From Eubacteriales bacterium (GTDB lineage: Bacteria > Bacillota > Clostridia > Lachnospirales > Lachnospiraceae): 35,219 bases of DNA. The DNA is taken from assembly GCA_030539395.1 (NCBI GenBank), contig JAUNSC010000033.1, forward strand, positions 1-35,219. The letters are read 5' to 3'. The notes under the pieces are model-generated. The model worked only from the letters and a program-made list of their open reading frames with translations, did not search any database and was not told where the DNA came from. Of the stretch, positions 1 through 35,219 are shown piece by piece. Every line of letters starts with the position of its first letter. The stretch's first letter is position 1. The translations under genes and the position numbers were made by a program.

Positions 1-60
1 AAGAACGCAGGCGCAGCAGCAGAAGATCCGTACAAGAACGCAGGCGCAGCGGCAGAAGAT
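1..60 (+). repeat. 33-bp in-frame tandem repeat in the GH3 linker
   Basis: Unit one (1-33) encodes KNAGAAAEDPY. Unit two (34-60) repeats 27 bases with one A-to-G difference, then diverges. More copies may lie before the window. It codes an Ala/Glu spacer between the presumed membrane anchor and the catalytic domain. Confidence 0.8.
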
Positions 61-2451
61 ACCGCTGAGGCAGAAACTGAGGCTGCAGCAGAGGTTGCTG
101 CTGAGGGACCATATGTTCCTGTTCCGGGCGATGGTGCAAAATATACAGTAACTGTTACAGATGACAACTGGATTTTGGTTGAGAACGAGGATGGCGAGAC
201 TCTGGGACTTTCCTCCAACTCTGGGGTTAAGATAATCGAGGATGACGGTTATGCGTTCAAAGACCTGGATCAGGACGGCGAGTTGGATGTATATGAAGAC
301 TGGAGAAAATCCAATGAAGAGCGTGCAGAAGATCTGGTTAATCAGATGCAGGGCTCTGAGATGGCTGCAATCCTGGCTCATGGCGGCTGGGGTGATTTCA
401 CTACAGAACCTTTGGCAGAAGATGACGGTTCTGCTACATATTTGAGAGCCGGCGGACGCGGCGGTGTAACCCGTAACATATCCCAGGGCGGCGGAAATCA
501 TGCAAAATGGGCTAACGCTATCCAGGAAGTTGCTGAAAGCTGTTTCTATGGTATCCCGGCCATGATCTCCATCGATCCTGCTAATATCTCAGGCCTGATT
601 GAGAGTGTTTCACTGGCATCTACTATGGATTCTGAACTGGCTGCTTCCATTGGTAATGAGACTGCTAAGCAGTACCGTGCTGCTGGTGTTACCGCTTTGT
701 TGGGACCGCAGGTGGATATCGCTTCTCCTGTTATGGACCGCGCAGGCGGGACATATGGCGAAGATCCGCAGCTGACGCTGGATATTGCTACTGCTTATGT
801 TAACGCTATGCAGTCTACTTATGATGAAAACGGTGAAGACCTGGGATGGGGCGATGAGTCCGTTTACTGCTTCACGAAACACTACGGCGGTGCAGGTTCT
901 ACTGAGGGCGGACGTAATGATCATGGTAATTCCGGACGTTATGCTACTTTCCCTGGAAACAATCTGGAAGCACACCTGATTACTTATTTTGACGGTGTAT
1001 TCAAACTGCCGGGCAAAACTGGCGCCTCTGGTATCATGACAGAATATGCTATTAACGTAGATGCTGACGGAAATCCTTACGGCGGTGAGTGGTCTGGCGC
1101 GTACAATCCATATATGTATGGACTTCTGGAAGAATACGGCTATGACAGTCTGAAAATCACTGATTGGGGTGTATATCAGTTTGCAGGTGTCTGGGGTGCT
1201 GAAGGCCTTGAAGAACCGGTACGTATCGCTACAAGCTGGGAAAATGGTGCAAACCTTCTGGGCGGCTATGGCACAATGGAGACTGTTGCAGCAGCTTATG
1301 ATGCTCTGGTAGAGCGCAATGGTCAGGAAAAAGCGGATGAAATTATCCGTCATGCTGCTTACAATTATGTTATTGTTATGATGAATCTTGAGATGTTTGA
1401 TCAGCCGTACAGCGATTCTGCTTATGCTGATTCTATCGTCTACAGTGAATCTGCAAATGAATATGGAATGGAGACTCAGAGACAGTCTGTTGTTATGATC
1501 AAGAACGATGGAGTTATCAGTGCTGATGGTGCTGCTTCTGAAAAACCGACCGTATATGTTCCTTATGTTTACAACAATGGTTTCAGCGTAAGCTGGACAA
1601 GCGGCATCAGCCAGGGTGCTCCTTCATGGAATCCGGGTATGGATCTGGATGTTCTGGGCCAGTACTTCAATGTTGTTACTGATACGCTGGGCGAACCGAC
1701 TGGTGAAGCTGATGCTGACGGCAATGCTACTTATACTAAGGATGATATCACTCGTGCTTCTGCAGAGGAAATCGCTGCCTGCGATTACGTTCTGGTAGGC
1801 ATGAGCGGTGCTTACAGTACTTCTTACAATGCTCTTCTGACAGGTGCATTTGGCGGTGCAGCTGCTCCTGAAGGAGTGGAAGATGAATGGTATCCGGCTT
1901 CCCTGCAGTACGCTGAATACACTGCAGACACTGCACGTGAAGTTTCAATTTCCGGTAAAGTTCTTGAAGATGGAACAAAGGAAAACCGTTCTTACAAAGG
2001 CAAGACAGCAGCAGCAGCTTCTAACTACGGTGATCTGGAAGCTCTGGAATATGCAGCAGAAGCAGCTGGTGACATTCCTGTGATCGTATCCATGAAGATG
2101 GATCGTGGCATGGTTTGGAGCGAGGTTGAACCGCTGGCTGATGCTATTCTGGTAAGCTATAACAAACAGTACAATGATGTTGTTGCTGAGATCATCCTGG
2201 GCCAGACAGAGCCGAACGGACTGCTCGTATTCCAGCAGCCTGCTAACATGGAAACTGTTGAAGCTCAGATGGAAGACGTACCGCGTGATATGGAATGCTA
2301 CGTGGACGCAGCCGGCAATACATATGATTTCGCTTTTGGTATGAACTGGTCTGGCGTTATCGATGATGAGCGTACAGCTAAATACACAGCTGAACCATTG
2401 ACAAAGATTGAAAGCTTTGACTATGCTGCATATGCAGAGGCAAATAAATAA
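1..2451 (+). CDS. Glycoside hydrolase family 3 protein, 5' end outside window
   Basis: Probable beta-glucosidase-type GH3 enzyme, likely exported. The frame is open from base 1, so the true start lies upstream; 816 residues are visible. In order: an Ala/Glu-rich low-complexity linker with an 11-residue repeat (visible residues 1-40), a Ca-binding-like DLDQDGELDVYEDW segment at about 83-96 that often precedes GH3 catalytic domains, the GH3 N-domain with GTYGEDPQ and the KHYGG motif, and the probable nucleophile Asp in KITDWG (codon 1162-1164, visible residue 388). A GH3 C-terminal alpha/beta domain starts near QSVVMIKNDG. No fibronectin-like domain follows. The linker suggests a tethered lipoprotein or secreted protein, but the signal peptide is not in view. 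Family assignment is strong; substrate is unknown. A hairpin terminator follows the stop. Confidence 0.9.
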   Translation, partial: KNAGAAAEDPYKNAGAAAEDTAEAETEAAAEVAAEGPYVPVPGDGAKYTVTVTDDNWILVENEDGETLGLSSNSGVKIIEDDGYAFKDLDQDGELDVYEDWRKSNEERAEDLVNQMQGSEMAAILAHGGWGDFTTEPLAEDDGSATYLRAGGRGGVTRNISQGGGNHAKWANAIQEVAESCFYGIPAMISIDPANISGLIESVSLASTMDSELAASIGNETAKQYRAAGVTALLGPQVDIASPVMDRAGGTYGEDPQLTLDIATAYVNAMQSTYDENGEDLGWGDESVYCFTKHYGGAGSTEGGRNDHGNSGRYATFPGNNLEAHLITYFDGVFKLPGKTGASGIMTEYAINVDADGNPYGGEWSGAYNPYMYGLLEEYGYDSLKITDWGVYQFAGVWGAEGLEEPVRIATSWENGANLLGGYGTMETVAAAYDALVERNGQEKADEIIRHAAYNYVIVMMNLEMFDQPYSDSAYADSIVYSESANEYGMETQRQSVVMIKNDGVISADGAASEKPTVYVPYVYNNGFSVSWTSGISQGAPSWNPGMDLDVLGQYFNVVTDTLGEPTGEADADGNATYTKDDITRASAEEIAACDYVLVGMSGAYSTSYNALLTGAFGGAAAPEGVEDEWYPASLQYAEYTADTAREVSISGKVLEDGTKENRSYKGKTAAAASNYGDLEALEYAAEAAGDIPVIVSMKMDRGMVWSEVEPLADAILVSYNKQYNDVVAEIILGQTEPNGLLVFQQPANMETVEAQMEDVPRDMECYVDAAGNTYDFAFGMNWSGVIDDERTAKYTAEPLTKIESFDYAAYAEANK

Positions 2452-2469
2452 TTATAATTTTTGATAGTG

Positions 2470-2508
2470 TCAGGGCTGGATGAGCTCAGCCCTGATAGCT
2501 GCTTTTTT
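2470..2508 (+). terminator. Probable intrinsic terminator after first GH3 gene
   Basis: Eight-base stem TCAGGGCT/AGCCCTGA (2470-2477 with 2488-2495), 10-nt loop, then TTTTTT at 2503-2508. The seven-base gap between stem and T-run is longer than ideal. Confidence 0.6.
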
Positions 2509-2706
2509 CATAGTCCGGCAGAAGCTTTGCTTTTGCCGGGTTCCTTTTTCGGACAACAAAAGTGGATTCATATCAGGATGCACAAAAACAAAAACGCAAA
2601 ATTGTATACTTTGCATAAAATGTATTGTTTGCGAGGAAATATATACAACAATTTATGCGAAAAAGGTGACAATTTATGAAAATATCATACCTCGAATCTG
2701 GTTTTA

Positions 2707-2715
2707 TGGTATAAT
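2707..2715 (+). promoter_or_regulatory. Extended -10 promoter for the second GH3 gene
   Basis: TGGTATAAT fits an extended -10 (TGnTATAAT). No good -35 is seen 17 bases upstream. Predicted transcription start is near 2722, giving a leader of about 60 nt. The rest of 2509-2706 is AT-rich with no supported gene. Confidence 0.6.
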
Positions 2716-2727
2716 TTTTCATCATAA

Positions 2728-2761
2728 TCACGAAAATACCGTTGTGTGTGCGGTATCGTGA
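2728..2761 (+). promoter_or_regulatory. Stem-loop in the 5' leader of the second GH3 gene
   Basis: TCACGA and TACCG pair with CGGTA and TCGTGA, giving 11 base pairs with a three-A bulge and a 9-nt loop. It starts just after the predicted transcription start and ends about 10 bases before the AGGAGG ribosome site at 2771-2776. It could be an operator, an mRNA stabiliser or a translation control element. Confidence 0.5.
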
Positions 2762-2782
2762 AAATCCAAAGGAGGAGAAAAA

Positions 2783-5700
2783 ATGGTTGATTTATTGGCA
2801 AAACTCTTAGGCCCGATTTTTGGCAGCCTTGGAGTCAGTGAGGCAGACTTGCTTGCTTACCTCACACAGCTGCAGGGTTACGTGTATTTTATCCTTGCTG
2901 CGCTGGTTGTACTGATCGTTATCCTGATCCTTGCATCCAAAGCGAAAAAAGGTTTTAAGCACGTTATCCGCTGGGAAGCAGTTATGGCATTTTTTGCTGC
3001 GCTGCTGATTGCGGTCAATGCAATTTGTTATGGACCGATGTATTCAAATGTTTCCGGTTTCCTGAATGCGTCTAAAGCAGATATTCAGGAGGAAACAGTC
3101 GCACAGAGTAAGGACATGATCAAGAGGATCGGCGAAGAAGGAACTGTTCTTGTAAAGAATAATGGACTGCTTCCGCTGTCTTCGGATGTTACGAGCCTGA
3201 ATGTCTTCGGATGGGATTCCACAAATCCGCTGTTCGGCGGTACAGGATCCGGTTCTTCTGATGCATCTACAGCAGTTGGCATTTTGCAGTCTCTGCAGGA
3301 TGCAGGATATGCAACCAACGAAACACTTACAAAGCTGTACACAGATTACCGTGCAGACCGTCCTCTTATTGCAATGTCATCTCAGGACTGGACACTTCCG
3401 GAGCCGACGGTAGACGCTTATACAGATGACCTGATGGCTGAAGCAAAAGATTTTTCTGATACAGCAGTTATCGTAATCGGACGTTCCGGCGGTGAGGGCG
3501 CAGACCTTCCGATGGATATGAACGCTATCATTAACGGTACTTATAATCCGGGACTGGAGGTTTCTGTTGCTCCGGCAAACTGGATGTACATGAATGCATA
3601 CTATACCAATAATGGTGCATATGACGATTTCGAACCGGGTGAATCTTATCTTGAACTTTCTGTTACAGAGGAACAGATGGTTGAAAAAGTTTGCTCTGAA
3701 TTCGACAACGTTATTGTAATTATCAACGCAAACAATACGATGGAGCTCGGATGGGTAGATGAATATGAGCAGATCGGTGCAGTGCTTCTTGCCCCGGGTG
3801 CAGGAAATACCGGATTTGCAGCTCTTGGTGAAATCATCAATGGTTCTGTAAACCCGTCCGGTAAGACGGCAGATACTTTTGTTAAGGATCTGATGACAAC
3901 TCCGTATATCAACAACATTGGAAATATGTCATTTACCAACGTGGAAGATCTGAAACAGCAGATTGCTGCAGCGGACGGCGCTTACGAAGGAAATATGGCA
4001 TTTGCAAATTATGTAGAAGGTATCTATGTCGGATATAAATTCTATGAAACAGCTGCAGAAGAGGGCTTTCTGAAATATGAAGATTATGTGCAGTATCCGT
4101 TTGGTTATGGTCTGAGTTATACAACTTTTGAAAAGAAGATGGAAAACTTCGCAGACAATGGCGACAGCATCAGCTTTGATGTTGTAGTGACAAATACAGG
4201 TGATGTGGCAGGCAAGGACGTGGCAGAAATCTACTTTACACCGCCCTACACCAACGGCGGTATTGAAAAGGCTTCTGTAAATCTTATTCAGTATGAAAAG
4301 ACAGGCGTGATTGAACCGGGCGCTTCCGAGACACTTTCCTTTGAGATTCCGAAGGAAGATCTTGCATCCTATGATTCTGAGGGAATCAAGATTCAGGGCG
4401 GCGGATACATTCTGGAAGCCGGCGATTATACAATCTCTGTACGTTCTGATTCTCATACGGTTGATGCAGAAGAAACCTTTAAGGTCGACGCAGATATCGA
4501 TTATAGTACAGAAGGACGTTCCAGTGATGCTGTAGCAGCTACTAATCAGTTCGAAGATTATTCACGCGGTGACTTTGTACAGCTCTCCCGTGCAGACAAG
4601 TTTGCAAACTATGATGAGGCATGCGGCGAATTGAAAGAAGAGCAGTTTGTAATGTCTGATGAGACACGTGCAGCAGTAGAAGAAAATGCCTTTGGTATTT
4701 ATGACGGCACAAAATATGATAATGCGGATGATGTAATGCCGACTTTAGGTGCAGACAATGGATTGACACTGTTTGATCTGAAGGGCGCTGCATATGATGA
4801 TGCAAAATGGGATCAGCTTCTGGATCAGCTTACTTTTGAAGATATGGCTACCATGATTAATGTAGGCGGATGGCAGACCGTAGCAATTGATTCTGTTGGC
4901 AAAGTGGGAACATCCGACTGTGACGGCCCGGCAGGCCTTAGCAACTTTATTACAGGCGCTTACGGTACGGCTTATCCTTCCGAGGTTCTGCTCGCACAGA
5001 CATGGAATAAACAGCTTGCTTATGAAGTAGGTCTGGCTATGGGTCAGGAATATGCTGATGCAAACAATTACGGATGGTATGGCCCGGCTATGAATACACA
5101 CCGCTCTGCATTTGCAGGACGTAACTTTGAGTATTACTCTGAGGACGGTGTACTTGCCGGATACCTTGCAATGAATCAGGTAAATGGTGCGGCTGAAAAG
5201 GGTGTATACGCTTATATCAAGCATTTTGCAGTAAACGATCAGGAAACAAACCGCTGTTCATTCCTGCTTACCTATGCATCTGAGCAGGCAATCCGTGAGA
5301 TTTACCTGAAACCGTTTGAAATCTGCGTAAAAGGCTTTAATGGTGCAACACAGGCTTGTATGTCTTCCTTTAACTGGATCGGTACGATTCCGAGCTGTGG
5401 CAATGAATATCTGTTGAAGAATGTCCTTCGCGGTGAGTGGGGCTTCCAGGGTATGGTAATTACCGATTATGATGGATCTTATGGTTATATGATTTCTGAT
5501 CACTGTGTACGTTCAGGAAATGACCTGATGCTTGGCTTTGCAAGTGCAGCATCTAATCAGTTTACAGATCAGAGCGCAACTGCAACACTTGCAATGCGTC
5601 AGGCCTGCAAGAATATTATGTATACGATCGTGAACAGTGGTTACTATGCAGGTGATACAAATCCGGTTGGTGGTATGACCAATATGGATAAGCTCTTCCT

Positions 5701-5800
5701 GAAAGTAAATGTGATCGGTGGCGTTGTGATCGGTGGTATCGCACTGATCGTGCTGATTCGTTATCTCCTGAAGAGAAAGAAAAAAGCATCTGTTGAGTAA
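2783..5800 (+). CDS. Membrane-anchored GH3 enzyme with swapped domain order
   Basis: 1005-residue GH3 enzyme held in the membrane at both ends. Two hydrophobic segments lie at about 33-51 and 66-84, and a third near 974-995 is followed by RKKK. The domain normally at the C-terminus comes first (GTVLVKNNGLLPL near 118), then PFGYGLSYTTFE (about 440) and a fibronectin III-like domain (about 455-550). The catalytic N-type domain is last (about 680-960), with CDGPAGLS, GRNFEYYSEDG, KHFAVNDQE and the nucleophile Asp895 in MVITDYDG. The same inverted order is known for beta-glucosidases of Ruminococcus albus and Butyrivibrio fibrisolvens. ATG at 2783 has an AGGAGG site. The active site is expected outside the cell; substrate is unknown. 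Confidence 0.9.
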   Translation: MVDLLAKLLGPIFGSLGVSEADLLAYLTQLQGYVYFILAALVVLIVILILASKAKKGFKHVIRWEAVMAFFAALLIAVNAICYGPMYSNVSGFLNASKADIQEETVAQSKDMIKRIGEEGTVLVKNNGLLPLSSDVTSLNVFGWDSTNPLFGGTGSGSSDASTAVGILQSLQDAGYATNETLTKLYTDYRADRPLIAMSSQDWTLPEPTVDAYTDDLMAEAKDFSDTAVIVIGRSGGEGADLPMDMNAIINGTYNPGLEVSVAPANWMYMNAYYTNNGAYDDFEPGESYLELSVTEEQMVEKVCSEFDNVIVIINANNTMELGWVDEYEQIGAVLLAPGAGNTGFAALGEIINGSVNPSGKTADTFVKDLMTTPYINNIGNMSFTNVEDLKQQIAAADGAYEGNMAFANYVEGIYVGYKFYETAAEEGFLKYEDYVQYPFGYGLSYTTFEKKMENFADNGDSISFDVVVTNTGDVAGKDVAEIYFTPPYTNGGIEKASVNLIQYEKTGVIEPGASETLSFEIPKEDLASYDSEGIKIQGGGYILEAGDYTISVRSDSHTVDAEETFKVDADIDYSTEGRSSDAVAATNQFEDYSRGDFVQLSRADKFANYDEACGELKEEQFVMSDETRAAVEENAFGIYDGTKYDNADDVMPTLGADNGLTLFDLKGAAYDDAKWDQLLDQLTFEDMATMINVGGWQTVAIDSVGKVGTSDCDGPAGLSNFITGAYGTAYPSEVLLAQTWNKQLAYEVGLAMGQEYADANNYGWYGPAMNTHRSAFAGRNFEYYSEDGVLAGYLAMNQVNGAAEKGVYAYIKHFAVNDQETNRCSFLLTYASEQAIREIYLKPFEICVKGFNGATQACMSSFNWIGTIPSCGNEYLLKNVLRGEWGFQGMVITDYDGSYGYMISDHCVRSGNDLMLGFASAASNQFTDQSATATLAMRQACKNIMYTIVNSGYYAGDTNPVGGMTNMDKLFLKVNVIGGVVIGGIALIVLIRYLLKRKKKASVE

Positions 5801-5823
5801 TTTTGCAATTTGAATCGAAAATG

Positions 5824-5902
5824 CGGCCATAGTGAATGTGGCCGGGAAACATTGGTTAAAATGAGGGAAGGGATTGTGGCGGGGAAAGCCCAGTCCCTTC
5901 CC
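5824..5902 (+). other. Two stem-loops between GH3 genes, without T-runs
   Basis: Stem one is CGGCCA/TGGCCG (5824-5844). Stem two is a perfect 9-bp GGGAAGGGA/TCCCTTCCC (5865-5873 with 5894-5902), nine bases before the AAGGAGGG ribosome site. Neither has a U-tract, so they are more likely mRNA-processing or stability elements than terminators. Confidence 0.55.
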
Positions 5903-5925
5903 TGGCATAAAAGGAGGGTAAAAGC

Positions 5926-8349
5926 TTGGATATCAAAAAACTTGTAAAAGATATGACTCTGGAAGAAAAATGCTATATGCTCTCCGGCAAAGATTTCTGG
6001 CAGACCAGAAGTGTAAACAGAGTCGGAGTACCTTCAATATTTCTGTCTGACGGACCTCACGGTGTGCGTAAGCAGGCTGGTGCAGCAGATCAGCTTGGCT
6101 TAAATGCCAGCGTTCCGGCGACCTGTTATCCTACAGCGGCTACTATGGCTAACAGCTGGGATGTAGACCTGGCAGAAGAAATGGCGGAGGCCCTGGGAGA
6201 AGAAGCTGTTTCTCAGGAAGTAAATGTTCTTCTTGGCCCGGGTCTTAATATTAAGAGAAGTCCTCTTTGCGGACGTAATTTTGAGTATTTTTCGGAGGAT
6301 CCGTATCTTGCAGGCAAGATGGCGGGTGCTTATGTAAAAGGAATCCAGAGTAAGGGGGCATCTGCATGCCCAAAACATTTTGCAGCAAACAGTCAGGAGC
6401 TTCGCCGTATGGCAAGTGATTCTGTAGTGGATGAGAGAACACTTCGCGAGATTTATCTGACCGGATTTGAAATTGCTGTCAGGGAAGCGCATCCCAGGGC
6501 AATCATGTCATCCTATAACCGTGTTAACGGGGAATATGCAAACGAAAATAAACATCTTCTGCGGGATATTCTTGTGGATGAATGGGGATTTGACGGATTT
6601 GTAGTTTCTGACTGGGGTGGTTCCAATGATCATGTGGCTGGCGTGGCAAACGGTTCTCATCTGGAGATGCCGACCACTGGAGGAGACAGTGATGAAGAAC
6701 TGATCGCTGCAGTAAAAAGCGGAAAAATTTCCGAGGCTGCTGTAGATGAGCGCGTAGAAGAACTTTTGAATGTGATCATGCAGCTTGCTCCGGTAACGCA
6801 GGCGGCGAAAGGAAAAGAATTTGATGTGGAAGCGCATCATGCTATGGCAGGAAGGGCAGCAGAGGGAAGTATTGTACTTTTAAAAAATGACCATCGCACG
6901 CTGCCGTTAAAAAAGGGTACAAAGGTGGCTGTCATCGGTGACTTCGCTCAGAAACCCCGCTATCAGGGGGCCGGTTCTTCCGTAGTGAATCCGACGAAGC
7001 TGGACAGCACACTGGATATTATTGAAAACTTTGATCTGAAAATGGCAGGATTTTCTGCCGGCTATGTACGTACCGGAGAGCCGAATGATGTCTTAAAACA
7101 GGAAGCGGTAAATCTGGCGAAGGAAGCACAGGTTGTGCTGCTGTATATCGGTTTGGATGAAATCAGCGAATCAGAGGGGCTTGACCGTGCACATATGAAG
7201 CTTCCGAAAAATCAGGAAGCGCTTCTGAAAGCTCTTTTGAAAGTAAATAAAAATATTGTGGTAGTTTTAAGTGCGGGATCTCCTATAGAGATGCCCTGGG
7301 CAGATGAGGTTCCGGCAATTATTCACGGATATCTGTCAGGACAGGCAGGGGCTGCAGCAATGTTAAAGGCAATCACGGGACAGATCAATCCCAGTGGAAA
7401 ACTGGCTGAGACTTATCCGTTTAAATACGAAGATACACCGGCATATCATTATTTTCCAAGCAGGGAGAGAAGCGCTGAGTATCGTGAGGGTCTTTTTGTA
7501 GGATACCGCTATTATGCTACGGCAGATGTGCCGGTGCGTTATCCATTTGGATATGGCTTATCCTATACAGCTTTTGACTATTCGGATTTGAAGGCAACAG
7601 AAAAGGAAGTACAGTTTACCTTGAAAAATGCGGGAGCTGTGGATGGCGCTGAGGTGGCACAGATTTATGTGTCTGCAAAGGGAAGCGAAATTTTCCGGCC
7701 GGCACTGGAGCTTAAAGGATTCAAAAAAGTATTCTTAAAAGCAGGTGAGAGCAAAACTGTAAAAGTTTTGCTGGATGACAAGGCGTTCCGCTATTTTAAT
7801 GTGAAGACGAATAAATGGGAAACGGAAGGCGGAGAATATGAAATTCTGGTGGGTGCATCCTGTACGGATATCCGCTTAAAGGGAAGTGTAAGTGTTGCCG
7901 GAACCGGCGCACCGAATCCGTATAAAAAGAATGAGATGGCCGACTATTACAGCGGTAAGATAACGGCTGTGTCAGATAGTGAATTCGAAGCACTTCTGGG
8001 TCATGCCATCCCGGACGGATCCTGGAGTAAAGACGGCCTTTTGGATGCAAATGATGCTATCTGCCAGATGTATTATGCAAAGAGCGGTCCGGCCCGTCTG
8101 GTATGGAAAATCCTTACGAATATGAAGAATAAGAGTGAGGCAAAAGGAAAACCGGATCTGAATATCCTGTTTATCTATAACATGCCTTTCCGCGGCATCG
8201 GTAAGATGGCAGGCGGTATGTGCAGCCAGGAAATGGTAGACGGTATTATGAAAATTGTAAACGGACATTTCTTTGGCGGACTTGGAAAGGTTATTGGCGG
8301 TTTCTTCCGTCAGCGTAAAGTGATGAAGAAAGCGAATGACATGAAATAA
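5926..8349 (+). CDS. Glycoside hydrolase family 3 (beta-glucosidase-like), cytoplasmic
   Basis: 807-residue GH3 enzyme with no signal peptide or membrane segment, so it probably cleaves imported oligosaccharides or glycosides. Usual domain order: N-domain with LSDGPHGVRKQ, GRNFEYFSEDPYLAGKMA, CPKHFAANSQE and nucleophile Asp229 in VVSDWGG; then the C-domain (SIVLLKNDHRTLPL; SESEGLDR is a candidate for the acid/base region); then PFGYGLSYTAF and a fibronectin III-like domain (about 555-655). About 140 extra residues follow, rich in Gly, Met and Lys (MPFRGIGKMAGGM), of no family I recognise. Start is TTG at 5926, chosen for AAGGAGGG eight bases upstream. It probably shares a transcript with the preceding gene. 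Confidence 0.92.
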   Translation: MDIKKLVKDMTLEEKCYMLSGKDFWQTRSVNRVGVPSIFLSDGPHGVRKQAGAADQLGLNASVPATCYPTAATMANSWDVDLAEEMAEALGEEAVSQEVNVLLGPGLNIKRSPLCGRNFEYFSEDPYLAGKMAGAYVKGIQSKGASACPKHFAANSQELRRMASDSVVDERTLREIYLTGFEIAVREAHPRAIMSSYNRVNGEYANENKHLLRDILVDEWGFDGFVVSDWGGSNDHVAGVANGSHLEMPTTGGDSDEELIAAVKSGKISEAAVDERVEELLNVIMQLAPVTQAAKGKEFDVEAHHAMAGRAAEGSIVLLKNDHRTLPLKKGTKVAVIGDFAQKPRYQGAGSSVVNPTKLDSTLDIIENFDLKMAGFSAGYVRTGEPNDVLKQEAVNLAKEAQVVLLYIGLDEISESEGLDRAHMKLPKNQEALLKALLKVNKNIVVVLSAGSPIEMPWADEVPAIIHGYLSGQAGAAAMLKAITGQINPSGKLAETYPFKYEDTPAYHYFPSRERSAEYREGLFVGYRYYATADVPVRYPFGYGLSYTAFDYSDLKATEKEVQFTLKNAGAVDGAEVAQIYVSAKGSEIFRPALELKGFKKVFLKAGESKTVKVLLDDKAFRYFNVKTNKWETEGGEYEILVGASCTDIRLKGSVSVAGTGAPNPYKKNEMADYYSGKITAVSDSEFEALLGHAIPDGSWSKDGLLDANDAICQMYYAKSGPARLVWKILTNMKNKSEAKGKPDLNILFIYNMPFRGIGKMAGGMCSQEMVDGIMKIVNGHFFGGLGKVIGGFFRQRKVMKKANDMK

Positions 8350-8354
8350 AATAG

Positions 8355-8384
8355 ACGGCTGCGGGGATGATTCCCGGCGGCCGT
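8355..8384 (+). other. Intergenic stem-loop before the GtrA-like gene
   Basis: ACGGCTGCGGGG (8355-8366) pairs with CCCGGCGGCCGT (8373-8384) with one G-U pair and one mismatch, 6-nt loop. No T-run follows. It is the third such element between genes of this cluster. Confidence 0.5.
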
Positions 8385-8410
8385 GTTGGAAAAAGAGAGG
8401 GTAAGACAGT

Positions 8411-9001
8411 ATGAATGCAGCAAAAAAATGGTGGGATAATTTTGCTGATAAGCATCCGGTTGCTGCAAAGTGGGTGCGTGAAGGCGGATTATTTCTGATT
8501 TTCAGTAACCTTGTTACTGTTATACAGTATATTATCTATGCATTCCTCCCCAATTTGTTGGGTTTGGGACTTGCAGGCACTGAGTGGAGCTGGCCGGCAA
8601 TACCGGTAAAGCTGTTCGGTATTGCTTTTACATGGAATGCATTGGGATATGATGTACTGTATAACGAAGCAGGTCAGGTAATTATCGGCGGCGGATTGGG
8701 ATACTTTATTGCAATGCTTGCAGGTTCTTTTTTGGCACAATGTATCAATTTCCCGCTGCAGAGAAACATTACATTCCGCAGCCATGGCAACATTCCGTGG
8801 CAGATTATGTGGTATGTAATCGCATGGTGTGCTATTACGGTAGTGGTAAATTCCATCAACTGTGTATGGGTAGCAGTTGCAAGCCAATTGCTCCCAGGCT
8901 GGCTGTACAACATCGGCACCACGGTTCTGATGGGCGGTATTTCCATGGTAATATTCTTCTTTGTATTTAAGATTATTTTTCCGGAAGGAGAGAAAAAGTA
9001 A
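8411..9001 (+). CDS. GtrA-like membrane protein
   Basis: 196-residue protein with four predicted membrane segments (about 26-46, 92-112, 130-152 and 164-186). The stretch NFPLQRNITFRSHGN after the second segment resembles the conserved part of GtrA/DPMS-type proteins, which are linked to moving lipid-linked sugars across the membrane. It is somewhat longer than typical GtrA (about 120-150) because of an N-terminal extension and a loop near 50-85. Start ATG with AGAGAGGG upstream. It lies 61 bases after the third GH3 gene, suggesting one glycan-related unit. GtrA assignment is by motif and topology. Confidence 0.72.
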   Translation: MNAAKKWWDNFADKHPVAAKWVREGGLFLIFSNLVTVIQYIIYAFLPNLLGLGLAGTEWSWPAIPVKLFGIAFTWNALGYDVLYNEAGQVIIGGGLGYFIAMLAGSFLAQCINFPLQRNITFRSHGNIPWQIMWYVIAWCAITVVVNSINCVWVAVASQLLPGWLYNIGTTVLMGGISMVIFFFVFKIIFPEGEKK

Positions 9002-9006
9002 GCTGA

Positions 9007-9414
9007 TTATACTTTTACATCAAAATCTTTTCGGCATTTGGGGCACGTTGTAGTATGTGTCCCTTTTATTTTGGGAAGACGTACGGTTGTCCGGCAATGA
9101 GGACATGTGCGGTAGACATGGGTCTTGCGGTCTGTCCATCTGCGTTTCTGTATGCGGAAAAACCGGAGGAATTTATTTTTAAACTCCATATATTTCCGGT
9201 TTTCTTCCTGACGTTTTGTAAGGTTTTTGGACAGACAGCGGTACAGAAAAAGGAATACAATAATCAGCTCCACATAATAAAAAACAGCGTTTCGGGTCAG
9301 AAGATTAAGAACAAACAGGACCATATACACGATGAATGTGAATTGTCCCAGATCATCCATTCCGTGCCTTCCATAAAAGAATCTTTGCATAGCATCTCTC
9401 AGTTTATTTAGCAT
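9007..9414 (-). CDS. Small membrane protein with C-terminal zinc ribbon
   Basis: 135 residues. Two hydrophobic segments (about 22-58), a basic stretch, and a C-terminal ribbon CPHC-x16-CPKC typical of zinc ribbons. The start ATG at 9414 was chosen over longer options because GGAGGA precedes it and it overlaps the end of the DnaJ-like gene by 11 bases, implying translational coupling. It is the last gene of the dnaK-DUF5685-dnaJ operon. The ribbon is probably cytoplasmic. Function unknown; it might anchor the chaperone pair or its client at the membrane. Confidence 0.8.
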
Positions 9415-10141
9415 TTGGGTTTCCTCCGTTATAATGATTGCCGGGTGTGCTGTAATAATAAGTTCCCGGATAATAATTTCCGTAATAGCTGCGGCCGCAG
9501 CATCCACCGCCGCCGCAAAGCATACATAAAAGATTTATCCATATATAATAAAAACAGATACTGTGCCGCCCGCCAAAGGGATTTCCGTAAGAACGGCTGG
9601 TTTCGGTATACACGAATCCGCCGGACTGCATCTGGGACAGAAGCTGCTGATACTGAAGATTACCGGGGTCCATCTGGACAGCTGTTTTTATATGAGAAAG
9701 GGCAATTACACGATTGCCAAGGTTATAATTGGCGATCGCGCTGTAATAATACCATTCGCCATTTTTGTAGGAAATGGTACTTAAAACATGAAGGGCTTCT
9801 TCATAACAATGATTGCGGATATAATGTTTTACAGGATCGTATACAGATTTTTCCTGCTGTCCGGCCTGCTGCCGGTGGTAAGAACCATAACCGCTGCTGC
9901 TCTGCTGCCAGGAACCATAGCTGCTGCCCTGCCGGCTGTATGATCCGTATCCTTCTGACGCTTTTCCGTTTTTGATCTGATCATAGGCGGTATTGATTTC
10001 ACTCATTTTTTTTGCGGCATTTTCATCCCCGGGATTTAAATCGGGATGATACTTTTTGGCAAGCCGGCGATATGCTTTTGTCACTTCCTCATCAGAAGCA
10101 TCCCCTGGTACGCCCAGTACATCATAGGGATCTTGTGTCAT
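9404..10141 (-). CDS. J-domain protein with TPR-like region
   Basis: 245-residue Hsp40-type co-chaperone. The N-terminal J domain (about 3-60) has the HPD motif in [13 protein letters not shown], needed to stimulate Hsp70 ATPase. Then comes a Gly/Ser/Tyr/Gln-rich linker (65-97) and a helical region with a TPR-like pattern ([20 protein letters not shown]). The C-terminus is short, hydrophobic and Cys/Gly/Tyr-rich ([11 protein letters not shown]). It lacks the zinc fingers and substrate domain of true DnaJ, so it is a specialised partner, probably for the DnaK paralogue three genes away. Its ATG overlaps the stop of the DUF5685 gene (ATGA). Confidence 0.88.
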
Positions 10142-10953
10142 TTTTTCTTTTCACTCCTTTTTTTAAAGAGTTCGTATTTCATCAAAACACCGGAAAACAG
10201 AATATTTTCGATGATGGCACGATCTTTTTTAATATTCAGCTGCTGGTAGGCGTCTACTACGTCTGCCATCAGCATATGGAGAATATCATCGAATTCTCCC
10301 TTATGATACATAATCATAGGATTATAGTTTTTCTTTTGCAAGTCTTTTTTTAAATCAATACACGCATCCAGGATATAAATATATTTTCCCAGCGCACAGC
10401 CAAAAGCCCGCAGTTTTTCATCCAGTGAGTCATCGAAGGGCACAAAGATTTCTCCCATCAGATCTCCGAAACAGGCTGCAGGGATGTCGGGCACAAGAAT
10501 ATTATTTTTTTCGATGGCAGTCAGCTCTTCCAGTTTACTGCGGATAATGCGGCACTGACGGGGATATTTCTGCTCCATTTTTCTGCACTGCTTCTCCAGC
10601 AGTCTGGCTTCGCAAAGAGAGAGGGCGCTTTTTTCATCATTCCAGTTATCGATCAGATTATAGTAGGCTAATACGACATTCATATCAGAAGCATAATCCA
10701 GAATTTCACTCTTTACATACTCCTGCTTTTTAAAAGGATGAAGCCTGCATTTATTCATAGAGAGAGATTCTGGTGCATCGTAGACGGCCGTTAAAAAAAG
10801 AGCGAGAAATGTCATATCATAATTCAATGTCAGCTGGCTTATGCGGCTGTGCCTGTTTTTTAAAGAACGGCAAAGTCCGCAATAGCAGGCCTGATAACGG
10901 TAGCGGTCTTCCGGTTCCAGTTTTTCCATGTTCGCTAAAATATATCCAAACAT
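10138..10953 (-). CDS. DUF5685 family protein
   Basis: 271 residues, soluble and mostly helical. The N-terminus [20 protein letters not shown] followed by [10 protein letters not shown] is characteristic of DUF5685. CYCGLC with nearby Cys/His could bind metal. Aspartates in helices ([10 protein letters not shown] near 205) vaguely recall helical prenyl-synthase folds, but that is only a resemblance. The ribosome site GGAG overlaps the dnaK stop, and the gene overlaps dnaJ by four bases, so it is translated with the chaperones and may be their dedicated client or adaptor. Function unknown. Confidence 0.82.
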
Positions 10954-10962
10954 TGTGACTCC

Positions 10963-12549
10963 TTAATGCAAATCGCCATCCACGAAATCATCATCGTGGT
11001 TCTGGTTTTTTTCTTTTCTCCGCCGTTCCTTTGACTGGGCTTCTTCACGCCGTTTTTTATCCTGTTCTTCGTACATTCTGGCCTCATACACAGCGCGGTC
11101 AATTTCAGACTGACTCAGGTTGGAGGATGCGGTTATAGTAATATCCTGACTTTTTCCGGTTCCAAGATCCTGTGCAGTTACATGAACAATACCGTTTGTA
11201 TCGATTTCAAAAGTAACTTCAATTTGCGGTACACCCCGCATGGCACGCCTAATGCCCTTTAGATGGAATTCCCCAAGAAGTCTGTTATCGCGGGTCATCT
11301 GTCTCTCACCCTGAAAAACCTTTACATCAACAGTGGTCTGGAAACTGGTGGCTGTTGTGTATATTTCGCTTTTTTTGACAGGGAGTGTAGTGTTGCGGTT
11401 TATAATTTTGGAAAAGACACCGCCTACAGTTTCAATTCCCAGAGACAGAGGAGTTACATCTAAAAGAAGAAGACCTGTAACCTGCCCGGATAGAACGCCT
11501 CCCTGCAGAGAGGCGCCCATGGCTACGCATTCATCGGGATTAATTCCTTTAAAGGGTTCTTTTCCCATAAAATTACGCACAGCTTCCTGTACAGCCGGAA
11601 TACGGCTGGAGCCGCCAACCATCAGAACTTTTGAGATGGAAGCCGGGCTCAGACCGGCATCAGACAAAGCCTGCCTGACCGGGTCCATAGTCTGGCGGAC
11701 CAGATGAGAAGTTAATTCTTCGAATTTGGCCCGGGTAATTGTGATTTCATAATTTATCGGCCCGTCTTTTGACTGAGCAAGAAAAGGAAGGTTTATGGTG
11801 GCTGCAGTAAGAGAACTCAGTTCTATCTTGGCATTTTCCGCCGCTTCTTTCAGCCGGGATAGGACCGATATGTCTTTTCGGGCATTTATCTTATATTGTC
11901 GTTTAAGATCATCTATGATGTATTCCACCAGAGCGTCATCGAAATCATCTCCTCCAAGACGATTGTTTCCGGCAGTTGCCAGCACTTCGATGATACCGCT
12001 GTTGATATCAAGCACAGATACATCAAAAGTACCGCCCCCAAGATCGTAGACCATGATTTTTTGAGGCTCTTCTTTGTTAATACCATAGGCGAGGGCAGCG
12101 GCTGTGGGTTCATTGATAATTCGCTGTACGTTGAGACCGGCGATTGTACCGGCATCTTTTGTTGCCTGCCTCTGAGCATCTGTAAAATAAGCAGGAACAG
12201 TGATAACAGCATCTGTCACTTCTTCGCCGAGATAATCCGAAGCGTCTGATTTAAGCTTTTGCAGAATCATGGCAGAGATCTCCTGGGGAGTGTAGGCTTT
12301 GCCGTCGATGGTCACACGATAATCGGACCCCATCTTTCGTTTTATAGAGCTTATTGTTCGGTCAGGATTTACTACGGCCTGACGTTTTGCGGCCTGACCG
12401 ATAAGCCGGTCACCATTTTTCGTAAAAGCGACAACGGAAGGGGTAGTCCTTCCGCCGCTCTCGTTTGGAATGATAACACTTTCGCCGCCTTCCATAACAG
12501 CTGCACATGAATTTGTTGTACCCAGATCAATTCCGATTAATTTTGACAT
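10963..12549 (-). CDS. Hsp70 (DnaK-type) paralogue with shortened lid
   Basis: ATP-dependent chaperone of 528 residues. The nucleotide domain has [17 protein letters not shown] at the N-terminus, [14 protein letters not shown] and [11 protein letters not shown]. The linker [15 protein letters not shown] and a beta substrate-binding domain follow. Canonical DnaK is about 610-640 residues; here the helical lid is cut short to a charged, Lys/Arg/Glu-rich tail ending [10 protein letters not shown]. Start ATG at 12549 has AGGAAGG upstream and the usual MSKLIGID N-terminus; longer upstream starts are rejected. The partners are a DUF5685 protein and a non-canonical J protein, not grpE/dnaJ, so it is unlikely to be the housekeeping dnaK. 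Confidence 0.93.
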
Positions 12550-12627
12550 AAAAATTCCTTCCTGAAGATGTCTGCAGTTTGAGCGGACCATGCATTTTGC
12601 AGTATGATATTTTAATTTCCTTATGTT

Positions 12628-12657
12628 ATAGTAGCTCTGCGGCTGAGGAAAAGTCAA
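12628..12657 (-). promoter_or_regulatory. Probable promoter of the dnaK-paralogue operon
   Basis: On the minus strand, TTGACT (12652-12657) and TACTAT (12628-12633) are 18 bases apart, giving a leader of about 75 nt before ATG 12549. No CIRCE-like inverted repeat was seen. Confidence 0.5.
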
Positions 12658-12718
12658 TACTGTGAACATTAAAGGAGATTAAGAAACAAGAAAAAAAGTA
12701 TAAAAATTTTATAAGAGT

Positions 12719-12827
12719 TGTTATAATCAGAAACGAATGAAATTTTACAAAAAATTGATGGAACCATATACTGTTGTTACAGAAATGTTAATAACAACAT
12801 ATTTGCATCACATTTCGTTACTATAAT
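12719..12827 (+). promoter_or_regulatory. Candidate promoters of the acylation operon
   Basis: TGTTATAAT at 12719-12727 is an extended -10, and a second TATAAT lies at 12822-12827. Neither has a convincing -35. The divergent gap 12550-12878 is AT-rich and shows no gene. A two-component system at the end of the operon could act here. Confidence 0.45.
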
Positions 12828-12878
12828 AACCATGATATCAGGAATTTTCGATTCCATGAAAAGAAAGTGGGAGAAGTT

Positions 12879-14468
12879 ATGTCGTATACATCGTTCGTAT
12901 ATCTGGTACTGATTTTTTTCGCAGTACTGTTTTATTATGCCTTTCCCAAAAGAACAAGATGGGTAGTTCTGATGGCGGCAAATATGGTATTTTATATCTA
13001 TTCTGGATGGGACAATTTCCTGTTCCTGCTGCTTTCTGTATTGATTTCTTATTTTACAGCCCGGGAGATGGCAAAACTTTTTGAAAAACTGGAGCAGGAT
13101 ATCAATCAGGAAGGACTGGACAAAAAGCAGATAAAAGCGCTGAAAGAAGAAAATAAAATACAGCGCAGAAGATACCTTATAGCAGGTCTTGCAGGTGTGC
13201 TTGCCATACTGTTTGCTGTAAAATACACGAATTTTGTATTGAAAAATATATGCGGTGTAATCCGCATATTTAATCCTTCCCAGGAAACACTGGTTCTGAA
13301 ACTGATCGTTCCTGTGGGCGTATCATTTTATACTTTTCAGATGGTGTCTTATCTGGTGGATGTTTATAAGGGCAAGGTGAAAGCGCAGAGAAATATCTGC
13401 AAGTATGTGCTTTATGCATCTTTTTTCCCGAGTGTGGTTCAGGGGCCGATTCCAAGATATAAAGATCTGGGAGAGCAGCTGTACCGGGGAAATGCTTTTG
13501 AATTTGAAAATATCAGAAACGGTGCGCTTCTGATTTTATGGGGATTTTTTAAGAAACTTGTTCTGGCAGAACGTCTCAGTATTTTTGTGAACGATATCTA
13601 TGGAAACTATGCAGCCTATGAGGGTGTGATACTGGCATTGGCAACGGTGGCATATTCCATCCAGACGTATGCTGATTTTGCAGGATGCATGGACATTGTT
13701 TCCGGTACGGCGAAATTGTTTGGAATAAAACTGGCACCGAATTTTCTGCGTCCCTATTTTTCCAAAACACTGCCAGAATTCTGGAGACGGTGGCACGTCA
13801 CCATGGGAGCATGGTTTAAAGATTACATATTTTATCCGATTTCAATTTCAAAATTTTCTCTGAAATTGAATAAAAATGCCAGAAAGATTTTTGGAAATAC
13901 AATGGGAAGGATCATTTCTTCCAGTTTTCCGATCCTGGTGGTCTGGTTTTTGACAGGTATCTGGCATGGAGCATCCTGGAATTATGTGGCATGGGGAATG
14001 TTCCATGGAGTTTTGATTATGCTCAGCCAGATTTTTACTCCGTATAATGAGAAACTGTCAGAAAAACTGCATATCCGGACAGAGAGTTTTGCATTTCGAC
14101 TGTATCAGATGAGCAGGACTTTTCTGTTATGCTGTGTGGGACGTGTGTTCTTCAGAGCAAATGGACTGAAGGAAGCGCTCAGGATATTTATACGTATGTT
14201 TTCGGGAGTCGGCATGCAGTATATGGGTGCAGGGCAGCTGCTTGACCACGGGTTGAATAAAGCAAATATGATCGTTGTGCTGGTGGCTGTTTTTGTTTTG
14301 TGTACGGTGAGCATGATGCAGGAGAGGATGGATGTGACCGAGGCCCTGTTCAAAAAGAATATCGTTGTGCGCTGGGCATTGATTTATCTTCTGATTCTGG
14401 CAGTATTTATTCTGGGTAAGTATGGTCCAGGATATAATTCGGCAGGATTTATTTATGAGAAATTTTAA
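12879..14468 (+). CDS. MBOAT-family O-acyltransferase (DltB/AlgI-like)
   Basis: Multi-pass membrane acyltransferase of 529 residues, expected to move an acyl group from a carrier protein across the membrane to a surface polymer. Hallmarks: SFYTFQMVSYLVDVYKG, PSVVQGPIPRY, PEFWRRWHVTMGAWFKDYIF and the catalytic-type His in TGIWHGASWNYVAWG. An insert of charged coiled-coil character (KLEQDINQEGLDKKQIKALK) lies between early membrane segments. ATG 12879 is preferred over GTG 12867 because GGGAG lies just before it. First gene of a six-gene run with an SGNH-like protein, ligase and carrier, so DltB-like by context. The acyl group (D-Ala, acetyl or other) cannot be read from sequence. Confidence 0.9.
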   Translation: MSYTSFVYLVLIFFAVLFYYAFPKRTRWVVLMAANMVFYIYSGWDNFLFLLLSVLISYFTAREMAKLFEKLEQDINQEGLDKKQIKALKEENKIQRRRYLIAGLAGVLAILFAVKYTNFVLKNICGVIRIFNPSQETLVLKLIVPVGVSFYTFQMVSYLVDVYKGKVKAQRNICKYVLYASFFPSVVQGPIPRYKDLGEQLYRGNAFEFENIRNGALLILWGFFKKLVLAERLSIFVNDIYGNYAAYEGVILALATVAYSIQTYADFAGCMDIVSGTAKLFGIKLAPNFLRPYFSKTLPEFWRRWHVTMGAWFKDYIFYPISISKFSLKLNKNARKIFGNTMGRIISSSFPILVVWFLTGIWHGASWNYVAWGMFHGVLIMLSQIFTPYNEKLSEKLHIRTESFAFRLYQMSRTFLLCCVGRVFFRANGLKEALRIFIRMFSGVGMQYMGAGQLLDHGLNKANMIVVLVAVFVLCTVSMMQERMDVTEALFKKNIVVRWALIYLLILAVFILGKYGPGYNSAGFIYEKF

Positions 14469-14477
14469 GGAGCAGAT

Positions 14478-15527
14478 ATGAAGACAATAAAGAGAGTAAC
14501 AGGTACGATAGTTTTTTTGGGGATAGCCGCTGCTTTGTTGATTGCTTCTTCTTATCTGGTTCGGCCGGTAACAGAGGGATTTCTTCTCGGCAGGATGGCA
14601 GGTTTTTACAGCGAGGAAGAGAACAGCATAGACGTGACTTTTTATGGAAGCAGTGCATTGTATCGTTTTATAAATGTAACACAGTTGTGGGATGAGTATG
14701 GTTTTACTTCATACAATCTTTCCACACCGTCTCAGCCGATTTCAGCTGTGAAATATCTGATGGAAGAGGCGGACAGAGAACAATCGCCTCAGTTATACGT
14801 GGTGGAATGCCGCAGATTTCTGGGAAATGGTACAGGGCTGAAAGAAAAGAATGTGCGGTGGGTAACGGATAATATGCCATATTCAATAAACCGCTTTGAA
14901 GCTGTCAGCGAAATGACGGCGAATAAAGAAAAAAAACTGTCATATTATTTTGACCTTGTAAAGTATCATGATAACTGGGAAGACATAGGAGTCATGTCTT
15001 TGAACCGCCTTACAAACAATCTTACATGGGACCGTAAAGGATGGGCCGAACAGAATGATGTGGCAGAGGGACAGGAAGCACCCAATATCATAGGGGAAGA
15101 TGAGACTGTTCCGATTACAGAATATGCGGAAGAGCAGCTTCGGGAATTGATTGAAGAGTGTAAAGAAGAGGGCAGAGAGGTGCTGTTTTTGGCTACACCT
15201 TTCAAGATTAAGAAAGAAAGCCAGGGAAATTATAATTATATTCGTGGGATAGTGGAAGAGAGCGGATATCAGTTCCTGGACTGCAACAGGTATATAGAAG
15301 AGATCGGCCTGGATTACAGCCGGGATTTTTATGATACGAGACACACGAATTCTCTGGGAGCGCAGAAAGTTACAAAGTTTGTAGGAAAATACATTATGGA
15401 TCATTATTCCATAGATACAGAGTATAACGCGGAGGTAACCGCAGACTGGAATGCGGCGGCTCAAAAGGGCAGAGAAACTTTTGAAGAAGCAAAAGAAGAA
15501 ATTTTAATAAAGGCAGGGGAAGAGTAA
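14478..15527 (+). CDS. SGNH-like membrane-anchored protein (DltD-like)
   Basis: 349 residues with one N-terminal membrane segment (about 8-29) and an extracellular domain. GSSALYRF (about 56-63) matches the block I Gly-x-Ser nucleophile region of SGNH/DltD proteins, and DTRHTNSLGAQK (about 292-303) supplies the Asp-His pair of block V. It is shorter than typical DltD (about 400) and lacks its usual motifs, so it is a cousin at best. Eight bases separate it from the MBOAT gene, and its stop overlaps the ligase start (TAATG). Likely job: accept or transfer the acyl group on the outer face, or de-esterify. Function is inferred from motif and context. Confidence 0.75.
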   Translation: MKTIKRVTGTIVFLGIAAALLIASSYLVRPVTEGFLLGRMAGFYSEEENSIDVTFYGSSALYRFINVTQLWDEYGFTSYNLSTPSQPISAVKYLMEEADREQSPQLYVVECRRFLGNGTGLKEKNVRWVTDNMPYSINRFEAVSEMTANKEKKLSYYFDLVKYHDNWEDIGVMSLNRLTNNLTWDRKGWAEQNDVAEGQEAPNIIGEDETVPITEYAEEQLRELIEECKEEGREVLFLATPFKIKKESQGNYNYIRGIVEESGYQFLDCNRYIEEIGLDYSRDFYDTRHTNSLGAQKVTKFVGKYIMDHYSIDTEYNAEVTADWNAAAQKGRETFEEAKEEILIKAGEE

Positions 15528-16984
15528 TGCAATCTATAGTAGAAGCAGTTGCCGTACATGCGGCAGAAGAGCCGGGACGCTTATGTGTGGCGGACGGAAA
15601 GACGGAATTTACTTATCAGGAATTTTGGGAGCATATTGCAGGGTATGCGAGGCACCTGGCTGAAACAGGAGTAAAAGCGGGAGACCGGGTAGTTGTCAGA
15701 AATGCTCAGAATGTTTCTCAGCTGGTGGCCGGACTGGCAATTCAGCTTGCCGGTGCCATATTTGTTCCGATTGAAAAGAATGCGGCAGATAACAGAATTC
15801 AGGAAATCCTTGACATCACAGAAGCAAAATGTTATATTGCCGCAAAAGAGTTGCAAACTGAGTGCATATGTGAGAAAATGTCTTCAGTGCTTTCTTTTGA
15901 ATGGAAGAATGCAAAAAGCGAAGAGTTTTCATTTCCGAAATCTGAGGATATGGCTGAGATTCTCTTTACGACAGGTACAACGGGAAAATCAAAGGGGATA
16001 GAGCTTACCCATGCCAGTGTGACAGCTGTAGCAGAAAATGTAATCTATGGACTTGAGATGAAGAAAAATAATGTGGAATTAATTCCTACCCCTTTGAGTC
16101 ATTCTCATGGGCTTCGCAGATATTATGCAAATATTTTAAACGGAAGCAGCGTTCTGATACTGGACGGAGTTATTTTTACTAAAAAACTGTTCCAGATGAT
16201 GGATGATTATCATGTTTCTGCAATAGATCTTGTTCCGGCAGCATTAGCAGCATTGTTTAAGCTTTGCGGAGACCGACTGGGAGAGTACAGCGAGCAGCTG
16301 GATTATGTGCAGCTTGGCTCGGCGCCCATTCCGCAGGAAGATAAGGAAAGGCTGCGCCGTCTGCTCCCCAATACAAGATTGTATAACTTTTATGGGACAA
16401 CGGAGGCAGGATGCTCCTGTATTCTGGATTTTAATGCATATCCGGACAAGGTGAACTGTATCGGAAGACCAACCTGCCATTCAAAGTTTATATTTGCAGA
16501 TGAAAACGGAAATGAAGTAAACGCCAGTGAAGAAAATCCCGGACTTTTAGCCTGTGCGGGAGAAATGAATATGAAAGGATATTACAAATCACCGGAACTG
16601 ACAGCAGAGACACTGAGGGGCGGCTTTGTATATACGAATGATCTGTCTTACCAGGATGCGGAAGGTTTTATTTATGTCCTTGGACGCAGAGGGGATGTAA
16701 TCGAAACAGGCGGAAATAAAGTAGCTCCGGATGAGATAGAGGAAACAGCAAGGAAGTGTCCGGGAGTGGAAGACTGTGCGTGTGTTCCGATGGAGGATCC
16801 TATACTGGGGAAAGCACCGAAGCTTTTTGTACAGCTTGCAGCGGGAACTGAGTTTGTGCCTGAAAATATCTATCAGTTTTTGAGAGAACAGCTGGAGGCA
16901 TACAAAGTTCCGAAGGTCATTGAAAAAATTGACAAGGTTCCCAGAACATATAATGGGAAAATACAAAGAAAGCAATTAATGTAG
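15527..16984 (+). CDS. AMP-forming acyl/aminoacyl ligase (DltA-like)
   Basis: 485-residue ANL-superfamily adenylating enzyme that would activate a carboxylate with ATP and load it on the adjacent carrier protein. Motifs: P-loop FTTGTTGKSKG (about 147-157), NFYGTTEAG, YTNDLSYQDAEGFIYVLGR, and the C-terminal catalytic Lys478 in PRTYNGKIQRK. Length and operon position (MBOAT, SGNH, ligase, ACP) resemble DltA, D-alanine:carrier ligase. However, the gene order B-D-A-C differs from canonical dltABCD and substrate-pocket residues cannot be judged here, so another acyl substrate is possible. Confidence 0.88.
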   Translation: MQSIVEAVAVHAAEEPGRLCVADGKTEFTYQEFWEHIAGYARHLAETGVKAGDRVVVRNAQNVSQLVAGLAIQLAGAIFVPIEKNAADNRIQEILDITEAKCYIAAKELQTECICEKMSSVLSFEWKNAKSEEFSFPKSEDMAEILFTTGTTGKSKGIELTHASVTAVAENVIYGLEMKKNNVELIPTPLSHSHGLRRYYANILNGSSVLILDGVIFTKKLFQMMDDYHVSAIDLVPAALAALFKLCGDRLGEYSEQLDYVQLGSAPIPQEDKERLRRLLPNTRLYNFYGTTEAGCSCILDFNAYPDKVNCIGRPTCHSKFIFADENGNEVNASEENPGLLACAGEMNMKGYYKSPELTAETLRGGFVYTNDLSYQDAEGFIYVLGRRGDVIETGGNKVAPDEIEETARKCPGVEDCACVPMEDPILGKAPKLFVQLAAGTEFVPENIYQFLREQLEAYKVPKVIEKIDKVPRTYNGKIQRKQLM

Positions 16985-16998
16985 AAGGAGGAAAGAAA

Positions 16999-17226
16999 AT
17001 GGAAAGATTAATGGAGGTATTGGAGAGAGCACTGCCAAATGTAGACTGGAGCACCGGGCAGGATCTGGTAGATGATGGTATTATTGACTCCATTGATGTG
17101 GTTACACTGATTTCAGAGCTTACAGATGAATATGATATTGAAATTTCATCCGATGAGATGGAACCGGAAAACTTTAATTCTGCAGAAGCAATCCTGAATA
17201 TGATTGAGCGCCTGATGGAAGAGTAA
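16999..17226 (+). CDS. Acyl/D-alanyl carrier protein (DltC-like)
   Basis: 75-residue acidic helical carrier protein. The phosphopantetheine Ser is Ser31 in DDGIIDSIDVVTLISEL; DSI replaces the commoner DSL or DSM. Size matches DltC (about 78). A GGAGG-type site precedes ATG 16999, 14 bases after the ligase stop. It would carry the activated group from the ligase to the MBOAT protein. It needs a phosphopantetheinyl transferase, which is not in the window. Confidence 0.9.
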   Translation: MERLMEVLERALPNVDWSTGQDLVDDGIIDSIDVVTLISELTDEYDIEISSDEMEPENFNSAEAILNMIERLMEE

Positions 17227-17243
17227 AATATCGGAGAAAAGGC

Positions 17244-17927
17244 ATGAAAAAAATTCAGATACTGGTCGTGGAAGATGAAGAAAAACTGATGCGTATACTG
17301 GAAGACTTTCTGGGACATCAGGGATATCATGTATTGAAAGCGCCCAGCGGAGAAGAGGCACTTCGTTTGTTCAGGAAGAATAAATCCAGTATAGATCTTA
17401 TTTTACTGGATATTATGCTTCCTGAGATGAACGGCCTGAGTGTACTTAAAGAGATCAGAAGAGGATCGGATGTACCGGTCATTATTGTATCGGCAAAATC
17501 TGCAGTAGAAGAGCAGATTATTGGCTTTGAACACGGAGCAGACGATTATATTACGAAGCCGTATACACTGAAATTGCTGAAATCCCATATGGAGGCTGTG
17601 TTAAAGCGGTCAGGAAAACTGAGAGAGCGGATGGAATATAAGGAACTCAGCATTGACCTCGTGGCACAGTGCGTATATTTGCGGGGAACCCCGATAGAAA
17701 CGACAAGAAGAGAGTATGAGCTTCTGGTCTATTTTATAGAACATAAAAATATGGTCCTGAGCAGGAGCGTGATATTAGATGCAGTATGGGGATATGATTA
17801 CGTTGGAGATATCAGGACGGTGGACACATTGGTAAAACAGCTGCGCAAAAAGCTGACACCGCAGTGTGACTATATCCGGTCAGTGTATGGAGTGGGGTAT
17901 ATATTGGGTGAGAAGAAGAGTGATTAA
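17244..17927 (+). CDS. OmpR-family response regulator
   Basis: 227 residues. Receiver domain (1-120) with acidic pocket VVEDEE, phospho-acceptor Asp56 in LILLDIMLPEMNG, a Ser/Ala switch in IIVSAKS and Lys in ITKPYT. C-terminal winged-helix DNA-binding domain (about 130-222) with TTRREYELLVYF and VYGVGYIL. It starts 17 bases after the carrier protein and overlaps the kinase gene, so acylation genes and regulator are probably one transcript. This suggests envelope-stress control of the acylation machinery, as Bce/Vra-type systems control dlt in other Firmicutes (inference). Confidence 0.95.
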   Translation: MKKIQILVVEDEEKLMRILEDFLGHQGYHVLKAPSGEEALRLFRKNKSSIDLILLDIMLPEMNGLSVLKEIRRGSDVPVIIVSAKSAVEEQIIGFEHGADDYITKPYTLKLLKSHMEAVLKRSGKLRERMEYKELSIDLVAQCVYLRGTPIETTRREYELLVYFIEHKNMVLSRSVILDAVWGYDYVGDIRTVDTLVKQLRKKLTPQCDYIRSVYGVGYILGEKKSD

Positions 17928-19185
17928 ACTGAGAAATACAGAAAAATGGCTGCTGAGTATAGCAGTCGCTGCTGTGATACTATATTCTTTTCTGGCGTCT
18001 CCGTATTATACGTTTACAAGAATAAAAGCTGTTAACCGTGCGTACAAAGAGGTCATTCAGATGAACCTGATGAATCTGGATGATGAGGATGAAGACGTTC
18101 TTTTGGGTGATCAGACAAAAAGGATTGATGTCATTATTTCGGATGAAAATCTTCTTCCAATATATTCTAACCGAAGCAGAGACGGAGTGGAACAGGTAGA
18201 TAAATATATTGTGGGGAAACTGGATCAGTTTGTGGAAGAACCCAAACCTGTGGTAAGAGATTACGAGGGAATGACGGTTGTACGGCTGAAAGCTTTGATT
18301 GAGCAAAACGGAAAGAAGTTTTATGTTGTTATCCGGACGGAAATCAGGGGAGTCAAAGAGATGGTGGTATATACTACATGGTTTATGGCACTGGTTGTCC
18401 TGATGGCGTATGCCGGATATTATGTTTTAAAAAGGAAAATAGATGAAAAAGAGCGGAGCAGAGATGAGGAAATCGAACTTCGGGCACAGGAACTGATGGA
18501 GGCTCAGAAAGAATTTGTGGCCAATATATCTCATGAGCTTAAAACACCGCTGGCTGTTATTTCCGGGCAGGTGGAAATGCTGGAATGCATGGGGGAAGAA
18601 ATTGACCGGGAATATTACTACGAATCTATCCATGAAGAAATTTATAAAATGTCTGATATGGTGGGAACGCTGCTTGACCTCACAATTTTAGACCACCGCA
18701 TGGAAGAAATGGAACTCTGTGAGGTAAATTTGACGGATTTAATGGAGTATATGGTTCTTAAATATGATGCCATATTTAAAAAGAATAAAATTAAGCTGCA
18801 GACACAGATAGAACAGGGCTGTATGGTAAACGGCAACCGGATGTATCTGGAAGAAGCAGTGAATAACTATATTATGAATGCTGTTCAACATACGCCGCAG
18901 GGTAAGAAAATCGGTATTTTTCTGGAAAGAAATAATGGTGAGGCAAGAATACGGATATTTAATGAATGTTCCCGGATTGCGGAAGAAAAAATGGAAGCGA
19001 TCTGGTCCAGTTTTTATATGGACCCGGATGAAAAATACCGGGCAGATGAAAAATCAGGAAACGCAGGTCTTGGGCTGTATCTGGTAAAAAAGATCGCGGA
19101 TCAACATGGGGGTTCATGCGGTGCTCAGAACAAAGAAAACGGGGTTGAGTTCTGGCTTGGGATACCGGAGTTGCCGCAGCAGTAA
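17908..19185 (+). CDS. Membrane sensor histidine kinase
   Basis: About 425 residues from GTG 17908, overlapping the regulator gene by 20 bases; GTG 17920 is an alternative start. Membrane segments at about 13-33 and 152-175 flank an extracellular sensor region of about 115 residues with acidic LDDEDEDV. Then HisKA with His209 in NISHELKTPLAV, and a HATPase domain with NAVQHTPQGKK (N box) and GNAGLGLYLVKKI (G box). All catalytic motifs are intact. It pairs with the upstream regulator. The ligand is unknown; cell-wall stress or antimicrobial peptides are plausible given the neighbours. Confidence 0.93.
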   Translation: MRRRVIKLRNTEKWLLSIAVAAVILYSFLASPYYTFTRIKAVNRAYKEVIQMNLMNLDDEDEDVLLGDQTKRIDVIISDENLLPIYSNRSRDGVEQVDKYIVGKLDQFVEEPKPVVRDYEGMTVVRLKALIEQNGKKFYVVIRTEIRGVKEMVVYTTWFMALVVLMAYAGYYVLKRKIDEKERSRDEEIELRAQELMEAQKEFVANISHELKTPLAVISGQVEMLECMGEEIDREYYYESIHEEIYKMSDMVGTLLDLTILDHRMEEMELCEVNLTDLMEYMVLKYDAIFKKNKIKLQTQIEQGCMVNGNRMYLEEAVNNYIMNAVQHTPQGKKIGIFLERNNGEARIRIFNECSRIAEEKMEAIWSSFYMDPDEKYRADEKSGNAGLGLYLVKKIADQHGGSCGAQNKENGVEFWLGIPELPQQ

Positions 19186-19189
19186 CTTT

Positions 19190-19235
19190 CAGGCGAAGAA
19201 TCCTGCTTGCAGGATTCTGCCTGGCGCACTATAAT
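19190..19235 (+). promoter_or_regulatory. Promoter overlapped by a long inverted repeat
   Basis: AGAATCCTGC (19197-19206) and GCAGGATTCT (19209-19218) are perfect arms, extended by CAGGC/GCCTG (19190-19194 with 19219-19223) across a GA bulge: 15 paired bases. TATAAT follows at 19230-19235, 17 bases after TTGCAG (19207-19212). No T-run follows, so an operator is at least as likely as a terminator. Confidence 0.55.
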
Positions 19236-19280
19236 GTAAAGAAAAGTGTTTTGTATCAGGAAAAGGGGATAATCAGGGGC

Positions 19281-20372
19281 ATGTCTAATAAGAAAAAAGG
19301 GAATATGGTATGGCTGCTGCTTGCAGTCTGCATTTTTGTAATGGGTGGAGCAACAGTTTCTGCGGATTCCGGGTATGATTTTTTTTCGGCTTACAATCCT
19401 AAACTTGCAAAGCCGGTGAAGAAGAATCCAAAGATCCTTATGGTTGGAAACAGCCACACATATTATAATAAAATGCCGTCAATGCTGAAAAAAATCTGCA
19501 AATCAGGCGGGATAAATGCTCATATCGAAGCGTATGCGATTGGGGGACATACCCTGTACCAGTGGGCTTGTCCGGCTGCTTCTGCTAAAAAGGATACAAA
19601 AGAATCGAAAAAACTTTTTCAGGCATTGAAAACGAAAAAATGGGATTATGTCATTTTGCAGGGAGCGACAACGGAGCCGGTCAACAGCGGCGCAAAGATG
19701 GAAAAGGCAATAAAAAAACTGATGCCCATGATAAAAAAGAGCAAAGCACAGGCAGTGTTTTATCAGGTATGGGCGCCTCAGAAGGGATATTCAGGCTATT
19801 TTTCCGATGAAAAGGCGGTTGGTCAATTTCAAAAGAAGATAGTGGACAAGTATAATGATCTTGCAAAAAAGTATAAGGCGGCAGTGGCGCCTGCAGGAAT
19901 TGCTTTTCGCCGTGCAGAGAAGGTCCTGCCGGGGTTGAATCTGTATATGGATAAGAAACATGCAAGTAAAGAAGGAAGTTATCTGGCAGCCTGTGTTTTG
20001 TATTCGACCATGTTTAAACGTAAGGCACAGGGAACAATTTCTCTTTCGCAGGGGGCTAAGAATTCAAATGTTTTGAAAGAGCTGCAGCAGCTCGCGGCGG
20101 ATGTGACGATTCGTGCGAAGATCACCAACAATGCTCAGATATCAATGAAAAAAACGGAATATGTGATGCATCCCGGGAGCAAAAAAAAGATTACGTATAA
20201 AGTAACGAAGAGGGCAAAAAATACCCGCATTTCTTCATGGAAATCAAATAATAAGAAAGTTGCTTCAGTTTCATCTGATGGGACAGTGACAGCCTGCAGG
20301 GCAGGAACTGCGCAGATTACGGCAATTTTAAACAACGGGCAAAAAGCCTGTTGTACGATAACGGTAAAATAG
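19281..20372 (+). CDS. Secreted SGNH-like (DUF4886-type) protein with Ig-like domain
   Basis: 363 residues from ATG 19281, chosen because the predicted transcript starts near 19242 and a Lys-rich signal peptide (NKKKGNMVWLLLAVCIFVMG, cut near SADSG) follows. The catalytic-like domain opens with ILMVGNSHTYYNKMPSML, where GNS holds the presumed nucleophile Ser, includes YVILQGATTEPV, and ends with MDKKHASKEGSYLAACVLY (Asp/His pair). The C-terminal 75 residues form a bacterial Ig-like (BIG2) domain with WKSNNKKVASVSSDGTVTA. Likely exported esterase-like protein acting at the cell surface; substrate unknown. It may serve the neighbouring acylation system, but it has its own promoter. Confidence 0.8.
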   Translation: MSNKKKGNMVWLLLAVCIFVMGGATVSADSGYDFFSAYNPKLAKPVKKNPKILMVGNSHTYYNKMPSMLKKICKSGGINAHIEAYAIGGHTLYQWACPAASAKKDTKESKKLFQALKTKKWDYVILQGATTEPVNSGAKMEKAIKKLMPMIKKSKAQAVFYQVWAPQKGYSGYFSDEKAVGQFQKKIVDKYNDLAKKYKAAVAPAGIAFRRAEKVLPGLNLYMDKKHASKEGSYLAACVLYSTMFKRKAQGTISLSQGAKNSNVLKELQQLAADVTIRAKITNNAQISMKKTEYVMHPGSKKKITYKVTKRAKNTRISSWKSNNKKVASVSSDGTVTACRAGTAQITAILNNGQKACCTITVK

Positions 20373-20385
20373 AGAAGGGATCCAC

Positions 20386-21009
20386 ATGGACAGAGACAAT
20401 AAGTATATCGGGGTTAAAAAGATGACAAATAACCCCTTTCTTAATATGTATGACGTAACAGCCAGAAAACGCAACGGAGATATTTTTCATTACTATTTTG
20501 CGTCCAGGGGTGAGGGTGACGATCTGAAATGCTTCACAAGGGAAAATAATCCGGAAGGGATTATGATCTATGCCGTTTGTCGCGATAATCCGGAGAAAAT
20601 TGTTCTTGTAAAGCAGTATCGGTATCCGATCAATGATTTTGTTTATGAAATGCCGGCAGGGCTGGTTGATGCAGGAGAAAGTATGGAGAAAACCGCCCGT
20701 CGTGAATTTCTCGAGGAGACAGGGATGACCCTGTCGCTTTATGAAGGAGGAGAAAAGGCCCTTCGCAATGCATTTTATACCACAGTTGGACTTACGGATG
20801 AGTCTGTCAGTATTTTGTATGGTTATGCACAGGGGGAACCCAGTGGAAAGTATCTGGAGACAACGGAAGATATGGAGGTTGTGATTGCGGATAAAGAAGA
20901 AGCAAAAAGAATTCTTCGGGAAGAGAAGGTTGCAATGAAATGCGCGCAGTCGCTGATTCATTTTATCCAGTCTTCACCGGAAGATCCATTTGCATTTTTG
21001 CGGTTTTAA
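20386..21009 (+). CDS. NUDIX hydrolase (ADP-ribose pyrophosphatase-like)
   Basis: 207 residues, cytoplasmic. The Nudix box is intact: GLVDAGESMEKTARREFLEE followed by TG (about 104-125), with the metal-binding REFLEE core. PEGIMIYAV and LVKQYRYPINDFVYEMPAG are typical of ADP-ribose/ADP-sugar pyrophosphatases. AGAAGGGA precedes the ATG. It sits 13 bases after the DUF4886-type gene and is probably cotranscribed, with no evident functional link. Confidence 0.9.
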   Translation: MDRDNKYIGVKKMTNNPFLNMYDVTARKRNGDIFHYYFASRGEGDDLKCFTRENNPEGIMIYAVCRDNPEKIVLVKQYRYPINDFVYEMPAGLVDAGESMEKTARREFLEETGMTLSLYEGGEKALRNAFYTTVGLTDESVSILYGYAQGEPSGKYLETTEDMEVVIADKEEAKRILREEKVAMKCAQSLIHFIQSSPEDPFAFLRF

Positions 21010-21115
21010 ATAATATGGAACTGTATTGACCTTTTTCGTCCGTTATGGCCCGGGTCCGGAAGGCTGAACTGCTTTTAAAATTTTCACAAGCTTCGGCCGT
21101 AATGGAAAAAATTTC

Positions 21116-21144
21116 TTGTAAAATAATTAGATATATTTTATAAT
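21116..21144 (+). promoter_or_regulatory. Sigma-A-type promoter of the GntR gene
   Basis: TTGTAA (21116-21121), 17-base spacer, TATAAT (21139-21144). Predicted start near 21151, about 33 bases before ATG 21184. Confidence 0.65.
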
Positions 21145-21183
21145 TATATGGTTACAGGAAAAGTTTGAAAAAGGGAAGAAAAA

Positions 21184-21921
21184 ATGGCGTCCAGAAGAAT
21201 TAATATTTCGATGCAAATCCAGCAAACGATGCAGAAGCGGATTTTAAATAATGAGTATAAGATCAATGAATATCTTCCAAGTGAGGCAGCGCTCTGCGAA
21301 GAGTTTGGCGTAAGCCGGACCACCCTTCGGGATGCGGTCAGCGGACTGGTAGAAAAAGGGCTGGTAAAGAGACAGCAGGGAAAAGGAGTGCTGGTAATTG
21401 ATAATACAGACTCGGTTTTTACTCATTCCCTGAGAAATATGATGCTGCTGGGAAATTATAATGTCAGAGAATTTTTTGAAACTAGGGAGATGATTGAGTG
21501 CCAGATGGCATATTTCGCATCTAAAAGAGCAACACAACAGCAGGTGGATGAATTGCTGACGTGTATCCGGAAAATGGAGTCAATCACAGATAATACGAAT
21601 GAATATGTGGCTAATGATATGAAGTTTCATCAAATCATTGCCCGGGCATCGGCAAACAGACTGCTGATTGCTGTTTATGATGCGATGGGTCCCATGCTGG
21701 AAGAGGTTGTAAATTGGGTGGTAGTCAATGGCGGAAAAGTGGAGTCCACGATGCGCTGCCATATGAAAATATATGAGTGTATAAAGGATCATGATTCAGA
21801 TGGTGCGAAACAGGCCACGAAAGAACATGATCAGATTAGTGCACAGATGTTTCAGGATGGCTTAATAAATGGAGTGAACATGGATGAATTTCAGTTCAGA
21901 CAAATATGGGATAAGAAATAA
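21184..21921 (+). CDS. GntR-family (FadR/FCD) transcriptional regulator
   Basis: 245 residues. N-terminal winged HTH (about 10-75) with LPSEAALCEEFGVSRTTLRD and VEKGLVKRQQGKGVLV. The C-terminal FCD ligand-binding helical domain (about 95-225) has metal-site-like DMKFHQIIARAS and EHDQISAQM. Such regulators usually repress sugar-acid or organic-acid catabolic genes. The gene right after it is the wreck of an enolase-superfamily dehydratase, fitting a lost sugar-acid pathway. It may now be orphaned or act elsewhere. Confidence 0.93.
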   Translation: MASRRINISMQIQQTMQKRILNNEYKINEYLPSEAALCEEFGVSRTTLRDAVSGLVEKGLVKRQQGKGVLVIDNTDSVFTHSLRNMMLLGNYNVREFFETREMIECQMAYFASKRATQQQVDELLTCIRKMESITDNTNEYVANDMKFHQIIARASANRLLIAVYDAMGPMLEEVVNWVVVNGGKVESTMRCHMKIYECIKDHDSDGAKQATKEHDQISAQMFQDGLINGVNMDEFQFRQIWDKK

Positions 21922-21945
21922 AGACAGAAATGTCTTTATTTTTTT
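21917..21945 (+). terminator. Intrinsic terminator of the GntR gene
   Basis: Perfect 10-bp stem AATAAAGACA/TGTCTTTATT with a GAAA tetraloop (21917-21940), then TTTTT. The stop codon is inside the stem. Confidence 0.85.
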
Positions 21946-22026
21946 GTGCAAAATATATAAAAAAGTGCTGAAAAAACTGGGGAAAAAGTGAAAGTTGAAA
22001 AACAGCGTTGACAAAGATTTAATGAT

Positions 22027-22333
22027 TATGCAGATACAACAGATAATATGGAAGAAACTGTTTTGCCGGAAGATATTGAAGGATATAAACGTGTTTGGGA
22101 TAAGCTGGATATCGCCATTGCAGGCTTTAGCCTCAACTCCGTTAGAGCCGCATACGGCAAATCCGGTCATGTTCCAGAATGAACCGATGATTGAATATGA
22201 CAGGAACTTCAATCCCTTAAGAGATGAGCTTTTAATCCATAATATTGGCATTGAAAACGGAAAAGTAAAAGTGCCGGATGGTCCGGGGCTTGGCGTGGAT
22301 GTAGATATGGATGTTTTGAGGAAGTTTGTATAA
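22027..22333 (+). pseudogene. Remnant of an enolase-superfamily sugar-acid dehydratase
   Basis: Two frames carry pieces of one family. One frame (about 22027-22177) reads MEETVLPEDIEGYKRVWDKL followed by DIAIAG, like the EEP-LPEDIEGY-IPIAGGE region of mandelate racemase-type dehydratases, and ends at a stop after HVPE. The other frame (about 22115-22333) reads ANPVMFQNEPMIEYDR, NFNPLRDELL and KVKVPDGPGLGVDVD, the usual C-terminus. At least one frameshift and loss of the central barrel (about 100 or more residues) and the whole N-terminus separate them. The function is surely gone. It lies behind a GntR/FCD regulator, the usual partner of such genes. Confidence 0.75.
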
Positions 22334-22422
22334 TAGGAGATTTCAGAATCCTTCGAATAATCAATATTTCAAAAAACCTCCGGAGGAATGCACACGATGC
22401 GCAGAGAAGGGCTGCCATGCAG

Positions 22423-22451
22423 CCGCGCATCGGTGCGGTTTCAGATTTTTT
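22423..22451 (+). terminator. Weak terminator-like hairpin after the dehydratase remnant
   Basis: CCGCGC/GTGCGG stem (22423-22438, one G-U pair) with ATCG loop, followed after TTTCAG by a T-run at 22445-22450. A CCTCCGGAGG palindrome (22377-22386) lies just upstream. Otherwise 22334-22520 holds no gene I can support. Confidence 0.4.
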
Positions 22452-22520
22452 GACCCGGGCATCACCATATTATTAAATAAAATGCAACACAAATAAGAAA
22501 TAAATCATTAAAAATATATG

Positions 22521-22549
22521 TTGACATTCGCGGAATGAGATGATAGAAT
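22521..22549 (+). promoter_or_regulatory. Near-consensus sigma-A promoter of the tad operon
   Basis: TTGACA (22521-22526), 17-base spacer, TAGAAT (22544-22549). Predicted start near 22556, giving a leader of about 118 nt to TTG 22674. Confidence 0.85.
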
Positions 22550-22673
22550 GTTAACATCAAGTCAAAGAAATCCGGCGTTCGCCATAGATTCCAGATTAAA
22601 AACAATCATATAGAGATAGAGACTGATATTGTCATATATATACATTAACACCAGGGAGAGGAGAAGGATTTTA

Positions 22674-23174
22674 TTGTATTTTTACCTGTTGACGATAGAA
22701 GCAGCAGCTGTCTGCTTTGACCTGTATAAGCGAAAAATACCGAATCCCCTGACAGCAGGTGGCCTCATTATGGGAGCTGCTTATCAGTGGAGCGCAAACG
22801 GGCCGCCCGGCCTGAAGGATTTTGCATCCGGAGCGCTGATCCCATTGGCACTTCTTGGGATACTTCACTATTTCCGGATGTTGGGAGCGGGAGATATCAA
22901 GCTGTTGATGACGGCAGGTGGATTTCTTGGCCCGGATAAAAGTCTGAAATGCATTTTTCTATCATTTCTTTGTGCAGCTGTGATTTCGGCAGCGGTACTT
23001 ATCAAACACCGTAATCTGATGCGGCGTCTGAAGTATTTCTTTCAATACATTCAGGATTATCGGCAGAGTAAAAAATGGGTCCCTTATATAAAATGTGAGG
23101 AAGACCCGGCATACCTGCATTTTTCCATGGCGGTATGTGCTGCAACTATATTATTGTCAGGAGGGATTTTTTGA
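22674..23174 (+). CDS. Prepilin peptidase of the tad pilus (TadV/CpaA-like)
   Basis: 166-residue A24-family aspartic peptidase that trims Flp-type prepilins in the membrane. The catalytic pair is Asp16 (VCFDLYKRKIPN) and Asp74 in the GxGD motif MLGAGDIK. Several membrane segments and no N-terminal methylase domain, as in TadV. TTG 22674 is preferred to TTG 22629 because GAGGAGAAGG lies just before it and it puts the first membrane segment at the N-terminus, as is usual. It leads the tad operon, and its stop overlaps the TadZ start. Confidence 0.85.
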   Translation: MYFYLLTIEAAAVCFDLYKRKIPNPLTAGGLIMGAAYQWSANGPPGLKDFASGALIPLALLGILHYFRMLGAGDIKLLMTAGGFLGPDKSLKCIFLSFLCAAVISAAVLIKHRNLMRRLKYFFQYIQDYRQSKKWVPYIKCEEDPAYLHFSMAVCAATILLSGGIF

Positions 23175-24190
23175 GAAAACAAAAATTTGCAATATTTGAT
23201 CTGGAGGCGTCTTATGCGTGCAATCTGATGGAATACATGGCAGAGAGACAGAGTGTGCCATTTGAGACACTGGTATTTTCCAGTATGGAGAGCCTTGAGA
23301 AATATACAAAAGAAAACATTTTGGATCTGCTCATGGTTTCAGAGAGAATGATGAGTCCCGAGCTGCGCCAGATGAATATCAGAAGGATTATCATCTTATC
23401 AGAAGGGGCGGTTTCAGAAGAGTTTCAGGATTATCCTGCAGTCTACAAATACCAGTCATCAGAAAGCCTGGTAGCGGAAGTGATGAGTTATTATGCGAAA
23501 CAGGAAGTACCGCAGCCGCGCCTGTTAAAAAAGAGGGCGGCACAGATTATTGGAGTATATTCTCCGATAGGGCGCTGCGGAAAAACGTGTTTTGCATTGA
23601 CGCTGGGGCAGATTTTGGCACAGAAAAAGCCGGTTCTGTATCTGAACCTGGAGGATTATGCCGGATTTTCATTTTTGATGGAGAAAGAGGGTATGTCTGA
23701 TATTTCAGATGTCATGTATTTTCTCCGGCAGCATAAAGGTAACGCCATATTTAAGGTGAATTCTGCACTGCAGAGACTGGGCAGTATGGATTATGTCTCC
23801 CCGGCGTTTTCTTCAGGAGATCTGCGGGAAATAAAAGCGGAAGAGTGGGTGAGGCTTCTGGACGAACTGATTTCCTGCAGTAATTATGAAACAATTATTC
23901 TGGATATCGGTCATACTGTGGATGAGGTATCAACACTGCTTATGCAGTGTACGCATATTTACACTCCAATCTGTACGGATGTTATTTCTATGGCGAAAAT
24001 GAATCAGTATGAGCAGCTGCTCAGGGAAATGGAGTATGAAGAAATTCTTCAAAAAACCCATAAACTGGGACTTCCCTTCTGTGCGCCGGCCATGCAGGGA
24101 GAATATTTTATGGAACAGCTGGCAAATGGAGAAATGGGTGATTATGTGAGAAAGATGCTGCAGCAGGAGATAATGGAAGATGACAGGTAG
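23171..24190 (+). CDS. TadZ/CpaE-like pilus ATPase
   Basis: 339 residues. N-terminal receiver-like region (about 1-115) without a clear phospho-acceptor pattern, then a MinD/ParA-type ATPase with deviant Walker A GVYSPIGRCGKTCFAL (about 128-143) and ETIILDIGHTVDEV as Walker B. TadZ places the pilus machine at its cell site. TTG 23171 is chosen for GGAGGG five bases upstream and the four-base overlap with the prepilin peptidase stop. It overlaps the next gene by 11 bases. Confidence 0.85.
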   Translation: MRKQKFAIFDLEASYACNLMEYMAERQSVPFETLVFSSMESLEKYTKENILDLLMVSERMMSPELRQMNIRRIIILSEGAVSEEFQDYPAVYKYQSSESLVAEVMSYYAKQEVPQPRLLKKRAAQIIGVYSPIGRCGKTCFALTLGQILAQKKPVLYLNLEDYAGFSFLMEKEGMSDISDVMYFLRQHKGNAIFKVNSALQRLGSMDYVSPAFSSGDLREIKAEEWVRLLDELISCSNYETIILDIGHTVDEVSTLLMQCTHIYTPICTDVISMAKMNQYEQLLREMEYEEILQKTHKLGLPFCAPAMQGEYFMEQLANGEMGDYVRKMLQQEIMEDDR

Positions 24191-25403
24191 TCATGCGGAA
24201 TTTCAGGAACTTCACAGGTGGCTTATGGATGGGCTGGATACTACAAGGGAGATACAGGACGAGGAGATATATGAGCTGATAGATAATCTGCTCCTTGAAA
24301 AAACCAGCGGACGGTACAGGAGTCTGAGCCGCAGGGACGAACTGCGCACGGAATTGTTCAATGCAGTACGAAAGCTGGATATTTTGCAGGAACTGGTAGA
24401 TAACGATGAAGTGACGGAGGTGATGGTAAATGGTCTGGACGGAATCTTTATTGAGCGTTCGGGACGTGTTATGAGATGGAATAAACGCTTCTATTCCAGA
24501 GAAAAAATAGAAGATCTCGTGCAGTCAATTGCGGGCAGGAGCAACCGTATTGTCAATGCAACGGTTCCTATTGTAGATGCCAGGCTGGAAAATGGTGCGC
24601 GGGTAAATATTGTACTTCCGCCGGTGGCGTTAAACGGGCCGATCATTACCATCAGACAGTTCCCGAAGAATCCAATCAGCATGAGACAGCTGGTTGCATG
24701 GGGAGCAGTGACTCAGGAGGCGGTAGATTTCCTGAGAAACCTGGTAATTGCGGGATACAATATTTTTATCAGCGGAGGTACAGGCTCCGGCAAAACAACA
24801 TTTTTAAATGCTTTGTCCGATTTTATACCGAAGGATGAGCGGATCATAACGATTGAAGATAATGCGGAACTGCAGATTCAGGGAGTGGCGAATCTGGTAC
24901 GTCTGGAAGCGCGAAAGGAGAATACTCAGGGGGAACACGCTATCAGTATCCGGGATCTGATCAGATCAAGTTTGCGGATGAGACCGGACAGGGTCATCGT
25001 GGGAGAAGTGAGGGGAGAAGAAACTATAGATATGATTCAGGCCATGAATAATGGGCATGATGGGAGCCTGTCGACGGGACATGGAAATAGTCCGAGAGAT
25101 ATGCTTGCAAGGCTGGAGACGATGGTGCTGATGGGGATAGAACTGCCGGTGTCAGCAGTGCGCCGGCAGATTGCATCGGGAATTGATATTCTGGTCCATC
25201 TTGGAAGAATGAGGGATAAGAGCAGAAAGGTTCTGGAAATTGTGGAAATTACCGGGTACAGATATGAGACAGAAGAGATTCTGACAAACACATTGTTTGA
25301 GTTTGAAGAAGGAAAAAGAGGGGGAGATAAACTGGATGGAAAACTTGTAAAAAAAGCGGAGCTTATGCAGACAAAGAAGCTGGAAAGGGCGGGGATTATT
25401 TAG
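24180..25403 (+). CDS. TadA/CpaF secretion ATPase
   Basis: 407-residue type II/IV secretion hexameric ATPase that powers Flp pilus assembly. Motifs: NDEVTEVMVNG with GIFIER in the N-domain, Walker A GGTGSGKTT (199-207), IITIEDNAELQI (Asp box), RMRPDRVIVGEVRGEE (Walker B) and NGHDGSLSTGHGNSPRDML (His box). All are intact. ATG 24180 lies within the end of tadZ; tadB follows immediately. Confidence 0.95.
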   Translation: MTGSHAEFQELHRWLMDGLDTTREIQDEEIYELIDNLLLEKTSGRYRSLSRRDELRTELFNAVRKLDILQELVDNDEVTEVMVNGLDGIFIERSGRVMRWNKRFYSREKIEDLVQSIAGRSNRIVNATVPIVDARLENGARVNIVLPPVALNGPIITIRQFPKNPISMRQLVAWGAVTQEAVDFLRNLVIAGYNIFISGGTGSGKTTFLNALSDFIPKDERIITIEDNAELQIQGVANLVRLEARKENTQGEHAISIRDLIRSSLRMRPDRVIVGEVRGEETIDMIQAMNNGHDGSLSTGHGNSPRDMLARLETMVLMGIELPVSAVRRQIASGIDILVHLGRMRDKSRKVLEIVEITGYRYETEEILTNTLFEFEEGKRGGDKLDGKLVKKAELMQTKKLERAGII

Positions 25404-25778
25404 ATGGATTATCAGGTGTATCGTTTTTCTATAAAGGAACTGGCAGAAAACATCAGTCTGTTTTTACTTTTGGATACTGCGGTAAGCTGCCTGTTTTACA
25501 GATCATGGGCTGCATTTTTAACAGGGCTGCTCTTATGTCCGTTTTTCTTAAAATATAGGAGGGAAGTGTACAAAAAGAAACGGCAGCAGCAATTGTCAGA
25601 GCAGTTTCTGGAGGGAATGAAAGCCGTGGCAGTCTCTTTAGGAGCCGGGTATTCTATTGAGACAGCCTTTGAGGATGCGTTGGGGGAACTGAAGAATATT
25701 TATAATCAAGAGTTAATATGTAAAGGGTGGTTTCTCCACCCGAATACATATGACTGCGGCTCATTTGTGGTGAATTGA
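25404..25778 (+). pseudogene. tadB (pilus membrane platform), truncated by element insertion
   Basis: TadB is an inner-membrane platform protein of about 300 residues. Here only the first 103 or so are native: a membrane pair (about 15-48), KYRREVYKKKRQQQ and the T2SSF start QFLEGMKAVAVSLGAGYSIE followed by TAFEDALGELKNIYNQE. After about 25710 the frame reads element DNA for about 22 codons (LICKGWFLHPNTYDCG) and stops at 25778. The downstream half and tadC/pilin genes are not in view. The pilus is likely non-functional while the element is in place; excision might restore it. Confidence 0.85.
25725..25741. repeat. Small inverted repeat at the element's left end
   Basis: GGGTGG/CCACCC with a TTTCT loop, about 15 bases inside the inferred border. 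It may belong to the recombinase-binding end. Confidence 0.45.
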
Positions 25779-25852
25779 AAAGCAGTTGTAAGAAAGGAGC
25801 AGAAAAAGCCTTATAACCGCTGAAAATCAACACAAAAAGGAGTTGAAATGCT

Positions 25853-26224
25853 ATGAAATCTCTATTTGAGGAAATGGGCGGTACATACCGTCAAGTGGGC
25901 GATTACTTCATCCCCAACCTTGTTTTGCCGGATGACGGCGAATATCAGATAGGCAAATACGGGCGTATGCGCCGCACCTATCTGAAAGAGCATCGAAAAA
26001 TCCTCTACAATAACTATGTGTTGGAGGGAACGCTGTTCAAACACTTAGCCGAAATTGACCAAGCCTGCAACGAGCGTATGGAAATCATCGTATCCGCTAT
26101 GTCGGAGCAGGAGGGCGTGACCGAAGCACTCAAAGCGGCTGACCAAATGGAATGGGTACGCCGTAAAAACAGCATCCGCAACCGTGCGGAGGAAATCGTC
26201 TTGACCGAACTTGTATATGCTTAA
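25853..26224 (+). CDS. tnpV: TnpV-family transposon protein
   Basis: 123-residue protein that fits TnpV, an accessory protein of unknown role carried by Tn4451-type elements. Visible features: MKSLFEEMGGTYRQVGDYFI start, GKYGRMRRTYLKEHRK and a helical, charged C-terminal half ending IRNRAEEIVLTELVYA. AAGGAG lies 10 bases before ATG 25853; the nearer ATG 25848 meets a stop after one codon. First gene inside the element, on the side of the tadB junction. Confidence 0.8.
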   Translation: MKSLFEEMGGTYRQVGDYFIPNLVLPDDGEYQIGKYGRMRRTYLKEHRKILYNNYVLEGTLFKHLAEIDQACNERMEIIVSAMSEQEGVTEALKAADQMEWVRRKNSIRNRAEEIVLTELVYA

Positions 26225-26230
26225 TCGAAT

Positions 26231-26263
26231 GCCCGTTATCGGCTATGTTGGCTGATAACGGGC
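26231..26263. terminator. Hairpin between convergent tnpV and AlbA_2 genes
   Basis: Perfect 10-bp stem GCCCGTTATC/GATAACGGGC (26231-26240 with 26254-26263). The T-rich flanks are weak on both sides, so terminator function is likely but unproven. Confidence 0.6.
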
Positions 26264-26270
26264 AATATCT

Positions 26271-27728
26271 TTATGCTTTAGGTGATACGAATTTATACTT
26301 ACCTTTTCCGAAACCGCTGACGGCTTCAATCAAATCTGCATTTTTCAGCTTGGTAATGAGATTACCGGCGGCGGTAACAGAATCGTTCGTAATAGCGGCT
26401 ATGTCGGAACGACCAAAGACACCATCAATCCCCATATTTGCAAATACCGCTTTTGCCTTTGCAATCGTAGCTTGGCTTGCGTTCAGTTTATCAATCGCAA
26501 CCTCAATCGCAAGATGAACGGGGGCAATCGCAACATTTTCGTCCTCAATCGCAGCCTTAGTTGCGTTTACCGCTGTTCCATAATTCAAGTTATACAGCGT
26601 GACTTGGAACGAACTGGCATCGGAATAGAACTTAGGCTCCAGTTCATCACGGTAGTTATGGGCTGCACGGTAAGATTCCGTGATCTTCTTAAATCCGCTG
26701 CCTTGACGCTCCATATAGCCCAATCTGCCGAAAATGTCAGCAAGGACGGGATTGCGGCGGGTGGAGGAAATGTTGGATATATCTCTTTCCTGTATCCGTG
26801 TGCCGTCTGCCATGCCACCGGGAGAAGTAATCGTAAGGCGGTCATCGTAAATGTCGATATGGACTTCGCTGCCCAAAATCAGATAGTCACGGTGGATCAG
26901 CGCATTAACAAGAGCTTCAAAAACGCTTCGTTCACAGTAATCTGGCATTTCAATACGGGAGTTGGCGGTTTTCTTCCAACGGGTTTTCATATTCCTCTTT
27001 ACGAAGCCTACGCCCTCATTGAGCAGAATAATCAAGCTGCCGGAATACTCTGCGCTGTCGAGAGCATCCACCATACCGCCGCTTTTATCAAGACCGTTCC
27101 AACGGGTACAGAACAGGCGGGAGTGCTTGATGGGTGCATCATCCGCAAGCAAAGCGCCTGCGTTGGTCAGCTTACCGTGGTCATCCCGCATTTCAAAGGA
27201 ATCAAACAGCTTTTCCTCCATGCTGCTGCCCGTCCATGCCTTGTAGCGTTCACGCAGCTTGGAAAAGGCATAGTCCTTGAAATCGTACTCGGAATCCAGC
27301 GCATCATAGGTGCGGTTCATACCTTTGAGAAGAAGCTGATTCAATACATACGACGGAGCAATCACGCTTTCGTTGCCGATACGGATATATGCTTCCGTAA
27401 TGCCGTCTGCCTTGTAGTAATAAGGCGTGGAGCGTCCTGCGGAAACGGACAGCACAAGAATATCCTTGCCGTTCTCACGTTCGGGAGCGAGGATAAAGTT
27501 CGGATATGGCGTGATACGCTCCTTAATCAAGCGGCTGATCGTCTCCGCATCAGTCTGTGCGTCAGCCAAGCCGATTACGTTTCTGTCATTATCAATGCCG
27601 AAAAAGAGCGTGCCGCCGATACCGTTGGCAAAGGCACTGACACTTTTGAGCCAGCTTTTCGGCTTCTTTACTTCCAAAGCAACCTTGAAATCACATTCCG
27701 TTGCTTCTGCAATCCATCTGTCTATCAT
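26271..27728 (-). CDS. AlbA_2/HATPase-type putative transcriptional regulator
   Basis: 485 residues. N-terminal AlbA_2 (Schlafen-like, putative DNA-binding) domain with SVSAFANGIGGTLFFGIDND, a central GHKL-type ATPase-like region with ALVNALIHRDY and RQGSGFKKI, and a C-terminal winged-helix-like tail (AAITNDSVTAAGNLITKLKN). This combination is common in mobile elements and usually annotated as an ATP-binding regulator. ATG 27728 is chosen for the GGAAAGG upstream and because the AlbA_2 domain starts directly after it. It follows the zinc-finger gene by 19 bases on the same strand. It may control element genes or act in defence. Confidence 0.82.
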   Translation of the reverse strand: MIDRWIAEATECDFKVALEVKKPKSWLKSVSAFANGIGGTLFFGIDNDRNVIGLADAQTDAETISRLIKERITPYPNFILAPERENGKDILVLSVSAGRSTPYYYKADGITEAYIRIGNESVIAPSYVLNQLLLKGMNRTYDALDSEYDFKDYAFSKLRERYKAWTGSSMEEKLFDSFEMRDDHGKLTNAGALLADDAPIKHSRLFCTRWNGLDKSGGMVDALDSAEYSGSLIILLNEGVGFVKRNMKTRWKKTANSRIEMPDYCERSVFEALVNALIHRDYLILGSEVHIDIYDDRLTITSPGGMADGTRIQERDISNISSTRRNPVLADIFGRLGYMERQGSGFKKITESYRAAHNYRDELEPKFYSDASSFQVTLYNLNYGTAVNATKAAIEDENVAIAPVHLAIEVAIDKLNASQATIAKAKAVFANMGIDGVFGRSDIAAITNDSVTAAGNLITKLKNADLIEAVSGFGKGKYKFVSPKA

Positions 27729-27747
27729 AAAATCGTTTCCTTTCCCA

Positions 27748-28650
27748 TCATTCCTTCTTTTCCTTCGTTCTGCTCTTATAAACATTATACTTATTCTTGC
27801 ACTGCGGACTGCAGAAGATCGCACTCGGTCTGCTTGCCACAAAGGTCTGCAAACAGTGTTTGCAAATGCGGATGGGCTTCTCTGTGTCGGTCAGCATGAA
27901 GCTGAACATCATCTGCACACCAAGCATAAGGGAATGGAAATCCCATACAATCGTCGGCTTGTCGAGCAGAGCGATACGGTATGTCGGCGCAATACCGCCA
28001 AAGGCTTCCATGCCCTGCTGCATCAAAAGCCGCTGTTCGGGAGTCATGGTGTCGTAATCCTCATAGAACAGCACGGAAGTCAGATAGGTGAAAGCAATAT
28101 CAATGAACTGCTGCTTCATCCACTCATAGCGTTCGGCATATTCCCGTTGAAAGCTCATATTGACCGCCATCGGCTTGTCGCTCATGGTCATGGCAAGTGC
28201 CATCATTACACGGTCATTCTGTATGTTCCACATGGATTCAATGCCACGCTTGACCACATCCGGCTTGTCAAAGGGAAAGAACAGATTCAGATAGTCCATC
28301 GTGGACATGGATTCCTCACGGATAAAATGGTTCTTTGGCAGATATACCGCCTCGTAATCCATAAAGCTCGGTGTGGTGGGCAGCGCTGTCATAAGACCAA
28401 GCAGACCGTATTTCATGGCAAACTGCTGAATTGCCTTTTGTATCTCCTGCGGTGTTTTCTTCTGCGATTCCATCCGACCAATATCAATGGCATCCAGGAT
28501 AAGCCGCTGGTATTCGCTCAGCGGGTCATATATGCTCGGCTGTGCCGTTTTGGTGGGCGTGAGGAACAGGGTTCCGTCCTCTGCCTCTCTCCATTCATAT
28601 TCACTATATCGCACCCAGTTAGAACTGGTGCGTTGAAACAGGTTTTTCAT
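27748..28650 (-). CDS. Unknown element protein with C-terminal zinc finger
   Basis: 300 residues, no family I recognise with certainty. Mostly helical, soluble, with Met/Phe/Tyr-rich stretches, ending in a finger CKHC-x13-CSPQC (about 264-285) and a basic tail. The same C-x2-C-x12/13-C-x3-C finger occurs in the Cys-rich protein and twice in the recombinase of this element. GGAGG lies 10 bases before ATG 28650. Cotranscribed with the AlbA_2 gene. A role in element DNA recognition is possible but unproven. Confidence 0.75.
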   Translation of the reverse strand: MKNLFQRTSSNWVRYSEYEWREAEDGTLFLTPTKTAQPSIYDPLSEYQRLILDAIDIGRMESQKKTPQEIQKAIQQFAMKYGLLGLMTALPTTPSFMDYEAVYLPKNHFIREESMSTMDYLNLFFPFDKPDVVKRGIESMWNIQNDRVMMALAMTMSDKPMAVNMSFQREYAERYEWMKQQFIDIAFTYLTSVLFYEDYDTMTPEQRLLMQQGMEAFGGIAPTYRIALLDKPTIVWDFHSLMLGVQMMFSFMLTDTEKPIRICKHCLQTFVASRPSAIFCSPQCKNKYNVYKSRTKEKKE

Positions 28651-28681
28651 CGTTAAAACCCTCCACTATATATTGTAACCC

Positions 28682-28711
28682 GTATAATTCACAATTATAT
28701 TACTATTATAC
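28682..28711. promoter_or_regulatory. Inverted repeat and -10 element upstream of the zinc-finger gene
   Basis: GTATAAT/ATTATAC arms (28682-28688 with 28705-28711). On the minus strand TATAAT (28694-28699) would start a transcript near 28688, about 38 bases before ATG 28650. The 10-mer ATTATATTAC (28694-28703) recurs at 29782-29791. Confidence 0.5.
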
Positions 28712-29664
28712 TACTTTTTCGTGGTTTTTTCAATATCCACGCCATTTTCGCTCAGAAATACTTTTTCAAGCAAGGTCAGGGGCTGCTGTGCCTGCACTTT
28801 TTCGGTAAGTGCGGCAAGCAGCTTTTTTCTTATCTTTTTGAGCATCGTGTTTCGCACCTTGCGGATATTACGGTCTGACTGCCCACGGATAGCGGCGATC
28901 TTGACAGAGCTGTACTGCCGCAGAGCTGACAGGAACAGGAGGAACTTGTGATCCTCGTTCAGCTCCCGCAATATGACAGACATATCCGCATCCGTCACAA
29001 GTTCGTGTATATCGTATGGGCAATAGAAAATGGAATCTATGAAATCGCCCTTGCGTTCCTGCCGTTTTAGCACATCGTTGAGCGTATCGGGGAAACACAG
29101 AGCATCCTCGGATGCACCGTAATCAAGAGGAACATCGTCACCGCTTCGGTACAGCTCATGGTATCGCTCCTTACGCTGACGGTTGGCATCGAGCCGGTCA
29201 TACCACGAAACAAGGTTTTCGTAATCTTTCAGCGTTCGGGCAGAATCCTCCAAGCGTTTGAGAGCCTGCGCCCGAAGCTCACGCTTTAGCAGCTTTCGTT
29301 CGGGCTGCTCGCCCCCGGTATCATCCGCATCATCCTCTATGGGATTTTCTGCGGCATCGGCTTCTATTTCATCAATGATACGCTGTTCTTTTGCGATTCT
29401 GCGCCGTGTCTTTTCGTATTCCTCGGCTTCCGCATCCTCAGCATCGGTATCACTATCAGCAAAAATATCTTTCTTTTTTCGCTTCCTTCGCTTCTTTTCG
29501 GGAGGTTCATCGGCATCTTCTTCCGCATCATCCCAAAGGGCGTTTTCATCTTCGTCCTCGTCATCGACTATGTAATCGGAATCATCCGCTTCATATTCAT
29601 CTTCATAATCGCCATCTTCATCATAAAGACCGTCATTTTCGTATCGTTTGGGATCGTCGTACAC
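28711..29664 (-). CDS. Sigma-factor-like protein with acidic N-terminus
   Basis: 317 residues. The first 60 or so are extremely Asp/Glu-rich, followed by the basic run KKRRKRKKK, another acidic stretch to about 120, then a helical region. Near 257-300, FLLFLSALRQYSSVKIAAIR and RNIRKVRNTMLKKIRKKL resemble a sigma-70 region-4-type helix-turn-helix. Start is GTG 29664 with AGGGAGG eight bases upstream. Such proteins are found in Firmicute mobile elements as putative sigma factors. It could direct transcription of element genes; no clear sigma region 2 is visible, so it may be only a DNA-binding regulator. Confidence 0.65.
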   Translation of the reverse strand: MYDDPKRYENDGLYDEDGDYEDEYEADDSDYIVDDEDEDENALWDDAEEDADEPPEKKRRKRKKKDIFADSDTDAEDAEAEEYEKTRRRIAKEQRIIDEIEADAAENPIEDDADDTGGEQPERKLLKRELRAQALKRLEDSARTLKDYENLVSWYDRLDANRQRKERYHELYRSGDDVPLDYGASEDALCFPDTLNDVLKRQERKGDFIDSIFYCPYDIHELVTDADMSVILRELNEDHKFLLFLSALRQYSSVKIAAIRGQSDRNIRKVRNTMLKKIRKKLLAALTEKVQAQQPLTLLEKVFLSENGVDIEKTTKK

Positions 29665-29762
29665 CGCAGAAACCTCCCTTCAAAAATATTTTTCAATTTT
29701 TCTTTGATTTCCCGAAAAAACAGTTCCGCTAAACACCCCGTATTTCTCCTATTGGTGAGGGA

Positions 29763-29791
29763 GTAATATATTTTGTCTGTGATTATATTAC
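29763..29791. promoter_or_regulatory. Inverted repeat between divergent sigma-like and Cys-rich genes
   Basis: Perfect 8-bp arms GTAATATA/TATATTAC (29763-29770 with 29784-29791). It could be an operator, or TATATT (29765-29770) could be a -10 for the Cys-rich gene. It shares ATTATATTAC with 28694-28703. Confidence 0.5.
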
Positions 29792-29822
29792 TGCCGCCAA
29801 TAAAGAAAGGAGGAAACTGCCT

Positions 29823-30197
29823 ATGACCAAAACCTATCGTGAGCTGACGGGAAAGGAGAAAAGACAGATCAAGAAGTTGGTTGTCTCCAAGTGCGCCAAC
29901 TACGACAAGGAATACGGCTGCCTGCCGCTGGACTGTGAGTGCTATATGTTCGGGGTATGCTACTCATGCAGTGGGCTGTGCAGTTATTTTCGCAAGGCTG
30001 TACTGCCGGAAGATAAGGACCTGCAAGCCGTATTCGAGCCGATGCCCCTTGCCGTCTGCAAGGAGTGCGGCAAGCATTTTCAGAAGAATGGCAAACGTGC
30101 CTACTGTTCCGACAAGTGCGCCGCAGAAGCAAGACGCAAGCAAACGGTGGCAAGAGTGCGAAAGCACAGAGAAAAGCAGAAACAAGACATCATGTAA
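29823..30197 (+). CDS. Cysteine-rich VLP-type protein
   Basis: 124 residues resembling the Cys-rich VLP domain family of Firmicute mobile elements. The N-terminal half has CANYDKEYGCLPLDCECYMF and CYSCSGLCSYF, probably binding metal. The C-terminal half carries the finger CKECGKHFQKNGKRAYCSDKC plus a basic helix (RRKQTVARVRKHREKQKQ) likely to touch nucleic acid. AAAGGAGG precedes ATG 29823. It is divergent from the sigma-like gene. Role unknown. Confidence 0.8.
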   Translation: MTKTYRELTGKEKRQIKKLVVSKCANYDKEYGCLPLDCECYMFGVCYSCSGLCSYFRKAVLPEDKDLQAVFEPMPLAVCKECGKHFQKNGKRAYCSDKCAAEARRKQTVARVRKHREKQKQDIM

Positions 30198-30204
30198 CCA
30201 TTTT

Positions 30205-30244
30205 GCCCTCGAAAAGCCTTGTGCCGCAAGGCTTTTTTGAGGGC
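30205..30244 (+). terminator. Intrinsic terminator after the Cys-rich gene
   Basis: Inner stem AAAAGCCTTG/CAAGGCTTTT with loop TGCCG and a T-run, closed by the outer stem GCCCTC/GAGGGC (30205-30210 with 30239-30244). Confidence 0.8.
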
Positions 30245-30373
30245 ATTTCTGCGTAGGTAAGGGGTTAATACCTTATACCTCGTTTTAACCGCACAAATGG
30301 TTACAGAAAATCGGAACTATTAACAGTATACACCAAAATTATGAATTTTTCAATCTATGGAGGAAATTTGCCT

Positions 30374-30589
30374 ATGGTAAAAAACGAAAACAAGAACTTT
30401 GCTTATACCACCCACCGCATCGGCGGCACGATCTATAAGGTCAAAGTCGTGTTCAATGAAAGCGGCACAGAAACGATGGAAGATAAAATTTTACGAATTA
30501 TTCGCAATGAAGTTCACACAAATTGCGAAAATTATGATATAATAAATGCACCACAAATGAGCCGACAGTCTGAAAGGAGCGCATCATGA
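30374..30589 (+). CDS. tnpW: TnpW-family transposon protein
   Basis: 71-residue protein that fits TnpW, a small accessory protein of Tn4451-type elements. Visible core: YTTHRIGGTIYKVKVVFNES followed by GTETMEDKILRIIRNE, a beta-rich half then a helix. ATG 30374 is preferred over 30341 because GGAGG lies 10 bases upstream. Its end overlaps the recombinase start (ATGATGA), so the two are translationally coupled. Its 3' part also holds TATAAT (30538-30543), a possible extra promoter for the recombinase. Confidence 0.75.
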   Translation: MVKNENKNFAYTTHRIGGTIYKVKVVFNESGTETMEDKILRIIRNEVHTNCENYDIINAPQMSRQSERSAS

Positions 30590-32679
30590 TGAGCGTGAAA
30601 CAGACTGTGGGACAGGATCCCAATAAAATTACGGCATTGTACGAGAGACTTTCCCGTGACGATGACCAGGTTGGCGATAGCAACAGCATTGTCAATCAGA
30701 AAAAATACCTCGAAAGCTATGCCGAGCAGAGAGGCTACACGAATATTCAGCACTATACCGATGACGGTTGGAGCGGCGGCAATTTCAACCGTCCCGCATG
30801 GAAGCAGTTAGAGGCAGATATTGAAGCCGGTAAGGTTGCCCATGTGATCGTAAAGGACATGAGCCGAATCGGCAGAGATTATCTACAGACCGGTTTTTAC
30901 ACGGAAGTGTTCTTCCGTCAGCACGGCGTTCACTTTGTTGCGATTGCCAACAGCGTGGACAGCGATGACCAGAACAGCAACGAGTTTGCGCCGTTCCTCA
31001 ATATTATGAACGAATGGTATCTTCGTGATTTGAGCCGCAAACAGCGCACCGCTATCCGTGTAAAAGGCGAATCGGGCAAGCCTACCACCAACTGCGCTAT
31101 CTACGGCTACAAGAAGATGCCGGGTGACAAGTACAGTTGGTATATCGACGAGGAAGCCTCCGAGGTTGTCCGCAGGATATTCCGTCTGACCATCGAGGGC
31201 AAAGGCCCCTATGATATTGCCCGTATTCTCTATGACGATAAGGTGGAAACGCCCGCCGTTTACCTCGGTAAGCAGAAGAAAGGCGTTTGGAAAAGCAAAG
31301 AGGAATTTCCCAATCCGTATAACTGGAGTGGTTATATCGTTGGGAGCATCCTTTCCAAGCCCGAATATATGGGGCATACGGTCAACTTCCGTTCTCACAA
31401 GCAGTCTTACAAGGATAAGAACCCTGTGATGAATCCAAAAGAGGACTGGCTGATTTTTGAGAATACCCACGAAGCCATCGTGGATAAGGAAACGTGGGAG
31501 CTTGCACAGAAGCTGCGAAAGACACCGAGACGGCATGACACGATAGGTGAAGCAAATCCCTTGACGGGACTTCTGTTCTGTGCCGACTGCGGAGCAAAAA
31601 TGTATAATCAGCGCACACGAGGGTCTGACAGCAAGCCTTACCCCTCCGATGCCTACGAGTGTTCCACCTATAAGTTGGCAGGACAGAAACGCTCTGCCGC
31701 CTGCCGCAATCATCATATTTCCACAAAAGCACTCCGAGAGCTTATTTTGAACACCATTCGCACCGTCAGCACCTATGCCATTTCCAATCAAGACGAGTTT
31801 ATGGAAAAGGTGCGCTCTGCTTCTCAGATCAAGCAAAAGGAAGCGGCAAAGGAAACCAAACGGAAGCTAAACAAGGACAAGAAGCGTATTGCCGAGCTGG
31901 ACAATATCATTAAAAAGCTATATGAATCCTTTGCCATCGGGCGCATTACCGATGAACGCTTTGATACCCTGCTTGCCGAATACGAAGCCGAGCAGAAATC
32001 CTTGCAGACATCCGTGGCAGAAGCCGAACAGCGGGTATCTTCTTTTGAGGAAGATACCGTCCGTGTGGAGCAGTTTATGGAGCTGGCGAGAAAATACACC
32101 GACTTTTCCGAGCTGACCACGATGATGATTAACGAGTTTATCGACAAGATCATTGTCCACGCTCCCGAAAGGATTGACGGAGATCGTGTGCAGGAAGTGG
32201 AGATTTATCTGAAATTCATCGGGCATTTTGAGCTTCCCGCACCGGAGCTGACCGAGGAAGAAATCCAGCGGCAGGAGTTCTTGAAGAAAGAACGTGCCCG
32301 CAGCCGTGAACGCTACCAAAAGCTAAAATCCGGCGAACGCACCGTAGGTGTTCCCATCACGCAGACCTGCAAATGCTGCGGCAAGACCTTTGAAGCAAGG
32401 TCAACGGCAAAACTGTTCTGCGATGTGAATTGCCGAGCAAGGTATTATCGGCAGGAAGCCGCCAAAGAGCGAAGCCGTGAGATCGCTTGCGAGAACTGCG
32501 GAAAGACCTTTACCACAATGAGGTCGGATGTCAAATACTGCTGTGATGATTGCCGCTATGAAGGGCATCTCAAAGGGCAGCGGATACGCAATGCGGCAAA
32601 CCGAGCGAAGGAAAAAGAGTCGGTATTTCTTGATGCTCCACCTACCGAAGAAACCCAACAGGAACAGAAAACAGCATAA
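30586..32679 (+). CDS. Large serine recombinase (TnpX-type) with two extra C-terminal zinc fingers
   Basis: 697-residue site-specific recombinase that would excise and insert the element. Resolvase domain with catalytic Ser23 in LYERLSRDDDQ, plus DGWSGGNFNRPAW and KDMSRIGRDYLQTGFYTE. Then the recombinase domain (CAIYGYKKMPGDKYSW, about 166-300), the zinc ribbon CADCGAKM...CSTYKL...CRNHH (about 332-375), a coiled coil (about 410-500) and a DUF4368-like region (about 510-570). Beyond that are two fingers, CKCC-x13-CDVNC (about 587-608) and CENC-x13-CCDDC (about 633-654), which typical TnpX-type proteins as I know them do not have. AAGGAGC lies just before the start. It is mid-element as seen here rather than at an end. 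Confidence 0.95.
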   Translation: MMSVKQTVGQDPNKITALYERLSRDDDQVGDSNSIVNQKKYLESYAEQRGYTNIQHYTDDGWSGGNFNRPAWKQLEADIEAGKVAHVIVKDMSRIGRDYLQTGFYTEVFFRQHGVHFVAIANSVDSDDQNSNEFAPFLNIMNEWYLRDLSRKQRTAIRVKGESGKPTTNCAIYGYKKMPGDKYSWYIDEEASEVVRRIFRLTIEGKGPYDIARILYDDKVETPAVYLGKQKKGVWKSKEEFPNPYNWSGYIVGSILSKPEYMGHTVNFRSHKQSYKDKNPVMNPKEDWLIFENTHEAIVDKETWELAQKLRKTPRRHDTIGEANPLTGLLFCADCGAKMYNQRTRGSDSKPYPSDAYECSTYKLAGQKRSAACRNHHISTKALRELILNTIRTVSTYAISNQDEFMEKVRSASQIKQKEAAKETKRKLNKDKKRIAELDNIIKKLYESFAIGRITDERFDTLLAEYEAEQKSLQTSVAEAEQRVSSFEEDTVRVEQFMELARKYTDFSELTTMMINEFIDKIIVHAPERIDGDRVQEVEIYLKFIGHFELPAPELTEEEIQRQEFLKKERARSRERYQKLKSGERTVGVPITQTCKCCGKTFEARSTAKLFCDVNCRARYYRQEAAKERSREIACENCGKTFTTMRSDVKYCCDDCRYEGHLKGQRIRNAANRAKEKESVFLDAPPTEETQQEQKTA

Positions 32680-32687
32680 CGATATTT

Positions 32688-32717
32688 GAAGCGGATTGAT
32701 GTATGTCGATCCGCTTC
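32688..32717 (+). terminator. First hairpin after the recombinase
   Basis: GAAGCGGAT/ATCCGCTTC stem (32688-32696 with 32709-32717) followed by TTCTGTTTT. Modest T-run; it probably acts with the stronger terminator just downstream. Confidence 0.6.
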
Positions 32718-32725
32718 TTCTGTTT

Positions 32726-32757
32726 TCAAGTGGACAAAATATCCACTTGATTTTTTA
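32726..32757 (+). terminator. Strong intrinsic terminator, also first member of the palindrome family
   Basis: Perfect 9-bp stem TCAAGTGGA/TCCACTTGA (32726-32734 with 32742-32750), then seven T. The arms keep the AAGT-N13-ACTT frame of the palindromes at 32821-33110. Confidence 0.85.
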
Positions 32758-32820
32758 TGCCTGTTTTGCAATCAATGTATCATTTTGAAACTTTGATTCT
32801 TGATGTTTTTCGAGGTGATT

Positions 32821-33110
32821 GGTAAGTTGCCAATCTGACAACTTAGCAAATCGTCCGTGGCAAAGTGCCAAGTTGGCACTTTACCAAAATCGCTACCTGT
32901 TTATTTGGCAAGTTCCCATTTTGGGAACTTGCCGTGATCCCCGTCCGACTGTGTGGTAAGTTCCCGTTTTGGGAACTTACCATATCTAATATGGCAAGTT
33001 CCCAATTTGACAACTTGCCTGCCCACCGTTGAGCCGGTATTTATCAAGTTCCCAATTTGGGGACTTGATATTTTCCCCACAACTGAAAGTTTCCAATCTG
33101 GGAACTTTCA
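32821..33110. repeat. Array of seven palindromes, candidate parC centromere or iterons
   Basis: Palindromes at 32821-32847, 32858-32886, 32907-32933, 32954-32982, 32993-33019, 33042-33070 and 33084-33110. Each has arms of about 8-13 bases around a short centre. Six keep AAGT-N13-ACTT; the second has N11. Arms change symmetrically (GGC/GCC, GGT/ACC, ATC/GAT, TGA/TCA at the outer ends). Centres are 38, 48, 48, 38, 50 and 41 bases apart. No gene lies in 32680-33163. The position just before parM suggests a ParR-binding centromere and autoregulatory operator; a replication origin or recombination site is also possible. Confidence 0.85.
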
Positions 33111-33163
33111 CTCATACCAATCAATATTTTTTTATCGCCGCAAAGCGGCAGAAAGGAAACTCT

Positions 33164-34105
33164 ATGAATTTTATGAACAACTACAATAACACCAATCCCA
33201 TCATCATCGGTATCGACCACGGCTACGGCAACATCAAGACCGCCCACTGCTGTTTCAAGACGGGCGTTGCCGCCTATGACAAAGAGCCGACCTTCAAAAG
33301 CAATCTGCTTGTCTATGAAAGCAGATATTATCTCATCGGTGAGGAACACAAGGAGTTTATCTCCGACAAAATGACAGACAGCGACTACTATATTCTCACT
33401 CTCGCAGCTGTTGCCCGTGAACTGAACATCCGAAAGCTGACCGCTGCCCGTGTCCACCTTGCTGCGGGACTTCCTCTGACTTGGGTGAGTGAACAGAAGG
33501 ACAGCTTCAAGGCATATCTCCTGCAAAACGACAGCGCCGACTTTACGTTCAAGGGCGTTGACTACCACGTTGATTTTGCCGGTGCAGATATTTTCCCGCA
33601 GGGCTTTTCTGCGGTTGCAGACAAGCTCCGTGAGTTCAAGGGTATCAATATGCTCTGCGATATTGGCAACGGCACGATGAACGTCATGTATATCAACGAG
33701 TGCCGTCCTCTTGCGAAAAAGTGCTTCACCGAAAAGTACGGCACCAATCAGTGTATGCTTGCGGTGCGTGAAAATCTGATGAAGCAGTTTGGCGTATCGG
33801 TGGATGAAACTGTCCTTGAGCGTGTCATCCGTCACGGCACTGCAGACATCAGCCAGCGTTATCTGACAGCCATCCGTGATACCGCAACCGAGTATGCCGA
33901 GGGCATCTTCCGCAGACTGCGTGAGCATGAGTATGATCCCGAACTGATGCGTCTGTATGTGGTGGGCGGCGGGAGCTGTATTCTCAAAAACTTCGGCAGC
34001 TATGATAAAGACCGTGTTATCATCAACGACGATATTTGCGCTACCGCAAAGGGATATGAGGTGCTTGCCGAGCAGAAGCAGAACAGAAAAGGCGGCATCG
34101 TATGA
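33164..34105 (+). CDS. ParM/StbA-like actin-family segregation protein
   Basis: 313-residue actin-like ATPase. Phosphate-1 motif IIIGIDHGYGNIKTA (about 12-26), phosphate-2 LCDIGNGTMNVMYI, adenosine motif YVVGGGSCIL. It should form filaments that move plasmid-like DNA. ATG 33164 is chosen because AAAGG precedes it and the actin fold begins shortly after. Its stop overlaps the next start (ATGA), as in parMR operons, and a palindrome array lies directly upstream. Segregation genes in an integrating element suggest a circular, perhaps replicating, excised form. Confidence 0.88.
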   Translation: MNFMNNYNNTNPIIIGIDHGYGNIKTAHCCFKTGVAAYDKEPTFKSNLLVYESRYYLIGEEHKEFISDKMTDSDYYILTLAAVARELNIRKLTAARVHLAAGLPLTWVSEQKDSFKAYLLQNDSADFTFKGVDYHVDFAGADIFPQGFSAVADKLREFKGINMLCDIGNGTMNVMYINECRPLAKKCFTEKYGTNQCMLAVRENLMKQFGVSVDETVLERVIRHGTADISQRYLTAIRDTATEYAEGIFRRLREHEYDPELMRLYVVGGGSCILKNFGSYDKDRVIINDDICATAKGYEVLAEQKQNRKGGIV

Positions 34106-34458
34106 AGCAGATCTACACGACAACCCTGCGCTTAAATCTTTCGGATGAGGATGACTGCCGAGCCTACGAGCATTTACAGCGGATGGATAAGAAGCAATAT
34201 CGCTCCTACAGCAAGGCGATTGTTACCGCCATCAATGACCACTTTGAACGGCAGGCACGGCTTGCTTCCGATCCCTATCTGGAAACCCGTGAAAAAGAGG
34301 ATGCTTTTCTTCGGCGTGTGACAGAAGCCATCGAGCAGGGCTTGCGATTTGCACCTGTCGGTATGCCGATGTTCACACCGCCTGCTGCCGTTGAAACTCC
34401 GTCTGTCGAGGATGACGAGAATATTTCGGCGGCATTGGACTTCGCTGACAGCTTCTGA
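34102..34458 (+). CDS. Small ParR-like partner of ParM
   Basis: 118 residues. The N-terminus TTTLRLNLSDEDDCRAYEHL followed by YSKAIVTAINDHFE fits a ribbon-helix-helix DNA-binding fold like ParR. The C-terminal tail is acidic and flexible (VEDDENISAALDFADSF), as expected for a ParM-contacting end. Overlaps parM by four bases. Likely DNA target: the palindromes upstream of parM. Family is inferred from context and pattern, not from strong motif identity. Confidence 0.7.
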   Translation: MKQIYTTTLRLNLSDEDDCRAYEHLQRMDKKQYRSYSKAIVTAINDHFERQARLASDPYLETREKEDAFLRRVTEAIEQGLRFAPVGMPMFTPPAAVETPSVEDDENISAALDFADSF

Positions 34459-34468
34459 TACTACTATT

Positions 34469-34511
34469 GCCCTCGTTTGGTATTACTGCGATACCAAATG
34501 GGGGCATTTTT
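34469..34511 (+). terminator. Terminator of the parM operon built on a TTTGGTAT palindrome
   Basis: GCCCTCGTTTGGTAT pairs with ATACCAAATGGGGGC (34469-34483 with 34491-34505) through 15 pairs including two G-U, 7-nt loop, then ATTTTT. Confidence 0.75.
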
Positions 34512-34541
34512 GCTACTACAACAATTTTTAGAAAAAGCATG

Positions 34542-34567
34542 ATACCAAACGGACGGATATTTGGTAT
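34542..34567. repeat. Second palindrome with the same 8-base arms
   Basis: ATACCAAA (34542-34549) and TTTGGTAT (34560-34567) repeat the arms of the terminator at 34476-34498 in the opposite order. It lies 50 bases before the DUF3847 gene and may be an operator for it. Confidence 0.6.
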
Positions 34568-34616
34568 TACGCTGCTATCAAATAACCCTATTTTTACTAC
34601 CACAGGAGGATTTTCT

Positions 34617-34820
34617 ATGACCACAGATGAGAAGAAATTACTGCAAGCCAAGCACAGATTGGAGGAAGCCGAGATGCGTGACCGTAATAAGGAGCGAAAA
34701 GCGAGGACACGGCGGCTGATCCAGGAGGGAGCGATACTGGAGAAAGCATTACCTCATACAACACAGATGACTTTGGAGCAGTTGGAGGATTATTTATGCA
34801 GTTTGGCACGGAAGATTTGA
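34617..34820 (+). CDS. DUF3847-type mobilization-associated protein
   Basis: 67 residues, highly charged coiled coil (LLQAKHRLEEAEMRDRNKER) then RTRRLIQEGAILEKALP, matching the pattern of DUF3847 proteins that sit in front of MobA/MobL relaxases. CAGGAGGA lies seven bases before ATG 34617. Its position next to the predicted oriT suggests an accessory relaxosome role (MobC-like), which is inference. Confidence 0.75.
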   Translation: MTTDEKKLLQAKHRLEEAEMRDRNKERKARTRRLIQEGAILEKALPHTTQMTLEQLEDYLCSLARKI

Positions 34821-34866
34821 GACGAGGGGCGTTCGGGCAACCGAGCGTCCCGTTTCTTTTATCCCG

Positions 34867-34900
34867 AAGGGCGCACTTACTCACCACCCCGAAGGGGCGG
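34867..34900 (-). other. oriT: Predicted oriT with MOBQ-type nick region
   Basis: On the minus strand, AGTAAGTGCGCCCTT (34867-34881) matches the TAAGTGCGCCCT nick region of the RSF1010/pIP501/pSK41 group. Just 5' of it an inverted repeat CCACCGCCCC/GGGGTGGTG with a TTC loop precedes the nick by the usual few bases. It lies about 315 bases before a MobA/MobL start. The remaining stretch 34821-35196 shows no gene. Confidence 0.75.
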
Positions 34901-34961
34901 TGGTATTGCCTGCGGCAACCGTGCGCTCTGCGAGGCGGATGCGGCTCCTGCGGGAGCCTTA

Positions 34962-35002
34962 TGGACAATGCCACAGCACTGTGGTGTTGCTGTCATTGTC
35001 CA
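34962..35002. repeat. Nested inverted repeat between oriT and the relaxase gene
   Basis: TGGACAATG/CATTGTCCA outer arms (34962-34970 with 34994-35002) and an inner CCACAG/CTGTGG pair. It could form a cruciform or bind relaxosome proteins. Confidence 0.55.
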
Positions 35003-35196
35003 CGCAGTTATCGCAAACACACCCGCTTTTGCGTCTGTGAGTAGGGGTACAAATTGCACCCCACTTTGCGTCAACTGCCTGCGAAAACCTGCCACCGGCA
35101 GCTTTGTCGCAGTTATGGGTATCGCTTCTTCTGCGACACCCATTTTCTTTTTGCGAAAAAGAAACAAAAACAAGAACGAAAGGACGGTGAGAACGA

Positions 35197-35219
35197 ATGG
35201 CGATCTACCACTTGGAAGC
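35197..35219 (+). CDS. Start of MobA/MobL-family relaxase (cut by window end)
   Basis: Only MAIYHLEA is visible, but this is the usual N-terminus of MobA/MobL relaxases in Firmicute elements, and the upstream DUF3847 gene and MOBQ-type oriT agree. It would nick oriT and lead the strand in conjugal transfer using another element's machinery. AAAGGACGGTGAG precedes the ATG. Confidence 0.7.

Follow-up and report, generated by a model that had tools for sequence, protein, structure and literature searches.

A nine-palindrome array between a serine recombinase gene and parM as candidate sites of ParB-family proteins

The stretch of DNA analysed here (the window) is 35,219 nucleotides long and is the whole of a contig in an incomplete assembly, ending at position 35219. 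A large serine recombinase gene (30586-32679, plus strand) encodes the Pfam domains Resolvase, Recombinase, Zn_ribbon_recom and DUF4368 and, as judged by eye, two extra zinc-ribbon-like modules at the C-terminus. It is followed on the same strand by genes for a ParM-like actin (33164-34105; ALP_N and MreB-like_C) and for a ParR-like protein of 118 residues (34102-34458), whose N-terminus looks by eye like a ribbon-helix-helix fold. The gap between the recombinase gene and parM is filled by an array of palindromes, which has both the ParM-like and the ParR-like gene as neighbours.

A cap-aware scan finds nine palindromes in this gap, none of them assigned to a strand, with centre-to-centre spacings of 46, 50, 38, 48, 48, 38, 50 and 41 bp. 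In each, a 3-bp centre separates two 9-bp half-sites in inverted orientation, which are mostly AAGTNNNCA. The palindromes have the centre CA-NNN-TG in common, except that palindrome 6 has G for A and palindrome 1 has TA for TG, and the outer AAGT/ACTT is present in most of the nine. Palindrome 1 (32726-32750, centre 32738) has the half-sites AAGTGGACA and AAGTGGATA with a T tract next to it, and palindrome 2 (32770-32798, centre 32784), with CATTTTG in its middle, is decayed and identical in the related locus L069. Palindrome 3 (32820-32848, centre 32834) joins AAGTTGCCA to AAGTTGTCA, whereas palindrome 4 (32858-32886, centre 32872) carries AAAGTGCCA and palindrome 5 (32907-32933, centre 32920) AAGTTCCCA on both sides. 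The remaining half-site pairs are AAGTTCCCG and AAGTTCCCA in palindrome 6 (32954-32982, centre 32968), AAGTTCCCA and AAGTTGTCA in the hybrid palindrome 7 (32993-33019, centre 33006), AAGTTCCCA and AAGTCCCCA in palindrome 8 (33042-33070, centre 33056) and AAGTTTCCA and AAGTTCCCA in palindrome 9 (33084-33110, centre 33097). The pattern AAGTNNNCANNNTGNNNACTT, with up to two mismatches allowed, occurs seven times in the window, always within the recombinase–parM gap, while 100 shuffles give a mean of 1.5 and a maximum of 5 occurrences. A DNA search of the same genome found no copy of the array outside this gap.

As an observation, the palindrome family of the original prediction is confirmed and extended. 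Seven palindromes had been counted, which sit where they were placed; the total rises to nine when palindrome 1 and a weaker pair are included. This weaker pair is palindrome 2, a decayed member of the array that fills a supposed gap of 96 bp, and the spacing is 38-50 bp throughout. Palindrome 4, which had been set apart by a shorter spacer of 11 nucleotides, is indeed a palindrome, but its centre-aligned layout is the same as that of the others.

The two arms of a palindrome change together. This had been claimed from the window, with a proposal to look for arm covariation in related elements, and the covariation is found there as well. Among 25 distinct sites from ParM loci, the window and two further loci (L141 and L142), chosen without symmetry by AAGT, CA, TG and ACTT only, 59 of the 75 inner-triplet positions are symmetric against 30.5 in shuffles, and none of 20,000 shuffles reaches 59. 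With the same selection the inner triplets are fully paired in 12 of 25 sites, against 4.1 expected. In the window, identity between the two arms of one palindrome is 8.0 of 9, a value inflated by the fact that the nine palindromes were first found by symmetry, against 5.49 of 9 with the arms of other palindromes (0 of 50,000 permutations); the corresponding values in the viral locus L234 are 8.0 and 3.7. Position 11 is paired in 64 of 67 distinct noncoding sites, by all four pair types and against 34% expected, in a set that was found by symmetry and whose inner positions are therefore inflated. The array thus has the short inverted repeats with dyad-symmetric half-sites that characterise parS and the operators of ParB-family proteins. 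A single consensus, as expected of the sites of one parS system, is not shared by the sites of the window array: left-left identity between sites of one array is 5.75 of 9 in the window and 3.62 of 9 in L234.

Relatives of the ParM locus were taken from one scan of genome contigs (79 loci, from the best 80 of 86 matches), and L058 and L076, in which the match starts late in ParM, were left out. Palindrome copy number ranges from 0 to 9 across these loci, and therefore the array is dispensable. Even among elements with 90-98% identical ParM, there are no palindromes at the threshold in four (L057, L066, L007 and L008), one in L006, six in L069 and nine in the window. Sampled genome searches returned matches to a loose AAGT pattern in 9 of 60 genomes, chance-looking singles included, and matches to AAGTGGNCANNNTGNCCACTT in 4 of 391 genomes, in two of which they lie in arrays. 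Upstream of parM, the five nearly identical loci L015-L018 and L022 (Faecalibacterium and others) carry a different CCGTACA repeat set in place of an AAGT array. A short GCCGC-N3-6-GCGGC repeat at the start of parM is present in only 33 of 78 loci, and many palindrome units have outer GTTACG/CGTAAC edges.

Palindrome 1 can be followed through four near-identical elements, in which its flanks are nearly constant (one or two differences in 75). In five of the six pairwise comparisons its 13-nt core shows 4 to 8 differences, and between the window and L005 it shows none; the core of the window differs from those of L069 and L004 despite near-identical flanks. Because the flanks are kept while the core is changed, replacement seems to affect whole cores, with the two arms exchanged at once.

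Palindromes of the same kind are found inside genes. Viral contigs scanned for two of the array palindromes gave 36 loci, eight of which, including two pairs that are alike, have the palindrome within a ParB-like gene, in the linker between the N-domain and the helix-turn-helix (HTH). Most of the viral matches to these two fixed palindromes are outside ParB-like genes, and others look like terminators. A phage-type set of ParB-like genes was then fetched by protein, keeping the best 80 of 586 matches in order of their similarity to L107, a reference whose own linker carries a AAGTGGTCA site. A palindrome score of at least 8 is reached in 28 of 53 non-redundant linkers of this set, compared with 2 of 2,650 codon-shuffled linkers; the motif search had missed 24 of 85 ParB-like loci. 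The encoded linker peptides are widely different, and 4 of 34 sites (score of at least 7) are in another codon phase, so that the DNA and not the peptide is kept at the in-gene sites. We take the phage-type proteins to be ParB-like partly by familiar motifs, and profile A1 reaches ParB genes at E 1e-4 to 1e-10. A Pfam scan of L107, L118, L137 and part of L146 gave no ParB family. One phage-type protein is fused to MT-A70, and phage fusions of the ParB-CTPase fold to methyltransferases are described in PMC12704722.

A second set consists of ParB genes from the Clostridial genomes that carry the ParM loci and arrays. Of 17 distinct linkers at the same place in these genes, 15 hold a palindrome (score of at least 7). 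All three Clostridial ParBs that were scanned match Pfam ParB_N; two pass the cut-off of HTH_ParB and one stays below it. Outside genes of the NQLGRRN ParB-like type, L120 (3818-3888) and L113 (1555-1640) have two CA-NNN-TG palindromes each in other frames, those of L113 coming after an HTH-like stretch.

If an HTH homodimer reads its own palindrome, the bases of the palindrome are predicted to follow the recognition helix. Consistently, across 35 phage-type genes the likeness of the arms rises with that of the 14-residue recognition helix (r = 0.26, 0 of 2,000 permutations), whereas no correlation is seen for the N-domain (r = 0.04) or for the segments that precede (0.08) and follow (0.07) the helix. 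In 46 thinned genes, the leading pairs of helix index and base are 7-3 (z 12.5), 6-7 (z 10.7), 1-4 (z 9.7) and 3-5 (z 9.2); three further pairs with z of 5.3 to 5.9 are neighbours of these four, and the rest reach at most 3.7. Residue 7 of the helix in the phage set goes with base 3 as R:C in 34 of 35 cases and as N/S/T:A in 10 of 11. The cap follows this residue, with CA..TG for R and AA..TT for N, S or T. The phage set supplied the rules for indices 3 and 7, which were then counted in the Clostridial set, some members of which are near relatives of one another and part of which had been inspected before counting; base 3 is R:C in 14 of 14 and K:A in 1 of 1, and base 5 is R/K:G in 6 of 6, N:C in 4 of 4, D:T in 2 of 2, E:C in 2 of 2 and T:A in 1 of 1. 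Because their bases follow the recognition helix, the in-gene palindromes are probably the ParB-type protein's own parS-like site. Such palindromes before the HTH, with a readable helix-to-base code, are seen in the parB-type genes of L146-L225 (viral contigs) and L262-L321 (genomes). A parS site inside spo0J is known in Bacillus subtilis. No mention of it was found in the accessible part of PMC7333895.

A site sequence set by the helix of a ParB-family protein is thus seen for in-gene sites in 46 phage-type and 15 Clostridial genes, and the window array is connected to them only indirectly, by half-site identity. When 58 half-sites of arrays are compared with 54 in-gene ones (38 genes, without the seed gene), eight nine-mers are identical, against 2.9 expected, and 2 of 2,000 column shuffles reach eight. 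Two half-sites of the window, AAGTTCCCA and AAGTTGCCA, are among these eight. By the helix rules, palindromes 5 to 9 would be matched by a helix that has Asn at index 3 and no basic residue at index 6, and palindrome 1 by another one, a prediction judged by a few cases (L118, L124, L126, L132, L193 and the ParB of L266). As different helices are called for, one array seems to hold several addresses, and L234, with at least 12 sites of different arms, is the extreme of such mixing. With their AAGT, the arms of the array are closer to phage-type sites than to those of the Clostridial ParBs, which are of the TTC type.

In a parS system, the cognate ParB is expected to be encoded by the same element. 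No ParB match is found on the contig of the window, and in its own genome a single match (E 2e-27) covers the first part of a ParB. The contig of L046 (22,935 bp) seems to carry its own ParB with an in-gene palindrome, judged by a contig of equal length in that genome, and one half-site core is shared. Same-genome matching is not significant among the nine genomes that have both an array and ParBs with in-gene palindromes, a core being shared in three of nine against 2.2 when permuted (p = 0.38). A stretch of 36 nt round palindrome 1 matches a ParB-like gene of an Oscillatoria plasmid (91.7%, E 8e-4), and the minus strand reads KSSGYFVHLKTEEA there, close to the linker of the Oscillatoria protein; this may be a coincidence, or it may mean that a site and its flanks were captured together.

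We favour, with a probability of roughly two in three, the reading that the array is a set of nine duplex sites of the parS or KorB-operator kind, read by homodimers of ParB-family HTH proteins. We infer that the window array is bound by ParB-family proteins and holds sites for more than one specificity, with TTCCC, TTGYC, TGGAC and GTGCC cores. A homodimer would read both half-sites with the same recognition helix, and retargeting a site to a different helix would require the same change in both halves; the arms would change together because the identical helices of one homodimer read both. Sites within one array differ, which a single dimeric protein leaves unexplained. In the most likely role, ParB-family proteins would nucleate at the array and the element would be partitioned or regulated by a ParB, supplied either by the element itself beyond the contig end or by a co-resident plasmid, integrative and conjugative element (ICE) or phage. 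Known ParB biology would allow partition, regulation by spreading, or titration. The sites may serve the element's own ParB, with tolerance of drift, as the contig of L046 suggests, or they may capture foreign ParBs, as described for SGI1 with the IncC ParB in PMC10954446.

Several known systems resemble the array in part. KorB sites share one consensus, whereas the sites of the window array do not. The KorB operators of RP4/RK2, 12 palindromic 13-bp sites according to PMC10954446, otherwise offer a likeness in that many palindromic sites serve a ParB-family HTH protein, the presumed reader here. As for parS of ParABS, PMC7383237 describes a recognition code of ParB and Noc in which R201 goes with cytosine 6 and Q173 with adenine 1; the array would be similar in consisting of duplex sites for a ParB-family HTH whose bases are set by few residues. 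In contrast to parS as presented there, the window array would mix many specificities, its sites are hypervariable between elements, and relatives have the site within the parB-type linker itself.

A more specific version of the favoured reading is that the array is a multi-address mimic of parS on a small mobilizable element, which would ride on or titrate the ParBs of co-resident plasmids, ICEs and phages; we regard this as tentative and as having the odds against it. Its model is SGI1, a mobilizable island whose parS-like inverted repeats capture the ParB of the IncC plasmid, stabilise SGI1 and expel the helper (PMC10954446). The likeness would be a mobilizable element with inverted repeats that mimic the parS of another element. 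SGI1 has two such sites in that account, whereas the window element has nine, made up of several types of half-site, and same-genome matching gave the non-significant result reported above. If this version is true, arm diversity would be a record of past or alternative partners, and the helix-to-base code would predict the partner of each site from sequence. Should the mixed array capture foreign ParBs, the strategy of SGI1 would be widened from one helper to several, and mobilizable elements would be tied to the partition systems of the phages and plasmids around them. More generally, a ParB-family protein that has its own site inside its gene before the HTH may have a DNA specificity readable from sequence alone, under the same rules in both gene sets, and which protein reads which site of a mobile-element array would become testable. 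The literature consulted (mostly titles and abstract openings, with no subscription journals or preprints) contained no mixed parS arrays or coded in-linker sites that we recognised, and the mixed-address array and the decodable in-linker sites are new to us.

The palindromes might instead be DNA hairpins or cruciforms selected for structure, as a single-stranded signal for transfer or replication that is recognised by shape with its CA-NNN-TG cap. In agreement with this, stems vary while pairing and cap are kept, arms differ among the palindromes of one array, and the single-stranded DNA of 32715-33125 folds with z = -12.3. The cap, however, follows helix residue 7, and other stem positions follow residues 1, 3 and 6. 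Since signals read by shape would not vary with a recognition helix, the code counts against hairpins of that kind, and we consider this explanation improbable. The hairpin-based single-strand signal put forward originally is likewise not supported, nor is one in RNA: mismatches show no strand bias, and bases in parB-type genes follow the recognition helix of the protein.

Quite improbable, too, is an origin without any selection, in which quasi-palindromes would have had their arms homogenised by template switching during replication. Template switching homogenises the arms of short inverted repeats and inverts their spacers, also in genes, as stated in PMC8794818 and PMC8604942; L021 has AAA and TTT centres with the same arms, and the changed core of palindrome 1 within near-identical flanks would fit as well. 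Nevertheless, pure template switching was rejected, since it leaves the code, the cap and the location in the parB-type linker unexplained, as it does the half-sites common to unrelated contexts. It may still assist in carrying a change over between the two arms. A self-moving family of mobile repeats is disfavoured by the fixed place in parB-type linkers and by the helix code.

An unusually palindromic parC, the centromere bound by the ParR of the adjacent operon, was among the original proposals. The array is found immediately before parM, where parC usually lies (PMC9426499), and the 118-residue protein looks ParR-like; its structure model has pLDDT 73, and the best fold match in PDB is ParR of pB171 at E 4.4. 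No Pfam family was assigned to this protein, and the fold search gave no match below E 4. According to PMC9426499, parC usually consists of direct repeats that are bound by ribbon-helix-helix ParR upstream of parM; the array shares this position, whereas its repeats are inverted and are missing from close relatives of the operon. Four relatives (L007, L008, L010 and L066) keep parMR, with 85-93% amino acid identity in ParM and 69-76% in ParR, and have no palindromes, which is the observation that had been named as speaking against a centromere. Conversely, L141, L142 and L234 have arrays beside zinc-ribbon genes in fetched stretches that contain no parM. Repeats shared between operons lie downstream of parR instead: nine octamers YRNTAYYA, seven on the plus and two on the minus strand, extend from the parR stop codon to DUF3847 (34456-34602). 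This motif, which was derived by visual inspection of the window and its near relatives, occurs 3.6 times per 178 nt after parR in 60 loci, against 0.35 in shuffled sequence; its density is alike in array-less (3.2) and array-bearing (4.2) loci, and 11 of the 60 loci have none. Because four parMR relatives do without palindromes and the octamer tracks the operon better, the array is unlikely to be the ParR centromere, to which we give a low probability. The octamers are a possible and better candidate for parC, the ParR site, and would be separate from the array. The idea of a palindromic centromere came close in kind, while the partner would be of the ParB/parS type instead of ParR.

Equally unlikely is that the palindromes serve as operators not for a ParB-family protein but for the zinc-ribbon tail of the recombinase itself. 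At least one palindrome is present in 17 of 34 loci with a zinc-ribbon tail reading frame upstream, against 7 of 40 without it (p = 0.0055), in a count where five of the seven are near-identical copies, L015-L018 and L022 with their CCGTACA repeat are each entered as one palindrome, and four loci with less than 600 bp upstream are left out. Some tails also encode a palindrome in frame. Yet the other 17 of the 34 loci with a tail lack palindromes, sites inside one array differ, and the helix-to-base code was observed for ParB-type helices. A search of 398 genomes with the zinc-ribbon alignment A2 gave 0 matches at E 1e-12, an outcome that by the tool's own warning carries no weight. The tail of the recombinase (32305-32568) is related (E 3.8e-9) to a small zinc-ribbon protein encoded ahead of another array, and among 28 viral loci with related zinc ribbons three (L233, L234 and L247) have a palindrome score of at least 8 within 250 nt, those of L233 and L234 with a CA/TG cap.

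RNA hairpins in a recombinase–parM transcript, acting in attenuation or processing, are unlikely and the least probable reading of all: the palindromes do lie between two same-strand genes and palindrome 1 is terminator-like, but G.T and A.C mismatches are equally frequent on the sense strand of 67 sites (18 and 17), without the wobble preference that tolerance of G.U over A.C would give, and across ten related loci no Rfam family attained its gathering score, while the window's three weak matches all fell far short of theirs. Palindrome 1 is the only one to scan as terminator-like, and it is the second such hairpin after the recombinase gene; the first, an intrinsic-terminator-like hairpin 3' of this gene at 32688-32717 on the plus strand, is outside the palindrome family. 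This corrects the earlier assignment of the recombinase terminator to the palindrome family, and a coupling of recombinase readthrough to partition was rejected, because this other hairpin precedes the sole terminator-like palindrome.

Some observations concern the surroundings of the array. The zinc-ribbon tail (32266-32679 in the window) is just 72-75% identical in L069, L005, L004 and L057, whereas the recombinase core is 93-94% and ParM 96-98% identical in the same relatives, which makes the tail hypervariable beside the array. Palindrome units occur in frame at the C-terminus of zinc-ribbon reading frames, as VTDKPSAQNENLR in L011 and as two units in L142. At 850-2300 of L234 (IMGVR_UViG_650377940_000003), at least 12 palindromes with differing arms flank a small zinc-ribbon gene beside a frame that looks relaxase-like by eye. 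At the other side of the window element, a host gene at 25404-25853, which by eye we take to be TadB-like, seems to be truncated at about 25740-25778, where the element may have its left end.
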